DNA of 52,896 bases from an uncultured Spirochaetota bacterium. GTDB lineage: Bacteria > Spirochaetota > Spirochaetia > Treponematales > UBA12059. Below are positions 1 through 52,896 of the stretch, piece by piece (the first letter of the stretch is position 1; each line of letters begins with the position of its first letter). The DNA is taken from contig CALMRC010000129.1 of assembly GCA_937873275.1 (NCBI GenBank), positions 1-52,896 of the forward strand. Reading direction: 5' to 3'. The notes under the pieces were generated by a model that ran no database searches, was not told the origin of the DNA, and was given only the letters and a program-made list of their open reading frames with translations. A program made the translations under genes and the position numbers.

Positions 1-2
1 CC

Positions 3-626
3 TTGGTGGGGGAGGACGGCTCCCGGGCCATCGTGGTATCCCCCGGCGCGGCGGGGGACCTCTCGGTCCCGGAAATCCCGGAGAGGACCTTCGTCCCCGG
101 AGCTATCCTGTACGTGGACGGGTTCATCGCCTCCCGGAGGGAGTTGTTCATCCACATCCTGGAACGGGGCCGGAGCGCGGGGATGCGGGTCGCCGTGGAC
201 GCGGCCAGCTTTTCCCTGGCCAACCGGAACTCCGCCTTCTTCCTGGACGCCTTCGAGGAATACTGCGAGTGGGTCTTCGTGAACGAGGACGAACTCCGCG
301 CCCTGGCCGGCCTTCCCCTGGACGAGGCCCTGTCCCTCTTCACCGCCTCCCGGTTCGAGCTCATCGTCAAGCGGGCCGAACGGGGAGCCATCTGGACCTA
401 CGGGGACCGCAGGATCGACAGCCCCGTGCGGGCCTTCACCCCGATGGACGAGACCGGGGCGGGGGACGCCTTCGCCGCGGGCTTCCTGGCCGCCGTCCTG
501 GAGGGAAAGCCTCCGGAAGTCTGCCTCCGGATGGGCAACCGCATCGCAGAGGAGATCATCCAGGTGCCCGGCTGCCGCCTGGATCCTTCCCGCATCCGGA
601 AAGCCCGGCACTCCGTACTGGTATAA
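3..626 (+). CDS. PfkB-family carbohydrate kinase, C-terminal part
   Basis: The 5' end lies outside the window; the frame is open to the first bases, so the TTG at position 3 is not taken as the true start. About 207 residues are visible, roughly the C-terminal two thirds of a ribokinase/PfkB-type kinase. The clearest signature is DETGAGDAFAAGF near residues 148-160. It holds the anion-hole GAGD and the catalytic aspartate that deprotonates the sugar hydroxyl for phosphorylation by ATP. Upstream, FVNEDELRAL matches the family's N-x-x-E region. The protein should be cytoplasmic. The substrate (fructose, ribose, adenosine or another) cannot be read from this part. The gene is followed by 124 bases that carry the lon promoter, so it probably ends its own transcription unit. 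Confidence 0.85.
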   Translation: MVGEDGSRAIVVSPGAAGDLSVPEIPERTFVPGAILYVDGFIASRRELFIHILERGRSAGMRVAVDAASFSLANRNSAFFLDAFEEYCEWVFVNEDELRALAGLPLDEALSLFTASRFELIVKRAERGAIWTYGDRRIDSPVRAFTPMDETGAGDAFAAGFLAAVLEGKPPEVCLRMGNRIAEEIIQVPGCRLDPSRIRKARHSVLV

Positions 627-690
627 ACCTCCCGCCCCGGACCAGGATCGCCCGAACTCGACCCATCTTCATGCAAAGCGGCTCAAAACC

Positions 691-719
691 TTGCCCCGGG
701 CGGTCAAAGCTCGTATTTT
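691..719 (+). promoter_or_regulatory. Predicted sigma-70 promoter of lon
   Basis: TTGCCC (691-696), a 17-base spacer and TATTTT (714-719) lie about 30 bases before the lon start. The rest of the gap 627-750 shows no gene, no heat-shock CIRCE inverted repeat and no clear terminator. The start of lon has a good ribosome site (AAGGAG, 738-743). Confidence 0.5.
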
Positions 720-750
720 ATAGGTCGTACCGACGAGAAAGGAGTCTGAC

Positions 751-3513
751 ATGCCGGACAACGAGATCATCCCCATCGATCAGCTTCTGCCCGCCAAGAT
801 CCCGATCATTCCCCTCATGGGAAAGCCTATATTCCCCGGAATCTTCACCCCCATCATGGTGGGGAACGGGGACGATGTCGGAACCGTGGACGAGGCCGTG
901 CAGGCCGACGGGATCGTGGGACTCGTGATGATCAAGAACGAGTTCGACAAGCCCACCTCCCAGGATCTGCACCAGGTGGGGACGGTGGCCAAGATCGTCA
1001 AGCGGATCAACCTCCCGGACGGTTCGGTCAATATCTTCATCTCCACCCTCAAGCGCTTCAAGGTCAAGAAATTCCTGACCAAGCAGAGCCCCATCGTGGC
1101 CGCCGTGGAGTACCTGGAGGAGGAGATCGACGACGCGGACGAGGTGAAGGCCCTGACTCGGGCCCTCCTGTCGGAGATGAAGCAGGTCTCGGAGAACAAT
1201 CCCCTGTTCTCCGAGGAGATGCGGCTCAACATGGTCAACATCGACCATCCGGGCAAGATCGCGGACTTCATCGCCAGCATCCTGAACCTGGACAAGAACG
1301 AGCAGCAGAAGATCCTGGAGATGCTCAACGTCAAGGACCGGATGGAGCGGGTTCTGCTGTTCATCAAGAAGGAGCAGGAACTCCTGAAGATCCAAAAACG
1401 GGTCCAACAGGAGATCAACGAACGGATCGAGAAGAACCAGCGGGAGTACTTCCTCAAGGAGGAGCTCAAGGCCATCAAGGGCGAACTGGGAATGCCCACG
1501 GACTCCAAGAGCTCGGACTACCAGAGGTTCAAGGAGAAGATCGAAGGCTTCGGGTTCACGGGGGAGATCAAGGAGTTGGTCGAGCAGGAGCTGGAGAAAT
1601 TCAACTTGATGGACCCGAACTCCTCGGAGTTCATCGTCACCCGCAACTGGCTGGACCTGATCAGCAACCTCCCGTGGAGCGCCCCGGTGAACCGGGACTT
1701 CGACCTCGGGAAGGCCCAGGACATCCTGGAGGCCGATCACTACGGTCTCAAGGACGTAAAGGACCGGATCATCGAGTACCTGGCGGTCCGGAAGCTAAAG
1801 AAGGACGCCAAGGGCTCCATCCTGTGCCTGGTCGGGCCCCCGGGGGTCGGCAAGACCAGCGTGGGCCGGTCCATCGCCCGGGCCCTGGGCAAGGAATTCT
1901 TCCGCTTCTCCGTCGGCGGCATGCGGGACGAGGCCGAGATCAAGGGGCACCGGCGGACCTACGTGGGGGCCCTTCCGGGCAAGATCGTCCAGGGACTCAA
2001 GATCTCCAAGAGCCGGGACCCGGTCTTCATGATCGACGAGATCGACAAGATGGGGACCAGCTACCAGGGCGACCCCTCCAGCGCCCTCCTGGAAGCCCTG
2101 GATCCGGAGCAGAACTTCGCCTTCCGGGACCATTACCTGGACCTGCCCTTCGACATTTCCCACGTCTTCTTCGTCGTCACCGCGAACACCCTGGATTCCA
2201 TACCGGCCCCCCTGATCGACCGGATGGAGATCATCCAGCTCCCGGGCTACGTGGACTCGGAGAAGCTGGAAATCGCCCGGCACTACCTCATCCCCAAGTC
2301 CCTGGAGAAGAACGGCATCAAGAAGGGCACGGTCCGGTACACCCGGGACGCCCTCATCTTCATCGCCGAGTCCTACGCCCGGGAGGCGGGGGTCCGGAAC
2401 TTCGAGAAATACCTGGACAAGATCCACCGGAAGATCGCGAAGGCCATCATCCTGGAGGACAAGGGGGGCACCAAGTTCGAGGTGGACAAGCCGGCGGTGC
2501 AGAAGTACCTGGGCAAGCCCCTGTTCCGGGAGGACGAGATCAAGCGGGCCACCCGTCCGGGCATGTCCGTGGGCTTGGCCTGGACCAGCATGGGCGGGGA
2601 CACTCTGATCATCGAGGCCGTCGCGAACCCGGGCAAGGAGGGATTCAAGCTGACCGGCCAGATGGGCTCGGTCATGCAGGAGTCCGCCGGCATCGCCTAC
2701 ACCCATGTCCGCCACCTGGCGGCGGATTCCTACGGGGTGGGGGCGGATTTCTTCGAGGGCCGGCAGATCCACCTCCACATACCCGAGGGCGCCACCCCCA
2801 AGGACGGTCCCTCCGCGGGCATCACCATGGCCACGGCCCTGCTGTCCCTGGTCCTGGACCGGAAGATCAAGGACCGCCTGGCCATGACCGGGGAGCTCTC
2901 CCTGACCGGCCAGGTCCTGCCCATCGGGGGGCTCAAGGAGAAGACCGTGGCCGCCCGGAGGAACAAGATCCGGGAGATCATCATCCCCAAGGCCAACGAG
3001 AAGGATCTGGACGACATCCCCGAGCACGTGAAGAAGGGAATCGTCTTCCACCCCGTGGAGACCATGGAGGAAGTCATCTCCATCGCCCTGCCGTCGTGGC
3101 GGAGCCGGCATGACGGTCCCCACCTTCTGCGGAAAGGACTGCGGGGGCAACGCCTGCCCCCTGGCGGTCGAGGTCGAGGCCGGCCGCCCCGTCCGGATCC
3201 TCCGCAATCCCGCGGCCCCCCCGGAGCTGGCGGGTTGCCGCCGGGGCCGGGACCTCCCGGCCTTCCACCTCTCCCCCGACCGGATCCAGGAGCCCTTGAT
3301 CCGGGTCGGGGAGCGGGGCTCCCGGGACTTCCGGCCCGCCTCCTGGGACGAGGCCCTCTCCCGGGTGGCGAGCCGGCTGGGAGAAATCCGCGCGCGGTCC
3401 GGCCCCGCCTCGGTCCTGAACCTGTCCAGCACGGGCTCCACCGGAGCCCTCCACGACACCCGGACCCTCGCGGCCCGCTTCTTGAACGCCGCGGGCGGGG
3501 CGACGGTCCTTGA
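751..3513 (+). CDS. lon: ATP-dependent Lon protease, with an anomalous 3' end
   Basis: Cytoplasmic AAA+ serine protease that degrades misfolded and regulatory proteins. Residues 10-210 form the LON substrate-recognition domain, followed by a coiled-coil stretch. The AAA+ module has Walker A GPPGVGKT (362-369) and Walker B FMIDEID. The protease domain has the catalytic dyad Ser688 in PKDGPSAG and Lys731 in GLKEKT. Normal Lon homology stops near residue 781 (ISIALP). In this frame there is no stop, and translation runs on for about 139 Gly/Pro/Arg-rich residues that are simply the next gene read out of frame. A TGA in another frame (3111-3113) overlaps the ATG of the next gene (3110), a typical ATGA junction. 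The likely cause is a one-base indel just before 3091, either in the assembly or real. The true end is then about 3113. Confidence 0.93.
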   Translation: MPDNEIIPIDQLLPAKIPIIPLMGKPIFPGIFTPIMVGNGDDVGTVDEAVQADGIVGLVMIKNEFDKPTSQDLHQVGTVAKIVKRINLPDGSVNIFISTLKRFKVKKFLTKQSPIVAAVEYLEEEIDDADEVKALTRALLSEMKQVSENNPLFSEEMRLNMVNIDHPGKIADFIASILNLDKNEQQKILEMLNVKDRMERVLLFIKKEQELLKIQKRVQQEINERIEKNQREYFLKEELKAIKGELGMPTDSKSSDYQRFKEKIEGFGFTGEIKELVEQELEKFNLMDPNSSEFIVTRNWLDLISNLPWSAPVNRDFDLGKAQDILEADHYGLKDVKDRIIEYLAVRKLKKDAKGSILCLVGPPGVGKTSVGRSIARALGKEFFRFSVGGMRDEAEIKGHRRTYVGALPGKIVQGLKISKSRDPVFMIDEIDKMGTSYQGDPSSALLEALDPEQNFAFRDHYLDLPFDISHVFFVVTANTLDSIPAPLIDRMEIIQLPGYVDSEKLEIARHYLIPKSLEKNGIKKGTVRYTRDALIFIAESYAREAGVRNFEKYLDKIHRKIAKAIILEDKGGTKFEVDKPAVQKYLGKPLFREDEIKRATRPGMSVGLAWTSMGGDTLIIEAVANPGKEGFKLTGQMGSVMQESAGIAYTHVRHLAADSYGVGADFFEGRQIHLHIPEGATPKDGPSAGITMATALLSLVLDRKIKDRLAMTGELSLTGQVLPIGGLKEKTVAARRNKIREIIIPKANEKDLDDIPEHVKKGIVFHPVETMEEVISIALPSWRSRHDGPHLLRKGLRGQRLPPGGRGRGRPPRPDPPQSRGPPGAGGLPPGPGPPGLPPLPRPDPGALDPGRGAGLPGLPARLLGRGPLPGGEPAGRNPRAVRPRLGPEPVQHGLHRSPPRHPDPRGPLLERRGRGDGP

Positions 3514-5227
3514 GGGAAACTATTCCAACGGGGCGGCCCGATTCGTCCTTCCCTATCTCTTCGGGACGGACGCGGGCCTCTCCGGCTTCGACCCCGCGAC
3601 GCTGCGCCATTCCCGGTTCATCGTGCTCTGGGGGGCCAACATCCTGGAGGCGCGGCTGGGCACGGAGCTCCCCGCGCGGCTCCTGGAGGCCCGGCGGCTC
3701 GGAGCCCGGATCGTCAGCATCGACCCCCGGTACACGGACACCGCCCGCCGGTCCGGGGCCGGGTGGATCCCCGTCCGGCCGGGCACGGACGCCGCCCTCA
3801 TGCTCGCCGTGCTCCATGTCCTCCTTTCGGAGGGACTGGCCGACGAGGACTTCGCCCGCGGTCGATCCCGGGGCTTCGACGAGCTGGCCGACTACGTCCT
3901 GGGCCGAGACGGGGGCGGCCCCCGGGACCCCGCCTGGGCGGAGGGGATCTGCGGCATCCCCGCCGGGGAGATCCGGCGCTTCGCCCGGGAGTACGGACGG
4001 ACCAAGCCGGCCCTCCTCCTGCCCGGATACTCCATCCAGCGGGTATACGCCGGGGAGGATCCCTTCCGCCTCTCCGTCGCCCTCCAGCTGGCCACGGGCA
4101 ATTTCGGACGCCTCGGGGGATCCACGGGATCCATCAACAACCGTCTGCCGGGTCCCCGGGTCGGCTCCCTGGACGACCTGGACCGGCCGGAGAATCCCGG
4201 TGTTCCGATCCTGCGCTGGCCGGACGCGGTCCTCGAGGGGTGCTCCGGCGGGTATCCTGCGGACATACGGGCGGCCTACGTCTGCGGCTCGAATTTCCTG
4301 AACCAAGGGGGGGACGTCTCCAAGAATGTCCGGGCATTCCGTGCCCTGGACTTCGCGGTATGCCACGAGATGTTCCTGACCCCCACGGCCCGGCACTGCG
4401 ACGTCGTCCTGCCCGCGGCCTCGCCCCTGGAGAAGGAGGACATCGGCATCCCCTGGTGCGGGAACTGGGTGGCCTACAAGCGCGCCGCCTGCCCCCTCCG
4501 GGGCTCCGCGCGGACGGATTACGATATCCTTTCGGATCTCGCGCACCGGATGGGGTTCGGGGAGGCATTCACGGGGGGACGGTCCGAACGGGATTGGCTG
4601 GACGCCTTCCTTGAGGACTCCGATGTGCCCGATCCGGACGCTCTTCGGGAAACGGGGATCTACCTCGCCCCGGACCAGGAGCGGACGGGCCTGGCGGAAT
4701 TCGCCGAGGATCCCCGGGCGCATCCCCTGGGCACCCCCTCGGGCCTCGTCGAGCTCTCAAGCCCGGCCTGGGCCCGGGACACGGGGCTGCCGCCGATCCC
4801 CGTCTGGAGGCCGGCGCCCGAGGAGCCGGGCTTTTCCCTGCTCTTGACCACGCCCAAGTCCCCGCTCCGCACCCATTCCCAGGGAGGGGACTTAGGTACG
4901 CCGGCTTCATCGGGCGGAGCCGTCCTGACCCTCCATCCCCGGGACGCCGCCGCCCGGGGCATCCTGCCCGGCGCGGAGGTACGGATTCGAAACGCCCGGG
5001 GCTCCACCCGGGCCGTCGCGGAGCTAACGGAATCCATCCTCCCGGGCACGGTCAGCCTATACGAGGGCGCCTGGTACGAGGCGGTGCCCGAAGAATCCGG
5101 GCTCGACGCCGGTTTTGCCTCGGACCTCGGCGGATCCGCGAACGTCCTGACCGGCACCGAAGGGAGCCCTCCCTCCACCGCCTGCGTGATGCACGGGATT
5201 CCCGTGGAGGTCGAGAGGATCGGATGA
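3110..5227 (+). CDS. Molybdopterin-dependent oxidoreductase (DMSO reductase family)
   Basis: A 705-residue catalytic subunit of the Mo/W-bisMGD family. The N-terminus carries a 4Fe-4S motif with Cys7, Cys11, Cys16 and Cys43. The central molybdopterin domain includes the recognisable stretches VLWGANILEAR, SIDPRYTDTA and LLLPGYSIQR, and a C-terminal dinucleotide-binding domain covers about 570-700 (LLLTTPKSPLRTHSQ, LHPRDAAARGI, GTVSLYEGAWY). There is no Tat signal before the first cysteine, so a cytoplasmic enzyme is inferred. No electron-transfer (four-cluster ferredoxin) or membrane-anchor subunit lies beside it, so the partner is unknown. The substrate cannot be told from the sequence. Its ATG overlaps a TGA in the probable original lon frame, which suggests translational coupling. 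It converges on the next minus-strand gene with a 12-base gap. Confidence 0.85.
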   Translation: MTVPTFCGKDCGGNACPLAVEVEAGRPVRILRNPAAPPELAGCRRGRDLPAFHLSPDRIQEPLIRVGERGSRDFRPASWDEALSRVASRLGEIRARSGPASVLNLSSTGSTGALHDTRTLAARFLNAAGGATVLEGNYSNGAARFVLPYLFGTDAGLSGFDPATLRHSRFIVLWGANILEARLGTELPARLLEARRLGARIVSIDPRYTDTARRSGAGWIPVRPGTDAALMLAVLHVLLSEGLADEDFARGRSRGFDELADYVLGRDGGGPRDPAWAEGICGIPAGEIRRFAREYGRTKPALLLPGYSIQRVYAGEDPFRLSVALQLATGNFGRLGGSTGSINNRLPGPRVGSLDDLDRPENPGVPILRWPDAVLEGCSGGYPADIRAAYVCGSNFLNQGGDVSKNVRAFRALDFAVCHEMFLTPTARHCDVVLPAASPLEKEDIGIPWCGNWVAYKRAACPLRGSARTDYDILSDLAHRMGFGEAFTGGRSERDWLDAFLEDSDVPDPDALRETGIYLAPDQERTGLAEFAEDPRAHPLGTPSGLVELSSPAWARDTGLPPIPVWRPAPEEPGFSLLLTTPKSPLRTHSQGGDLGTPASSGGAVLTLHPRDAAARGILPGAEVRIRNARGSTRAVAELTESILPGTVSLYEGAWYEAVPEESGLDAGFASDLGGSANVLTGTEGSPPSTACVMHGIPVEVERIG

Positions 5228-5239
5228 GGGCGCGGGACC

Positions 5240-6751
5240 CTAGGAGGTTTCCCGAGGGGTCCACCGCCCGTCCCAGAGCTCCATGCCGTAGGGGCCGGCC
5301 AGCTTCCATTCCAGGCCCGCCCGGAGGAGGCTGGAGGTGGCCGCCAGGTCCGCCGGAAGGCGGGGGTCGTCCGCCCCCACGCCGCTGGTGAGCAGGGTCT
5401 CCGCCAGCATCTTGGCCGCAATGAAGCGGTCGTACTTGTTGACCGCGAAGGCCAGGAAGGAGGGCAGGATCCCGGTGACCTCCCAGGTGACCTGCTCGGC
5501 CTGGGAATAGCGGCCCGCGTCCTTGTCCTGGTCCGTGAAGCGGACCGGGAGGCCCCGGCCGATCTCGTCCAGGCGGGGCACCAGCCAGTCCAGGTCGAAG
5601 AGGCCGGTGGCGCAGTTGAACAGGATCGTAGATCCGGAGTCCTCCAGGCGCTGGACCTCCGCGAAGGGGATGGCCGGGCCGATGTCCGCCACCAGGCGCT
5701 TCCCCTCGGCGGTCTCCACCAGGATCCCCCCCTTCACGTCCACCGGGGTCCGCACCGAAAAATCGAAGGCCGCCGGGAGTCCGCAGAGGGCCGCCAGGCC
5801 GATCTCCACCGGGTCCGGCAGGTAGCCCAGGTTGTCCACGTTTCCCAGGTAGGCGTACCGTACGCCGGATTCCCGCAGGCTCCGCAGGGCGGGGGCCAGG
5901 ACGCGGAAGCACTGGCCGTGCCCTCCCGGCAGGGGCAGGGAGGAGTCGGCCCGTCCGAAGGCTCGGTCGAAGACCGTCTTGGGCCGTCCGGTCTCGGAGT
6001 GGGAATAGGCCCCGATCATGGGCTGGATGCCGGTGAGGAAGGAGCAGGCGGGGGAGCCCAGGGCTTCCGCCAGGGGGCGGAGGATCTCCTCCTCCTCGTA
6101 CGCCTCGTAGGCCCGGGCCAGCTCCGCGTCCGTGGCCGCGCTGGTCATCTGGAACAGGGGCAGGATCGGCCGCCCCGGATCCCCGTAGCGGCGGCGGTAG
6201 GCCAGGGCAGAAAGGAGCCGGGCCCGCAGCTTGAGCTGGAGGAACGAAGCCCCCGGGGATCCGTCGGGGTTGATGTAGGCGGGGGTGACCCCCTTCGGGC
6301 GACCCTCGCAGAGGGGCGCCAGTTCCTCGAAGGGGCCCTCCAGGGCGGAGAATACGTCGGCCCCGAAGGCCTGGTTCTTCTTCCGGTCCGCGTAGCTCGT
6401 GGCGGAGCCGCCGTTCAGGATCCCGTAGGCCGTCCTCGGGAGGAGCCGCTCCCCCAGCTCCGCCAGGGCCGCCAGGGGGAACCGCAGCTTGGAGCCCTCG
6501 TCCAGGGCGGCCGCCGGAAGGGGCAGGTCCAGGTCCGCGAGCCGCCTCCGGGCCTCCTCGGCGGGGATCGGGTAGGCCAGGCCCTTTTCCAGGGCGATGA
6601 CCGTGCGGTTGTCCACCGCGGGCACCCCCGCCGCCTTGACCGGCCGGACGTCGTCGTAAAAGCCCTCGTTGTAGTCCTTGAGGATCGACAGGGTCAGCGC
6701 CACGTCGATGCCCTTGGATTCCATGTCGCGGCGCAGGGCGTCGGTCACCAT
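5240..6751 (-). CDS. UTP--sugar-1-phosphate uridylyltransferase (UDPGP family)
   Basis: A 503-residue cytoplasmic nucleotidyltransferase. It has the UTP-binding loop ILNGGSATSYADRKK, the variant of LxGGxGTR found in eukaryote-like UDP-glucose and UDP-N-acetylglucosamine pyrophosphorylases. It also has LPGGHGQCFRVLAPA (the PxGHGD region) and YLGNVDNLGYLPDP (the sugar/UTP site). The predicted reaction is sugar-1-phosphate + UTP giving UDP-sugar + PPi. The start is set by GGAGGGA seven bases ahead of the ATG. It lies 34 bases downstream of glucokinase on the same strand, with phosphoglucomutase about 4 kb upstream. The context therefore favours glucose-1-phosphate as substrate, although UDP-GlcNAc formation is not excluded. 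It is unlike GalU. Confidence 0.82.
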   Translation of the reverse strand: MVTDALRRDMESKGIDVALTLSILKDYNEGFYDDVRPVKAAGVPAVDNRTVIALEKGLAYPIPAEEARRRLADLDLPLPAAALDEGSKLRFPLAALAELGERLLPRTAYGILNGGSATSYADRKKNQAFGADVFSALEGPFEELAPLCEGRPKGVTPAYINPDGSPGASFLQLKLRARLLSALAYRRRYGDPGRPILPLFQMTSAATDAELARAYEAYEEEEILRPLAEALGSPACSFLTGIQPMIGAYSHSETGRPKTVFDRAFGRADSSLPLPGGHGQCFRVLAPALRSLRESGVRYAYLGNVDNLGYLPDPVEIGLAALCGLPAAFDFSVRTPVDVKGGILVETAEGKRLVADIGPAIPFAEVQRLEDSGSTILFNCATGLFDLDWLVPRLDEIGRGLPVRFTDQDKDAGRYSQAEQVTWEVTGILPSFLAFAVNKYDRFIAAKMLAETLLTSGVGADDPRLPADLAATSSLLRAGLEWKLAGPYGMELWDGRWTPRETS

Positions 6752-6785
6752 CTTGGTCCCTCCATGGTTTCGGTTCTTCCGTTCC

Positions 6786-7850
6786 TCACATCAGGGAAGC
6801 GGCGGCGTTCGCGGCCCCGTACAGGGATATGCCGTAATCCTTCACGATATAGACCGGCACCCGGGCCAGGATAGCCCGGATGTGTTCGCGATAGCTGCGG
6901 AGGAACATGTCCATGAACCGGAAATCCTCCAGGAACCAGGCCTCGTTCTTGGAGGCGATGCCCCCCGCTAGGTACAGGCCTCCGTAGGGCAGGAAGCAGG
7001 CCGCGGCGTCCGCGGCGCAGCGGGCGTACAGGCGTACGAAGATCTCCAGGGACCGGCCGCAGAGGGTGCTCTCCCGGGAAGCCGCGGCGATCCGGGCGGG
7101 TCGCTCGGCCTCCGGCAGGTCCAGGACGGCCGCGTCCCGGGCGGAGAGGCTGCGGCCGGCCGCCGTCTCCCGCTCCGCCAGGAAGGCGAAGAGGTGCCCG
7201 ATCCCCTGACCGGACACCCCGGCCTCCGCGCCGGGCGGGAAGCCGTACCGGTCTTCCAGCCATCGGGAGAAGTCCCGGGTCTCCTCGTCGTAGACCGGGA
7301 GGGAGACGTGCCCCCCCTCCGAGGGGAAGGCCAGGGTCCGGTCCCCCACCCGCACCACGTACCCGACCCCCAGGCCCGTGCCCGCCCCGAGGACGGCCTT
7401 CACGCCCCCGGGAACCGGCTCGGGGGGAGGGGAGTCCCGCCCGGCCAGAAGGCGGAGCTGGGAGGAGTCCGCGGGATCCAGGAGGAGGACGCCGTAGGAC
7501 ACGGCGGTGAAGTCGTTGATCAGGATGGTCCGGATCCCGAAGTCCCGGGAGATCTCCGCGGCGTCGATGTCCCAGGGGGCGTTGGTGAGCCGGATGCGGC
7601 CTTCCTCCACGGGACCGGCGCCGGAGACGCAGGCCAGGTCCGGCCGGAAGCCGGGGGCCTCCTCCCGGGCTTCCCGGAGGAACCGATCCAGGGGATCCCG
7701 GAACGCGGCCACCGTCTTGGTGGAGTAATGCCGTTCCACGATGGTGGAGAAGGTCCCGCCCTTCTTGCCGATCAGGGCCAGGTTCGTGTTGGTCCCCCCG
7801 ACGTCCCCGGCCAGGACGACGAGGTCGTAGCTCACGCGCGCGGTGCTCAT
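6786..7850 (-). CDS. glk: Glucokinase
   Basis: A 354-residue ATP-dependent glucokinase of the bacterial Glk family (not the ROK type, as no CxCGxxGC zinc motif is present). It makes glucose-6-phosphate in the cytoplasm. The phosphate-binding loop is GDVGGTNTNL (15-24), the catalytic aspartate is in LINDFTAVSYG, the second nucleotide loop is LGAGTGLGVGYV, and the adenosine motif is LAGGIASKN. The ATG at 7850 has no Shine-Dalgarno. A strong promoter (7857-7884) puts its -10 six bases before this ATG, so transcription should begin at the A of the ATG and the mRNA would be leaderless. A GTG at 7835 is the only sensible alternative start. It is probably co-transcribed with the uridylyltransferase gene downstream. 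Confidence 0.92.
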   Translation of the reverse strand: MSTARVSYDLVVLAGDVGGTNTNLALIGKKGGTFSTIVERHYSTKTVAAFRDPLDRFLREAREEAPGFRPDLACVSGAGPVEEGRIRLTNAPWDIDAAEISRDFGIRTILINDFTAVSYGVLLLDPADSSQLRLLAGRDSPPPEPVPGGVKAVLGAGTGLGVGYVVRVGDRTLAFPSEGGHVSLPVYDEETRDFSRWLEDRYGFPPGAEAGVSGQGIGHLFAFLAERETAAGRSLSARDAAVLDLPEAERPARIAAASRESTLCGRSLEIFVRLYARCAADAAACFLPYGGLYLAGGIASKNEAWFLEDFRFMDMFLRSYREHIRAILARVPVYIVKDYGISLYGAANAAASLM

Positions 7851-7856
7851 GGCTAC

Positions 7857-7884
7857 ATCATATACGGGGAACCGGTCCTGTCAA
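7857..7884 (-). promoter_or_regulatory. Predicted sigma-70 promoter of glk
   Basis: Read on the minus strand: TTGACA (7884-7879), 16-base spacer, TATGAT (7862-7857). Both hexamers are near-consensus. The -10 ends six bases before the glk ATG, so a leaderless transcript is predicted. Confidence 0.65.
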
Positions 7885-7925
7885 ACCGGGGTGCCCCGGG
7901 CGGGACTTCCGGGGGCCGGAAAATG

Positions 7926-7954
7926 AAGCGGCCGCCCCGGGGGCGGCCGCTTTT
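7926..7954 (-). terminator. Rho-independent terminator after the outer-membrane protein gene
   Basis: AAGCGGCCGCCCC (7926-7938) is followed by its inverted copy (7940-7952), so a GC-only stem of 11-13 pairs can form with a very short loop. On the minus strand it follows the stop of the gene at 7984 and leads into CTTCATTTTCC, a broken U-tract. It separates that gene from the glk promoter. On the plus strand TTTT follows the stem, but no plus-strand gene ends here. Confidence 0.7.
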
Positions 7955-7983
7955 GAGGGGCTCGAATCGTGCGGAACGGGAAC

Positions 7984-8979
7984 CTAGAGCTGGATCCGTA
8001 CCATCGCCTGGGCGCCCAGGGCCTGGGTGGCCGGGACGTAGGAAGCCATCAGGTCCAGCTTGAGGATCAGGATGTTGATGCTGGTGCCGCCGTAGATGCG
8101 GATCGTCGGTGCATTGGAGGAGGCGGAGACCAGGAAGCCTTGGTCGGTCACGACTATGCCGGTGGCAGCCTCGATCGCATCCCGAATTTGCTGGTCCGTG
8201 GTTGTCGCAGGATTATCGTCCGATACGGTCGTTGCTGCGGACATTCCTCCATCCACGGAAGTGGTACCGATTGTCAATCCGGCTCCCAGGTAGGGAGTGA
8301 AAATTAGTAAATTTTTCGAAGCCTGAATTGTGAAATCAAAAGTGTTTGCCTGCCAATTCAATTCAAGATCGGGGTCTGAAACGGATACGGTATAGTTATA
8401 GGTACCGTCATTGAAGGCATAATTCGTCGGGCCGGCGCCTAGGCCCGTGGCCACAGAACCCTTAATGTAGTTCCAGCTCGCCCCGATGGACACGGCGGGG
8501 ATCACCAGCCGATCCTTGAGCAGGGCGTACCGGAGGTTCACGCCCAGGGTCTCGTAGGTGGCGTTCACGCCCATTCCCGAGAGGGCTCCTGAGGCCGAGT
8601 CCGGGATGAGGCCGCCCTTGACGCCCACGTCCATGTTCAGGAAGGGAAGTCCGATCTTGAAGGACAGGGCCGCGGCGGGGATGGGAATTCCGACATTCGC
8701 AAGCTCGGCCGGAAGGGTCTCACCGGCCGCCGCGAAAAGGGGTTCCGCGGAGTCCGCGGGCACGAAGTTGGCGCCCAGGGCGAGGCCCACCCCGAAACGG
8801 GGGAAGCCCCCCACGTAGGCCTGGGACCAGACGTTCCCGACCGTGGAGTTGGCGGCCAGGACACCGGCCATGTCGTCCGCGAAGGTCTGGAAGGCGGTCT
8901 GGAAGCCATCGAGGGTTTGCGAGGTCGCGCCGGCGGACAGAATCGCCAAGGCCGAAAGGACCAGAATGAACCGTTTCAT
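7984..8979 (-). CDS. Predicted outer-membrane beta-barrel protein, unknown family
   Basis: A 331-residue protein with a classical signal peptide (Lys2-Arg3, hydrophobic residues 5-16, probable cleavage near residue 20 before Gln-Thr-Leu). The mature part alternates short amphipathic strands with glycines (GFPRFGVGLALGANF, LSFKIGLPFLNMDVGVKGG, LDLMASYVPATQALGAQAMVRIQL). It is poor in charge within strands and ends in a strand finishing with leucine, as barrel proteins often do. A less conserved, Asn/Asp/Thr-rich stretch (about residues 165-285, around 8130-8490 in DNA) has visibly lower GC than its surroundings and probably forms surface loops. Translation should be strong (AAGGAGG nine bases before the ATG, own promoter). 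Function unknown; the outer-membrane location is inferred from composition and pattern only. Confidence 0.72.
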   Translation of the reverse strand: MKRFILVLSALAILSAGATSQTLDGFQTAFQTFADDMAGVLAANSTVGNVWSQAYVGGFPRFGVGLALGANFVPADSAEPLFAAAGETLPAELANVGIPIPAAALSFKIGLPFLNMDVGVKGGLIPDSASGALSGMGVNATYETLGVNLRYALLKDRLVIPAVSIGASWNYIKGSVATGLGAGPTNYAFNDGTYNYTVSVSDPDLELNWQANTFDFTIQASKNLLIFTPYLGAGLTIGTTSVDGGMSAATTVSDDNPATTTDQQIRDAIEAATGIVVTDQGFLVSASSNAPTIRIYGGTSINILILKLDLMASYVPATQALGAQAMVRIQL

Positions 8980-9006
8980 CGTCGTACCTCCTTGGGTCGC
9001 TCCTAA

Positions 9007-9034
9007 AGTATAGCGCGATGGTCGGGAAAAACAA
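9007..9034 (-). promoter_or_regulatory. Predicted sigma-70 promoter of the outer-membrane protein gene
   Basis: On the minus strand: TTGTTT (9034-9029), 16-base spacer, TATACT (9012-9007), about 28 bases before the ATG. The AT-rich stretch just upstream (GAATTTTGTTTTT) could act as an UP-like element. Confidence 0.55.
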
Positions 9035-9067
9035 AATTCGATGCGGAGGTTTTGGAGGTTTCAAGAT

Positions 9068-10138
9068 TCACAGGGACAGGACCAGGTCCCGGAGCCCCCA
9101 GCAGTCCAGGGCGCGATCCCGGGAGGCCTCGTAGATCTCCAGGTGGAGGTGGCCTCCGTGGCCCCGCTTGCGGGCGTTCGTGCCGGTGTTCCCGCCCCGT
9201 CCGAGCTCGTCCCCCGCCCGGACCCACTGTCCGGCCCGGACGGTTACATCGTGCATATGGAAATAGGTGTAGTACCTCCGGGCCTCGGGGTCGTAGATCA
9301 CCGCCCCGTTCCCGGCCCGGGGCGTCAGGCCTCCCCGGCGGTACTTGGCGGCCCCCTCGCCGCCGACCCAGTCGCTCGCGGCGGCCACCACGAGGCCGGG
9401 GCTCATGGACCGGATCACGGGGCCCTTCTCCGCGCTTCCCCGTTCCCCCTCGCCCAGGAAGAAGATGTCCAGGGCGTGGCGGTGGGTCAGCTTGAGGTCC
9501 TCCGGGGAAGCGATCCACCGCTGGCCCCGGGGTACGGGGGCGGACAGGCGCCCCGGAACGGCGGAAGCGGGATCGCCGGATCCCCGGGCGTTCCGGACCG
9601 CGTGGATCTCACCCAGGGCGGCTTCCAACCGGGCTCCCGCGGCGTTGGAGCCGGGCATGGCCTCGTGGATGGGCCGGTAGGCCCGGGCGAAGGCCCCGGC
9701 GCCCGTCGCGGAATCCCGGATGTCGTCCGTGTAGTCATCCGGGGAGGTCCGGGCCAGGATGAAGGCCGGGGAGGGTAGTACGGCGGCCAGTTCCCGCTCC
9801 GTGATCTGCCCGTCCGCGGCGGCCGTTCGGGCCCAGGCTCGCCCCGCCGCGGCCGCCTCCTCGAGGGAGAGGAGGCGGAGGTTCCCGATCTCCAGGGACC
9901 GGGCCGGGTCCCCAAGGCGGCCGGCCGGGACGAGAGGCTCTCCGGCGGGGGACGGTGCGCGGGAATCCGCCGCGGATTCCGTCCCGGGCTCGGGAAGCTC
10001 GGCCGTGCCGACGCCCCTCCCCGATCGGGTTCCGGAGGCCAGGACCAGGCCTCCCTCGAGCAGGAGGAGGAGGGATGAGACGACGACCAGGACGCGGGCC
10101 CGGCGGACCGCCGCGTCCGGGGAAGGGCTCGGGTTCAT
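9068..10138 (-). CDS. M23-family metallopeptidase, membrane-anchored
   Basis: A 356-residue protein. Residues 15-35 form a single membrane segment (VLVVVSSLLLLLEGGLVLAS) after a short basic N-terminus, so most of it is periplasmic. The C-terminal 150 residues fit the peptidase M23 (LytM/lysostaphin) fold: THRHALDI supplies the first His/Asp zinc ligands, YFHMHDVTVRAGQWVRAGDELG is the typical core, and HLHLEI is the HxH motif. Such enzymes cut peptidoglycan cross-links. The spacing of the first His and Asp differs from the usual HxxxD, so activity is likely but not certain. The region 60-200 is not recognised. The ATG overlaps the TGA of the exonuclease gene (ATGA), so the two are translationally coupled. 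Confidence 0.82.
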   Translation of the reverse strand: MNPSPSPDAAVRRARVLVVVSSLLLLLEGGLVLASGTRSGRGVGTAELPEPGTESAADSRAPSPAGEPLVPAGRLGDPARSLEIGNLRLLSLEEAAAAGRAWARTAAADGQITERELAAVLPSPAFILARTSPDDYTDDIRDSATGAGAFARAYRPIHEAMPGSNAAGARLEAALGEIHAVRNARGSGDPASAVPGRLSAPVPRGQRWIASPEDLKLTHRHALDIFFLGEGERGSAEKGPVIRSMSPGLVVAAASDWVGGEGAAKYRRGGLTPRAGNGAVIYDPEARRYYTYFHMHDVTVRAGQWVRAGDELGRGGNTGTNARKRGHGGHLHLEIYEASRDRALDCWGLRDLVLSL

Positions 10139-10722
10139 GGCGTTCCGGGGCTCTCCGATTCCGCGTCCCCCGCGGGAATTCCCGAGGCGGCCTGGGCGCA
10201 GAGGACCAGGAGGCGGGCGCAGGTGCGGGCGTCGTCGCAGGCCCGGTGGGCGTTCCCGGGGGCCAGGCCGAAGGAGCCGGCCAGCCGCTGGAGGGCGTAG
10301 GAGGGCAGGCCGGGGAAGGCTTCCCGGGCCAGATCCCGGGTGTCCGCCACGGGATTCGCGGGGGCGACCAGCCCGGCCCGCCGGGCGGCGGCGGCGAGGA
10401 ATCCCAGGTCGAAGGATGCGTTGTGGGCTACGATGACCGAATCCCCCAGGAAGGCCAGGAGGTCCGGAAGGGCGCTCTCGACCGCCGGGGCGTCCCTCAC
10501 CATCTCGTCCGTGATCCCGCTGACCCGGGAGGCCTCCGGGTGGATGGGACGTCCGGGATTCACCAGGAGGTCCAGGCTGGCGGATTCGGCGCCCGTCGGG
10601 GTGAGCCGGACGGCACCGATCTCGCAGATGCGGTCCTCCCGGGGATCGAGACCCGTCGTCTCGAAGTCCAGTACCGTGAAGACCGATCGGCCCCAGTGTT
10701 CCCGGAGCGCGGCCAGGTCCAT
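10135..10722 (-). CDS. DEDDh-type 3'-5' exonuclease (DnaQ-like)
   Basis: A 195-residue exonuclease of the DnaQ superfamily. The four metal ligands and the catalytic histidine are visible: Asp/Glu in VLDFETTGLDP, Asp in HNASFDLGF, and His/Asp in HRACDDARTCA. It could be the proofreading epsilon subunit of DNA polymerase III or a related single-strand exonuclease; the sequence does not separate these. There are two candidate starts. The ATG at 10722 has a G-rich upstream stretch. A GTG at 10812 overlaps the phosphoglucomutase stop (GTGA) and would add 30 basic residues (NRYGFLRRIRPR...). The longer form is supported by the overlap pattern common in this genome; the shorter is the safer protein call. 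It lies between pgm and the M23 gene in one operon. Confidence 0.87.
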   Translation of the reverse strand: MDLAALREHWGRSVFTVLDFETTGLDPREDRICEIGAVRLTPTGAESASLDLLVNPGRPIHPEASRVSGITDEMVRDAPAVESALPDLLAFLGDSVIVAHNASFDLGFLAAAARRAGLVAPANPVADTRDLAREAFPGLPSYALQRLAGSFGLAPGNAHRACDDARTCARLLVLCAQAASGIPAGDAESESPGTP

Positions 10723-10808
10723 CCGCCCCCCGCGCCGACCGCGCCCGGGGGACCCGCTTCCGGCCGGCGAGGTCCGGGGCCGGATCCTGCGAAGGAATCC
10801 GTATCGGT

Positions 10809-12569
10809 TCACTTGGAGTCCACGACGGCCCGAATGTCGGTCTCGATGGCCTTGACCTTGCGGGCACTCTCCGCCCGGGCGGCCTCCAGGGATCCCCCGG
10901 AGACCTCGGTCCGGGCCAGGATGTAATACTTGATCTTGGGCTCCGTCCCGCTGGGGCGGACGGTGACCAGGGTCCCGTCCGCGAGCCACCACTGGAGTAC
11001 GTCGCTGGCCGGCAGGTCCGCGGGGACCTCCGACCCGGCCTTGGCGGGCTCCCAGACCTTGCCGGCCTTGAGGTCCCGGATCCGGACCACGGGCACCCCC
11101 CCGAAGGCGGCGGGCTGGATCCGCCGGTACTCCTCCATGATGCCCCCCATGACCGCCATGCCCGAGGCTCCCTCGAAGTACTTGCTGATCCCCTTCTCCT
11201 CGTAGAAGCCGTAGGTCCGGTAGAGGTCCTCGAGGCGTTCCAGGAGGCTCTTTCCCCGGCTGCGCCAGTACAGGGTCATCTCGGCGGTCATGGCGGCCGC
11301 CGAGATCCCGTCCTTGTCCCGAACCTCGTTCTCCACGAGGTAACCGTAGCTCTCCTCGGTTCCGAACACGAACTCGTAGCCCCGGCCGTCGGTCTCGAAC
11401 CTCCGCATGAGGTCGGCGATCCACTTGAACCCCGTAAGGCAGTCGAAGCAGGTCGCCCCGTAGGCCTCCGCGATCCGGGCCTGGAGCTCGGTCGTCACGA
11501 TGCTCCGGATGGTGGCGGGCTTGCGGGGCAGGGTGCCGAACTCCTTCCGGGACAGGAGGATGTAATCCGCCAGGAGGGACCCCAGCTGGTTGCCCGTGAT
11601 CAGGGCGAAGTCCCCCCGGCCGTCGGGCACCGCGATGCCCAGCCGGTCGGCGTCGGGATCCGTGGCCATGACGACGTCGGCCTTCACGGACCGACCCAGG
11701 TCCAGGGCCAGCTTCAGGGCCGCGGCCTCCTCCGGGTTGGGGTAGGAGACGGTGGGGAACTCCCCGTCGGGCTCCCTCTGCTCGGGGACCGTCACGACCT
11801 CGAGTCCCAGATCGCCCATGACGCGCTCGAAGTGGAGGGCCCCGGTGCCGTGGAGGGGGGAGTAGACGATCTTCACGGACCCGGCCTTCTCCTTGATCAG
11901 GGCGGGGCGGAAGAGCTTGGACTTGACCATCGCCGCGTAGGGCTCATCCACCTCCTTGTCGATCACCGCAAGGAGTCCCGCGGCCCGGGCCTCGTCGCGG
12001 CCCATGGTGAGGACCCGGTCGACGGAATTGACCCGGGCGATGATCCCCTCGTCGTGGGGGGCGATGACCTGGGCTCCGTCCCCCCAGTAGGCCTTGTACC
12101 CGTTGTACGCAGGGGGGTTGTGGCTGGCGGTGACCACCACCCCGGTGTCCGCCCCGAGCTTTCGGATCGCGAAGGAGAGCTCCGGGGTGGGTCGGAGGGA
12201 GCTGAAGAGCCAGGCCTTGATCCCGTTGGCCGCGAAGACCAGGGCCGTAGCCTCCGCGAAGGCCGCGGAGTAGCGCCGGGAATCGTAGGCGATGCAGGCG
12301 GCCAGGCTCTTGCCGGGAAGGGCGGACTTGAGGTAGTCGCAGAGACCCTGGGTGGCCTTCCGGACCACCAGGAGGTTCATGCGGTTCGTACCCCCGCCGA
12401 TCTTGCCCCGGAGCCCTCCGGTGCCGAACTCGAGGTCCCGGTAGAAGCGGTCCCCCAGCTCCTTCCAGTCCTCCCGCGCGAGGAGGTCCTCGACTTCCTT
12501 CCGGAAGGCGGCCTCGGTTTCCTGGTCGATATAGGCGCGTGCCCGTTCCAGCAAATCCTTCCTGTCCAT
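10809..12569 (-). CDS. pgm: Phosphoglucomutase/phosphomannomutase (alpha-D-phosphohexomutase)
   Basis: A 586-residue cytoplasmic enzyme that interconverts glucose-6-phosphate and glucose-1-phosphate. All four family signatures are present: the phosphoserine loop TASHNPPAYNGYK (Ser149), the Mg loop ATDPDADRLGIA, the sugar loop FGTEESYGY, and the phosphate loop RPSGTEPKIKYY. Length and the GTGGLRGKIG N-terminus fit the long PgcA/PGM2-like branch rather than GlmM. With glucokinase and the uridylyltransferase nearby it completes the route glucose to G6P to G1P to UDP-glucose. The ATG follows GGGAGGAA. It heads the operon pgm / exonuclease / M23 peptidase. Confidence 0.93.
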   Translation of the reverse strand: MDRKDLLERARAYIDQETEAAFRKEVEDLLAREDWKELGDRFYRDLEFGTGGLRGKIGGGTNRMNLLVVRKATQGLCDYLKSALPGKSLAACIAYDSRRYSAAFAEATALVFAANGIKAWLFSSLRPTPELSFAIRKLGADTGVVVTASHNPPAYNGYKAYWGDGAQVIAPHDEGIIARVNSVDRVLTMGRDEARAAGLLAVIDKEVDEPYAAMVKSKLFRPALIKEKAGSVKIVYSPLHGTGALHFERVMGDLGLEVVTVPEQREPDGEFPTVSYPNPEEAAALKLALDLGRSVKADVVMATDPDADRLGIAVPDGRGDFALITGNQLGSLLADYILLSRKEFGTLPRKPATIRSIVTTELQARIAEAYGATCFDCLTGFKWIADLMRRFETDGRGYEFVFGTEESYGYLVENEVRDKDGISAAAMTAEMTLYWRSRGKSLLERLEDLYRTYGFYEEKGISKYFEGASGMAVMGGIMEEYRRIQPAAFGGVPVVRIRDLKAGKVWEPAKAGSEVPADLPASDVLQWWLADGTLVTVRPSGTEPKIKYYILARTEVSGGSLEAARAESARKVKAIETDIRAVVDSK

Positions 12570-12644
12570 GCATTCCTCCCGGCGCTTGGGGTTGTTCGCG
12601 AATGGGAGCGCCCGGCCGTTCGGCCCTGCGGCGCCGCCGCTTCC

Positions 12645-12673
12645 AGTATACTCAACGGGGACGGGGAGGGAAA
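12645..12673 (-). promoter_or_regulatory. Possible promoter of pgm
   Basis: On the minus strand: TTTCCC (12673-12668), 17-base spacer, TATACT (12650-12645). The -10 is good and the -35 weak. The leader is about 70 bases and GC-rich, with a small inverted repeat GGCCGAACGGCC. Confidence 0.42.
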
Positions 12674-12698
12674 AGACGGGCGGCCGCGGCCTTCCGGA

Positions 12699-13355
12699 TC
12701 ACAGGGCGGACAGCAGGGCCGGGAGTTCCGCGGGGGTCCCGACGATTCGTACGGCTCCCTCCGCCCGCAATTCCTCGACATCGCGGTACCCCCAGGCCAC
12801 CCCGATCGGGACCATCCCGGCGTTACCGGCCGTCCGCATGTCCACTCCGGAATCCCCGACGAATCCAATCTGTCCGGGCGGAAGGTCCAGGTCCCGGGCG
12901 ATCCGCAGAGCCCCGGCAGGATCGGGCTTGCGGGGGCCTCCGTCTTCGGCGCCCAGGGCCCGGAAGAAGCGCAGGTCCGGGAAGAGGGCGGCCAGCAGGG
13001 GGGTCACGGCCTCGGCGGGCTTGTTCGTCAGGACGCATAGGGGAATCCCCGCGGCCCGGAGTTCCGACAGCATCCCGGGGATTCCGGGAAAGGGGGCGGA
13101 TCGGACCGCCGGGGCGGCCTCGTAGCGGGCGCGGAATCCCGCGTCGAGACGCAGGATCTCCTCCTCGGTCCGGAGGTGCTCGGGAAGGGAGAGCCGGGAC
13201 AGCTCCCGGGAACCCCAGCCCACCCGGGACCGGTAGGCTTCCGCCGGAAGGGGCCCGAGGCCCAGGTCCGCCCGGGCCCCGTTCATGGCTTGGGCGATAT
13301 CCGAGAGGGTGTCCACGAGGGTGCCGTCCAGGTCGAAGATCAGGGCTCGGATCAT
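12699..13355 (-). CDS. HAD-superfamily phosphatase (phosphoglycolate phosphatase-like)
   Basis: A 218-residue HAD hydrolase with all four motifs: FDLDGTLVDT (nucleophile Asp8, acid/base Asp10), VLTNKP (motif II), RKPDP (motif III lysine) and FVGDSGVDMRTA (motif IV aspartates). The helical cap between residues 15 and 80 is the C1 type seen in Gph and beta-phosphoglucomutase relatives. The likely reaction is removal of phosphate from 2-phosphoglycolate or a small sugar phosphate. A mutase role is possible given the neighbouring glucose-phosphate genes, but the short cap and TNKP motif favour Gph. It is divergent from the methyltransferase gene, with 91 bases between the starts, where no convincing promoter was seen. 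Confidence 0.85.
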   Translation of the reverse strand: MIRALIFDLDGTLVDTLSDIAQAMNGARADLGLGPLPAEAYRSRVGWGSRELSRLSLPEHLRTEEEILRLDAGFRARYEAAPAVRSAPFPGIPGMLSELRAAGIPLCVLTNKPAEAVTPLLAALFPDLRFFRALGAEDGGPRKPDPAGALRIARDLDLPPGQIGFVGDSGVDMRTAGNAGMVPIGVAWGYRDVEELRAEGAVRIVGTPAELPALLSAL

Positions 13356-13446
13356 GGGGTCCTTTCCGTTCCGCCGCGGGTCGGTGTATCCTGGGGATCC
13401 GGGCGCCGAGGAGTCTAGTCGGGCCCGGGGGGAGTGTCAATTCCGC

Positions 13447-14280
13447 ATGGCCAGGGATGCTTCGGACCGGGGTCGGGAGGCCTTCCTCCGAAGGTACGAA
13501 GGACTCTTCGGGGAAAGATTCCCCGCCCTCCGGTCCGCCCTGGAGGGCCCGCCGGACAGCGTGGAGTTCTCGGAAGGACTGGCCGAGCCCTACCGCATGG
13601 ACCGGGCCTCCGTCCTGGCGGCCCGGAGCCTGCCCCTCCCGGAGCGGGGCCGGATCCTGGACGCCTGCGCGGCCCCGGGCGGGAAATCCCTGGTTCTGGC
13701 CTCCCGGATGGCGGAACGGCCGGGCCTGTCCCTGACCTCCAACGAGCTGTCCGCGGACCGGCGTAGGCGCCTCCGAAAGGTCCTGAATCGTCACCTTCTT
13801 CCGGAACTCGCGGCACGGGTCGAGGTCTCGGGGTTCGACGCGGCGGCCCGGGCCCGGAAGGAACGGGAAGCCTGGGACGCCATCCTGTTGGACGCCCCCT
13901 GCTCCAGCGAGCGCCATGTCCTGGCCTCCCCGTCGCACCTGGCGGCCTGGTCGCCGGCCCGGGTCCGGAACCTGGCCGCCCGGCAGTGGGCCCTGCTCTC
14001 CGCGGCTTTCCTTCTGCTGAAACCCGGAGGCTGGCTCGTGTACTCCACCTGCGCCCTTTCCCCGGAGGAAAACGACGGAGTCGCGGGACGTCTCGCGGCG
14101 AAGTACGGAAACCGGATCCGGTATCGGCCGGTGACCGCCGAAGAAGCCGGACCGGGGGCCCCCGTCTTCGAGGCCACCGGATTCGGCATCCTGGTCCTCC
14201 CGGACGAAGCCCGGGGCGCGGGCCCCATGTACGTCTGCAGGATCCGCAAGGAGGGATCCGAGGGGCCCGGGCCGGAGTAG
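13447..14280 (+). CDS. RsmB/NOP-family RNA (cytosine-5) methyltransferase
   Basis: A 277-residue SAM-dependent RNA m5C methyltransferase. Seen are the SAM loop LDACAAPGGKSL, motif IV LLDAPCSSERHV with one catalytic cysteine, and motif VI LVYSTCALSPEEND with the nucleophilic cysteine. It is much shorter than RsmB (about 430) and lacks its NusB-like N-terminal domain, so it is a minimal catalytic form; whether the target is rRNA or tRNA is not evident. The ATG at 13447 was chosen because homologous sequence starts there; longer frames upstream contain only unrelated residues. It converges with the coiled-coil gene with 12 bases between stops. Confidence 0.85.
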   Translation: MARDASDRGREAFLRRYEGLFGERFPALRSALEGPPDSVEFSEGLAEPYRMDRASVLAARSLPLPERGRILDACAAPGGKSLVLASRMAERPGLSLTSNELSADRRRRLRKVLNRHLLPELAARVEVSGFDAAARARKEREAWDAILLDAPCSSERHVLASPSHLAAWSPARVRNLAARQWALLSAAFLLLKPGGWLVYSTCALSPEENDGVAGRLAAKYGNRIRYRPVTAEEAGPGAPVFEATGFGILVLPDEARGAGPMYVCRIRKEGSEGPGPE

Positions 14281-14292
14281 CCCCTCGGTCCC

Positions 14293-14634
14293 CTAGGCCT
14301 TGTTCAGGTCCTCTTCCTTGCCCCCGAGCTTGCGGTACTGGGCTTCCTTCTCCTCCACGTTCCGTTCCAGCTCCTCGATTTTCCCGAGGATGTCCCGGAC
14401 GGACGGGGTGTCCCGGCTGACCGTCTTCTGGCCCTTCTCCACCAGGGTCTCGTAGACCTCCGCCCCCAGCCGGGCGGTCATCTTCTCCGCCTGGGCCCGG
14501 AGCTGGACGATCTCGACCTTGAGCACCCCCATCTCCCCCCATTGCTGGGCCTTTTCCCCGGCCTTGGACAGGATGTCCTTGGAGGAGTCCAGCCCGGCGT
14601 TGACGATGTTCTTGATCTTTTCGGAAAACGTCAT
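14293..14634 (-). CDS. Small coiled-coil protein, unknown function
   Basis: A 113-residue, highly charged protein without signal peptide or membrane segment. Residues 1-30 (SEKIKNIVNAGLDSSKDIL) form an amphipathic helix, residues 35-70 a second, and residues 80-113 a Glu/Lys-rich coiled coil (GKIEELERNVEEKEAQYRKL). It is not recognised as a named family. Small proteins of this shape occur in spirochaetes as cytoplasmic structural or adaptor proteins, but that is family-level impression only. It has GGGGG six bases before the ATG and a promoter candidate of its own. It is divergent from nrdR. Confidence 0.75.
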   Translation of the reverse strand: MTFSEKIKNIVNAGLDSSKDILSKAGEKAQQWGEMGVLKVEIVQLRAQAEKMTARLGAEVYETLVEKGQKTVSRDTPSVRDILGKIEELERNVEEKEAQYRKLGGKEEDLNKA

Positions 14635-14678
14635 AGTACCCCCTATGGTTGAACGGGATTTCAGATACCTTCCCGGAT

Positions 14679-14707
14679 AACATAGCCTGTTTCCCGGTCC
14701 GGGGAAA
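14679..14707 (-). promoter_or_regulatory. Possible promoter of the small coiled-coil gene
   Basis: On the minus strand: TTTCCC (14707-14702), 17-base spacer, TATGTT (14684-14679), about 45 bases before the ATG. The hexamers resemble the candidate in front of pgm. Confidence 0.4.
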
Positions 14708-14745
14708 GGTTTTCCGGGTGGGCTTGTTTTTTTTCTCGGAAAGCC

Positions 14746-14774
14746 TTGACATCTCTTCGCTCCGCTACTATATC
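14746..14774 (+). promoter_or_regulatory. Sigma-70 promoter of the nrdR-nrdD-nrdG operon
   Basis: A perfect TTGACA (14746-14751), a 17-base spacer and TATATC (14769-14774). An AT-rich run of eight T lies just upstream (14726-14734). It is one of the best promoters in the window, about 113 bases before the GTG of nrdR. Confidence 0.75.
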
Positions 14775-14815
14775 CTGTAGTCGATCGCGATAGGCACTAC
14801 CATTTGTTGTATAGT
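14767..14815 (+). promoter_or_regulatory. Candidate pair of NrdR boxes
   Basis: ACTATATCCTGTAGT (14767-14781) is an inverted repeat with ACTA...TAGT ends and lies over the -10. A second ACTA (14796-14799)...TAGT (14812-14815) follows. The centres are about 31.5 bp apart, three helical turns, which is the arrangement known for paired NrdR boxes in front of ribonucleotide reductase genes. The match to the published 16-bp consensus is partial, especially for the second site. Binding by the adjacent gene product would shut the promoter when dATP is high. Confidence 0.5.
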
Positions 14816-14893
14816 CTGATTGCAAAAAGGATACCAAGGAATGTCGGATCGGGGTCCCGGGAGAAAAAAAATTCTATTCGGCGGGAGCGCACG

Positions 14894-15370
14894 GTGAGGT
14901 GTCCCCACTGCGGAAGCCTGGACGACCGGGTCATCGATTCCCGTACCCTGGCCAACGGGGAGAGCATCCGCCGGCGCCGGGAGTGCCTGGCCTGCGAGTT
15001 CCGCTTCACCAGCTACGAGCGTATCGAGGAGAAGCCTCTCATGGTCGTCAAGCGGGACGGCCGCCGGGAGCCCTTCGAGCGGGCCAAGCTGGAGCGGGGT
15101 GTCCAGCGGGCCGTGGAGAAGCGCCCGATTTCCCAGCTCTCCATAGAGAACATCATAAACGAGATCGAGGACGAAGCCGCGGTCCGGGGCAAGGGCGCCA
15201 ACGAGATCGCGAGCTCCGCGTTGGGGGACATGGTCCTGCACCGGCTGTACGACATCGACAAGGTGGCCTACGTCCGGTTCATGGCGGTATATCGGAGTTT
15301 CGAGAGCGTGGACGAGTTCCTGAAGGTGATCGAGCGGATAGAGTCGTCAAGAAAAGGGCCTGCCCTGTGA
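14894..15370 (+). CDS. nrdR: Transcriptional repressor NrdR
   Basis: A 158-residue zinc-ribbon/ATP-cone repressor of ribonucleotide reductase genes. The zinc ribbon has CPHC at the N-terminus and CLAC at 31-34. The ATP-cone covers about 47-137 (VVKRDGRREPFERAKLERGVQRAV) and senses ATP/dATP. The GTG at 14894 was preferred to earlier in-frame starts because nearly all NrdR proteins begin M-R/K-C-P-x-C and because GGGAG lies eight bases before it. It is the first gene of an operon with nrdD, the glycyl-radical/glutaredoxin gene and nrdG, so it should control its own operon. Confidence 0.95.
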   Translation: MRCPHCGSLDDRVIDSRTLANGESIRRRRECLACEFRFTSYERIEEKPLMVVKRDGRREPFERAKLERGVQRAVEKRPISQLSIENIINEIEDEAAVRGKGANEIASSALGDMVLHRLYDIDKVAYVRFMAVYRSFESVDEFLKVIERIESSRKGPAL

Positions 15371-15401
15371 AGGTCGTGAAAGTATCGTGAAGTAGGGGAT
15401 G

Positions 15402-15435
15402 GGCCGCGCGCCGGATTGGGAGCCGGCGCGCGGCC
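15402..15435 (+). other. Strong hairpin in the nrdR-nrdD gap
   Basis: GGCCGCGCGCCGG (15402-15414) and its exact inverted copy (15423-15435) enclose an 8-base loop, giving a 13-pair GC-only stem. It is followed at once by a second small hairpin (GCTTC-GG-GAAGC) and further GC-rich self-complementary sequence up to the nrdD Shine-Dalgarno. There is no U-tract, so it is not a simple terminator. It may be an mRNA processing or stabilising element, or a leader control element. Confidence 0.6.
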
Positions 15436-15538
15436 GGGCTTCGGGAAGCGTTCCGCGGTCCGGGACTTGGTGCCCGGCCGGATGCCGCGCTCGGCGGCCG
15501 GATCGCTCCCGCGGCCGTCCCGGTCCTGGGAGGGGACT

Positions 15539-17641
15539 ATGCCGGATCAGAATGTCTTCCCCGAGTGGAGGAGCTTCCTGGGCTCCCCCGGCGGGGAGGA
15601 TGATCATTCTTTCATCAAATCCGTGGTCAAACGCTCGGGACAGGTCGAGAAGTACGACCGTTCCAAGATCGCCGAAGCCGTCGCCAAGGCGTTCCGGGCC
15701 GTGTCCGGGGTCGCGGAGAAGGATACGGTGGAACGCCTCACCGCCGCGGTGGAGGAACGCCTGCGGCTCCTCCTGGCCGGGCGGCACCGGAATTCCATCC
15801 CCGCCATCGAGGAGATCCAGGACGTCGTGGAGACGATCCTGGTCGAGGCCAAGGAGGTGGAGGTCGCCAAGGCCTACATCCTCTACCGGGCCCGGCACGA
15901 GGTCCTCCGGGATACCAAGACCCTCATGCTGGACATCAATTCCACCATGGACGGCTACTTGGCCCAGGCGGACTGGCGGGTAAAGGAGAACGCCAACGTT
16001 AACTACTCCCTGGGCGGCCTGATCCTCCACAACTCGGGGTCCATCACCGCCAACTACTGGCTCAAGAACATCTACCCCGAGGAGATCGCCGAGGCCCACC
16101 GCTCCGCGGACTTCCACATCCACGACCTTTCCATGTTCTCCGGGTACTGCGCCGGGTGGTCCCTACGGGCCCTGATCCGGGAGGGCTTCGGGGGCGTCCC
16201 GGACAAGATTTCCTCCACCCCCGCCAAGCACCTTTCGACCCTGGTCCAACAGATGGTGAACTTCCTGGGGGTCCTCCAGAACGAGTGGGCCGGGGCCCAG
16301 GCCCTGTCCTCCTTCGACACCTACCTGGCCCCCTTCGTGAAGGCCGACTCCCTGCCGGAGTCGGAGGTCCGGCAGTGCGTCCAGAGCTTCCTCTTCGGGG
16401 TGAACACCCCCAGCCGCTGGGGCAGCCAGGCGCCCTTCACGAACGTCACCCTGGACTGGACGGTTCCGAGCGACCTGGCGAACCTGCCGGCGGTGGTCGG
16501 GGGGAAGGAACTGCCGTTCACGTACGGGGACTGCCAGCCGGAAATGGACCTGATCAACAAGGTTTTCATCGACCTGTTGCTCCAGGGGGACGCCGAGGGC
16601 CGGGGCTTCCAGTATCCCATCCCGACCTACAACGTGACCAAGGACTTCAACTGGGATACCCCGAACGCCCGACGGCTCTTCGAGATGACCGCCAAGTACG
16701 GCACTCCCTATTTCCAGAATTTCATCAACTCCGACCTGGATCCCGGGGACGTGCGGTCCATGTGCTGCCGCCTCCAGCTGGACAAGAGGGAGCTCCGCAA
16801 GCGGGGCGGCGGGCTCTTCGGCAGCGACGAGCTCACGGGATCCATCGGCGTCGTCACCCTGAACCTGCCCCGGATCGGGTACCGGTCGGATTCCCGGACG
16901 GACTTCTTCCGGCGTCTGGACCGGCTCCTGGACCTGGCCGCCGAAAGCCTGCGGATCAAGCGCAAGGTGTGTTCCCGCCTGCTCGAGGCGGGGCTCTTCC
17001 CCTATACCCGCCGCTACCTCAAGTCCTTCGACAACCATTTTTCCACGATCGGCCTCGTCGGAATGCACGAGTGCTGCCTCAACTTCCTGGGGAAGGGAAT
17101 CGAGACTCCCGACGGAAAAGCCTTTTCCCTGGAGGTCCTGGGGTACATGCGCAAGCGGCTCCAGGACTTCCAGGAGGAGACCGGGGAGCTGTTCAACCTG
17201 GAGGCGACCCCCGCCGAGAGCACCTCCTACCGCCTGGCCAAGCACGACAAGAAGCAGTATCCCCAGATCGTCACCTCCGGCCGGGAGGAACCCTACTACA
17301 CGAATTCCTCCCAGCTGCCCGCGGAATTCACGGAGGACCTCTTCGACGCCCTGGACCACCAGGAGGAGCTCCAGACCCAGTACACCGGGGGCACCGTCTT
17401 CCACATCTTCCTGGGCGAGGCGGTGGAGGACTGGCGGTCGATCCGGGACCTGGTCAAGGCGGTGGCGGGGAATTACCGCATCCCCTACTACACGATCTCC
17501 CCGACCTTCTCGGTCTGTCCGGTGCACGGCTATCTCTCGGGAAAGCACTTCTCCTGTCCCAAGTGCAAGGCCGAGAAGGAGGAGCGGCTCCGAAGGGAGA
17601 TACGGGCGTTGGAAGAGGAGTTGGCGGAAGGAAGAGAATAG
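15539..17641 (+). CDS. nrdD: Anaerobic ribonucleoside-triphosphate reductase, catalytic part lacking the glycyl-radical domain
   Basis: A 700-residue class III reductase that makes dNTPs from NTPs without oxygen. Residues 23-115 form an ATP-cone (FIKSVVKRSGQVEKYDRSKI), the allosteric dATP/ATP switch. The catalytic barrel follows, with NVNYSLGGLILHNSGS, HDLSMFSGYCAGWSL, GVNTPSRWGSQAPFTNVTLD and MHECCLNFLGKGI recognisable. Near the end is the metal site C660-x2-H / C673-x2-C676. In standard NrdD proteins the glycyl-radical segment (R-x-x-GY) follows this site. Here the chain instead ends after a short charged helix (EERLRREIRALEEELAEG). The missing segment is encoded by the next gene. The start has GGGAGGGG six bases ahead. 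The stop codon (TAG) lies at the edge of repeat element A. Confidence 0.93.
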   Translation: MPDQNVFPEWRSFLGSPGGEDDHSFIKSVVKRSGQVEKYDRSKIAEAVAKAFRAVSGVAEKDTVERLTAAVEERLRLLLAGRHRNSIPAIEEIQDVVETILVEAKEVEVAKAYILYRARHEVLRDTKTLMLDINSTMDGYLAQADWRVKENANVNYSLGGLILHNSGSITANYWLKNIYPEEIAEAHRSADFHIHDLSMFSGYCAGWSLRALIREGFGGVPDKISSTPAKHLSTLVQQMVNFLGVLQNEWAGAQALSSFDTYLAPFVKADSLPESEVRQCVQSFLFGVNTPSRWGSQAPFTNVTLDWTVPSDLANLPAVVGGKELPFTYGDCQPEMDLINKVFIDLLLQGDAEGRGFQYPIPTYNVTKDFNWDTPNARRLFEMTAKYGTPYFQNFINSDLDPGDVRSMCCRLQLDKRELRKRGGGLFGSDELTGSIGVVTLNLPRIGYRSDSRTDFFRRLDRLLDLAAESLRIKRKVCSRLLEAGLFPYTRRYLKSFDNHFSTIGLVGMHECCLNFLGKGIETPDGKAFSLEVLGYMRKRLQDFQEETGELFNLEATPAESTSYRLAKHDKKQYPQIVTSGREEPYYTNSSQLPAEFTEDLFDALDHQEELQTQYTGGTVFHIFLGEAVEDWRSIRDLVKAVAGNYRIPYYTISPTFSVCPVHGYLSGKHFSCPKCKAEKEERLRREIRALEEELAEGRE

Positions 17642-17769
17642 GTGAATAGGTGAATAGGTGAATGGGTGAATGGGTGAATGGAGCGGCTGTAGCCGCTTGA
17701 GGTCCTGAGCGCCTCGAGAATCGGATTCAGGAATCACGTATTCACGATTCACCCCTTAACCGATTTACC
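17641..17769 (+). repeat. Inverted tandem-repeat element, copy A (between nrdD and its radical domain)
   Basis: Left arm: five tandem 8-bp units GGTGAATR (17641-17680); the same phase extends back into the last codons of nrdD and supplies the TAG. Core: a small perfect hairpin AGCGGCT-GT-AGCCGCT (17682-17697), then GAATC/GATTC palindromes. Right arm (17739-17769): on the minus strand it reads as related 8-bp units GGTAAATC, GGTTAAGG, GGTGAATC. The arms can pair to make a large imperfect hairpin. It is lower in GC than its surroundings. Copies B, C and D are built the same way with 7-bp units. Confidence 0.8.
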
Positions 17770-17783
17770 TCACAGGAGGGTAC

Positions 17784-18353
17784 ATGGATTCGGCAACGAT
17801 CGAAAAAAAGCTCGCCGCCCTGAAGGCGGACCTGGCCTCCGTCCAGGGTACTCCTACGGAGGTGTACAGCCGGATCGTGGGATACTACCGGTCCGTCAAG
17901 AACTGGAACGCGGGCAAGCGGGAGGAGTTTTCGCATCGGGCGACCTATCGCTTCCCTACCGGCGTGCCCTCCGCCTCCGGGGATGTCCTTCCTGAGGGCG
18001 CTCCGGTCTCCGGGCACGCCGTCCTCTGGGAATCCCCGGCCGAGCACCCGGAGCGACTCACCGGGGAACCGGCGCCGACCCTGAGCGACGTCATGGGACC
18101 CGCAACCTACCTCCTGTTCACCCGACGGTCCTGTCCCAACTGCCCCGCCGTCCGGGATTACCTGGAAGGCACGGGCCTTCTGGGCCGGGATACGGACGTC
18201 GACACCCCGGAAGGGCTGGAGCTCGCCCGGGAATACGGCGTGCTTTCCTGCCCGACCGCGGTGCTCCGGGACCTCGAGGACCGGGAGGTCTACCGGGCGT
18301 ACAGCGTCACGGAGCTTCGGGCCTTCCTGGAGACGGTCCCCGAGACCGCGTGA
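17784..18353 (+). CDS. Free-standing glycyl-radical domain of class III ribonucleotide reductase fused to a glutaredoxin-like domain
   Basis: A 189-residue protein. Residues 5-21 form a short charged helix. Residues 26-57 (EVYSRIVGYYRSVKNW onward) match the C-terminal glycyl-radical segment of NrdD; Gly33 in RIVGYY is the expected radical site. A linker rich in Pro and Gly follows (58-105). Residues 106-185 resemble a glutaredoxin/thioredoxin fold: strand TYLLFT, redox motif C117-P-N-C120, and the cis-proline stretch VLSCPTAV (155-160). The predicted role is to dock into the catalytic barrel of the upstream NrdD, carry the stable radical made by NrdG, and supply electrons through the CPNC pair. 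It is in a different frame from nrdD and has a strong Shine-Dalgarno (AGGAGGG), so it is a real separate gene and not a readthrough product. Confidence 0.88.
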   Translation: MDSATIEKKLAALKADLASVQGTPTEVYSRIVGYYRSVKNWNAGKREEFSHRATYRFPTGVPSASGDVLPEGAPVSGHAVLWESPAEHPERLTGEPAPTLSDVMGPATYLLFTRRSCPNCPAVRDYLEGTGLLGRDTDVDTPEGLELAREYGVLSCPTAVLRDLEDREVYRAYSVTELRAFLETVPETA

Positions 18354-18363
18354 CCGGCCCGCC

Positions 18364-19086
18364 GTGAACGACCGCGGCGTATCGGAACGCGCGGCGGCCT
18401 CGGGGGTCGCCGTCCTCAGGACCAGCCTCATCGACTTCCCGGGCCGGGTATCGGCGGTGCTGTTCTTCCCGGGCTGCAACTTCCGGTGCCCGTACTGCCA
18501 CAATCCCGACCTGGTGATCCCTCCCTTCCCGGAGGGCCTGTCCACCACCGGGGACGCCCTGGCCTTCCTGGAGACCCGGAGGAACGTCCTTTCCGGAGTG
18601 GTCCTGTCCGGGGGTGAGCCGCTCCTGCGGGACGATCTTCCGGATCTGGCGGCGGAACTGCGGGGCCGGGGTTTCAAGGTCAAGCTGGACACCAACGGCT
18701 CGTTCCCGGATCGGATCGAGGGGATCGGCGCGGACTTCGTGGCCCTGGACCTGAAGACCTCGCCGGAGGACTACGATCGGGTGGCGCCGGGGGTGCCGGA
18801 CGCGTCGGATCGGGTCCTCGAGTCCCTCCGGATCCTGCGCACCCTGGGGGTGCCGTACGAGCTTCGCATCACCTGCGCCCCCGGGATCGTCGAGGCGGAG
18901 GAGATCCGCCGCCTCGCGGAGTACCTGGAGCCCGAGGATTCCGTGGTACTGCAGGGGTTCCGGCCCCTCCGGGTCCTGGATGCCCGGTGGGAATCCCTGC
19001 CCGCCACCCCCGAAGGCCGGATGGAGGACTACGCCCGGGAGCTCCGTCTGCGGGCCGCCCGGGTCCGTATCCGCTCGTCGTCCTAG
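18364..19086 (+). CDS. nrdG: Anaerobic ribonucleotide reductase activating enzyme (radical SAM)
   Basis: A 240-residue radical SAM protein. The 4Fe-4S motif is C38-NFR-C42-PY-C45, followed by VVLSGGEPLL, the SAM-binding GGE motif, and KLDTNGS. The type is the one encoded with class III reductases (pyruvate-formate-lyase-activase-like, starting LRTSLIDFPGRVSAVLFFPGCNFRCPYC). It should abstract hydrogen from Gly33 of the protein encoded just upstream to create the glycyl radical. It starts with GTG ten bases after the previous stop, so the two are in one operon. The length is close to the family's usual 220-240. Confidence 0.93.
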   Translation: MNDRGVSERAAASGVAVLRTSLIDFPGRVSAVLFFPGCNFRCPYCHNPDLVIPPFPEGLSTTGDALAFLETRRNVLSGVVLSGGEPLLRDDLPDLAAELRGRGFKVKLDTNGSFPDRIEGIGADFVALDLKTSPEDYDRVAPGVPDASDRVLESLRILRTLGVPYELRITCAPGIVEAEEIRRLAEYLEPEDSVVLQGFRPLRVLDARWESLPATPEGRMEDYARELRLRAARVRIRSSS

Positions 19087-19124
19087 AACTTGAACCCCGC
19101 GGACCGCCGGGGTACCATGCCGGA

Positions 19125-22100
19125 ATGGACACGCCCTTCCCCGAAAGCTTCCACCCCCTCCTGGCCCCCTGGTTCCGGGACACCTACGGAGAGCCCACCG
19201 CCGTCCAGGCCGCCGCCTGGCCCCGGATCGCCGCGGGAGAGCACGTACTGGCCCTGGCCCCCACGGGCAGCGGGAAGACCCTGGCCGCCTTCCTGGACGC
19301 GATCTCCCGCCTGATCCGGGGCGAATACGACCCGTCCCGGCTTTCGGTTCTCTACGTGTCCCCCCTCAAAGCCCTGAACGAGGACATCCGGGTCAACCTG
19401 CGGGAGCCCCTAACCTCCCTCCGGGCCCGGTTCGAGCGGGAAGGCCTCGAATTTCCGGACATCCGGGCGGAGACCCGGTCGGGGGATACCCCCGCCTCGG
19501 ACCGCCGGCGCTTCCTGGCCCGGCCCCCCTCGATCCTGGCCACCACGCCGGAAAGCCTGGCCATCCTCCTGGCCGGACCCCGGGGACGGTCGGTCCTGGC
19601 GGACGTGCGGCTGGTCATCCTGGACGAGATCCACGCGATCCTGGATTCCAAGCGAGGGGCCTTCCTGGCCTGCCAGATCGGGGCCCTTGCCCTCCTGGCC
19701 GGGGAGTTCCGCCGGATCGCCCTCTCCGCCACGGTTCGGCCCCCGGAGGCGGCCGCGGCCTTTATTGGGGGGCTGCGGAAGGTGCCGGCGGGGGAGGGGC
19801 GTCCGGGCTTCCGGTACGAGCCCCGGCCCGTGACCGTCGTCTGCCCGCCCGCGGAAAAGCGGATCGACCTGTCCGTCGAATACCCCTCGCCTCCGCCCCC
19901 GGCTCCGGAGGAGGGGTCCGGATCCGGTCTCCCGGAGTCCTCCCGCTACGCCGCCCTGGTGGACGACCTCGCCCGGAGGATCCGGCGGAACCGCTCGACC
20001 CTGGTATTCACGGATTCCCGCCGCCGGGCGGAGCGCATCGCCTTCCTCCTGAACGAGAAGGCCGGGGCGGGTACGGCCTACGCCCACCACGGATCCCTCT
20101 CCAAGGAGGTTCGTCGGATGGTGGAGGAGCGTCTCAAGGCCGGCGAGCTTCCCTGCGTGGTGGCCACGGGGTCCCTGGAACTGGGGATCGACGTGGGATC
20201 CGTGGACGAGGTGGTCCTGGCGGGCTCGCCCCCCGCGGTCGCGCCGGCCCTGCAGCGGGTCGGCCGGTCGGGCCACGGGGTCGGACAGACGAGCCGGGGA
20301 ACCCTCTTCCCCTTCCACGGCATGGACCTCCTGCGCTCCGCGGCCCTGGCCGGGGCGGTCCGGGACCGGGAGATCGAACCCCTGTCCCCCGTGGAGAACC
20401 CCCTGGACATCCTGTCCCAGGCGGTCCTGGCCCTCTGCGCGGCGGGGGAACGGACGGCGGATTCCCTGTACGAGGACGTACGGACCTTCCCTCCCTTCCG
20501 GACCCTCTCCCGGGAGTCCTTCGACCGGGTCGTGGAGATGCTGGCCGGGCGGTACGAGTCGGCGCGGCTCCGGGAGCTCAAGCCCCGGCTTCGGTACGAC
20601 CGGCTCTCGGGAACCCTGAGCGCCGCGGAGGGCACCCTCCGGCTCCTCTATTCCTCCGGCGGTGCCATACCGGACCGGGGGGTCTATTCCCTGCGCCTCC
20701 CGGACGGTACCCGGATCGGGGAGCTGGACGAGGAGTTCGTCTGGGAACGCAAGACCGGGGACGCCTTCTCCTTCGGGACCCGGTCCTGGCGCATCCGGGA
20801 CATCGGCCCCGAGGCCGTGGAGGTCGTCCCCCTGGACCGGCCCGCCGACTTCGTTCCCTTCTGGAAGGGGGAGGCCCGCTACCGCAGCCCGATCCTGGTC
20901 CGCAGGACCCTGGAGCTGTCCGCGTCCTTCGGTCCCGGGGGCTTCCCGACGGGCGTCCTGGACGGCCTGGGCCTGACCGGGGAAGCCCGGGCCGCCCTGG
21001 CGGAGTTCCTGGAAGCCCAGGCCCGGGCCCAACAGGGGGTGCCCCCGGCGGGACCCGCCTGCGTACCCCTTGAGCTCTGCTCCGACCCGGCCCTCCGGGG
21101 CGACGCGGTTACCGCGATCCTCCATACCCTCCGGGGCGGCGGCGCGAACGAGCCCCTGGCCTTGGCCCTGGCCGCGGAGCTCGAGGAAACCCTCGGGGTC
21201 CGGGTCGAGACGATCGGGGACGAGGACTTCGTCCTGGCCTTCCTGCCCCTCGTGCCGGGAACCTCCCCCGAGGCGGCCGTCCGGGAAGCCCTGGGGAGGC
21301 TGGGGGATCCGGTTCTCCGGGAGCTCCGCCTCCGGTCCCGGCTGGAAGCCTCCGGGGTCTTCGGGGCGGCCTTCCGGGAGTCCGCGGGCCGGTCCCTGAT
21401 CCTGCCCCGGGCGGGCTTCGGGAAGCGGACCCCCCTGTGGATCACCCGGCTCCGGTCCAAGCGTCTGTTCGACGCGGTCCGGCCCTTCGGGGACTTCCCG
21501 GTGACGGCGGAGGCCTGGAGGACCTGCCTGGTCGACCTCTTCGACCTGGAGGGATTCGGCCGGCTCCTGGACGGGATCGCGGACGGCAGCGTCCGGGTCG
21601 AATCCTTCCGCACCCGGGCCCCCAGTCCCTTCGCCCGGGAGGCGGTATGGCAGGAGACGAACCGGTTCCTGTACGAGGGGGACGAATCCGACCGGCGGTC
21701 CGGAGCCTCCCTGTCGGACCGGGCCATCGAGGAAGCCCTGGGCTCCCCGGCCCTTCGGCCGCCCCTGCCCGCGGACCTGGTTTCGGATTTCGTCTCCCGG
21801 CTTCGCCGGGAGCTGCCCGGATGGGCCCCCGACGACGGCCCCGGCCTGGCGGAGTGGGTCAAGGAACGGGTCTTCATCCCCGCGGACGAGTGGGAAGTCC
21901 TGGGCGCGAACCTGGGCGGGGAGGCGAGGGAGGCCCTCCGGACCGATCCGACCCTGGGCGCCCGGGTCGTCCGGATCCGTCCGGCCGGGGGGGCCCTGGA
22001 CCTCTACGTCCACGAGGAGCGCCGGGCCGAGGTGGAGGCGGACATTCTCTCCCGGCTGGGGGAGTGGCTGAGGTACGAGGGGCCCGTGTCTCCCGGCCGG

Positions 22101-23501
22101 GTGGCGGCGGTGACGGGTATTCCGGAGGACCGATCCCGGGACGCCCTGAACGCCCGGGCCGGGGAGGGCGGAATCTCCTCCGCCGTCCGGGTCTCCGGCG
22201 TTCCCGAAGAACTCTATTGCGACGAGACCAACCTGGAGCTCCTCCTGCGCCGTACCCGGAAGGCGGCCCGGCCTTCGGTGGACGAGCGGCCCGTCTCGGA
22301 TCTCCCCCTCTTCCTGGCCCGGCTCCAGGGGCTCTCGGGGGCCCGGCCGGGAGGTCCCTGGGAGCCCCTGGCGGGCTGGACCGCGCCGGTCCGCCTCTGG
22401 GAGACCGAGCTCCTGCCCGCCCGGATTCCGGACTACTCCCCGGCCGCCTTGGACCGGGAACTCGAGGAGGGCCGCCTCCTCTGGTTCGGCTCGGGCCGGG
22501 AAACGGTCGGGCTCTGCGCTCCCGAGGACCTGGACCTGGTCCTGCCGGACCGGCCGAAGGAATCGGTCCTGGTCCCGGACGTCCTTTCGGATTTCTGGAC
22601 GATCCGGGACGCCTGCGGGTTGAGCCCCGACGATTGCGCCCGGGCCCTCTGGGAGGAGGCCTGGAAGGGCGCCGCGGCCTCGGACGCCTGGGAATCCCTG
22701 CGGTCCGGGGTCCGGGCGCACTTCGGAAGAAGGGCGGACCTAGGACGAAGGGCGGACGCCCTCCCGCGCCCGGAAGTCCCGCGTCCGGAACCCTCTCCCT
22801 TCGGCGTCCCCCGTCGCATCCCCCGGGCCCTGCGGGACCGGTGGAAGGGAGGGCCCCCGGTGGCGGGCCGGTGGTTTTCCCTGGGGGCGGAGGGCGATCC
22901 CGACCCCCTGGAGCGCGACCAGCTGAACCGGGACCGGGTGCGTCTCCTGCTCCGCCGGTGGGGGATCCTCTGCCGGCCCCTCCTGGAACGGGAGGTTCCG
23001 GCCTTCGGATGGGCGCGGCTCCTGCCGGCCCTTCGGGCCCTGGAACTGGCGGGGGAGGTACTGGCGGGACGGTTCTTCGCGGGCCTCGGGGGGCTTCAGT
23101 TCCTGAGTCCCGAGTCCTTCGAAATCTTCCGGAACCTGGAGGCTTCCGGAGACCCCTTCTGGATGAACGCCTGCGACCCCGCCAGCCCGGCGGGTGTGGC
23201 CGCGGAGGGACTGCCCCAAGAACTGCCGGCCCGGACCGCCTCCGCCCGGCTCTGCTTCCGGGGAAGCCGGCTCGCCGCGGTCTGTCTGCGGAACGGCCGG
23301 GAGCTGCGGGTCTTCGACGACGGAGGGGATCCGGCCGGAATTCTCGCATTCCTGAAGATACCCCGGACCCGCCGGGTCGACCCCGAGCGCAAGGTGTCCG
23401 TGGAGACCGTGAACGGCCGGCCCGCCGCGGACGGACCCTACACTTCCGCCCTCCGGGACCTGGGCTTCGAGGCGGACCGGGGGCGGATGGTCCTTTGGTG
23501 A
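19125..23501 (+). CDS. lhr: Large Lhr-type ATP-dependent helicase
   Basis: A 1458-residue superfamily 2 helicase, the full Lhr size. The first RecA domain has Walker A PTGSGKT (46-52), motif Ia VSPLKALNEDI, Walker B/DEIH (167-170) and motif III LSATV. The second RecA domain has ATGSLELGIDVGSVDEVV and QRVGRSGH (motifs V and VI). A winged helix and beta-barrel typical of the Lhr core follow, then a long C-terminal half (about 700-1458) as in bacterial Lhr. The family unwinds RNA:DNA and branched DNA with 3'-5' polarity and is linked to DNA repair. The start was taken at the ATG at 19125, because the longer frame overlaps nrdG and carries no homology. It converges on the EF-G gene across a shared terminator. 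Confidence 0.92.
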   Translation: MDTPFPESFHPLLAPWFRDTYGEPTAVQAAAWPRIAAGEHVLALAPTGSGKTLAAFLDAISRLIRGEYDPSRLSVLYVSPLKALNEDIRVNLREPLTSLRARFEREGLEFPDIRAETRSGDTPASDRRRFLARPPSILATTPESLAILLAGPRGRSVLADVRLVILDEIHAILDSKRGAFLACQIGALALLAGEFRRIALSATVRPPEAAAAFIGGLRKVPAGEGRPGFRYEPRPVTVVCPPAEKRIDLSVEYPSPPPPAPEEGSGSGLPESSRYAALVDDLARRIRRNRSTLVFTDSRRRAERIAFLLNEKAGAGTAYAHHGSLSKEVRRMVEERLKAGELPCVVATGSLELGIDVGSVDEVVLAGSPPAVAPALQRVGRSGHGVGQTSRGTLFPFHGMDLLRSAALAGAVRDREIEPLSPVENPLDILSQAVLALCAAGERTADSLYEDVRTFPPFRTLSRESFDRVVEMLAGRYESARLRELKPRLRYDRLSGTLSAAEGTLRLLYSSGGAIPDRGVYSLRLPDGTRIGELDEEFVWERKTGDAFSFGTRSWRIRDIGPEAVEVVPLDRPADFVPFWKGEARYRSPILVRRTLELSASFGPGGFPTGVLDGLGLTGEARAALAEFLEAQARAQQGVPPAGPACVPLELCSDPALRGDAVTAILHTLRGGGANEPLALALAAELEETLGVRVETIGDEDFVLAFLPLVPGTSPEAAVREALGRLGDPVLRELRLRSRLEASGVFGAAFRESAGRSLILPRAGFGKRTPLWITRLRSKRLFDAVRPFGDFPVTAEAWRTCLVDLFDLEGFGRLLDGIADGSVRVESFRTRAPSPFAREAVWQETNRFLYEGDESDRRSGASLSDRAIEEALGSPALRPPLPADLVSDFVSRLRRELPGWAPDDGPGLAEWVKERVFIPADEWEVLGANLGGEAREALRTDPTLGARVVRIRPAGGALDLYVHEERRAEVEADILSRLGEWLRYEGPVSPGRVAAVTGIPEDRSRDALNARAGEGGISSAVRVSGVPEELYCDETNLELLLRRTRKAARPSVDERPVSDLPLFLARLQGLSGARPGGPWEPLAGWTAPVRLWETELLPARIPDYSPAALDRELEEGRLLWFGSGRETVGLCAPEDLDLVLPDRPKESVLVPDVLSDFWTIRDACGLSPDDCARALWEEAWKGAAASDAWESLRSGVRAHFGRRADLGRRADALPRPEVPRPEPSPFGVPRRIPRALRDRWKGGPPVAGRWFSLGAEGDPDPLERDQLNRDRVRLLLRRWGILCRPLLEREVPAFGWARLLPALRALELAGEVLAGRFFAGLGGLQFLSPESFEIFRNLEASGDPFWMNACDPASPAGVAAEGLPQELPARTASARLCFRGSRLAAVCLRNGRELRVFDDGGDPAGILAFLKIPRTRRVDPERKVSVETVNGRPAADGPYTSALRDLGFEADRGRMVLW

Positions 23502-23504
23502 ACC

Positions 23505-23570
23505 GGTTTCACGGCATCGCCGTGAAACCGATCAATAAAGAAACGGGGCGCAGCGCGCCCCGTTTCTTTA
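23505..23570. terminator. Tandem hairpins forming a bidirectional terminator between lhr and the EF-G paralogue
   Basis: The first hairpin is GGTTTCACGGC-ATC-GCCGTGAAACC (23505-23529), 11 perfect pairs. The second has a 16-base arm (23536-23551) ending GGGGCGC and its exact inverse (23555-23570) ending TTTCTTTA, so A-rich and T-rich flanks on both sides allow termination in either direction. The stop codon of the minus-strand gene is part of the second stem. Confidence 0.88.
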
Positions 23571-25664
23571 TTCTTCCTCCTCCTCCTGCACCCGGAAGGC
23601 CTGGGCCGCCTTGATGACGTCCTCGGCGATCTTCCCGGAGATCGGGGAGTAGTGGTCGAACTCGACCTCGAAGGACCCGGTGCCGCTGGTCATGGCCCGG
23701 AGGTCGATGGAGTAGCGCAGGAGTTCCGCCTGGGGCGCCTGGGCCTTCACCTCCACGATCCCTCCGCCCACGGGCTGCTGGCCGGAGATCCGGCCGCGGC
23801 GGCCGGAGAGATCGGACATGATGTCGCCCAGGTACTTGTCCTCCACGAAGACGGTCAGGTTCATGACGGGCTCCAGGAGGACGGGGCCGGCCTGGCGCAT
23901 GCACTCCCGGAAGGCGCCCCGGGAGGCGATCTTGAAGGCCATTTCCGAGGAGTCCACGGGGTGTTCCTTGCCGTCCACGATCATGGTCTTCACGTCCACC
24001 ACGGGATAGCCCGCCGTGACGCCGGCCTCCATGGCCTGGTGGATACCCTTCTCGATGCCCGGGATGAAGCCCTTGGACACGGCGCCCCCGAAAACCTTGT
24101 TCTCGAACTCGTAGTTCTTGCCCCGCTCCAGGGGCTCGATGTCGAAGACCACCCGGGCGTACTGGCCGTGGCCGCCGGTCTGCTTCTTGTGGGTGTACTC
24201 CGCGTGGGCCTTCTTGGTGATGGTTTCCCGGTAGGCCACCCGGGGTGTCCGGGTCTCCACGGCGATCTTGGCGCCGCTCTTGATCTTATCCAGGATCATG
24301 TTGATCTGGAGTTCCCCCATGCCGGAGATGACCGTCTCCTTGGTCTCCCCGTCGAACCGGACCTGGAAGGTCAGGTCCTCCTCCGCGGATTTGTGGAGGA
24401 GCTCGGACATCTTGTCCTCCTCCTTCTTGTTCACCGCGGAGATGGCCAGGGCGTGAACGGGCTGGGGCAGGCGCAGGGGAGCGAAGGCGAATTGGTCGTC
24501 GTGCAGGGTCAGGGTGTCGTTGGTCTTTAGACCCGCGACCTTGGATGTCAGGCCGATGTCGCCCGCGCAGAGCTCGCTCACTTCCTCGAGCTTCTTGCCC
24601 TGGGCCCGGTACAGCTTGCCGATCTTCTCCTTCTTGTTCTCCCGGACGTTGTAGAGCTCCGTGTCCGGGGTGAGCTTCCCGGAAAATACCTTGAAGTAGG
24701 AAAGGCGGCCGGAGAATTGGTCGATCTGGGTGCGGACGACCAGGGCCGTGGTCGGCTTGTCCGGATCCACGCCGAACTCGACCTCCTCGCCCTTGGAGTT
24801 CGTCACGGTTTCCGGCTTGAGGGCGAGGGGGGAGGGGGCGATACCGACCAGGAACTCGAGAAGGGCGGCGGAACCGGAATTCCGGAGGCCCGCTCCCGCG
24901 AAGGCGGGCAGGATGCGGCCGGAGGCGAAGGCCTCGGCGAGACCCTTGAGGATCTCCTCCTGGGAGAGCTCGCCGGCCTCGAGGTACTTTTCCATGAGCT
25001 CGTCGTCCCCTTCCGCGGCGGCTTCGGCAAGTCGAGCCCGGGCTCCCTGGTACGCCGAGGCGAAGTCCGAGGGGATGTCCGAGGCGGTTTCCTTCTGGTC
25101 CCCGGAGGCGGGCAGGGCGTAGGCCTTGCCGTTCACCACGTCGATGATGCCCTTGAAGGAGGAGCCGGTCCCCATCGGGATGGACAGGGGAACGGGATCC
25201 ATCTTGAATTTTTCCTTGATATCCGCCACGGCGGCGTCGAAGTCGGCGCGCTCCTCGTCGAGCTTGGAGATGAAGATGCAGCGGGGCTTCTCGCGCTTGT
25301 CCAGCTCCCGCCAGAGCTTGATGGTCTCGATCTGGACTCCGCTCTTGCCGTCGACCAGGAGCAGGGCCGTCTCGCAGGAGCGGAAGGCCAGGATCACGTC
25401 GCCCACGAAATCGGAGGATCCGGGGGTGTCGATGAAATTGATATTCTTGCCCTTCCACTCCAGGTGGCAGAAGGCGGCGTGGAGGGAGATCTTGCGGGCG
25501 ATCTCGTCCTCCATGTAATCGCTGACGGTCTTGCCCGAATCCACGGTCTCCGGCTTGGAGATGGCGCCGCCCGTGAAGAGCAGGTGCTCGAGCAAGGAAG
25601 TTTTTCCCGTCCCTCCGTGTCCCGCCAGGGCCACGTTCCGGATGAGATCGGTCGTAAAGGCCAT
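23568..25664 (-). CDS. fusA2: Elongation factor G paralogue (EF-G-like GTPase)
   Basis: A 698-residue translational GTPase with the full EF-G domain order I-V. The P-loop is GHGGTGKT (15-22), switch II is DTPGSSDF, and the base-recognition motif is SKLDEER rather than NKxD. These are marks of the second EF-G type (EF-G2) rather than the main factor, whose P-loop is GHVDAGKT. Domain IV (QTGGHGQYARVV) and domain V (GRRGRISG) are present. Whether it translocates, recycles ribosomes or only regulates is not known. The ATG at 25664 with AGGAG was chosen; a longer frame to 25748 begins inside the promoter. A separate fusA is expected elsewhere in the genome. Confidence 0.88.
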   Translation of the reverse strand: MAFTTDLIRNVALAGHGGTGKTSLLEHLLFTGGAISKPETVDSGKTVSDYMEDEIARKISLHAAFCHLEWKGKNINFIDTPGSSDFVGDVILAFRSCETALLLVDGKSGVQIETIKLWRELDKREKPRCIFISKLDEERADFDAAVADIKEKFKMDPVPLSIPMGTGSSFKGIIDVVNGKAYALPASGDQKETASDIPSDFASAYQGARARLAEAAAEGDDELMEKYLEAGELSQEEILKGLAEAFASGRILPAFAGAGLRNSGSAALLEFLVGIAPSPLALKPETVTNSKGEEVEFGVDPDKPTTALVVRTQIDQFSGRLSYFKVFSGKLTPDTELYNVRENKKEKIGKLYRAQGKKLEEVSELCAGDIGLTSKVAGLKTNDTLTLHDDQFAFAPLRLPQPVHALAISAVNKKEEDKMSELLHKSAEEDLTFQVRFDGETKETVISGMGELQINMILDKIKSGAKIAVETRTPRVAYRETITKKAHAEYTHKKQTGGHGQYARVVFDIEPLERGKNYEFENKVFGGAVSKGFIPGIEKGIHQAMEAGVTAGYPVVDVKTMIVDGKEHPVDSSEMAFKIASRGAFRECMRQAGPVLLEPVMNLTVFVEDKYLGDIMSDLSGRRGRISGQQPVGGGIVEVKAQAPQAELLRYSIDLRAMTSGTGSFEVEFDHYSPISGKIAEDVIKAAQAFRVQEEEEE

Positions 25665-25718
25665 AAGCGCTCCTTGATTGTTAAGGCCCGGGGATCCCGA
25701 GCCTAAAGGACTGCCGCC

Positions 25719-25748
25719 ATGATAGAGCCCGGATTTTCGGGTTGTCAA
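25719..25748 (-). promoter_or_regulatory. Promoter of the EF-G paralogue gene
   Basis: On the minus strand: TTGACA (25748-25743), 18-base spacer, TATCAT (25724-25719), about 55 bases before the start codon. Confidence 0.6.
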
Positions 25749-25803
25749 GGGAAAAAGCCGGCCGATCCCTACGGCGCGGCGGGGGCGCGGCGCGGATCCT
25801 CGA

Positions 25804-25833
25804 TTGACAAGGGATTTGCCTTCGGCCTAGAGT
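25804..25833 (+). promoter_or_regulatory. Promoter of the tRNA pair
   Basis: A perfect TTGACA (25804-25809), an 18-base spacer and TAGAGT (25828-25833). Transcription would begin about 6 bases before the mature tRNA-Pro. Confidence 0.6.
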
Positions 25834-25845
25834 ACGCGGGTATCC

Positions 25846-25918
25846 CGGGACGTTGCCTAGCGGCTAAGGCGCCAGCTTTGGGAGCTGGATATCGGCGGTT
25901 CAAATCCGCCCGTCCCGA
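25846..25918 (+). tRNA. tRNA-Pro (anticodon UGG)
   Basis: A 73-base cloverleaf: acceptor stem CGGGACG/CGTCCCG, anticodon stem CCAGC/GCTGG around loop TTTGGGA (anticodon TGG), and T-arm with GGTTCAAATCC. The discriminator base is A. The 3' CCA is not encoded. Confidence 0.93.
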
Positions 25919-25941
25919 AGCCCGTGCGAATGAGCGCGCAG

Positions 25942-26015
25942 GGGATCATAGCTCAACCGGATAGAGCAGCCGCCTTCTAAGCGGCAGGTCGGGGGTTCGA
26001 GTCCCTCTGGTCCCA
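25942..26015 (+). tRNA. tRNA-Arg (anticodon UCU)
   Basis: A 74-base cloverleaf: acceptor GGGATCA/TGGTCCC (one T-G pair), anticodon stem GCCGC/GCGGC around loop CTTCTAA (anticodon TCT), and T-loop TTCGAGT. CCA is not encoded. It lies 23 bases after tRNA-Pro, so both probably come from one transcript. The stop of the minus-strand membrane protein gene is only 3 bases beyond its end. Confidence 0.93.
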
Positions 26016-26017
26016 GT

Positions 26018-26644
26018 TCATTTCATCAGGAATCGCACTTTGTACCCGGAAAGACCCAGGACGGCGAGGGACAGGATGGCGCCGAGCCATTCGAGCCTCG
26101 CCTCGAAAAGGTATCCGACGCAGGCGAAGGCGAAGCTGGCCAGGACTCCCGCGGCAATCCACAACGCAACGTAGATTCCGGCCTCCGTGACGGCCCGCTC
26201 CAGGAAGTACACGGCGGCGAAGATGCCGGCCATGGAAAGCAGGGGATGGAAGAAGAGTACCCCGGGGCTCGGCTGGCCGGAGTACTTCACGGCGGAGGCC
26301 AGTCCCAGTACCGTGAGACATCCGAACAGGTGGGCCGTGAACCGCCGCAGGGCCGCGTCGGACCGGACCGTGTCCTCGAAGGAGCCGAACAGCCGGGACG
26401 CGGCGACCGCCAAAGCGAAGGGCAGGAGGAATCGTTCCCACCAGATCCGGAAGGTGAGCAGGAAGCTCCCGTGGACCGCCGGCACCCAGTCCCGAGCCAG
26501 CGCGAGGATCAGGGCGCAGGGGATGCCCAGGGCGAGTCCCCGGACGAAGCTGCGGGCCAGGCCCTCTTCCCGGTGGCGCGGGAAGAACCATGCGACGATC
26601 GAGAGGTAGCCCAAGGGGAGGGCGAAGACGGGAAAGGCGAACAT
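26018..26644 (-). CDS. Multi-pass membrane protein, unknown function
   Basis: A 208-residue protein with about six hydrophobic segments (residues 2-20, 33-52, 69-87, 106-121, 131-150, 156-175, with a last one near 185-202). Charged residues such as RHREEG and RSDAALRR sit in the loops, so it is an inner-membrane protein. No family motif is recognised. A weak promoter (TTGCGC, 18 bases, TACCCT; 26684-26655) ends ten bases before the ATG, so the leader is very short or absent. It lies downstream of the helical-protein gene with a 60-base gap. Confidence 0.7.
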   Translation of the reverse strand: MFAFPVFALPLGYLSIVAWFFPRHREEGLARSFVRGLALGIPCALILALARDWVPAVHGSFLLTFRIWWERFLLPFALAVAASRLFGSFEDTVRSDAALRRFTAHLFGCLTVLGLASAVKYSGQPSPGVLFFHPLLSMAGIFAAVYFLERAVTEAGIYVALWIAAGVLASFAFACVGYLFEARLEWLGAILSLAVLGLSGYKVRFLMK

Positions 26645-26704
26645 GACGATCCGGAGGGTAGCACGGGAGCCCGTCCCGGCGCAAGCCGAGAGGGCCGTTC
26701 CGGA

Positions 26705-27151
26705 CTAGAACAGGGCCAGGAGCTCCAGGTGGTCCCGGGCCCATCCGCCGATCTTCCGGGAGGTCTCCGCGAGGGAGTGGAGCCTCTGCCGGTTGTCCTC
26801 GATGGAGGCGGCTTCCCGGAGACCCTCGAAGAGGGCTTCCATGCGCTCCTCCTCCGCCCGGATGGTCCGGAGCAGGTCCGGGGCGGGGTCTCCCGACGCG
26901 TCGGGGCCGGTCGAGGGGGATGTCGGAACATCGGGGGGGATCGCCGGGACCTCTCGTCCCGCATCCCCGGAGGCCTCGACCGCCCGCAAAAGGTCCGCCT
27001 GGCTGGCCTTCTGGTCCAATACGGAGTGGAGAAGCCGTACGACCGCGGGATTCCGCACGGCATGGGCCGATTCCCGGTACCGCCGGATAAGCTCGGCGTT
27101 GCGGGCAGCCGCGAACGCGACGACGGACTTGAACTCGGACGGGACTTCCAT
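26705..27151 (-). CDS. Small helical protein, unknown function
   Basis: A 148-residue soluble protein. Two helical halves (residues 1-60 and 92-148) flank a Pro/Ser/Asp-rich linker (65-90). The helices carry evenly spaced charged residues (AARNAELIRRYRESAHAV, LLRTIRAEEERMEALFEGL), as in four-helix-bundle, ferritin-like or PA2169-type proteins, but no full metal-ligand set is apparent. The family is not recognised. The ATG has no Shine-Dalgarno. The promoter's -10 ends eight bases before it, so the mRNA is probably leaderless. Confidence 0.68.
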   Translation of the reverse strand: MEVPSEFKSVVAFAAARNAELIRRYRESAHAVRNPAVVRLLHSVLDQKASQADLLRAVEASGDAGREVPAIPPDVPTSPSTGPDASGDPAPDLLRTIRAEEERMEALFEGLREAASIEDNRQRLHSLAETSRKIGGWARDHLELLALF

Positions 27152-27159
27152 ATAAAATC

Positions 27160-27188
27160 ACTCTACCACGCGCCATTTCCGCTGTCAA
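27160..27188 (-). promoter_or_regulatory. Promoter of the small helical protein gene
   Basis: On the minus strand: perfect TTGACA (27188-27183), 17-base spacer, TAGAGT (27165-27160), then 8 bases to the ATG. It is divergent from the infC promoter, about 50 bp away. Confidence 0.62.
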
Positions 27189-27236
27189 ACGCGCCCGTCC
27201 GGGCTCCCTCGGACTGCCCGAAGGGGCCGGGACCCT

Positions 27237-27265
27237 TTGACGCGCCCCGTGAAGTATGCTAAAGT
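27237..27265 (+). promoter_or_regulatory. Promoter of the infC-rpmI-rplT operon
   Basis: TTGACG (27237-27242), 17-base spacer, TAAAGT (27260-27265). The leader to the infC start is under 40 bases, too short for the long L20-binding leaders known in Firmicutes. Confidence 0.55.
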
Positions 27266-27308
27266 AGCCGGAAACTTCCTAGGCTAGGTGTAATCCGAAG
27301 GAGGCCGA

Positions 27309-27863
27309 TTGGCGGACAATAAAAACTTGCGGATCAATGAACAGATCCGGGTTCGGGAAGTACGGCTTATCGACGACAAGGGCGAGCAGCGGGGCATCGT
27401 CGCCACCCTGGAAGCCCTGAGAATAGCCCGCGAGGCGGGCGTGGACTTGGTCGAGGTCGCGCCCCAGTCGAGTCCGCCGGTCTGCAAGCTGCTCGATTAC
27501 GGCAAGTTCAAGTTCGAGCAGGAAAAGAAGATCAAGGAAAGCCGGAAGAACCAGAAGATCGTCAAGATCAAGGAAGTCCGGATGCAGCCCAAGATCGACG
27601 ATCACGATCTTGAGTTCAAGTCCAAGCACGTCCGGGAGTTCCTGGAGGAAGGCAACAAGGTCAAGGTCACGATACGGTTCCGGGGGCGCGAACTCGCGCA
27701 CACCGAGATCGGGGAAGAGGTGCTCAAGAGCGTCCTCTCCCATATCGAGGGATCCTACGTCATGGAGAAGCTTCCCGCCATGGAAGGGCGATTCATGTCC
27801 ATGATCCTGACCCCGAAGGCCGTCAAGAAGCCCGTGGAAACCAAGCCGTCGGACGGCGAGTGA
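27309..27863 (+). CDS. infC: Translation initiation factor IF-3
   Basis: A 184-residue IF-3 with the N-terminal domain beginning [20 protein letters not shown], the lysine-rich linker ([16 protein letters not shown]) and the C-terminal 30S-binding domain ([18 protein letters not shown]). IF-3 keeps ribosomal subunits apart and checks the start codon. The gene begins with TTG, preceded by AAGGAGG. A non-AUG start is typical of infC and allows IF-3 to repress its own translation; here the codon is TTG rather than the ATT of enterobacteria. It is the first gene of infC-rpmI-rplT. Confidence 0.96.
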
Positions 27864-27897
27864 ATTCCGTATATCACGTACAGAAGGATGGATCGTC

Positions 27898-28098
27898 ATG
27901 CCCAAGATGAAGACGAAAAAATCCGCTGCCAAGCGTTTCACGCTCACGGCATCCGGTAAGGTCAAATACAAGAAGATGAACCTTCGCCATATCCTGACGA
28001 AGAAAAGCGCCAAGCGGAAGCGGAACCTCCGCAAGGCCGGGTTCGTGGACGGCGGCAACGTCCGCATGATCAAGAAGCAGCTTCTTCCCAACGGCTAG
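27898..28098 (+). CDS. rpmI: Ribosomal protein bL35
   Basis: 66 residues, very basic, with the standard start [20 protein letters not shown] and the [16 protein letters not shown] segment of bL35, a 50S protein. It has its usual neighbours infC and rplT; the start follows AGAAGGATGG. Confidence 0.97.
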
Positions 28099-28107
28099 TC
28101 CCGGGAG

Positions 28108-28134
28108 GGCGCTCCTTCCCCCGTTCGGGGCGCC
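28108..28134 (+). other. Hairpin between rpmI and rplT
   Basis: GGCGC (28108-28112) pairs with GCGCC (28130-28134), with an inner C-rich/G-rich stem closed by a GTTC loop. It sits ten bases after the rpmI stop in an 85-base gap that otherwise holds only the rplT ribosome site. It may be an mRNA control site for L20, which is known to regulate this operon in other bacteria, but no specific L20 recognition features were identified. Confidence 0.35.
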
Positions 28135-28183
28135 GCACCGGAACCGCCGAGAGAAGAGCGACAGATAGCACAGGAGCGAAACC

Positions 28184-28543
28184 ATGCCGAGAGCAGTAGA
28201 CGGCACCCGCCGCAAGGACCATAGGAAGAAGATCCTCAAGCTGGCCAAGGGGTTCCGGGGCCGCCGCAGCACGAACCACAAGGCCGCCAAGGACGCCGTG
28301 GCCAAGGCCCTGATGTTCGCGTACCGCGACCGCCGGGCCAAGAAGAACGAGTTCCGGACCCTCTGGATCGCCCGCATCAACGCGGCCTGCCGGCCCGAGG
28401 GCATCACGTACAGCCGCCTGATCGAAGGCCTCTCCAAGGCCCAGGTGAGCATCGACCGGAAGGTCCTGTCCGACATGGCCATCCGGGACGCCTCCGGGTT
28501 CAAGGCCGTCGTCGAGCGGGCCAAGGCCGCCCTCCAGGCCTAG
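28184..28543 (+). CDS. rplT: Ribosomal protein bL20
   Basis: 119 residues. The sequence is the canonical bL20: basic N-terminal arm ([20 protein letters not shown]), then the globular part with [20 protein letters not shown] and TYSRLIEGL. It binds 23S rRNA early in 50S assembly and often represses its own operon. Its Shine-Dalgarno is AGGAG, seven bases before the ATG. Confidence 0.97.
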
Positions 28544-28544
28544 G

Positions 28545-28967
28545 ATGGTAACCCTCGACCAGGTCCGGGCCTTGGAGGCGCGGATCGACAAGGCCCTCGC
28601 GGCCATCGATCGGCTCACCTCCGAGAACTCCGCCCTTCGGGACACCGTCGCCCGGGAGACCGCCCGGGCGGCGGACCTGGAGAAGACCATCGAGGAATAC
28701 CGCCGGGACCAGGCCCGGATCGAGCAGGGGATCCTGCACGCCCTGGAGCGGCTGAACGCCTTCGAGGACGCCATCCTGGATCCCGGCCCCGCTCCCCGGT
28801 CTCCGGCCGAGAAGCCGGTCCACGCCGCGGCGCAATCCGCGACCCCGCCGGCCGCGCCGAAGGCCGCGGCTCCCCAGGCGGCCCACCGTCCCGAACCCTC
28901 CTCCTCCGGAAAGGAAGCGGCCGACCCCGCTCCCGGCGCGGAGGGGGCGGAACTCGAGATCTTCTGA
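28545..28967 (+). CDS. Coiled-coil cell-division protein, ZapB-like
   Basis: 140 residues. Residues 4-75 form a continuous coiled coil (LDQVRALEARIDKALAAIDRL...). Residues 76-135 are an Ala/Pro-rich disordered tail, and the chain ends in AELEIF. Its position directly before zapA, one base after rplT, and its coiled coil suggest a ZapB-type Z-ring protein, as annotated for the equivalent gene in treponemes. ZapB itself is shorter (about 80 residues) and lacks the Pro/Ala tail, so the name is by context. Confidence 0.68.
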   Translation: MVTLDQVRALEARIDKALAAIDRLTSENSALRDTVARETARAADLEKTIEEYRRDQARIEQGILHALERLNAFEDAILDPGPAPRSPAEKPVHAAAQSATPPAAPKAAAPQAAHRPEPSSSGKEAADPAPGAEGAELEIF

Positions 28968-28983
28968 TCCCGGGCGAGCCGCC

Positions 28984-29319
28984 GTGGCCGTCCAGACCTT
29001 GAAAATAGAGCTGCTGGGCGCCTCCTTCACGATACAGACCGACGAATCCCGGGAGTACATGGAAGCCATCCTGGCCCATCTCCGCCGGCGGACCGAGGAG
29101 GTCCAGCGGACGACCCGGGTCACGGATCCCCTCAAGACCTCCATCCTGGCGAGCGTCTACATCGTGGACGAGCTGTTCCGGGAACGGGACCGTCGGGGAG
29201 GGCGGGCCGACGATCCCGAGGAGCTCGGGCGGGCCGCGGACCGCCTGATCGAGCGCCTCGAACGCAAGCTGGCATCCCTGGATCGGGACCCGGCTTCCGG
29301 AGAGGGGGCCTCCCCTTGA
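28984..29319 (+). CDS. zapA: Cell division protein ZapA
   Basis: 111 residues, GTG start. The N-terminal half (QTLKIELLGASFTIQTDESREY) has the ZapA beta-hairpin, followed by the long helix (PLKTSILASVYIVDELFRERD) that makes the ZapA dimer/tetramer. ZapA binds and bundles FtsZ at mid-cell. It comes 16 bases after the ZapB-like gene. The stop codon lies inside the -35 of the rpoZ promoter. Confidence 0.85.
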   Translation: MAVQTLKIELLGASFTIQTDESREYMEAILAHLRRRTEEVQRTTRVTDPLKTSILASVYIVDELFRERDRRGGRADDPEELGRAADRLIERLERKLASLDRDPASGEGASP

Positions 29320-29344
29320 TCCGAAGGATACCCGTCGGTATACT
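29316..29344 (+). promoter_or_regulatory. Promoter of rpoZ-miaA
   Basis: TTGATC (29316-29321), 17-base spacer, TATACT (29339-29344). It overlaps the zapA stop codon and starts a transcript about 30 bases before rpoZ. Confidence 0.65.
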
Positions 29345-29380
29345 TTTTATCCGACCCACGTCACCAAACGCGGAGAACCC

Positions 29381-29572
29381 ATGTTATTACCCTTCGAACA
29401 GCTGATCGAGAACGACACGAACGCCTACGAGCTCACCGTGGCCGTGACCCGGAGGGCCTACCAGCTCGCCGTACTCCGCACCCCCGAGGTGGAGAAGCAC
29501 AACGGCAAGGTGGTTTCCCTGGGCATGCGGCAGATCTTCTCCCGCCAGGTTGAGTACCGCTTCATCGAATAG
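29381..29572 (+). CDS. rpoZ: RNA polymerase omega subunit
   Basis: 63 residues, the minimal omega core: LIENDTNAYELTVAVTRRAYQLA corresponds to the conserved helix that clamps the beta' C-terminus. Omega aids assembly of RNA polymerase and, in some bacteria, ppGpp binding. It has GGAG before the ATG. Its last 23 bases overlap miaA in another frame. Confidence 0.85.
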   Translation: MLLPFEQLIENDTNAYELTVAVTRRAYQLAVLRTPEVEKHNGKVVSLGMRQIFSRQVEYRFIE

Positions 29573-30509
29573 AGCCCTCCTCCTGTTCGGTCCGACGGCC
29601 TCGGGCAAGACGGCCCTCCTGTCGGACCTGTTCCTGGGGATCGCCCGCGCCGGCTTGCCGGAGGCCGAAGTCGTCTCCGCGGATTCCATGCAGGTCTACC
29701 GGGGCCTGGACATCGGCACCGCCAAACCCGATCCGGCCCTGCTTCAAGCCCTTCCCCACCATCTTTTGGACATACGAGAGCCCTCGGAGCAGTTCACCGC
29801 GGGAGACTTCGTGCGGGAAGCCGACCGGGCCTGCGCCGAGATCTCCGTCCGGGGACGGCTCCCCGTCGTGTCCGGTGGCACGGCGTTCTACCTGAAGAAC
29901 TTCGTCTGCGGTCTTCCGGAGGCGCCCCCGGCGGACCTCGGGATACGGGCCGATGTGGAGCGGGACCTCCGGGAGCGCGGCATCGACGCCCTCCGGGAGG
30001 AGCTGGCGGCCGGGGATCCCGAGAGCGCCGGGCGCATCCATCCCCGGGACGCCTACCGCCTGACCCGGGCCGTGGAGGTCCTTCGGCTCACCGGATCGCC
30101 CCTGTCCTCGTTTAGCGTTCCCGCCGCGCCGCGGCCGGGATACGACCTTCTGCTCATCGCCCTGGATCGCCCCCGGGAGGACCTGTACGCCCGGATCGAC
30201 GCCCGGGTGGATTCGATGTTCGAGGCCGGGCTCGCCGGGGAGGTGCGGGGGCTCCTGGCTGCGGGATTCGGGGAGTCGGACCCGGGCATGCAGGCCATCG
30301 GTTACCGGGAATTCCTGGAAGCCCGGAGGCTCGGCTGCCCCCGTCTGCGGGACATCCGGGACCGCATCGCCCAGGACAGCCGGCGCTACGCCAAGCGACA
30401 GATCGCCTTCTTCCGAACCCTCCCGGGGGTCGAGTGGTTCCCGGCGGACGACGTGGAGGGGGTGCGGAGAAGGATCATGGGATGGTGGTCGGTGGACAGT
30501 GGTCCGTGA
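29550..30509 (+). CDS. miaA: tRNA dimethylallyltransferase
   Basis: 319 residues. The P-loop is LFGPTASGKTAL, the substrate region is SADSMQVYRGLDIGTAKP, the conserved segment is VSGGTAFYLKNFVCGL, and the C-terminal part is QAIGYREF and RYAKRQIAFFR. The enzyme adds a dimethylallyl group to A37 of tRNAs reading UNN codons. It starts with TTG inside rpoZ; no ATG or GTG fits in this frame. The last nine residues (GWWSVDSGP) and the stop codon are encoded by the left arm of repeat element B, so the C-terminus has been rewritten by the element. Confidence 0.93.
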   Translation: MSTASSNRALLLFGPTASGKTALLSDLFLGIARAGLPEAEVVSADSMQVYRGLDIGTAKPDPALLQALPHHLLDIREPSEQFTAGDFVREADRACAEISVRGRLPVVSGGTAFYLKNFVCGLPEAPPADLGIRADVERDLRERGIDALREELAAGDPESAGRIHPRDAYRLTRAVEVLRLTGSPLSSFSVPAAPRPGYDLLLIALDRPREDLYARIDARVDSMFEAGLAGEVRGLLAAGFGESDPGMQAIGYREFLEARRLGCPRLRDIRDRIAQDSRRYAKRQIAFFRTLPGVEWFPADDVEGVRRRIMGWWSVDSGP

Positions 30510-30617
30510 ACGGAAGTGACCCCCGACATCGATTTCTGTGAATGCTCGGGCGTGCACGGCTCCTGACTCCTGAAGTTATTTCCGTCCACTGACCACCGTT
30601 TACTGTTTACCGTTTCC
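30484..30617 (+). repeat. Inverted tandem-repeat element, copy B (miaA 3' end)
   Basis: Left arm (30484-30515): 7-bp units GTGGTCG, GTGGACA, GTGGTCC, GTGAACG, then GAA. Right arm (30580-30617), read on the minus strand: GGAAACG, GTAAACA, GTAAACG, GTGGTCA, GTGGACG, GAA. Both arms end in GAA at the core side. The core (30516-30579) is unrelated to the other copies. The TGA of miaA lies in the left arm. The gap before the next gene holds nothing else. Confidence 0.82.
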
Positions 30618-30635
30618 CCGCTATACTCCGCCCCC

Positions 30636-31115
30636 ATGGAGCTCTCGACCCTGCTGACCACGATATTCCTGTCCTTCCTGCCGATCTCGGAACTCCGCGG
30701 CGCGATTCCCTACGCCGTCGCCCGGGGCGTGCCCCTTCCCGCGGCCTTCCTACTGGCCGGCGCCTGCAACGTCCTGGTGGCCCCGGTCGCCTTTCTCTTC
30801 CTGGGAACCCTGCACGGTCTCTTCCGCCGCTGGCCCTTCTACGCGCGCCTCTTCGACCGGATCGTCGAGCGGGCCCGGATCAAGGTGGGCCCGGCGGTGG
30901 AGAAGTACGGGTACTGGGGGCTCCTGGTCTTCGTGGCCGTCCCCCTGCCCGTGACGGGGGCCTGGACCGGCGCCCTGGGCGCCTGGATCCTGGGTCTCCG
31001 CAGGCGGAAGGCGTCCCTCTACATCGCCCTGGGAGTCTGCATCGCCGGTGTCATCGTATCCGCGGTCGTGGGGCTGGGGATCGGAGCCCTGTCCTTCCTG
31101 ATCAAGCGGATCTAG
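30636..31115 (+). CDS. Small multi-drug export protein family membrane protein
   Basis: 159 residues with four or five membrane segments (6-24, 33-57, 95-115, 119-135, 137-155). The motif SFLPISELRGAIPYAVARGV at the start is the signature of the COG2426 / small multi-drug export family (Pfam 'Sm_multidrug_ex'), together with WGLLVFVAVPLPVTGAWTGA. Inner membrane; the transported substrate is unproven for the family as a whole. The ATG lies 18 bases after repeat B. It is followed 14 bases later by the helicase gene. Confidence 0.82.
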   Translation: MELSTLLTTIFLSFLPISELRGAIPYAVARGVPLPAAFLLAGACNVLVAPVAFLFLGTLHGLFRRWPFYARLFDRIVERARIKVGPAVEKYGYWGLLVFVAVPLPVTGAWTGALGAWILGLRRRKASLYIALGVCIAGVIVSAVVGLGIGALSFLIKRI

Positions 31116-31129
31116 GCGCGGCGCCGGAC

Positions 31130-33142
31130 ATGAAGATCGACTTCAAGGCGGAACTCGACCCGGAGCAGTACGAGGCGGTCACCTCCGTGGAGGGGCCCGT
31201 CCTCATCATCGCGGGGGCGGGATCCGGCAAGACCCGGGTCATCACCTACCGCATCGCCTACATGCTGGAAAAGGGGATACCCCAGTCCGCCATCCTGGCC
31301 CTCACCTTCACGAACAAGGCCGCCCGGGAGATGGAGGAGCGGGTGAAGGCCCTGACCCGGAAGAAGCTCCAGAGCCTCACGGTCTCCACCTTCCACGCCT
31401 TCGGGGTGAAGATCCTCCGGAAGGAGATCCACCGTCTGGGCTGGAAGGATACCTTCTCGATCTACGACGAGACGGACCGGACCCAGCTGATCAAGGACTG
31501 CGCCCGGGAGACGGGGTTCCGCATGGAGACCTTCGACGCCGCGGCCGCGGGGGCGGCCTTTTCGGAGGTGAAGACCCGCCGGAAGGTCTGGGACGGGACG
31601 GACCTGTACGAGAAGGTGTACGAGGAGTACCAGGCCTCCCTGAAGGCCCACAACGCCGTGGACTTCGACGACCTCATCGTGAAACCCATCGAGATCTTCG
31701 AGGCGTTCCCGGACGCCCTGGAGCGGTACCGGGAGCAGTACCGGTACATCATGATCGACGAGTTCCAGGACACCTCCAAGATCCAGTACCGCCTGATGCG
31801 CCTCCTTTCGGACGACAACATCTGCGTCGTGGGGGACGACGACCAGTCCATCTACTCCTGGCGGGGCGCGAACTACGAGAACATCGTACAGTTCGAGCGG
31901 GACTGGCCGCATCGGAAGGAGGTCAAGCTGGAGCGGAACTACCGCTCCACCTCCACCATCCTGGACGCGGCCAACGCGGTCATCGCCAACAACGAGAACC
32001 GGAAGGAGAAGGCCCTCTGGTCCCCGTCCTCGACGGGGGGGACCCCCATCGAGGTCTACTCCCCGGAGAACGAGGTCGAGGAGGCGGAGTTCATCGCCCG
32101 GGCGGTCAAGGAGGCTCGCCTTTCCGAACGGGTGCCCTACAGCGAGATCGGGATCCTGATCCGCACGAACGCCCTGACCCGCCACCTGGAGGAGGCCCTC
32201 CTGGCGGAGAACGTGCCCTACAAGGTTTCCGGAGGGACGAGCTTCTTCCAGCGCAAGGAGATCAAGGACGTGATCTCCTACCTCCGGGTGATCGCCAATC
32301 CCCTGGACGACGTGAACCTGATCCGGATCCTCAACGTTCCCCGCCGCGGCTTGGGCAGGAGGGCCCTGGAGCACCTCCAGGAGCGTTCCCGGCGGATCTC
32401 CGGGTCCCTCTTCGCGGCCCTGGAATCCCTGGCCCTGGACGGGGAGTCCGAGTTTCCCGAGCGCTCCCGGACGGACGCCCTGGAGTTCCTGTCCCGGATC
32501 CGGGGTTTGCGGGAGGAGATCCTGGGGCACCGAAACCTGGCCGCCAAGGTCCGGAAGATGGTCGACGACCTCGACTATTGGGGCTACCTGGTCTCGGAAA
32601 ACCAGCACAGCGAGAAGGCGGCCCAGTGGAAGTTCCTGAACGTCGAGAGCCTGATCCAATCCATCGAGACCTGGGAGAAGGATCCCGACAACCTGGATCC
32701 CTCCCTGTTCAACTGGCTCAACCGTATATCCCTCATCACCCGGGACGACCTGGACGAGGAGGAGGACGCCGGCAAGGTGAACCTCATGACCGTCCACGCC
32801 TCCAAGGGCCTCGAGTTCGAGGTGGTCTTCATCGCGGGCTGCGAGGACGGGATCATGCCCCACGCCCGGGCCATGGCGGAGGGGGAGGGGAACCTGGAGG
32901 AGGAGCGGCGGCTCTTCTACGTGGCCGTCACCCGGGCCCGCCGGAAGCTCTACATCTCCGCCTGCCGGCAGCGGCGCCGACAGGCCCAGCCCGTGGACTG
33001 CGTACCGTCCCCCTTCCTCGCGGAGATCCCCCCGCACCTCGTCACGTACTACGAGGAACCCGAGGTCACCGAGGCGGACGCGGACGCCGTGTTCGCGGGG
33101 CTCCGGAAGATGTGGGGGGAGGAAGTGGACGGTAAACAGTGA
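31130..33142 (+). CDS. UvrD/Rep/PcrA-type DNA helicase
   Basis: 670 residues, superfamily 1A 3'-5' helicase. Visible are motif I GAGSGKT (29-35), Ia ALTFTNKAAREM, II IDEFQDTS, III VGDDDQSIYSWRGA, IV LERNYRST, V TVHASKGLEFEVVFIAG and VI EERRLFYVAVTRAR. The length and the lack of a PcrA-type C-terminal tail place it nearer Rep. It acts in replication restart or repair. Its C-terminal VDGKQ and stop come from repeat element C. It is probably co-transcribed with the small membrane protein gene. Confidence 0.93.
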   Translation: MKIDFKAELDPEQYEAVTSVEGPVLIIAGAGSGKTRVITYRIAYMLEKGIPQSAILALTFTNKAAREMEERVKALTRKKLQSLTVSTFHAFGVKILRKEIHRLGWKDTFSIYDETDRTQLIKDCARETGFRMETFDAAAAGAAFSEVKTRRKVWDGTDLYEKVYEEYQASLKAHNAVDFDDLIVKPIEIFEAFPDALERYREQYRYIMIDEFQDTSKIQYRLMRLLSDDNICVVGDDDQSIYSWRGANYENIVQFERDWPHRKEVKLERNYRSTSTILDAANAVIANNENRKEKALWSPSSTGGTPIEVYSPENEVEEAEFIARAVKEARLSERVPYSEIGILIRTNALTRHLEEALLAENVPYKVSGGTSFFQRKEIKDVISYLRVIANPLDDVNLIRILNVPRRGLGRRALEHLQERSRRISGSLFAALESLALDGESEFPERSRTDALEFLSRIRGLREEILGHRNLAAKVRKMVDDLDYWGYLVSENQHSEKAAQWKFLNVESLIQSIETWEKDPDNLDPSLFNWLNRISLITRDDLDEEEDAGKVNLMTVHASKGLEFEVVFIAGCEDGIMPHARAMAEGEGNLEEERRLFYVAVTRARRKLYISACRQRRRQAQPVDCVPSPFLAEIPPHLVTYYEEPEVTEADADAVFAGLRKMWGEEVDGKQ

Positions 33143-33255
33143 ACGGTGAACGGAAATGAGTGAACCGTGCGGTCAAATGGGCCCGCTAGGGCGTGCTCGT
33201 GCTCCGTACGCGGCGGCTGGATTTCCGTCCACTGTTTACCGACCACCGTCCACCT
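33125..33255. repeat. Inverted tandem-repeat element, copy C (between convergent genes)
   Basis: Left arm (33125-33157): GTGGACG, GTAAACA, GTGAACG, GTGAACG, GAAAT. Right arm (33221-33255), read on the minus strand: GTGGACG, GTGGTCG, GTAAACA, GTGGACG, GAAAT. The core is 63 bases and contains a small inverted repeat GCCCGCTAGGGC. The left arm supplies the TGA of the helicase gene, and the right arm supplies the TAA of the convergent methyltransferase gene. It may serve as a two-way terminator, but no U-tract is present. Confidence 0.83.
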
Positions 33256-34180
33256 TTATCCACGTCAGCTCGTGCTTGTTGTGCCATAGATGCACGACCC
33301 GGCTCCCCGGGATCGCGGCGAAGCGGTCCGTGGTTTCCCGGTCGTAGGCCGGACCCTGCATCTTGATGGTGCAGACGAAATTCCGGGCCAGCCCGGAGGC
33401 CAGCCAACGCTCCACCCATTCGTACAGGACCGGGGGGTAGCAGATCACGTCGGACAGGAGCCAGTCCACGGGGCCGACGTCCTCGGGACGCAGGGAGAAG
33501 GCGCTGCCCTTCCGGAACTCCACCCCCCGCAGGGCGGAGATCCGGGGTTCCAGGGGAGCCCGATCCACGGCCAGGACCGAGGCCCCCAGGCCCGCCAGGG
33601 CCCAGGTCCAGCCTCCCGGGGAGGCCCCCGCGTCCAGACATCGGTCCCCGGGTCCGGGACGTCGTCCGGCCAGGATCAAGGCCTCCCAGAGCTTCCGGTA
33701 CGCCCGGCTCGGCGGACCCTCCCGGTCCTCCTCGAACCGGAGCTCCCCGTTCGGGAAGGGGCTGGAGCAGTCCGAGGATCCCAGAAGGAGGCCCTCGTCC
33801 AGGAGGGTGAAGGCCCCCATGGGCGCCTCGGGAACCTCGAAGGGAAAGACCTTGGGCTTGGCCGGCAGGGGAGGCAGCTTTTCGGACAGGAGGGCGGAGC
33901 GACGGTAGAGCCGGGTAGGGCAGGGTGCCCAATTCCTCTGGATGGACCGCAGACGGGACGCCGCCTCCCCCAGGGACGAGAACTCCAGGAGGAAGGGCCG
34001 CCGCCAGACGTTGCGGACCCACCGGGCGGGGAGGACCGGGCCGGACCGTAGGACGAGGTCTCCGTCCTGGCGGTCCCACTCCCCCAGCTCGGCAAGGAGA
34101 TGGTGGGTCATGTCCGGGGCGGCGTGGTAGACCGCCGCGTCCAGGATCCGGGCGCCTTCGGGTACGGGGGATCCGCTCAC
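33236..34180 (-). CDS. RlmM/FtsJ-like SAM-dependent 2'-O-methyltransferase
   Basis: 314 residues. The Rossmann SAM loop is CLDAGASPGGWTWALA, followed by VLAVDRAPL. The catalytic tetrad of FtsJ-type 2'-O-methyltransferases can be traced: Asp in LLSDVICYPP, Lys in CTIKMQGPAYD and Glu in NKHELTWIKV. The N-terminal 130 residues resemble the RNA-binding part of RlmM-like proteins, so a 23S rRNA target is likely. The GTG start at 34180 overlaps the TGA of the large ATPase gene (GTGA). The last residues (KVDGGR) and the stop codon lie in repeat element C. Confidence 0.8.
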   Translation of the reverse strand: MSGSPVPEGARILDAAVYHAAPDMTHHLLAELGEWDRQDGDLVLRSGPVLPARWVRNVWRRPFLLEFSSLGEAASRLRSIQRNWAPCPTRLYRRSALLSEKLPPLPAKPKVFPFEVPEAPMGAFTLLDEGLLLGSSDCSSPFPNGELRFEEDREGPPSRAYRKLWEALILAGRRPGPGDRCLDAGASPGGWTWALAGLGASVLAVDRAPLEPRISALRGVEFRKGSAFSLRPEDVGPVDWLLSDVICYPPVLYEWVERWLASGLARNFVCTIKMQGPAYDRETTDRFAAIPGSRVVHLWHNKHELTWIKVDGGR

Positions 34181-37041
34181 AGGAATTTGTACCTCCGGGC
34201 GGCTTCCACCAACCGGCGGTTCCAGAGGTTCCGCTCCAGGAAATCCGAGCCCGCCCCGGCGTCCTCGATGCGGCCGGCCCGCTCCTGGAGGTACTTGAAG
34301 GCCCGGGAAAGCACGGTGGCCCGGTCCAGGGGGGGCTCCGTCAGCCGCTCCAGGAGGAGGAAGGCGAAGAACAGGTAGGTCGAGAAGGCGGGGTGCTCCG
34401 CCGCGAGCTTGTCCTCCCGGGTCATCCGGTATAGCTGGACGGCCCAGGCGCCTTCCCGTCGTTCCAGGCCCCGGGAGAAGCAGGAATAGGCGGCCGCGAG
34501 GTCCGCGTCGAAGGGATGGGGCGCGGAGGCTCCGAAAGCCCGGCGCTCGATGCCCCGATACCCGGAGTCCCAGAAGACCTTTTCCGCGGGATCGAAGGTC
34601 CCGTGCTCCCAGGGCGGAAGGCCGTCCAGGATCCCCGCCGCGCCCCCGGGATTCCCCCGGAGCAGCTCGAGCTCGGCCCGGAAGAACCGGGCCTCCCGGT
34701 CTTCCGAGCGGCGCGCGAATATGGCTTCCGCCGTGTCCGGACATCCCGAATAGGCCAGGGCCCGGGCGTCCCAGATCTCCGCCCGCCGGTCCGCGTCCTC
34801 GAATCCGTAGGCCCGGGCGATGGCCCGGACGTCCTCGAATCCCACCCGGGCTTCCTCGTATCGGCCGAGCTCCATGTGGATCCTGGCCCGCAGGAACACG
34901 GCGGCTGCCTCCCAATCCCGGCGGAACACCGTCCGGGCGGCGGCCTCGGCCTTGTCCGCCTGCTTGAGAGCCTTGTCGAGCCGCCCGGAGGCGAAGAGGG
35001 CCACGGCGGTGAACCACCGGCAGACGAGGCGTTCGTAATCGTCCCGGGCGGCCTCGGCGATGTCGTGGGCGTTTTCGAAGTACTCGATCGCCTCTTCCTG
35101 CCGTTCCCGGGCCAGGGCGCAGAGGCCCAGGATGCGATGGCACCGGGCCTCCATCTTGGGGATCGAGGAACCCCGCAGGGAAAGCAGGGCGTCCTTCGCG
35201 CGCTTGGCCGCCTCCGGAAACTCACGGCGGGCCAGGGCCCGCTCACCCCGAAGGAGGTCCGGAATGCCCGCGGGAAGGTCCGCCCGGTTCGCGGGTTCCT
35301 CCAAGTCCTCGATCAGGGCCGCCGTCCGGTCGTTCTCGCCGGAGACCAGGGAGGCCGCGGCGTCCCTCAGCTTCCGCAGCACCGGCGGGACATCCTTGTA
35401 GGCCGCCCGGCCTCGGTCCTGGGGGTCCTCGGACGCGTCCGTAAGGACGCAGTCCAGTTCGAAGCGCCGGCGATCCTCGCCGGAGAATCCCCGGGTCGCC
35501 GTCAGGAGCCCCAGGGACGGGAAGACCTGCCGTTGCCGATAGAGGTGGGTCAGGTACTCCGCGAGGGCCGTCTCGATGCGGTCCGCGTCCTGCCCCACGA
35601 AGCCGGCGAGTCTCCGGTTGGACATGCGGGAGGCGTTCCTCGGTCCGGGACCCGAGAGGTACCCCGTCTTTCCCAGGAGGTCCAGGACGATCCGGCGGGC
35701 CTTGGAGCGGAGTCCCAGGCGTTCCAGGAACTCGTGGAACCGGGCGACGTCCAGGACGTTCTCGCAGAGGCTCGCCGCGAAAAGCGCGGCGGCGGCTTCC
35801 CGGGGCATCAGGCCCAGGACGGCCTCGGACGGAGGAGGGCCGGAGGTCCCCTCCCGCTCCAGCAGGGCGCACCGGTACAGGAGGGGCAGGTCTCCCCGGG
35901 CGCGGGAGAACAGGGAGCGACGGACCTCCTCGGGGGAGTCCGGCAGTACCTTCGAGAGCTTGCCCGCGTATTCCCCGAAGTCCGGGGGGGCCAGGTCCCA
36001 TTCCAGGATCCCGTATTCCGGCCAGGATTGGGGACTGCCCCGGGCGGTGGTGGCCACGATCCGGGCTTCCGAGGAGAGGAGGAGCTCCCCCAGCAGGTCC
36101 AGGCTTTCCGGAGAGAAGCGGTGGAGATTCTCGCAGACGAGGATGGGCGGGAGCCCGGCCCGGGACATCTCCCGGATGTAGGCCCGTAGCATGAGGCCCA
36201 CGAACAGTCGATACCCGGTTTCCATGGACGGCGAGAGGGCGGAGCGGAAGGGGCTCGAGAAGACGAACCGGTAGGCGGGCAGGAGTCGGTCGTACAGAGC
36301 CTGCTCCCCCGGGGAGAGGCGGGGACGGGAGGCGGCCAGGAAGTCCTCGGTGATCCCGCAGGCCAAAGGATCGAAGGGCCGCGGATTCACCGTGCCTCCC
36401 CGCAAGGCCAGGAATCGATCGTACGGGTATCCGAGGATCTCCAGGGCCCGGGCCACGGTCGACTCCTTGCCGGTGCCCGCGGGGCCCCGGACGATGAGCA
36501 CGTTCTTCTCCCCCCCCACCACCAGTTCCCCGAGGAGTTCGGAAAGTCCGCCCGCCGTTTCCTCCCGGCAATAGAATTCCTGGGCCGACAGGGCCAGGCC
36601 GTCCAGGCTGTAGGAGGGACCCGAGGCCTTCCGGATCCCCGCATCCTGTCCCTCGAGTTCCAGGTAGCCCCCCACCTGCGCGGCGGCGGAGGGGCTCAGC
36701 CAGATGCCCTCCGGCCGATCCGCCTCCGCCCAGGCCCGGTCCAGGTCCGACCGGAGGGAGTCCTCGTCCCCGGCCTCGTGGAGGGCGACGAAGCAGTCCG
36801 TCGCCCCCTCGAACCGCTCCCGGAGGAGGGATCGGACGGCCAGGAGGGCCTCGACCGCCTGGAGACGCCAGAATATGGAATCCGAGTCGAACACGGCCAC
36901 GAAGGGGTGCTCCCGACCGGAAGGGCGGGCGCCGTAGTCCGCGGCGATACCCTCCAGGCTTGCCCGGAGTTCGCCGGCTCCCCGGGGATCCATGCGTCGA
37001 TATTGCCCGTGGTAGTCGATCCGCGCGTACAAGGCGATCAT
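34177..37041 (-). CDS. Large ATPase with C-terminal TPR-like helices (STAND/MalT-like architecture)
   Basis: 954 residues, soluble. Residues 1-140 look like the ferredoxin-like fold of a nucleotide-cyclase-type or sensor domain (MIALYARIDYHGQYRRMDP..., FVAVFDSDSIFW), but cyclase metal residues are not evident. Residues 165-400 form an ATPase: P-loop RGPAGTGKEST (about 187-197), with glutamate where Ser/Thr normally follows GK, and a hydrophobic strand PPILVCENLHRF at the Walker B position with CENLH instead of DDLH. Residues 570-860 form TPR-type helical pairs (RCHRILGLCALARERQEEAIEYFENAH, LGRYEEARVGFEDV). The architecture is that of signal-transduction ATPases. The altered P-loop and Walker B suggest weak or no hydrolysis. 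Function unknown; it is coupled to the methyltransferase gene. Confidence 0.72.
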   Translation of the reverse strand: MIALYARIDYHGQYRRMDPRGAGELRASLEGIAADYGARPSGREHPFVAVFDSDSIFWRLQAVEALLAVRSLLRERFEGATDCFVALHEAGDEDSLRSDLDRAWAEADRPEGIWLSPSAAAQVGGYLELEGQDAGIRKASGPSYSLDGLALSAQEFYCREETAGGLSELLGELVVGGEKNVLIVRGPAGTGKESTVARALEILGYPYDRFLALRGGTVNPRPFDPLACGITEDFLAASRPRLSPGEQALYDRLLPAYRFVFSSPFRSALSPSMETGYRLFVGLMLRAYIREMSRAGLPPILVCENLHRFSPESLDLLGELLLSSEARIVATTARGSPQSWPEYGILEWDLAPPDFGEYAGKLSKVLPDSPEEVRRSLFSRARGDLPLLYRCALLEREGTSGPPPSEAVLGLMPREAAAALFAASLCENVLDVARFHEFLERLGLRSKARRIVLDLLGKTGYLSGPGPRNASRMSNRRLAGFVGQDADRIETALAEYLTHLYRQRQVFPSLGLLTATRGFSGEDRRRFELDCVLTDASEDPQDRGRAAYKDVPPVLRKLRDAAASLVSGENDRTAALIEDLEEPANRADLPAGIPDLLRGERALARREFPEAAKRAKDALLSLRGSSIPKMEARCHRILGLCALARERQEEAIEYFENAHDIAEAARDDYERLVCRWFTAVALFASGRLDKALKQADKAEAAARTVFRRDWEAAAVFLRARIHMELGRYEEARVGFEDVRAIARAYGFEDADRRAEIWDARALAYSGCPDTAEAIFARRSEDREARFFRAELELLRGNPGGAAGILDGLPPWEHGTFDPAEKVFWDSGYRGIERRAFGASAPHPFDADLAAAYSCFSRGLERREGAWAVQLYRMTREDKLAAEHPAFSTYLFFAFLLLERLTEPPLDRATVLSRAFKYLQERAGRIEDAGAGSDFLERNLWNRRLVEAARRYKFL

Positions 37042-37060
37042 GCCCGGCCCTCCCGGCAGG

Positions 37061-37089
37061 AGTATACCCTAGATCGATTCCGAGCGCAC
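37061..37089 (-). promoter_or_regulatory. Possible promoter of the ATPase/TPR gene
   Basis: On the minus strand: TATACT (37066-37061) is a good -10, 19 bases before the ATG. The -35 position (GTGCGC) is poor. Confidence 0.35.
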
Positions 37090-37096
37090 CGGGCGC

Positions 37097-37125
37097 TTGT
37101 CCCCTCGGCCCGGTTCGTATATCAT
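37097..37125 (+). promoter_or_regulatory. Promoter of the HATPase-PilZ gene pair
   Basis: TTGTCC (37097-37102), 17-base spacer, TATCAT (37120-37125). It is divergent from the ATPase promoter. Confidence 0.5.
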
Positions 37126-37193
37126 GACGGGGATCCAAAAAGTCGCTCGGAGAAGCCCGGGATCCCGGACGGGAGCCTCGGGCGCGGGAAGCC

Positions 37194-37769
37194 ATGACGC
37201 CGTATTTAGAATACAGGGATTCGAAAAGCCAGGAACTCACGCTTCGGTTCGCCCCCGGTCAGGAGTTCCGCCAAGTGGTCGATGCCGTGCGATCGGTCAA
37301 GCTTCCTCCCCTCCCTCTCAACGCGGAACTTGCCGCGTTTTCCGTGCTGGAACTCCTGTCCAATTCCATCCGGGCCCACCGGGAACGCGGGGTCGGCGAG
37401 GAGGTGGAGGTGCGATATTCCATCGCGGACAACCGCCTCTCCATCGAGATCCTGGACGCCGGACGGGGCTTCGATCCGGGCCGGCTGCCCTACTGCTTGG
37501 ACGGCTCCCCGGATACAGTGGACCTCCGTTCGGAAAGCTTCGCGGAATACCGGATGCGGCACGGGAACGGTCGGTTCGGGATGGGACTGCTGGCGGCCCG
37601 GAAGACCTTTCCCGCCTTCGACCTGACCTTCGTCGACCGGGACCAATGCCCCTGCCCCTGGTATTCCGGCATGGTACGGGGAACCCGGATCGTCCTGTCC
37701 GCCCCGGTGGCCTCGGAGGCCTGGTCCGAGGACCTCGAGGAACTGCCCTTGGCGGAGGAGGCGGAATGA
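37194..37769 (+). CDS. HATPase-fold protein (anti-sigma-factor/histidine-kinase-like ATP-binding)
   Basis: 191 residues consisting of a single GHKL ATPase domain: N-box ELLSNSIRAH (53-62), G1 box DAGRGFD (88-94) and G2 box GNGRFGMGL (124-132). There is no phospho-acceptor histidine domain and no membrane segment. A stand-alone domain of this type is usual for RsbW/SpoIIAB serine kinases or for a phosphotransfer partner. It is followed by a PilZ protein with an ATGA overlap, so a c-di-GMP-linked switch is inferred. Start: ATG at 37194 with AAGCC upstream, no clear Shine-Dalgarno. Confidence 0.8.
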   Translation: MTPYLEYRDSKSQELTLRFAPGQEFRQVVDAVRSVKLPPLPLNAELAAFSVLELLSNSIRAHRERGVGEEVEVRYSIADNRLSIEILDAGRGFDPGRLPYCLDGSPDTVDLRSESFAEYRMRHGNGRFGMGLLAARKTFPAFDLTFVDRDQCPCPWYSGMVRGTRIVLSAPVASEAWSEDLEELPLAEEAE

Positions 37770-38104
37770 GTCGGGAACGCCGCGGACTGGATCGGAACCG
37801 GGGGTTCGCCCGGGCGGGCCTGGTGCCCTCCCTGTACGGGTACGTGGCGGACGTCTCCGTCCGGGGCTTCCGAGCGGTCTTCCCCGGGGATCCCCGGCTG
37901 GCCGGAGGCGATTCCGCGGTTCCGGTCCTCTCCTTCGCGGAGATCGAGGTCGAGCCCTTCCCCCTACCCTCGGAGGTCCGCTGGGTCCGGGAACGGGACG
38001 GTGCCTGGGAGGTGGGGTTCGCCGTCCGCCTGCCGATGCCCGAGGGACCCGCGGAACGGGATTTCTTCCGGATCCACGAGTATTACCGGGCAACCGTCCG
38101 ATAG
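37766..38104 (+). CDS. PilZ-domain c-di-GMP-binding protein
   Basis: 112 residues, essentially one PilZ domain: R12-GFA-R16 fits RxxxR, and D29-V-S31-VR-G34 fits [D/N]xSxxG, the two c-di-GMP contact motifs with the usual spacing. The ATG overlaps the TGA of the HATPase gene. An upstream extension of this frame to 37097 is out-of-frame sequence of that gene. It probably acts as an adaptor that reports c-di-GMP to the ATPase or downstream phosphatase module. Confidence 0.8.
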   Translation: MSRERRGLDRNRGFARAGLVPSLYGYVADVSVRGFRAVFPGDPRLAGGDSAVPVLSFAEIEVEPFPLPSEVRWVRERDGAWEVGFAVRLPMPEGPAERDFFRIHEYYRATVR

Positions 38105-38106
38105 AT

Positions 38107-38175
38107 AGCCGCCCCGCCCCGAAATCCCTCAGACGATCGGGAATCGAGCCGAAAACTAAGGGAAGGCGGTTTTGA
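38107..38175 (+). terminator. Possible terminator after the PilZ gene
   Basis: GCCGCC (38108-38113) pairs with GGCGGT (38165-38170), and TCCCT (38125-38129) with AGGGA (38159-38163), followed by TTTTGATT. The loop is long, so confidence is low. Confidence 0.35.
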
Positions 38176-38181
38176 TTAACC

Positions 38182-38210
38182 TTGACCCCCAACTCCGCGG
38201 ATGATAGACT
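38182..38210 (+). promoter_or_regulatory. Promoter of the rsbU-rsbV-rsbW set
   Basis: TTGACC (38182-38187), 17-base spacer, TAGACT (38205-38210), followed by a T-run. The leader is about 65 bases. Confidence 0.55.
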
Positions 38211-38282
38211 TTTTTGGACGTATCGTCGGGCGATCCCCCGGATTCGTCCCGGAGTCCGCCGCATGCTTCCCGAGGGTTCGCA

Positions 38283-40217
38283 ATGAGCATTCCATCGATC
38301 GAGCAGATTCTCGGATCCCCCTTGCCCGTCAAGCTCATCGTCCTGCTCGGGATGAGCGCCGTCTTCCTGTACGTCCGGAAACGGGACGCCGAGGGGCTGA
38401 CCTCCGGATTCTTCTACCTCTTCGCCCTTCAGGCGGTCCGGGACACTGCGTACGCGTTCCTGCCGATACCGCAGGTCTATCTGATCTCCGACCTCTTCAT
38501 CTTCGCGGCCCTGGTATACCTGATCGCCTCCACCCTCGGAGGCCGCGCCCTGGTCGTCGGGGTGTCCGCCTTGAACCTCGCCGCGGTCCTTCTGGCCCTG
38601 GCGGACTACGCCCTGCCCTTCCTTCCGGCCTTGCCGATATCTCCCCTCGGACTGGTTCCGGCCCTGGACTCCGCGGTCCTGGCGGTGTTCCTCGCGGTCC
38701 GGGGGAGGTCCCAGGATCGGACCCTGCTCAACGCCGGCACCCTCGCGGCCGCCCTCGGGGCGGCCTACGCCGCCGTCGCCCTTTTCCTGGGATACGGGTC
38801 GGATTTCCTCCACGAAGTCGCGGTACCCCTGTTCTATTTCTGGCCCCTGGGAATCGCCTTCTACCAGCTGGAGACCCACGAGGGCCAGTTGGTACGGGCC
38901 CTGGAGTACTACGAGGGCGAGGTGGATTCCATCTACCGCCTGTCCATCGAATCCGGGGCGGCCATGCGAAAGACCTTCTCGATCTCGGACATGCTGGACG
39001 GACTTACCCGGGTCATCGTCTCGGAGACCGAGGCGGACGGCGGGGCCGTGCTCCTGGTGGACGAGTTCGAGGACGTCGTCGGATTCCGTTCCGTTCAGGG
39101 GCGGTTTCCCCCTCCCTTCAAGCTCCCCGAGGACCTTCCCCGGAAGCCGGAGCGGGTGGAGGCCTTCGTGCGGCACGCCCAGTTCAAGCTGGGGGAAACC
39201 CTGTTCGGGGAAGCCGCGAAAACCGGGAAACCCCTCTTCGTTCCCCTGGCGGACGGGGACGAGCGGATCCAGTCGAACGGTCCCGAGGATTTTCTTCGGG
39301 TGGGCTCCCTGATGGCCGTCCCTCTCCTGGTGGAGGATACGGTCATCGGTGTGGTCGCGGTGGAACGGCTTCCGGGGCGGGAGCCCTTCTCGGAGGGACG
39401 GTTCGACCACCTGAAGACCCTGGCCAACTTCGGGGCCCTCCAGATCAGCAATTTCTTTTCATTCCAGGAAGCCCGGGAACGGAGCGAACGCGAGCGCGCC
39501 TCCAACATCGCCGCGGAGATCCAGGGTCTCATCGTACCCAAGAAGCTGCCGGAATTTCCCACCGCGGCCCTGGGCGCCTTCACGGCCCCGGCGATCGGCG
39601 TCAGCGGCGACTATTTCGACGTCATCCAGACCCGGAAGGACCGGGTTCTCCTGGCCGTGGGGGACGTGGCCGGGAAGGGAGTGGCCGCGGCGCTGGTGAT
39701 GGTCATGGTGCGTTCCGTCCTCCACCTCGTGGCCAACACGGACAAAGACGTGGCCACCATGCTATCCTGGATCAACCGGGGCATCACGGGCAAGATCGAG
39801 ATGGACCATTACGCCACCCTGGGGCTCGTGGACGTGAACCTGGCCACCGGGGAGATCGAGTACGCGAACGCGGGACACCAGCCGCTCCTGATCTTCCGGG
39901 CCGAGGAGGACGGCATCGAATCCGTGGAACTGAAGAGCATCCCCATCGGGGTGGAGCGGGGCACGGGCTTCGTCAAGAGGACCCTGAGCCTGAAGTCCGG
40001 GGATATGCTCCTCATGTACACGGACGGCGTCGTGGAATCGATGAACGCCCAGGGTCGCCAGTTCGGGCGCAAGAACCTGGGTACGTCCCTGCTCCGGAGC
40101 CGGGAGCTTTCCGCCCGGGAAGCCGCCCTGCGGATCCGTGCGGACCTGGCGAATTTCGCGGGCGAGGCGCGCCAGCATGACGACCAGACCGTCCTGGTCC
40201 TGAAGATGAAACTCTAG
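38283..40217 (+). CDS. rsbU: RsbU-type PP2C phosphatase with membrane and GAF sensor domains
   Basis: 644 residues. Residues 14-200 hold about six membrane segments. Residues 240-400 form a GAF-like domain (FSISDMLDGLTRVIVSETEADGG, VPLLVEDTVIGVVAVERLP). Residues 430-644 are a SpoIIE/RsbU PP2C phosphatase, with metal aspartates Asp443 in GVSGDYFDV and Asp461 in GDVAGKG, then DGVVES and RQHDDQTVLVLK. The role is dephosphorylation of the STAS antagonist encoded next, in response to a membrane or ligand signal. The ATG at 38283 was chosen with GAGG upstream; an earlier TTG at 38214 lies in the leader just after the -10. A comparable rsbU-rsbV-rsbW order is known from Treponema. Confidence 0.9.
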   Translation: MSIPSIEQILGSPLPVKLIVLLGMSAVFLYVRKRDAEGLTSGFFYLFALQAVRDTAYAFLPIPQVYLISDLFIFAALVYLIASTLGGRALVVGVSALNLAAVLLALADYALPFLPALPISPLGLVPALDSAVLAVFLAVRGRSQDRTLLNAGTLAAALGAAYAAVALFLGYGSDFLHEVAVPLFYFWPLGIAFYQLETHEGQLVRALEYYEGEVDSIYRLSIESGAAMRKTFSISDMLDGLTRVIVSETEADGGAVLLVDEFEDVVGFRSVQGRFPPPFKLPEDLPRKPERVEAFVRHAQFKLGETLFGEAAKTGKPLFVPLADGDERIQSNGPEDFLRVGSLMAVPLLVEDTVIGVVAVERLPGREPFSEGRFDHLKTLANFGALQISNFFSFQEARERSERERASNIAAEIQGLIVPKKLPEFPTAALGAFTAPAIGVSGDYFDVIQTRKDRVLLAVGDVAGKGVAAALVMVMVRSVLHLVANTDKDVATMLSWINRGITGKIEMDHYATLGLVDVNLATGEIEYANAGHQPLLIFRAEEDGIESVELKSIPIGVERGTGFVKRTLSLKSGDMLLMYTDGVVESMNAQGRQFGRKNLGTSLLRSRELSAREAALRIRADLANFAGEARQHDDQTVLVLKMKL

Positions 40218-40264
40218 GGGGACCGGGAAATGCTCGATATCTTGCTAAGGAGGGCCTGCGTACC

Positions 40265-40603
40265 ATGGAATTGAAGATACGCAAGACGGGTACCAACTAC
40301 ATCATCGACGTCAACGGCGAGATGGACTTGTACAACTCGTACAAGCTCAAGGAGCTGGTGATGAAGATGCTGGAGAAGAAGGTCGAGCGCTTCATCATCA
40401 ACCTGGAGAACGTCGATTACATCGATTCCAGCGGAATCGGCGCCCTCATCTACATCTGCTCCACCATCAAGAAGCAGGGATACAAGCTCGTGATCACGAA
40501 CATCCACGGTTCGGTCAAGAAGGTCATCGAGCTCACCAAGCTCATGGGTTACTTCCCGATCATGAACAGCATCGAGGAAGCCATCCTCCGCATGGAGGAG
40601 TGA
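40265..40603 (+). CDS. rsbV: STAS-domain anti-sigma factor antagonist
   Basis: 112 residues, a complete STAS domain. VDYIDSSGIGALI carries the phosphorylated serine (Ser56, second of SS) typical of RsbV/SpoIIAA. When dephosphorylated by the upstream phosphatase it should bind the kinase/anti-sigma factor encoded next. Strong Shine-Dalgarno AAGGAGG, though 11 bases ahead of the ATG. Confidence 0.92.
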   Translation: MELKIRKTGTNYIIDVNGEMDLYNSYKLKELVMKMLEKKVERFIINLENVDYIDSSGIGALIYICSTIKKQGYKLVITNIHGSVKKVIELTKLMGYFPIMNSIEEAILRMEE

Positions 40604-40606
40604 GCC

Positions 40607-41188
40607 ATGGATTCCGCGGACACCACCTATCTTTCGGGGATCCACGAGATCCGGGTCGACGAGAACAGCCCCCTGTTCGAGAAGACCAACATGCTGTTCA
40701 AGGAATTCCCCTCGGACTACCGGCAGATCCGGTACTTCACCCTCCTGATCGTCCAATCGGCCCCCCTGGAGATCAAGGAGATCAACCTCCTGGAGCAGCA
40801 GATCTCGGAGATCATCAAGAACGCCGTGAAGCACGGGAACAAGTGCGTCCCGGAGAAGAAGGTCCGGGTCTGGTACGAGTTCGACGCCTCCCACGCCCAC
40901 CTGATCGTCCAGGACGAGGGGGAAGGGTTCAAGGACCTGGAGACCTGGAACGAATTCAACCGCCGGCGCCTGGAGAAGCTTGCGGCCCAGGACTTCGAGG
41001 GGCTCGCGGACTACGTCTCGTTCCGGACCGAATCCTCCGACGACAACGACGGCGGGAACGCCCTGTTCGCGGCCCTGGAGTACTGGAACGGCGGATTCGT
41101 CTACAACACCCGGCGGAACGCCGTGGCCATGCTCAAGAAGTACCCCCAGAGACACCTGGGGGTCACCCTGGAGGACCGGACCGGCTGA
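40607..41188 (+). CDS. rsbW: RsbW-like serine kinase / anti-sigma factor
   Basis: 193 residues. GHKL ATPase with N-box EIIKNAVKHGNK (68-79) and G1 box DEGEGF (103-108). The G2 part is represented by DDNDGGNALFAAL. The N-terminal 60 residues and the insertion WNEFNRRRLEKLAAQDFEGLADYV are longer than in SpoIIAB. It follows rsbV by three bases, so a partner switch phosphatase/antagonist/kinase is well supported. No sigma factor gene is in the window, so the final target is unknown. Confidence 0.85.
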   Translation: MDSADTTYLSGIHEIRVDENSPLFEKTNMLFKEFPSDYRQIRYFTLLIVQSAPLEIKEINLLEQQISEIIKNAVKHGNKCVPEKKVRVWYEFDASHAHLIVQDEGEGFKDLETWNEFNRRRLEKLAAQDFEGLADYVSFRTESSDDNDGGNALFAALEYWNGGFVYNTRRNAVAMLKKYPQRHLGVTLEDRTG

Positions 41189-41206
41189 GGCTCGGGGCTC
41201 CGGCCC

Positions 41207-42454
41207 CTAGAGCAGGCCCCGCATCGGGAGCCCCTCGATGCTGGTGGCGTCGTCGTCCGTGAAGGGCCGGCCGTAGAGGTACTCGAAGAGGTACCGGAAA
41301 TCCTCCGGGGCGATGTGGGTGAAGGCCACGCCGTAGAACGCCCCCTGCTCGTCCAGGAAACGCCGGCGGACCACCCCCCCCGCGGAAAGGTTCCGCTTCC
41401 CCGTGGACAGGGTCACCACGATCTCGGATCCCTCCAGAAGGGCCCGCTGCAGGGACTCGTCGGTACTACCGAAGAGGATGCCCCCCGCGGACAGGTCGAT
41501 GGTCTCCGTGGATATGCCGGCCCCCCGGCGGGGCGCGTTCCGGAAGTATCCGTTGATCTTGAGGGACCAGGCCAGGACTTTCGCGAATTGTGCGAACGTA
41601 TCCAGGACCCCCAGGTCGAAGGGGGCCTTGCCGGGCTGGCGGTTCAGGATGTGCACGAAGCCCACCACGTATTCCTGGAACAGGATGGGGATCTTGAGCT
41701 CCGAGAGCACCCCCTCCACGCGCTTGGCCCGCTCGAACCGGGCCAGCTCGTCCTCCCGGTAGGCCGGCTCCACGCCGTGCTCCTCGAAGAGCTCCAGGAA
41801 ATCGTCCCGGGTCAGGATGCGCTGGGAAGCGTAGGGATCCACGACGGGGATGCCCCCGATCGCGGTGGGCAGATAGTAGATGCGTCCGTGCCGGGTCATC
41901 AACTCTTCCTCGATCCCCTCGGGACCCCGTGCCTTGAACATGACCACGGCCCGGTCGGAGGCGATCTTGGCGGCCTTGCGATAGAACTCCTGCATGAGTT
42001 TGCGGATGTCCCGGGGCTCGAATTCCGGATTCGCCTGGGGCTCCTCCACGGGATCGAAGGCCTCGGAGGAGGGGAAGGGGAGTTCGTACCGCTCTCCCTT
42101 GAAGGAGAAGGACACGGTAAGCCCGGCCGGCGGGGTCATCCGGGGGTAGCGGCGGCTCAGGTTTTTCCAGACCGTGTCGGGCATTTCCGTGACCAGACGG
42201 CCCTCGCCGGATTCCTTGACCCGGGCGCGGAAGGCGACGGTCTGCCCCCGGACCAGGAAGGTGAAGTCCAGGCCGGCCCCCTTGGACAGGACGCGGAGGG
42301 GGGCGGAATGGCGGAACACGACGAACTTGTCCCGGACCTCCGCGATCCGCACGGCCCACTCGGTCCCCCCCGCGGACATCAGGATTTCCAGGTTCTCGTC
42401 GCAGGCCGCCCGGAGCAGGAATTCCCGCTCCACGCGCTTGACCGGTACCGCCAT
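41207..42454 (-). CDS. PilZ-domain protein with N-terminal YcgR-like region
   Basis: 415 residues. The N-terminal 110 residues are all-beta and resemble a PilZN/YcgR-type domain (LDFTFLVRGQTVAFRARVKE), with RRYPRMTPP after it. A mixed region (130-310, QEFYRKAAKIASDRAVVMF...) may be a degenerate sensor domain. Residues 315-400 form a PilZ domain (TIDLSAGGILFGSTD, VVRRRFLDEQGAFYGVAFTHI). Such large PilZ proteins (some filed under DUF1577) are common in spirochaetes. It is the downstream gene of a two-gene minus-strand unit with the lipoprotein gene (6-base gap). Confidence 0.78.
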   Translation of the reverse strand: MAVPVKRVEREFLLRAACDENLEILMSAGGTEWAVRIAEVRDKFVVFRHSAPLRVLSKGAGLDFTFLVRGQTVAFRARVKESGEGRLVTEMPDTVWKNLSRRYPRMTPPAGLTVSFSFKGERYELPFPSSEAFDPVEEPQANPEFEPRDIRKLMQEFYRKAAKIASDRAVVMFKARGPEGIEEELMTRHGRIYYLPTAIGGIPVVDPYASQRILTRDDFLELFEEHGVEPAYREDELARFERAKRVEGVLSELKIPILFQEYVVGFVHILNRQPGKAPFDLGVLDTFAQFAKVLAWSLKINGYFRNAPRRGAGISTETIDLSAGGILFGSTDESLQRALLEGSEIVVTLSTGKRNLSAGGVVRRRFLDEQGAFYGVAFTHIAPEDFRYLFEYLYGRPFTDDDATSIEGLPMRGLL

Positions 42455-42460
42455 GCCGCC

Positions 42461-43189
42461 TCACCTTCCCGTGGGTTTCACGGTCCGTATCGTCGGATCG
42501 AAGAGTCCCCGCTCCCCGCCGGGAATCCAGGGTTCCGATTCCCGATCCAGGACCACCAGCTCCAGGCCCCAGCCGGTACCCGGAGTGTCCGCCAGGATCG
42601 CATCCCCCAGGATCCTGCCCTTCCGACCGACCAGGAGGACGGGGAAGATCCATCCCCCCTCGGGACGGGGAAGGCCCCGACCCAGTCTCCACCGGAGCAC
42701 CCGGGATCCGTCGTCCAGCAAATCCTTCACCATGAATAGTATCACATCCCGGGCGTCCGGAACCGCGCCTTCCACCCGCCCTTCCGTCAGGCCGTCCAGG
42801 AATATCCGGGCGGCGTCGACCGCGGAGGATTGGGGCGACCCGGAGGCCGAAAGATCCTCCAGGTCTCCCAGGGAGTAATCCGCGGGCAGGAACCGCGCCA
42901 GGGGCCGGTTTCCGATCAGGCGGTCCGGGGTCGCGGCCCGGAGGGGCGGTTCTCCGGGGGAAGCCGGCCGGGCGGCGGGGGTCCCCGTCCGGGAAGCGGG
43001 TTCTATGGGGCGGGAACCGGATTTCGCGGGCGCCGCCGCCTCCCCGGACGGGCCGTCGGCGCCCGGGGAAGCGGCGTCCGGCGGCGGGCGGGTGCAGGCC
43101 GCGAGCGCGGCGGACGCCAGGGCGGCGGACGCCAAGACGGCGGCCGCGAGGAAGACAAGCAAGGGTTCGGCGTTGCGCGTCGGGATCAC
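42461..43189 (-). CDS. Lipoprotein, unknown function
   Basis: 242 residues. Signal peptide with hydrophobic residues 9-30 (LLVFLAAAVLASAALASAAL) and a lipobox LAAC with Cys32. A Pro/Ala/Ser-rich spacer (33-85) follows, then a folded region without recognised motifs (RFLPADYSLGDLEDL, VILFMVKDLLDDGSRVLRWRLGRGL). Predicted to be anchored to a membrane by Cys32. The start is GTG without a Shine-Dalgarno; the promoter's -10 ends eight bases before it, so a leaderless transcript is likely. Confidence 0.75.
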   Translation of the reverse strand: MIPTRNAEPLLVFLAAAVLASAALASAALAACTRPPPDAASPGADGPSGEAAAPAKSGSRPIEPASRTGTPAARPASPGEPPLRAATPDRLIGNRPLARFLPADYSLGDLEDLSASGSPQSSAVDAARIFLDGLTEGRVEGAVPDARDVILFMVKDLLDDGSRVLRWRLGRGLPRPEGGWIFPVLLVGRKGRILGDAILADTPGTGWGLELVVLDRESEPWIPGGERGLFDPTIRTVKPTGR

Positions 43190-43197
43190 GATATCGT

Positions 43198-43226
43198 AGT
43201 ATGGGGGCTCGGGAGGATCGGGTCAA
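43198..43226 (-). promoter_or_regulatory. Promoter of the lipoprotein/PilZ pair
   Basis: On the minus strand: TTGACC (43226-43221), 17-base spacer, CATACT (43203-43198), eight bases before the GTG. Confidence 0.5.
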
Positions 43227-43291
43227 ATGGTATCCGGAGAACAGGGTATGGTCCGGGGGGTGTCTCCGGGCGCCGGGCGCCGGAGGGCGCG

Positions 43292-44137
43292 TTGACCTGG
43301 CGGCCCGGTCCCGAACTTCGGGCGGCCCTGCGGGGCGATCCGTCCCCCTGGGCCGATCGGTTCGTCCGCCGTGTGGGCGCGGCGATCCACCGGTTCGGGA
43401 TGATCCGGGCCGGGGACGGAGTCCTCGTGGGGGTCTCCGGGGGAAAGGATTCCCTGGCCCTCTGTCTGGCCCTGGAGCTGCGACGCCGCCGGGTGCGGGA
43501 CGGCTACCGCCTGGCCGCCGGGATGGTGGACTGGGACGACCGGCCCGCGGATCCCGGGTATCTCGAGGATCTCCGGGCCTTCCTCGACACCGTCGGGATC
43601 CCCTTCCGGTCGCGATCCGCCTCCCGCGTCTCCGCCCGGACCGGGGCCTGGGGGTGTTACGAGTGCGCCCGGGCCCGGAAGCGGGAGCTCTTCCGGGCCG
43701 CCCGGGAGATGGGGTTCGGGACCGTGGCCCTGGGGCATCACCTGGACGACATGGCGGAAACCCTCCTTCTGAACCTGGCCGTCCACGGCCGGTTCGAGGG
43801 CATGGAGCCTTCGCGCTCCTTCTTCGGGGGCGAGGTCCGGGTGGTCCGCCCCCTCTGCGCCGTCCGGGAGGGCACCGTGCGGACCTTCGCGGAGCGCATG
43901 GAGCTGCCCGTCCTGGCCTCGGAGTGCCCCCGGGGCGCGGAGAACCCGCGGCGAAAGGTCAAGGACCTCCTTGTGGAGATGGCGAAAATCCATAGACTAG
44001 TACGGGAACACCTATTCGCCGCGTACGTCGGGATGCCGGAGGGCGAGCCGTCGGACGCGGGCGGCATCGCGGACGGCCGGGAATCCGGGGCGCGTGAATC
44101 GCCGGGGGGAGGGCGGGCATGGAAATCCACAATCTAA
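43292..44137 (+). CDS. TtcA-like tRNA thiolation enzyme (PP-loop ATPase)
   Basis: 281 residues. The PP-loop is VGVSGGKDSLAL (SGGKDS at 49-54), which adenylates the tRNA base before sulfur insertion. The cysteine pair C122-YE-C125 and a later ASEC form the 4Fe-4S site of the TtcA/TtuA group, and ALGHHLDDMAETLLLNL is the TtcA hallmark. The likely product is 2-thiocytidine at position 32 of tRNA. The start is taken at TTG 43292 behind GGAGGG; no ATG or GTG near it is in frame. The C-terminal 35 residues (after AAYVGMPEG) look unstructured. It overlaps the ComFB-like gene by 19 bases. Confidence 0.83.
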   Translation: MTWRPGPELRAALRGDPSPWADRFVRRVGAAIHRFGMIRAGDGVLVGVSGGKDSLALCLALELRRRRVRDGYRLAAGMVDWDDRPADPGYLEDLRAFLDTVGIPFRSRSASRVSARTGAWGCYECARARKRELFRAAREMGFGTVALGHHLDDMAETLLLNLAVHGRFEGMEPSRSFFGGEVRVVRPLCAVREGTVRTFAERMELPVLASECPRGAENPRRKVKDLLVEMAKIHRLVREHLFAAYVGMPEGEPSDAGGIADGRESGARESPGGGRAWKSTI

Positions 44138-44814
44138 TGGAAGACATCGTGCGGAGCGCCGTGGACGAGCTCTTCGACGCGGAGGAGCGGGATCCGAAGC
44201 TGGGATTCTGCACCTGTCCCCAGTGCCGGATGGACGTGAGCTGCTACGTCCTCAACCGGATCCCCCCGGAGTACGTGACCTCCGGTCGGGGAGTCGTGCA
44301 CGGCGAGACCGATTGGTCCGGCAAGGTCCAGCGGACCGCGGACGTCCTGACCCTGGTCCGGGAAGGCTGGACCCGGATCAACCAGAAGAAGCGTCCCCAG
44401 TACCACCAGGGTTCCCCGGTCGCGATCTCGAAGCTCCCCGCCGGCCCGGTCTTCAACTTCCCCTCCCTGATGGGCCGCCTGTTCAACGGGGTGGATTTTT
44501 CCCCCCTCGCGGATATCCAGGTTGGATTGTACCGGGGGGAGGAACTCCTGCCCATGATCGATCCCAACTGGCAAAACCCCTGCCGGGTCGTGCAGGAGAC
44601 CGAGGGCATGTACATCTTCTGGCCCCGACCCCTGCCCGCGGCGACCCCGGGGGAGGAGGCGGTATTCCAGTTGCGGGTCCGTGCCGATATACCCGGCTTC
44701 GAGGAAGTGTCCCACTACTTCGAGCTTTCCTTGACGGCGGAATCCTCCGCGGTGGACCAGATCACCGTGCGCAAGGTGCACAAACTGCCGGATCTGTACG
44801 TGTTTCCTAAGTGA
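44119..44814 (+). CDS. ComFB-domain protein
   Basis: 231 residues. The N-terminal 90 residues fit the late-competence ComFB family: MEDIVRSAVDELF, then a cysteine cluster C31-x-C33-x2-C36 and Cys42, then VLNRIPPEYVTSGRG. ComFB proteins from cyanobacteria have been shown to bind cyclic dinucleotides, so this may be another c-di-GMP/c-di-AMP reader in a region with two PilZ proteins. The C-terminal 130 residues (LPAGPVFNFPSLM..., MYIFWPRPLPAATPGEEAVFQLRVRADIPG) are all-beta and not recognised. The stop codon is supplied by repeat element D. Confidence 0.78.
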   Translation: MEIHNLMEDIVRSAVDELFDAEERDPKLGFCTCPQCRMDVSCYVLNRIPPEYVTSGRGVVHGETDWSGKVQRTADVLTLVREGWTRINQKKRPQYHQGSPVAISKLPAGPVFNFPSLMGRLFNGVDFSPLADIQVGLYRGEELLPMIDPNWQNPCRVVQETEGMYIFWPRPLPAATPGEEAVFQLRVRADIPGFEEVSHYFELSLTAESSAVDQITVRKVHKLPDLYVFPK

Positions 44815-44935
44815 ACGGTGGACAGTGGACGGAAGGGAGTTCCGATATTCATCCGGATCCAGCGCGATAGCGTAGGAATCTACGGAACTCGGTAGTCATA
44901 TCCGTTTACCGTCCACCGTCCACGGTTTACCGCAC
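44811..44935. repeat. Inverted tandem-repeat element, copy D (between convergent genes)
   Basis: Left arm (44811-44834): GTGAACG, GTGGACA, GTGGACG, GAA. Right arm (44901-44935), read on the minus strand: GTGCG, GTAAACC, GTGGACG, GTGGACG, GTAAACG, GA. The core contains a separate inverted repeat GAGTTCCG (44837-44844) / CGGAACTC (44883-44890). The left arm gives the TGA of the ComFB-like gene, and the right arm the TAA of the convergent small gene. Confidence 0.82.
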
Positions 44936-45169
44936 ATACTCCATCAGCTCGAACGCGGGTATCAGCTCCAGGTAGTGGAGGATGTCCAGCATCCCCCGGG
45001 TCTCGGTGTGCCGGATCTTCACGACCCGGAAGGCGATGATCCGGGCCGTGGTCAGGGGCAGGTCCAGGGGGTGCCCGTTGTGGTCCACCATCTGGCCGAT
45101 GGACAACCGCCGGGGGATTTCCTGGGTATCCCCCTCCGGGAAGACGACATAGCTGGTCTCGACGGTCAT
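44927..45169 (-). CDS. Small protein of unknown function
   Basis: 80 residues, soluble, beta-rich at the start (TVETSYVVFPEGDTQEIPRR) and ending in a helix (MLDILHYLELIPAFELMEYVR). No family recognised. It is preceded by a well-formed promoter whose -10 ends six bases before the ATG and there is no Shine-Dalgarno, so a leaderless mRNA is predicted. It is divergent from mraZ. The stop codon lies in repeat element D. Confidence 0.7.
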   Translation of the reverse strand: MTVETSYVVFPEGDTQEIPRRLSIGQMVDHNGHPLDLPLTTARIIAFRVVKIRHTETRGMLDILHYLELIPAFELMEYVR

Positions 45170-45175
45170 GCGCCC

Positions 45176-45204
45176 AGTCTACCGGTCCGGGGCGCTCCGC
45201 GCAA
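45176..45204 (-). promoter_or_regulatory. Promoter of the small unknown gene
   Basis: On the minus strand: TTGCGC (45204-45199), 17-base spacer, TAGACT (45181-45176). The -10 ends six bases before the ATG. Between this promoter and that of mraZ lies an AT-rich stretch (45230-45300) with no further feature seen. Confidence 0.52.
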
Positions 45205-45306
45205 CCGGATTTCCCGGGTCCGTATCCACGTAAAAACAACTATACATCCGTTGCCATAAATTATGATTATTTTTTCTGTCTCCTCGATTCCGTCTACTTT
45301 AGGCGG

Positions 45307-45334
45307 TTGACAATGGAATTTTGAGGGATAGTAT
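45307..45334 (+). promoter_or_regulatory. Promoter of the mraZ-ftsA cluster
   Basis: A perfect TTGACA (45307-45312), a 16-base spacer and TAGTAT (45329-45334). It sits directly upstream of the MraZ boxes. Confidence 0.65.
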
Positions 45335-45343
45335 AGGATCAGG

Positions 45344-45379
45344 TGGGAAATAGTGGGAAATAATAGGAAAGAGTGGTAT
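45344..45379 (+). promoter_or_regulatory. MraZ-binding repeat boxes
   Basis: TGGGAA at 45344, TGGGAA at 45354, TAGGAA at 45364 and TGGTAT at 45374 are spaced exactly 10 bp, one helical turn. This is the TGGG direct-repeat pattern bound by MraZ at its own promoter. The fourth, degenerate unit runs into the mraZ ATG (45378), and the third unit (AGGAAAGAG) doubles as the only ribosome-binding sequence. Confidence 0.75.
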
Positions 45380-45821
45380 GGAACTTCTCACGGGTGAGTT
45401 CCGGAATACCCTGGACGAAAAGGGCAGGCTCTCCCTGCCCGCCAAGCTCCGCGGGGAGCTTCCGGGGAACCTTCTGGTCGTCACCCAGGGGATCGATTCC
45501 TGCCTCTGGCTCTTTCCTCCCGAGCAGTGGAAGACCCTTTCGGCCAAGCTGCTCGAGCAGACCAGCCTGTTCCACGCGCGGGCCCGCCTGATCCAGCGCC
45601 GTATCCTGGCCCCCAGCCAGGAGCTCGAGGTGGACAAGGCCGGACGCATCGCGATCCCCCAGGCCTTGCGGGAGTTCGCGGGGCTCAACAAGGAATGCGT
45701 GATCCTCGGGATCACGAAGTACATCGAGATCTGGGACGCCGAGGCCTACAGGAAGTACCTGGAGGAGAACGAGTCGGAGTTCCTGGCGGCCGCCGAGGAA
45801 CTCGGCGGGCTGACCCTCTAG
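45378..45821 (+). CDS. mraZ: Transcriptional regulator MraZ
   Basis: 147 residues with two SpoVT/AbrB-like domains: residues 5-50 (GEFRNTLDEKGRLSLPAKLR) and 78-125 (APSQELEVDKAGRIAIPQALREFAGL). It forms ring-shaped oligomers that bind tandem TGGG repeats and control the division and wall cluster. It is the first gene of the cluster, directly behind its own boxes. Confidence 0.96.
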   Translation: MELLTGEFRNTLDEKGRLSLPAKLRGELPGNLLVVTQGIDSCLWLFPPEQWKTLSAKLLEQTSLFHARARLIQRRILAPSQELEVDKAGRIAIPQALREFAGLNKECVILGITKYIEIWDAEAYRKYLEENESEFLAAAEELGGLTL

Positions 45822-45829
45822 GAACCGGA

Positions 45830-46867
45830 ATGGAGATCGTCCATATTCCGGTCCTCCTGGGGGAAGTTCTGGACCGCCTGATCCCGCCCCGCCCGGACGG
45901 GCTCATGGTGGACGCGACCCTGGGGGAGGGGGGGCACGCGGAGGCCTTCCTTTCCCGGTACCCCCGCCTGCGGTACCTCGGAGTGGACGCGGACGAGGAG
46001 ATACAGGCCAAGGCTCGGACCCGGCTTGCGCCGTACGGCGGCAGGATCCGGTTCGCGAGATCGTACTACGACGTGTTTTTCGGGGAATTCCGGAAGGAGG
46101 TGGAAGAAGGAAGAGAGGAGCGTCCCGGGCTGATCCTGTTCGACCTGGGCGTATCCATGTTCCATTTCCGGGAATCGGGGCGGGGGTTCAGCCTCCAGGG
46201 CGATGAGCCGCTGGACATGAGGCTGGACCGATCGACTGGGAGGACCGCCGCGGATCTCGTGAACGGGCTGGATCGCTCGGAGTTGGAACGGTTGTTCCGG
46301 GACTACGGGGAAGAGCCGTTTTCGGGGCGGATCGCCCGGGTGATCGTGGAAGAGCGGGGCGGACATCCGTTTACGACGTCCAGCCGCCTCGCCCAGACGA
46401 TCCTCCGGGCCGTCCCCGGAAAATTCCGCCACGGCCGCATCCATCCGGCGACCCGGTGCTTCCAGGCCCTCCGGATAGCGGTGAACGACGAGCTGGGCCG
46501 GGCGGAACGGGCTCTCCGGGACGCGGCGGAATCGCTGGAGATCGGTGGGCTCCTGGGGGTCATCAGTTTCCACTCCCTGGAGGACAGGATCGTCAAGAAC
46601 CTGTTCCGATCCCTGGCCGCCGCGCCGGAACCCGGGGCGGCGGAATCCGTCGCGGGTCTCAAGACCGCGCCGGCGGCGCCGATACCTAAGAACAGGAGTC
46701 CCCTCCTCGAGATCGTGACCAAAAAGCCCATCGCGCCCGGCCCGGAGGAGACGGCGGCCAATCCCGCCTCCCGGAGCGCGAAACTCAGGATCGCCCGCAG
46801 GGCGGATCCGGAACGACCGGTCCCGGGCAAGTACCGCGGCCGGAGAGAGGAAGAGCAATCATCGTGA
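45830..46867 (+). CDS. rsmH: 16S rRNA (cytosine-1402-N4) methyltransferase RsmH
   Basis: 345 residues. Standard start HIPVLLGEVLDRL, SAM loop VDATLGEGGHAEAFL, LFDLGVSMFHF (the DLGVSxxQ region with Met/Phe/His changes), GRIHPATRCFQALRIAVNDEL and GVISFHSLEDRIVK. It methylates N4 of C1402 in 16S rRNA. It starts nine bases after mraZ. The family's usual length is about 310; the extra residues lie in the Ala/Pro-rich stretch around 263-285. Confidence 0.96.
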   Translation: MEIVHIPVLLGEVLDRLIPPRPDGLMVDATLGEGGHAEAFLSRYPRLRYLGVDADEEIQAKARTRLAPYGGRIRFARSYYDVFFGEFRKEVEEGREERPGLILFDLGVSMFHFRESGRGFSLQGDEPLDMRLDRSTGRTAADLVNGLDRSELERLFRDYGEEPFSGRIARVIVEERGGHPFTTSSRLAQTILRAVPGKFRHGRIHPATRCFQALRIAVNDELGRAERALRDAAESLEIGGLLGVISFHSLEDRIVKNLFRSLAAAPEPGAAESVAGLKTAPAAPIPKNRSPLLEIVTKKPIAPGPEETAANPASRSAKLRIARRADPERPVPGKYRGRREEEQSS

Positions 46868-47154
46868 AGCGCGTCCTTGCCGTGTTCGCCGTCCTTACGG
46901 TTCCCCTTCTCCTGCTGGCCACGGTCCGACAGACCGCCCGGTTCCAGACCCTCCGCGCGGAAGCCCTTCGACTGGAGGCCCTGCAGATGGATTGGATCGA
47001 GCAGAACCGGAAGCTCCTGGCCGCCATTTCCGTCCTGTCCTCCCGGTCCCGGGTGGACGAGGCCGCCCGGGACAGCCTGGGACTGGTGCCGGTGCGGCCG
47101 GAGGGCATCCTGCGGATCAAGATCGAGAGCGCCGGGAGCGGCATCGATGGCTGA
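46864..47154 (+). CDS. ftsL: FtsL-like division protein
   Basis: 96 residues, GTG start overlapping the rsmH TGA (GTGA). One membrane segment (residues 4-20, VLAVFAVLTVPLLLLAT) and a periplasmic coiled coil (ARFQTLRAEALRLEALQMDWIEQNRKL), then SRSRVDEAARDSLGLVPVRPEGIL, the D-x-A-x-x-x-L-G-L/M motif common in FtsL/DivIC. It would bridge FtsQ and FtsW/FtsI. The identification rests on size, topology and position. Confidence 0.8.
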   Translation: MKRVLAVFAVLTVPLLLLATVRQTARFQTLRAEALRLEALQMDWIEQNRKLLAAISVLSSRSRVDEAARDSLGLVPVRPEGILRIKIESAGSGIDG

Positions 47155-48547
47155 GGATCGGACCGTCCTGTTCCGGACGGATTGGCTGTCCGCCGCCGCG
47201 GAAGGCCGCCGGATCGGGGATCCCGGGGCGGCCGTGTCCACCGTGGAAGTCGATTCCCGGGCGGTGCGGCCCGGAGCCCTCTTCGCGGCCCTGCCCGGGG
47301 AACGTGCGGACGGACACGATTTCATCGCCCCGGCCCTGGCCGCGGGCGCGACGGCGGTCCTCGCCACGGAGGAGGGCTGGAAACGCCGCTCCGCCGTCCT
47401 GGAACCGGCCCTGGCCCGCGCGGGGGCGGCGGCCGTCCTGGTTCCCGACGCCCTGGAGGGCCTGCAGAAGGCGGCCCGGGCCTGGAGGCTCCGGTTTCCC
47501 TCCCTGACAAGGGTGGGGATCACCGGTTCCAGCGGCAAGACCACCACCAAGGAATGCCTGGGACGCATCCTGTCCCGGAAGTTCCGCACCGCCGTGAACC
47601 CCGGAAACCTCAACTCGGAGATCGGACTTCCCCAGGCGATGTTCCTGCTGCGGCCGGAGCACGAGGCGGGGGTTTTCGAGATGGGGATCAACCATGCCGG
47701 AGAGATGGACGCCCTGGTCCGGGTGTGGGAGCCTTCCCACGCCCTGGTCACGAACATCGGGACCGCCCACATCGGAATTCTCGGCAGCCGACGGGCGATC
47801 GCCCAGGAAAAAAAGAAAATTTTTTCCCGGATTTCCTCCGAAGGCTCGGCGTTCGCGTGGGAGGACGACGAGTTCCTGGCCTTCCTGGCGGAAGGCCTTC
47901 CGGTCCGGCTCCGCACCTTCGGCCCCCGTACCTTGGAGGGGTTCGAGGGCTGCCGGGACGCCGGCCTGGACGGCTGGATCCTGCGGTATCGGGGAGCGGA
48001 GATCGCCTTCCCCCTCCCGGGAGCCCACAACCTCCTGGACGCCCTGGCGGCGACGGCCCTGGCGGACGCCCTGGGCTGCGGGCCCGCGGAGATCCGGGAA
48101 GGCCTGGAGGGGGTCACGGCCCTCTTCGGACGTTCCGAGATCTTCCGGGGCAGGGTCACCATCCTGCGGGACTGTTACAACTCGAATCCCGATTCCGCGG
48201 CCCGGGCCCTGGAATTCTGCGATTCCCTTTCCTGGCCCGGCCGCCGGATCTACGCCCTGGGGTCCATGCTGGAGCTCGGACCCGCCTCGGAGACCGCCCA
48301 CCGCGCCCTGGGCGACCGCGCCGGGAGGTCCCGGGCGGATGCCCTGCTGTTCTTCGGCGCCGAGACCGCCGAAGCCGCCCGGGCGGCCCGGGAAGCGGGA
48401 TTCCGGGGCCCCGTGGTCCATACGGACGATTTCGACGACCTGGCCCGGGCGGCCGGGGATCTGGCCCGGGACGGGGACCTGTGGCTCCTCAAGGCCTCCC
48501 GGGGCATGGAGCTCGAGCGCCTGACCGAAATCCTGAGACGGGGGTAA
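47147..48547 (+). CDS. murF: UDP-N-acetylmuramoyl-tripeptide--D-alanyl-D-alanine ligase
   Basis: 466 residues. Mur ligase with ATP loop GITGSSGKTTTKE (125-137), NPGNLNSEIGLP, GINHAGEMDALVRVW, TNIGTAHIGILGS, GAHNLLDALAATAL and DCYNSNPDSAARAL. It adds D-Ala-D-Ala to the UDP-MurNAc-tripeptide. The ATG overlaps the end of ftsL by eight bases. murE and murD, which flank murF in most dcw clusters, are absent here. Confidence 0.95.
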   Translation: MAEDRTVLFRTDWLSAAAEGRRIGDPGAAVSTVEVDSRAVRPGALFAALPGERADGHDFIAPALAAGATAVLATEEGWKRRSAVLEPALARAGAAAVLVPDALEGLQKAARAWRLRFPSLTRVGITGSSGKTTTKECLGRILSRKFRTAVNPGNLNSEIGLPQAMFLLRPEHEAGVFEMGINHAGEMDALVRVWEPSHALVTNIGTAHIGILGSRRAIAQEKKKIFSRISSEGSAFAWEDDEFLAFLAEGLPVRLRTFGPRTLEGFEGCRDAGLDGWILRYRGAEIAFPLPGAHNLLDALAATALADALGCGPAEIREGLEGVTALFGRSEIFRGRVTILRDCYNSNPDSAARALEFCDSLSWPGRRIYALGSMLELGPASETAHRALGDRAGRSRADALLFFGAETAEAARAAREAGFRGPVVHTDDFDDLARAAGDLARDGDLWLLKASRGMELERLTEILRRG

Positions 48548-48550
48548 GCC

Positions 48551-49633
48551 GTGTTCCTGGAATGGATCTACCCGCTGGAGAAATACTTCTCGGCTTTGAA
48601 CGTGTTCCGGTACCTGACCTTCCGGTCCGCCTACGCGGCGGTCACCGCCCTGCTCATCGCCTTCCTCTTCGGACCGGCGATCATCGAGCGGCTCAAGGTC
48701 TTCAAGTTCGGCCAATCCGTCCGGTCCGACGGACCCCAGACCCACCTGGTGAAGTCGGGCACCCCCACCATGGGCGGGGTCTTCATCATCCTGTCCGTTA
48801 CCGCCGCGGTGCTCCTCTGGGTGGACCTCCACAACGTGTACGCCTGGATCTGCCTGCTGGCCCTCCTGGGCTGCGGCGCCGTGGGCTTCCTGGACGACTG
48901 GCTCAAGATCAAGCGGAAGAACTCCGACGGGATCTCCGCCCGTCTCAAGCTGGCCCTCCAGGGCCTGGTCGCGGTGGCGGTGGTGATCCTCCTGGCGGTC
49001 AACCGGACGGAGTACACCACGAAACTGTACCTCCCGTTCTTCAAGAATCCCGTCCTGGATCTGGGGGTCTTCTACTATCCCCTGGCGATCGTGTACATCA
49101 TGGGCTGGTCGAACGCCGTCAACCTGGCGGACGGCCTGGACGGCCTGGCCACGGGCCTGACCATCATGGCACTGATCGCCTTCTCCATCATCACCTACAT
49201 CACCGGCCGGGCGGACTGGTCGAACTACCTGGCCATTCCCTTCGTCCGGGGGGCCGGGGAGCTCACGGTCTTCAACCTCGCCCTGATCGGGGCCTGCGTG
49301 GGATTCCTCTGGTTCAACAGCCATCCCGCGGAGGTTTTCATGGGGGACGTCGGGTCCCTGTCCCTGGGGGGCGTCCTGGGCGTCCTCTCCCTGATCGTCA
49401 AGAAGGAGATCCTCCTCTTTATCATCGGGGGCGTCTTCGTCCTGGAGGAAGCCTCCGTGATCCTCCAGGTGGGGTACTTCAAGCTGACCAAGGGGAAGCG
49501 CCTGTTCAGGATGGCTCCCCTTCATCACCACTTCGAGCTGGGCGGTTGGAAGGAGACCCAGGTCGTGGTGCGGTTCTGGATCCTGGGAGGGCTCTTCGCC
49601 ATCATCGCCCTCTCCACCCTGAAGATACAGTAG
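48551..49633 (+). CDS. mraY: Phospho-N-acetylmuramoyl-pentapeptide transferase
   Basis: 360 residues with about ten membrane segments. MraY motifs: KSGTPTMGG, GFLDDWLKI (catalytic aspartates), SNAVNLADGLDGLA, EVFMGDVGSLSLGG and MAPLHHHFELGGW. It transfers phospho-MurNAc-pentapeptide to undecaprenyl phosphate to make lipid I in the inner membrane. GTG start, three bases after murF. Confidence 0.96.
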   Translation: MFLEWIYPLEKYFSALNVFRYLTFRSAYAAVTALLIAFLFGPAIIERLKVFKFGQSVRSDGPQTHLVKSGTPTMGGVFIILSVTAAVLLWVDLHNVYAWICLLALLGCGAVGFLDDWLKIKRKNSDGISARLKLALQGLVAVAVVILLAVNRTEYTTKLYLPFFKNPVLDLGVFYYPLAIVYIMGWSNAVNLADGLDGLATGLTIMALIAFSIITYITGRADWSNYLAIPFVRGAGELTVFNLALIGACVGFLWFNSHPAEVFMGDVGSLSLGGVLGVLSLIVKKEILLFIIGGVFVLEEASVILQVGYFKLTKGKRLFRMAPLHHHFELGGWKETQVVVRFWILGGLFAIIALSTLKIQ

Positions 49634-49642
49634 GAGCCGGAG

Positions 49643-50797
49643 ATGCCCGCGGGTTTCGACATGGAGAGGACCTACCCCGGCCGGGGAGGGGATTCGTACC
49701 TCCTGGCCTCCATGGCCCTGCTGTTCGGCACGGGGCTGGCGGTCCTCTATTCCGCCTCCTACGGCTACGCCCTGTCCCTCCAGAAACCCGCCTCCCACTT
49801 CCTCATCCGGCAGCTGGGGTACGCGCCCTTGGCCCTCCTGGTCTTCCTGGTCTGCGCCTTCGTTCCCGCCGAGCGGCTCAAGTCCCTGGTGAAACCCCTG
49901 ACCCTCCTGGCCCTGGTGGCCCTGATCCTGCCCTTCATCCCGGGGATCGGGGTCAGCCGGAACGGGGCCACCCGCTGGATCGGCATCGGATCCCGGACCT
50001 TCCAGCCGTCCCAGGTGTTCCGGATCGCCCTGATCCTCTACCTCGCCCACATCTTCTCCAAGAAGAGCGAGCGCATCGGGGATGTGGTGAACTCCGCCCT
50101 GCCCCCCCTGGTGATCACCTCCCTGGGGACGGTATTCATCTTCCTCCAGAACGACTTCTCCTCCGCGGTGATCCTGGTGCTGGTCGCGGCGACCCTGTTC
50201 TGGGCCGCCGAGGTTCCCCTCCGCTTCTTCGCGGCCCTGGGGACGATCCTGGTGCCCCTGGCGGCCCTGTCGGTCCTGACCAGCGACTTCCGGCTCCGCC
50301 GGATCATCGGGTTCCTGTACCCGGGGTACGAGCCCACCGCCCTGGGATACCAGGTCCTCGGGTCCCTCCGGGCGATCCGGGCCGGCGGATTCTGGGGCAA
50401 GGGGCTGGGCCTGGGCACCCTCAAGTTGACGAGCATCCCGACAGTCCAGTCGGACTTCGTGTTCTCCGCCTTCGCGGAGGAGGCGGGCCTCCTGGGGGTC
50501 CTGGGTTTCCTCGGGCTCTGGGGATTCTTCCTCTGGAGGGGGTACCGCGCCGCCTTCCGCACCGAGGACCGGTTCCGGTCCTACCTGGCCTTCGGAATCT
50601 CCACGAGCCTGGGAATCCAGGTACTGGTGAACATCGCGGTGGCCGCCGGCGTCCTTCCGGCCACCGGGATCGCCCTTCCGTTCTATTCCGCCGGCGGTTC
50701 GTCCTTCCTGGAGACGGCCGCGTCCTGCGGGCTTCTCTACAACCTGTCCCGGACCGGCCGGCCGGAACGGGCGGATACGGAGGTGACCCATGGCTAA
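49643..50797 (+). CDS. ftsW: SEDS peptidoglycan glycosyltransferase FtsW
   Basis: 384 residues, about ten membrane segments. FtsW/RodA features: NGATRWIGIGSRTFQPSQ, QNDFSSAVILVLVA (the catalytic Asp region), and the C-terminal PFYSAGGSSFLETAASCG. It polymerises septal glycan together with a class B PBP; its usual partner FtsI is not in this cluster. The ATG at 49643 follows TAGGAGCCGGAG. Confidence 0.93.
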   Translation: MPAGFDMERTYPGRGGDSYLLASMALLFGTGLAVLYSASYGYALSLQKPASHFLIRQLGYAPLALLVFLVCAFVPAERLKSLVKPLTLLALVALILPFIPGIGVSRNGATRWIGIGSRTFQPSQVFRIALILYLAHIFSKKSERIGDVVNSALPPLVITSLGTVFIFLQNDFSSAVILVLVAATLFWAAEVPLRFFAALGTILVPLAALSVLTSDFRLRRIIGFLYPGYEPTALGYQVLGSLRAIRAGGFWGKGLGLGTLKLTSIPTVQSDFVFSAFAEEAGLLGVLGFLGLWGFFLWRGYRAAFRTEDRFRSYLAFGISTSLGIQVLVNIAVAAGVLPATGIALPFYSAGGSSFLETAASCGLLYNLSRTGRPERADTEVTHG

Positions 50798-51623
50798 CGC
50801 GGCTGCCTACGACGTCCGGTCAAGGAAATCCGCGGAAACCCGGGGAGCCCGGAGACCGGCGGAGGCCGGCGAAACGGGCCGGAAGGTGCTCCTGGCCATG
50901 ATCGTCGGCCTGGTCCCCCTGGCCGCGGCATCCTTGCTCCTGGTATTTCCCGCCATGCGCGTATCCCGGCTGGAGATCGCGGGCCGGACCGCCCTGGGAC
51001 GGGACGAGGTCCTCCAGTGGGCGGCCCTCCACGCCGTGGAGTACCTGGCCACCGTGGACTGTCAGCGCATCGCGGCGAACCTGGAGGCCCATCCCCAGGT
51101 GGCGGACGCGGAGGTGACCCGGATCTTCCCGAACGGCCTGCGGTTCACGATCACGGACCGGACGCCCGTGGCGGCGATCCTGACCACCCTGGACGGCAAG
51201 GCCCTGGCGGTGGGGGTGGACCGGGACGGATACGCCTTCCGCGCCCTTTCCCCGGACAGCGACGTCCCGGTCCTGTCCGGGATCCGCTTCGAGGGATTCC
51301 GGTTCGGGGTCCGCCTGCCGGATTCCCTCCTCCCGGTCCTCCAGTCCCTGGAAGCCCTGCGCAAGGCCGATCCGGGCCTCCTGTCCGCCTTCTCGGAGAT
51401 CCGCCTGGTTCGCAAGCCCTACGGGGACCTGGAACTGCTCCTGTACCCCCTGCAGTACCGCATCCCGGTGCGGACGCCCGCGGTATTGAACGAAGAATTG
51501 CTGCGCTCTATTATCCTCGTTCTCGACGTCGTGGAGAAGCAAGGTCTTTCGCCGGCCATCTCGGAACTCGATTTTCGGACGGGAACGGTGGTGTACCGCG
51601 TCAAGGAGGGAATTTCTGGCTGA
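50790..51623 (+). CDS. ftsQ: FtsQ/DivIB division protein
   Basis: 277 residues. A basic cytoplasmic tail (1-31), one membrane segment (33-54, VLLAMIVGLVPLAAASLLLVF), a POTRA domain (55-125, MRVSRLEIAGRTALGRDEVLQW...) and the beta domain. It scaffolds FtsL and the septal synthase. Start: ATG with GGAGGTGA, overlapping ftsW by eight bases. Confidence 0.9.
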   Translation: MANAAAYDVRSRKSAETRGARRPAEAGETGRKVLLAMIVGLVPLAAASLLLVFPAMRVSRLEIAGRTALGRDEVLQWAALHAVEYLATVDCQRIAANLEAHPQVADAEVTRIFPNGLRFTITDRTPVAAILTTLDGKALAVGVDRDGYAFRALSPDSDVPVLSGIRFEGFRFGVRLPDSLLPVLQSLEALRKADPGLLSAFSEIRLVRKPYGDLELLLYPLQYRIPVRTPAVLNEELLRSIILVLDVVEKQGLSPAISELDFRTGTVVYRVKEGISG

Positions 51624-52854
51624 GAACCTGATCGTCGGACTCGATATCGGCACGTCGAAAACCTGTGCCGTCATCGGGGAATATACGGAGACCGGAGCCC
51701 TCGAGATCACCGGCGTCGGGACCGCCCCGTCCACGGGGTTGCGCCGAGGCGTGGTGGTGAACATCGAGGCGACCCTCAAGTCCGTGGCCCAGGCCGTGGA
51801 GGCCGCGGAGCTGATGTCGGGCCGGGAAGTCCGCGAGTGCTGGGTGGGCGTGGCCGGGGCCAACGTGGAGGGGATCAACTCCCGGGGCGTCGTCGCCGTC
51901 ACCGGCAAGGGACGGGAGATTACCCAGGCGGACGTGGACCGTGTCCTGGAAGCGGCCCGGGCGGTGGTCATCCCCATGGACCGGGAGATCCTCCACGTGG
52001 TCCCCCAGACCTACATCGTGGATGACCAGAAGGGCATCCGGAATCCCCTGGACATGATCGGCGTCCGGCTGGAGGCGGAGGTCCACATCATCACCGGTTC
52101 CGTGACCACCGCCCAGAACCTGGTGCGCTGCGTGAACCGGGCGGGCTTCAAGGCCGAGGGTCTCATCCTTCAGAGCCTGGCGGCGGCGAAGGCCGTCCTG
52201 TCCCAGGACGAGAGGGAGCTCGGCTGCCTCCTGTTGGACCTGGGAGGCGGCACCACGGACGTCCTGGTCTACAGCGAGGGTGCCCCGTATTACACCAGCG
52301 TCGTGCCCGCCGGCGGCATCCAGGTCACCAACGACCTGTCCATCATGCTGAACATTCCGATGGACGCCGCGGAGAGGATCAAGCGCCAGTCGGGATGCTG
52401 CTACCTTCCCCTGGTCGACCCCGAGGAGACCGTCATCGTCCCGGGAGTCGGCGGGCGGCCTCCCCAGGAGGTTTCCCGGCAGCGGATTTCCTCCATTCTC
52501 CAACCCCGGATGGAGGAGATCTTCGGGATCGCCCGGGACCGGGTGGAACAGATGGGATACTCCCGCTACGTGAAGGGCGGGGTGGTCCTGACCGGCGGGG
52601 GCGCCCTGATGCCCGGGGCGGCGGAGTTGGCCACCTCCGTGTTCGGCCTGCCCGCCCGGGTCGGCTCCCCCTTCACCGTCGGGGGCCTGGTGGAGGAGTA
52701 CCGGAGTCCCCTGTACTCCACCGCGGTGGGCCTGGTCCTGGCCGGCGCCGAACGAGCCGGCCCCCGGACCCCGGAGGCCCGGCCCGTGGCGGAGCGCCCG
52801 GGTTCCGGCCTCGCGGGCCGCATCCTGGAGTGGTTTCGGAAGGAGTTTTTCTAG
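51616..52854 (+). CDS. ftsA: Cell division actin-like protein FtsA, apparent CTG start
   Basis: 412 residues from CTG 51616. The protein begins (M)AENLIVGLDIGTSKTCAVIG, which contains the phosphate-1 loop of the actin fold. Later come the phosphate-2 region GCLLLDLGGGTTDVLVY, VLTGGGALMPG (adenosine motif), and a C-terminal amphipathic helix (GRILEWFRKEFF) for membrane binding. No ATG, GTG or TTG occurs in frame before a TTG at 51739, which would remove the phosphate-1 loop. CTG at 51616 has an ideal AAGGAGGG six bases ahead and overlaps the ftsQ end by eight bases, as the other junctions do. FtsA anchors FtsZ filaments to the membrane. The internal 1C domain (VNIEATLKSVAQAVEAAELMSG) is normal. 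Confidence 0.93.
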   Translation: MAENLIVGLDIGTSKTCAVIGEYTETGALEITGVGTAPSTGLRRGVVVNIEATLKSVAQAVEAAELMSGREVRECWVGVAGANVEGINSRGVVAVTGKGREITQADVDRVLEAARAVVIPMDREILHVVPQTYIVDDQKGIRNPLDMIGVRLEAEVHIITGSVTTAQNLVRCVNRAGFKAEGLILQSLAAAKAVLSQDERELGCLLLDLGGGTTDVLVYSEGAPYYTSVVPAGGIQVTNDLSIMLNIPMDAAERIKRQSGCCYLPLVDPEETVIVPGVGGRPPQEVSRQRISSILQPRMEEIFGIARDRVEQMGYSRYVKGGVVLTGGGALMPGAAELATSVFGLPARVGSPFTVGGLVEEYRSPLYSTAVGLVLAGAERAGPRTPEARPVAERPGSGLAGRILEWFRKEFF

Positions 52855-52896
52855 GAACTGAGGATAGAACGCGCCCGTGACGGAATAGAACATCGA
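52855..52896 (+). other. Region after ftsA at the window edge
   Basis: The 42 remaining bases hold no open frame and no terminator. ftsZ is the expected next gene, but its start is not in the window. Confidence 0.5.

Follow-up and report, generated by a model that had tools for sequence, protein, structure and literature searches.

Can c-di-GMP feed into a partner-switching regulator? The window analyzed here, a 52,896-nt stretch of DNA from an uncultured Spirochaetota bacterium (GCA_937873275.1, contig CALMRC010000129.1), raises this question: a gene for a PilZ protein overlaps the gene for a stand-alone HATPase, immediately before an RsbU-RsbV-RsbW block. A first-pass annotation had inventoried the genes between 37194 and 44814. 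All the genes it named were recovered as open reading frames with Pfam matches, except that the lipoprotein belongs to no family and its lipobox was read by eye. It omitted the PP-loop gene at 43229-44137 and drew the cluster too narrowly, missing the divergent gene just outside, at 34177-37041. The features are as follows.

34177-37041, minus strand: divergent gene, 954 aa, with a predicted N-terminal class III nucleotidyl-cyclase fold (residues 1-150), an AAA_16 ATPase domain (Pfam, 41.2 bits) and TPR
37097-37125, plus strand: promoter-like site before the HATPase gene, TTGTCC-17-TATCAT (consensus scan)
37194-37769, plus strand: stand-alone HATPase, predicted partner-switch kinase or anti-sigma fold (Pfam HATPase_c_2, 31.3 bits, cut-off 27.4)
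37766-38104, plus strand: single-domain PilZ protein, translationally coupled to the HATPase (Pfam PilZ, 25.3 bits, cut-off 22.5)
38182-38210, plus strand: promoter-like site before RsbU, TTGACC-17-TAGACT with TG ahead of the second hexamer (consensus scan)
38283-40217, plus strand: RsbU-like PP2C phosphatase with a hydrophobic N-terminus (by eye), GAF and SpoIIE domains (Pfam; SpoIIE 158.1 bits)
40265-40603, plus strand: RsbV-like STAS protein with an IDSSG site (Pfam STAS 84.6; TIGR00377 97.5, cut-off 53.45)
40607-41188, plus strand: RsbW-like HATPase (HATPase_c_2, 33.1 bits; under the RsbW/SpoIIAB equivalog cut-offs)
41207-42454, minus strand: YcgR-like PilZ protein, probably of the GAZ type (PilZ 32.5 bits; DUF1577 weak)
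42461-43189, minus strand: putative lipoprotein, lipobox-like LAAC by eye (no Pfam match)
43229-44137, plus strand: TtcA/TilS-like PP-loop protein (PP-loop 58.2 bits; TtcA model 139.5, below its cut-off of 272)
44119-44814, plus strand: ComFB-domain protein (Pfam ComFB, 69.8 bits, cut-off 25)

The promoter scan returned two sites against 0.4 expected, a likeness of sequence and no mark of function. The site at 38182-38210 lies between the PilZ gene and RsbU and hints that RsbUVW may be transcribed on its own.

The HATPase-PilZ pair

The HATPase and PilZ genes overlap by four bases (ATGA at 37766-37769), which bears out the translational coupling proposed in the first-pass annotation. The arrangement recurs widely: among 62 HATPase-family loci, which are not independent (21 come from family f57), the PilZ gene is immediately 3' of the HATPase gene or fused to it in 53, four of them as single-ORF fusions. 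Pairing was found in 23 of the 27 loci of a first set and in 30 of the 35 of a second set (one of which ends at a contig end), which was searched with profiles built from the first set only; outside f57, the largest family, it holds in 36 of 41 loci. Weak HATPase matches of another kind (G012, G103, G174, G203 and a second match in G186) were left out of these counts. In the genome searches, at most eight candidates per genome were scored, and single absences are not proof. A contig scan beyond the phylum used one narrow peptide pattern, which did not return family f6, and gives nothing firm on other phyla. Two regions of the HATPase tree apparently hold the four fusions; in this tree L042 and L050 were mis-cropped and form false long branches and L053 is also flagged as long; two separate fusion events are unsure because the placement of L053 is.

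The first-pass annotation had also proposed a comparison across spirochaetes, with loss of gene order and no co-occurrence in relatives as the refuting outcome. We do not see that outcome, and synteny of the block extends to other families. The eight cluster genes compared are open both here and in a same-genus genome, with dN/dS between 0.03 and 0.22, the lowest value being that of the RsbV-like gene. We considered whether the cluster genes lie together by chance, and the 53 paired loci, the fusions and the dN/dS values rule this out. The HATPase and PilZ genes are a real unit.

Both partners retain the residues expected of their folds. ATP-binding sites of HATPases are defined by the N, G1, G2 and G3 boxes, and these are conserved: E53, N57, G163 and T164 in 61 of the 62 loci, and D88, G92, G129 and G131 in all 62. 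The c-di-GMP motifs of PilZ domains are RxxxR and [DN]x[SA]xxG. The window's PilZ protein has both, as RxxxR and DxSxxG. Across the 53 PilZ proteins of the paired loci, RxxxR and the motif glycine are invariant (53/53 each), and the second motif is complete in 41 and deviates in 12. RxxxR also appears as a PilZ motif in the consulted part of PMC11800159.

What kind of HATPase is this? Its AF2 model (pLDDT 88.9) matches SpoIIAB (Z 12.6), RsbW (12.1) and SiaB (11.1) in a search with the predicted structure. The best 12 rows (Z 10.0-12.6) hold SpoIIAB, RsbW, other anti-sigma-F entries, SiaB, an RsbU/RsbW-domain entry and LvrC, a Leptospira entry titled response regulator (Z 11.4) that is first in Foldseek. 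Histidine kinases (CckA, ZraS and others) appear from Z 9.0 downward. By this measure the predicted fold sits closer to SpoIIAB, RsbW and SiaB than to classical histidine kinases. In sequence the protein stands apart, scoring below the cut-offs of both RsbW equivalog models (NF003144, 16.8 bits against 145; TIGR01924, 12.4 bits against 155.05) and barely matching the window's own RsbW (19.6 bits).

These observations partly support the earlier proposal that c-di-GMP gates an anti-sigma or kinase activity: the unit, the kept c-di-GMP motif and the predicted anti-sigma or partner-switch kinase fold agree with it. We infer that the HATPase and PilZ proteins form a complex acting as one signalling unit around a kinase of the RsbW/SpoIIAB/SiaB kind, and that c-di-GMP, bound by the PilZ subunit, would set the kinase activity.

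Candidate partners of the HATPase

In this cluster, the likeliest partner of the HATPase would be the STAS protein RsbV. We tentatively favour the reading that HATPase-PilZ is a partner-switching kinase gated by c-di-GMP, and that it probably acts on RsbV as a second kinase or by sequestering it. As its substrate, RsbV would be dephosphorylated by RsbU, the membrane GAF phosphatase, and would also answer to the RsbW-like kinase and to a second kinase under c-di-GMP control, three inputs in all. In 29 of the 62 loci the HATPase gene is followed by an RsbV-type STAS gene, as HATPase-PilZ-RsbU-RsbV-RsbW (9 loci), HATPase-PilZ-RsbV-RsbW (13), HATPase-RsbV-RsbW (4) or HATPase-PilZ-RsbV (3). All 17 loci with RsbV and RsbW but without RsbU belong to family f57, which makes us hold this reading less firmly, and all three with RsbV alone belong to family f6; outside f57, RsbV follows the HATPase in 12 of 41 loci. 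In 28 of the 62 no RsbV lies downstream of the pair, which is encoded as two genes in 24 and as a fusion in 4; contig ends truncate some of these loci. The promoter-like site ahead of RsbU, the faint sequence match between the HATPase and the window's RsbW, and the 12 PilZ proteins with a deviating second motif also weigh against this reading.

The idea that the pair may share RsbV with RsbW, also put forward in the first-pass annotation, would fit the 29 loci and is weakened elsewhere, where the pair has moved away from RsbUVW or, in two genomes, occurs with neither an RsbW match nor a close RsbV. The pair is not a fixed part of the RsbUVW block, a notion we rejected: three close relatives (G010, G015, G025) have the block without the pair, and in four genomes (G004, G009, G041, G416) the HATPase is elsewhere. 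In the three f6 genomes a separate RsbU-STAS-RsbW operon lies elsewhere, and the pair-adjacent STAS protein keeps IDSSG. Identity to the window's RsbV is about tied between the pair-adjacent and RsbW-adjacent STAS proteins (G063, 41 and 43%; G104, 40 and 43%; G186, 53 and 47%). The RsbV profile was trained on those sequences, and we dropped the claim that the pair-adjacent STAS protein is the true RsbV. Resolution in the STAS tree is poor, with stars on 3 of its 22 inner branches.

The strongest rival keeps the c-di-GMP-gated switch kinase and gives it another partner, either a different STAS protein or the cyclase-fold/AAA/TPR protein, the pair sitting by RsbUVW through shared locus ancestry; we consider this a real but rather doubtful possibility. 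The cyclase-fold/AAA/TPR gene adjoins the HATPase gene in 44 of the 62 loci (including L050, whose HATPase ORF is over-long) and in 40 of the 53 PilZ-bearing ones, more than the 29 with RsbV. Moreover, no RsbW match was found in 2 of the 13 HATPase genomes tested (G413 and G358), both with the pair; their best RsbV matches are distant STAS proteins (28-29% identity), and each also encodes a further STAS protein of roughly 185-205 aa. G541, the twin of G413, is rated 93% complete. Against this rival, RsbV is kept beside the HATPase when RsbU, RsbW or PilZ is missing, and the cyclase-fold gene, which also keeps its place by RsbU in genomes that lack the pair or carry it at another site, is not tied to the pair alone.

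The divergent protein itself begins with a predicted cyclase fold, which may be degenerate. The model of residues 1-150 (pLDDT 90.9) matches adenylyl and guanylyl cyclases (Z 13.3-14.7, up to 14.7 over 141 residues, predicted structure), and a sequence-profile search of the PDB with this N-terminus found no cyclase. Metal-binding aspartates are a feature of class III nucleotidyl cyclases. In a register set by eye only, R7 and H45 occupy their positions, and most relatives have other residues there. Under the RsbV reading, this protein would probably serve the switch as an additional sensor or as a scaffold. The fuller version, in which one STAS protein is contested by RsbW and a c-di-GMP/PilZ-gated HATPase beside a degenerate cyclase-fold/AAA/TPR scaffold, a new partner-switch input across spirochaete families, is possible and somewhat doubtful.

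Could the HATPase instead hold a sigma factor directly, as a c-di-GMP-gated anti-sigma factor with no STAS protein involved? Nearest in fold are SpoIIAB and RsbW structures, some of them determined together with sigma F, and the genome has 11 Sigma70_r2 matches; the repeated presence of a STAS gene speaks rather for a switch that includes an antagonist, and we judge direct sequestration improbable. On release from its partner, RsbT switches on the phosphatase RsbU, and an RsbT-like HATPase freed by a c-di-GMP-PilZ signal would fit the 10 of 62 loci where the pair is directly 5' of RsbU, once without RsbV and RsbW (L179), but the 17 loci with HATPase, RsbV and RsbW and no RsbU, the three with RsbV alone, and an RsbU here with a GAF domain and an N-terminus that looks hydrophobic by eye make this very improbable.

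Relation to known switches and other second-messenger readers

Like RsbU-RsbV-RsbW and SpoIIAA-SpoIIAB, which also provide the nearest HATPase fold, the cluster combines STAS, HATPase kinase and PP2C phosphatase genes in one operon; it differs in its second HATPase, paired with PilZ and below the curated RsbW/SpoIIAB cut-offs. To our knowledge RsiG, unlike the cluster here, is not a HATPase-PilZ pair. In the RsiG-WhiG sigma/anti-sigma switch, c-di-GMP gates an anti-sigma-type choice of partner (PMC8325347, consulted part). The CckA CA domain (PDB 5idm) is alike in that c-di-GMP acts on a HATPase-fold kinase, but there the kinase domain itself binds the messenger, whereas here a separate or fused PilZ domain would. 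In Pseudomonas aeruginosa SiaABCD, as described in the consulted excerpts of PMC7278518, PMC7647112 and PMC8457831, a partner-switch-type module controls a c-di-GMP-making enzyme. This system is likewise tied to c-di-GMP, and its SiaB-SiaC entry is the fold neighbour at Z 11.1; the window's RsbU gives a weak profile match to SiaA (52.4 bits, cut-off 700). By the same excerpts c-di-GMP is the output of SiaABCD, whereas a c-di-GMP receptor here would be an input.

Our literature search for a HATPase-PilZ combination, judged mostly on titles and the openings of abstracts, found no earlier description. A PilZ receptor-like protein joined to a partner-switch kinase suggests a new way for c-di-GMP to control gene regulation. 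If so, a second messenger of motility and biofilm formation would be tied to a regulator that is widespread in spirochaetes (144 of the 296 genomes of the phylum have an RsbW match, which in 47 is weak, with E above 1e-9), and the natural fusions put the idea of c-di-GMP as input within reach of one purified protein.

The genome has seven PilZ matches in 3.6 Mb, two of them within 4 kb in this cluster. The cluster's two other second-messenger readers match the YcgR-GAZ (PMC11800159) and ComFB (PMC12313861) receptors, and the consulted parts of these two papers make no mention of a HATPase-PilZ pair. The ComFB protein scores 29.7 against an NCBIfam equivalog cut-off of 120. The marks of YcgR-GAZ proteins are a GAF-like insertion that follows the first PilZ strand and a match to DUF1577. 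In the 41207-42454 protein the match to the PilZ profile begins at its position 23, and the DUF1577 score (cut-off 25) rises from 12.6 bits here to 22.3 in L045 and 31.5 in the syntenic relative L087.

Gene content and constraint at the locus

Every gene that the first-pass annotation had named was found in the window.

Genes from the HATPase-PilZ pair to mraZ
37194-37769, +, HATPase
37766-38104, +, PilZ, overlapping the HATPase gene by ATGA
38283-40217, +, RsbU, on the strand of the pair
40265-40603, +, RsbV, on the strand of the pair
40607-41188, +, RsbW, on the strand of the pair
41207-42454, -, large PilZ gene, opposite strand to the pair
42461-43189, -, lipoprotein gene, opposite strand to the pair
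43229-44137, +, TtcA-like gene, next after the lipoprotein gene
44119-44814, +, ComFB gene, between the TtcA-like gene and mraZ
45378, mraZ, named by sequence and position, not by a family search

Compared with the same-genus genome G001, eight genes have intact reading frames in both genomes and are constrained, with dN/dS values of 0.12 (HATPase), 0.15 (PilZ), 0.17 (RsbU), 0.03 (RsbV), 0.11 (RsbW), 0.10 (large PilZ), 0.13 (ComFB) and 0.22 (the divergent upstream gene). Because a consensus scan placed promoter-like sites 5' of both HATPase and RsbU (2 found versus 0.4 expected), the pair may be transcribed separately from RsbUVW. The overlapping TtcA-like and ComFB genes (43229-44814) also adjoin in several other families, often with mraZ coming shortly afterwards.

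The large PilZ protein matches the PilZ profile without its first 22 positions, and a syntenic relative, L087, passes the DUF1577 cut-off. It thus looks like a member of the YcgR-GAZ family, which PMC11800159 describes in spirochaetes. Cyanobacterial ComFB binds c-di-AMP and c-di-GMP, according to PMC12313861. With these two proteins alongside the pair, the proposed cluster of second-messenger readers is a reasonable idea.

HATPase-PilZ pairing across genomes

The HATPase family is sharply bounded: 16 of 392 phylum-sample genomes score at least 174.8 bits, and the next score is 50.5. Matches at E <= 1e-20 occur in 52 of 394 class-sample genomes. We compared 62 loci, namely the window, 26 others and 35 added later (38 new genomes minus 3 duplicates); profiles were made from the first 27 only, and the later 35 form a separate set. 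PilZ lies directly 3' of HATPase or is fused to it in 23/27 and 30/35 loci, respectively, 53/62 in total. One of the nine loci without PilZ (L182) stops at a contig end. The loci are non-independent, 21 being from family f57; outside f57, pairing holds at 36/41. We consider it very likely that the pair works as one unit.

Four loci carry single-ORF fusions. In the HATPase tree (quick method, SH-aLRT only), L053 sits among relatives of the window (support 89 at the fork), and L181, L187 and L196 group with L034 and L054 (support 97). These two positions suggest two fusion events, a reading that is not firm, L053 being a flagged long row. On the opposite strand around the L053 fusion (L053:1964-6115) lie STAS, histidine-kinase-like and response regulator genes, the last with an apparent HD-GYP by eye. 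PilZ alone is missing in four f57 genomes of genus g202 (L184, L191, L195, L204), where HATPase is followed directly by RsbV-RsbW.

Conserved motifs, HATPase fold and a proposed switch

RxxxR and the motif glycine are each kept in 53/53 PilZ proteins, and strict [DN]x[SA]xxG in 41/53, the remaining 12 showing T or N for S/A by eye. We predict with good confidence that the window's PilZ binds c-di-GMP. Across the 62 HATPases, every residue examined in the N, G1, G2 and G3 boxes is conserved in 61 or all 62. The AF2 model of the window HATPase (pLDDT 88.9) best matches SpoIIAB (Z 12.6, 130 residues, 3.0 A), followed by RsbW (12.1), an entry from Leptospira with the title response regulator LvrC (11.4), a SiaB-SiaC entry (11.1), UsfX (10.5) and Rv1364c, an RsbU/RsbW-domain entry (10.0); histidine kinases rank lower (CckA 9.0, others after). 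In Foldseek the top match is LvrC; SpoIIAB and RsbW come next, ahead of pyruvate dehydrogenase kinases. Since the family scores below curated RsbW cut-offs, the modeled HATPase is called RsbW-like by fold, not RsbW.

Most likely, the PilZ subunit would convey c-di-GMP to the HATPase, a putative switch kinase, which would then bind or phosphorylate a STAS partner, in the window RsbV. We found no earlier description of the HATPase-PilZ combination in literature covered mainly as titles and abstract openings, with subscription journals and preprints thinly represented. Its known neighbors are SiaABCD, in which c-di-GMP is the output, RsiG-WhiG, and CckA with c-di-GMP.

Gene order and candidate partners

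Arrangements with RsbV are H-P-U-V-W (9 loci; HATPase, PilZ, RsbU, RsbV, RsbW), H-P-V-W (13), H-V-W (4) and H-P-V (3); those without it are H-P-U (1), H-P with none of U, V and W (23), fused (4) and H alone (5). Near HATPase, RsbV thus occurs at 29/62 loci, RsbW at 26/62 and RsbU at 10/62, some loci ending early. That HATPase and RsbV remain together where U, W or P is absent favors RsbV as partner. This retention covers few lineages, since the 17 loci with V-W but not U are all f57 and the three with V alone all f6; outside f57, RsbV is 3' of HATPase at 12/41 loci. Counting against RsbV, G413 and G358 have only STAS matches of 28-29% identity; these 2 of 13 HATPase genomes tested also lack an RsbW match. 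G013 is also without a close RsbV, yet has an RsbW match at 47%. RsbV as the partner is possible, with a slight tilt toward doubt.

In G010, G015 and G025 the RsbUVW block has the same layout but lacks the pair, and in G004, G009, G041 and G416 (the genome of L053) the upstream gene and RsbUVW are adjacent with HATPase elsewhere. These genomes rule out the pair as a fixed part of RsbUVW; because it is absent or displaced while the block stays, the pair is a movable module.

The divergent upstream gene, at 34177-37041 in the window, adjoins HATPase at 44/62 loci (40/53 of those with PilZ). Residues 1-150 of its product are modeled confidently (pLDDT 90.9) with a class III cyclase fold (Z 13.3-14.7 among the 50 matches listed; best Foldseek E 8e-6); a PDB sequence-profile search found no cyclase. 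AAA_16 and then TPR follow C-terminally, an architecture reminiscent of soluble adenylyl cyclase. As the metal aspartates are not kept (by eye, alignment A4 of the upstream gene products) and the P-loop differs among members, a scaffold or sensor appears likelier than an enzyme.

Three spirochaete genomes, two without a close RsbV, carry a STAS gene of ~185-205 aa (L149:3042-3593, L150:2901-3512, L151:3183-3734). The L149 gene is STAS by Pfam, with a zinc-ribbon-like tail at 19.5 bits, below the cut-off of 27.6; L150 has a similar tail by eye. At L025:7974-9061 (the contig of L046), in a HATPase-PilZ-RsbU-RsbV operon, RsbW is split in three pieces, reflecting a broken gene, insertion or assembly error. 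Family f32 (L035, L036, L037) has another small HATPase family with a DELLSN/DELVSN/DELISN motif, directly 5' of a TrmB-like methyltransferase gene (names by eye).
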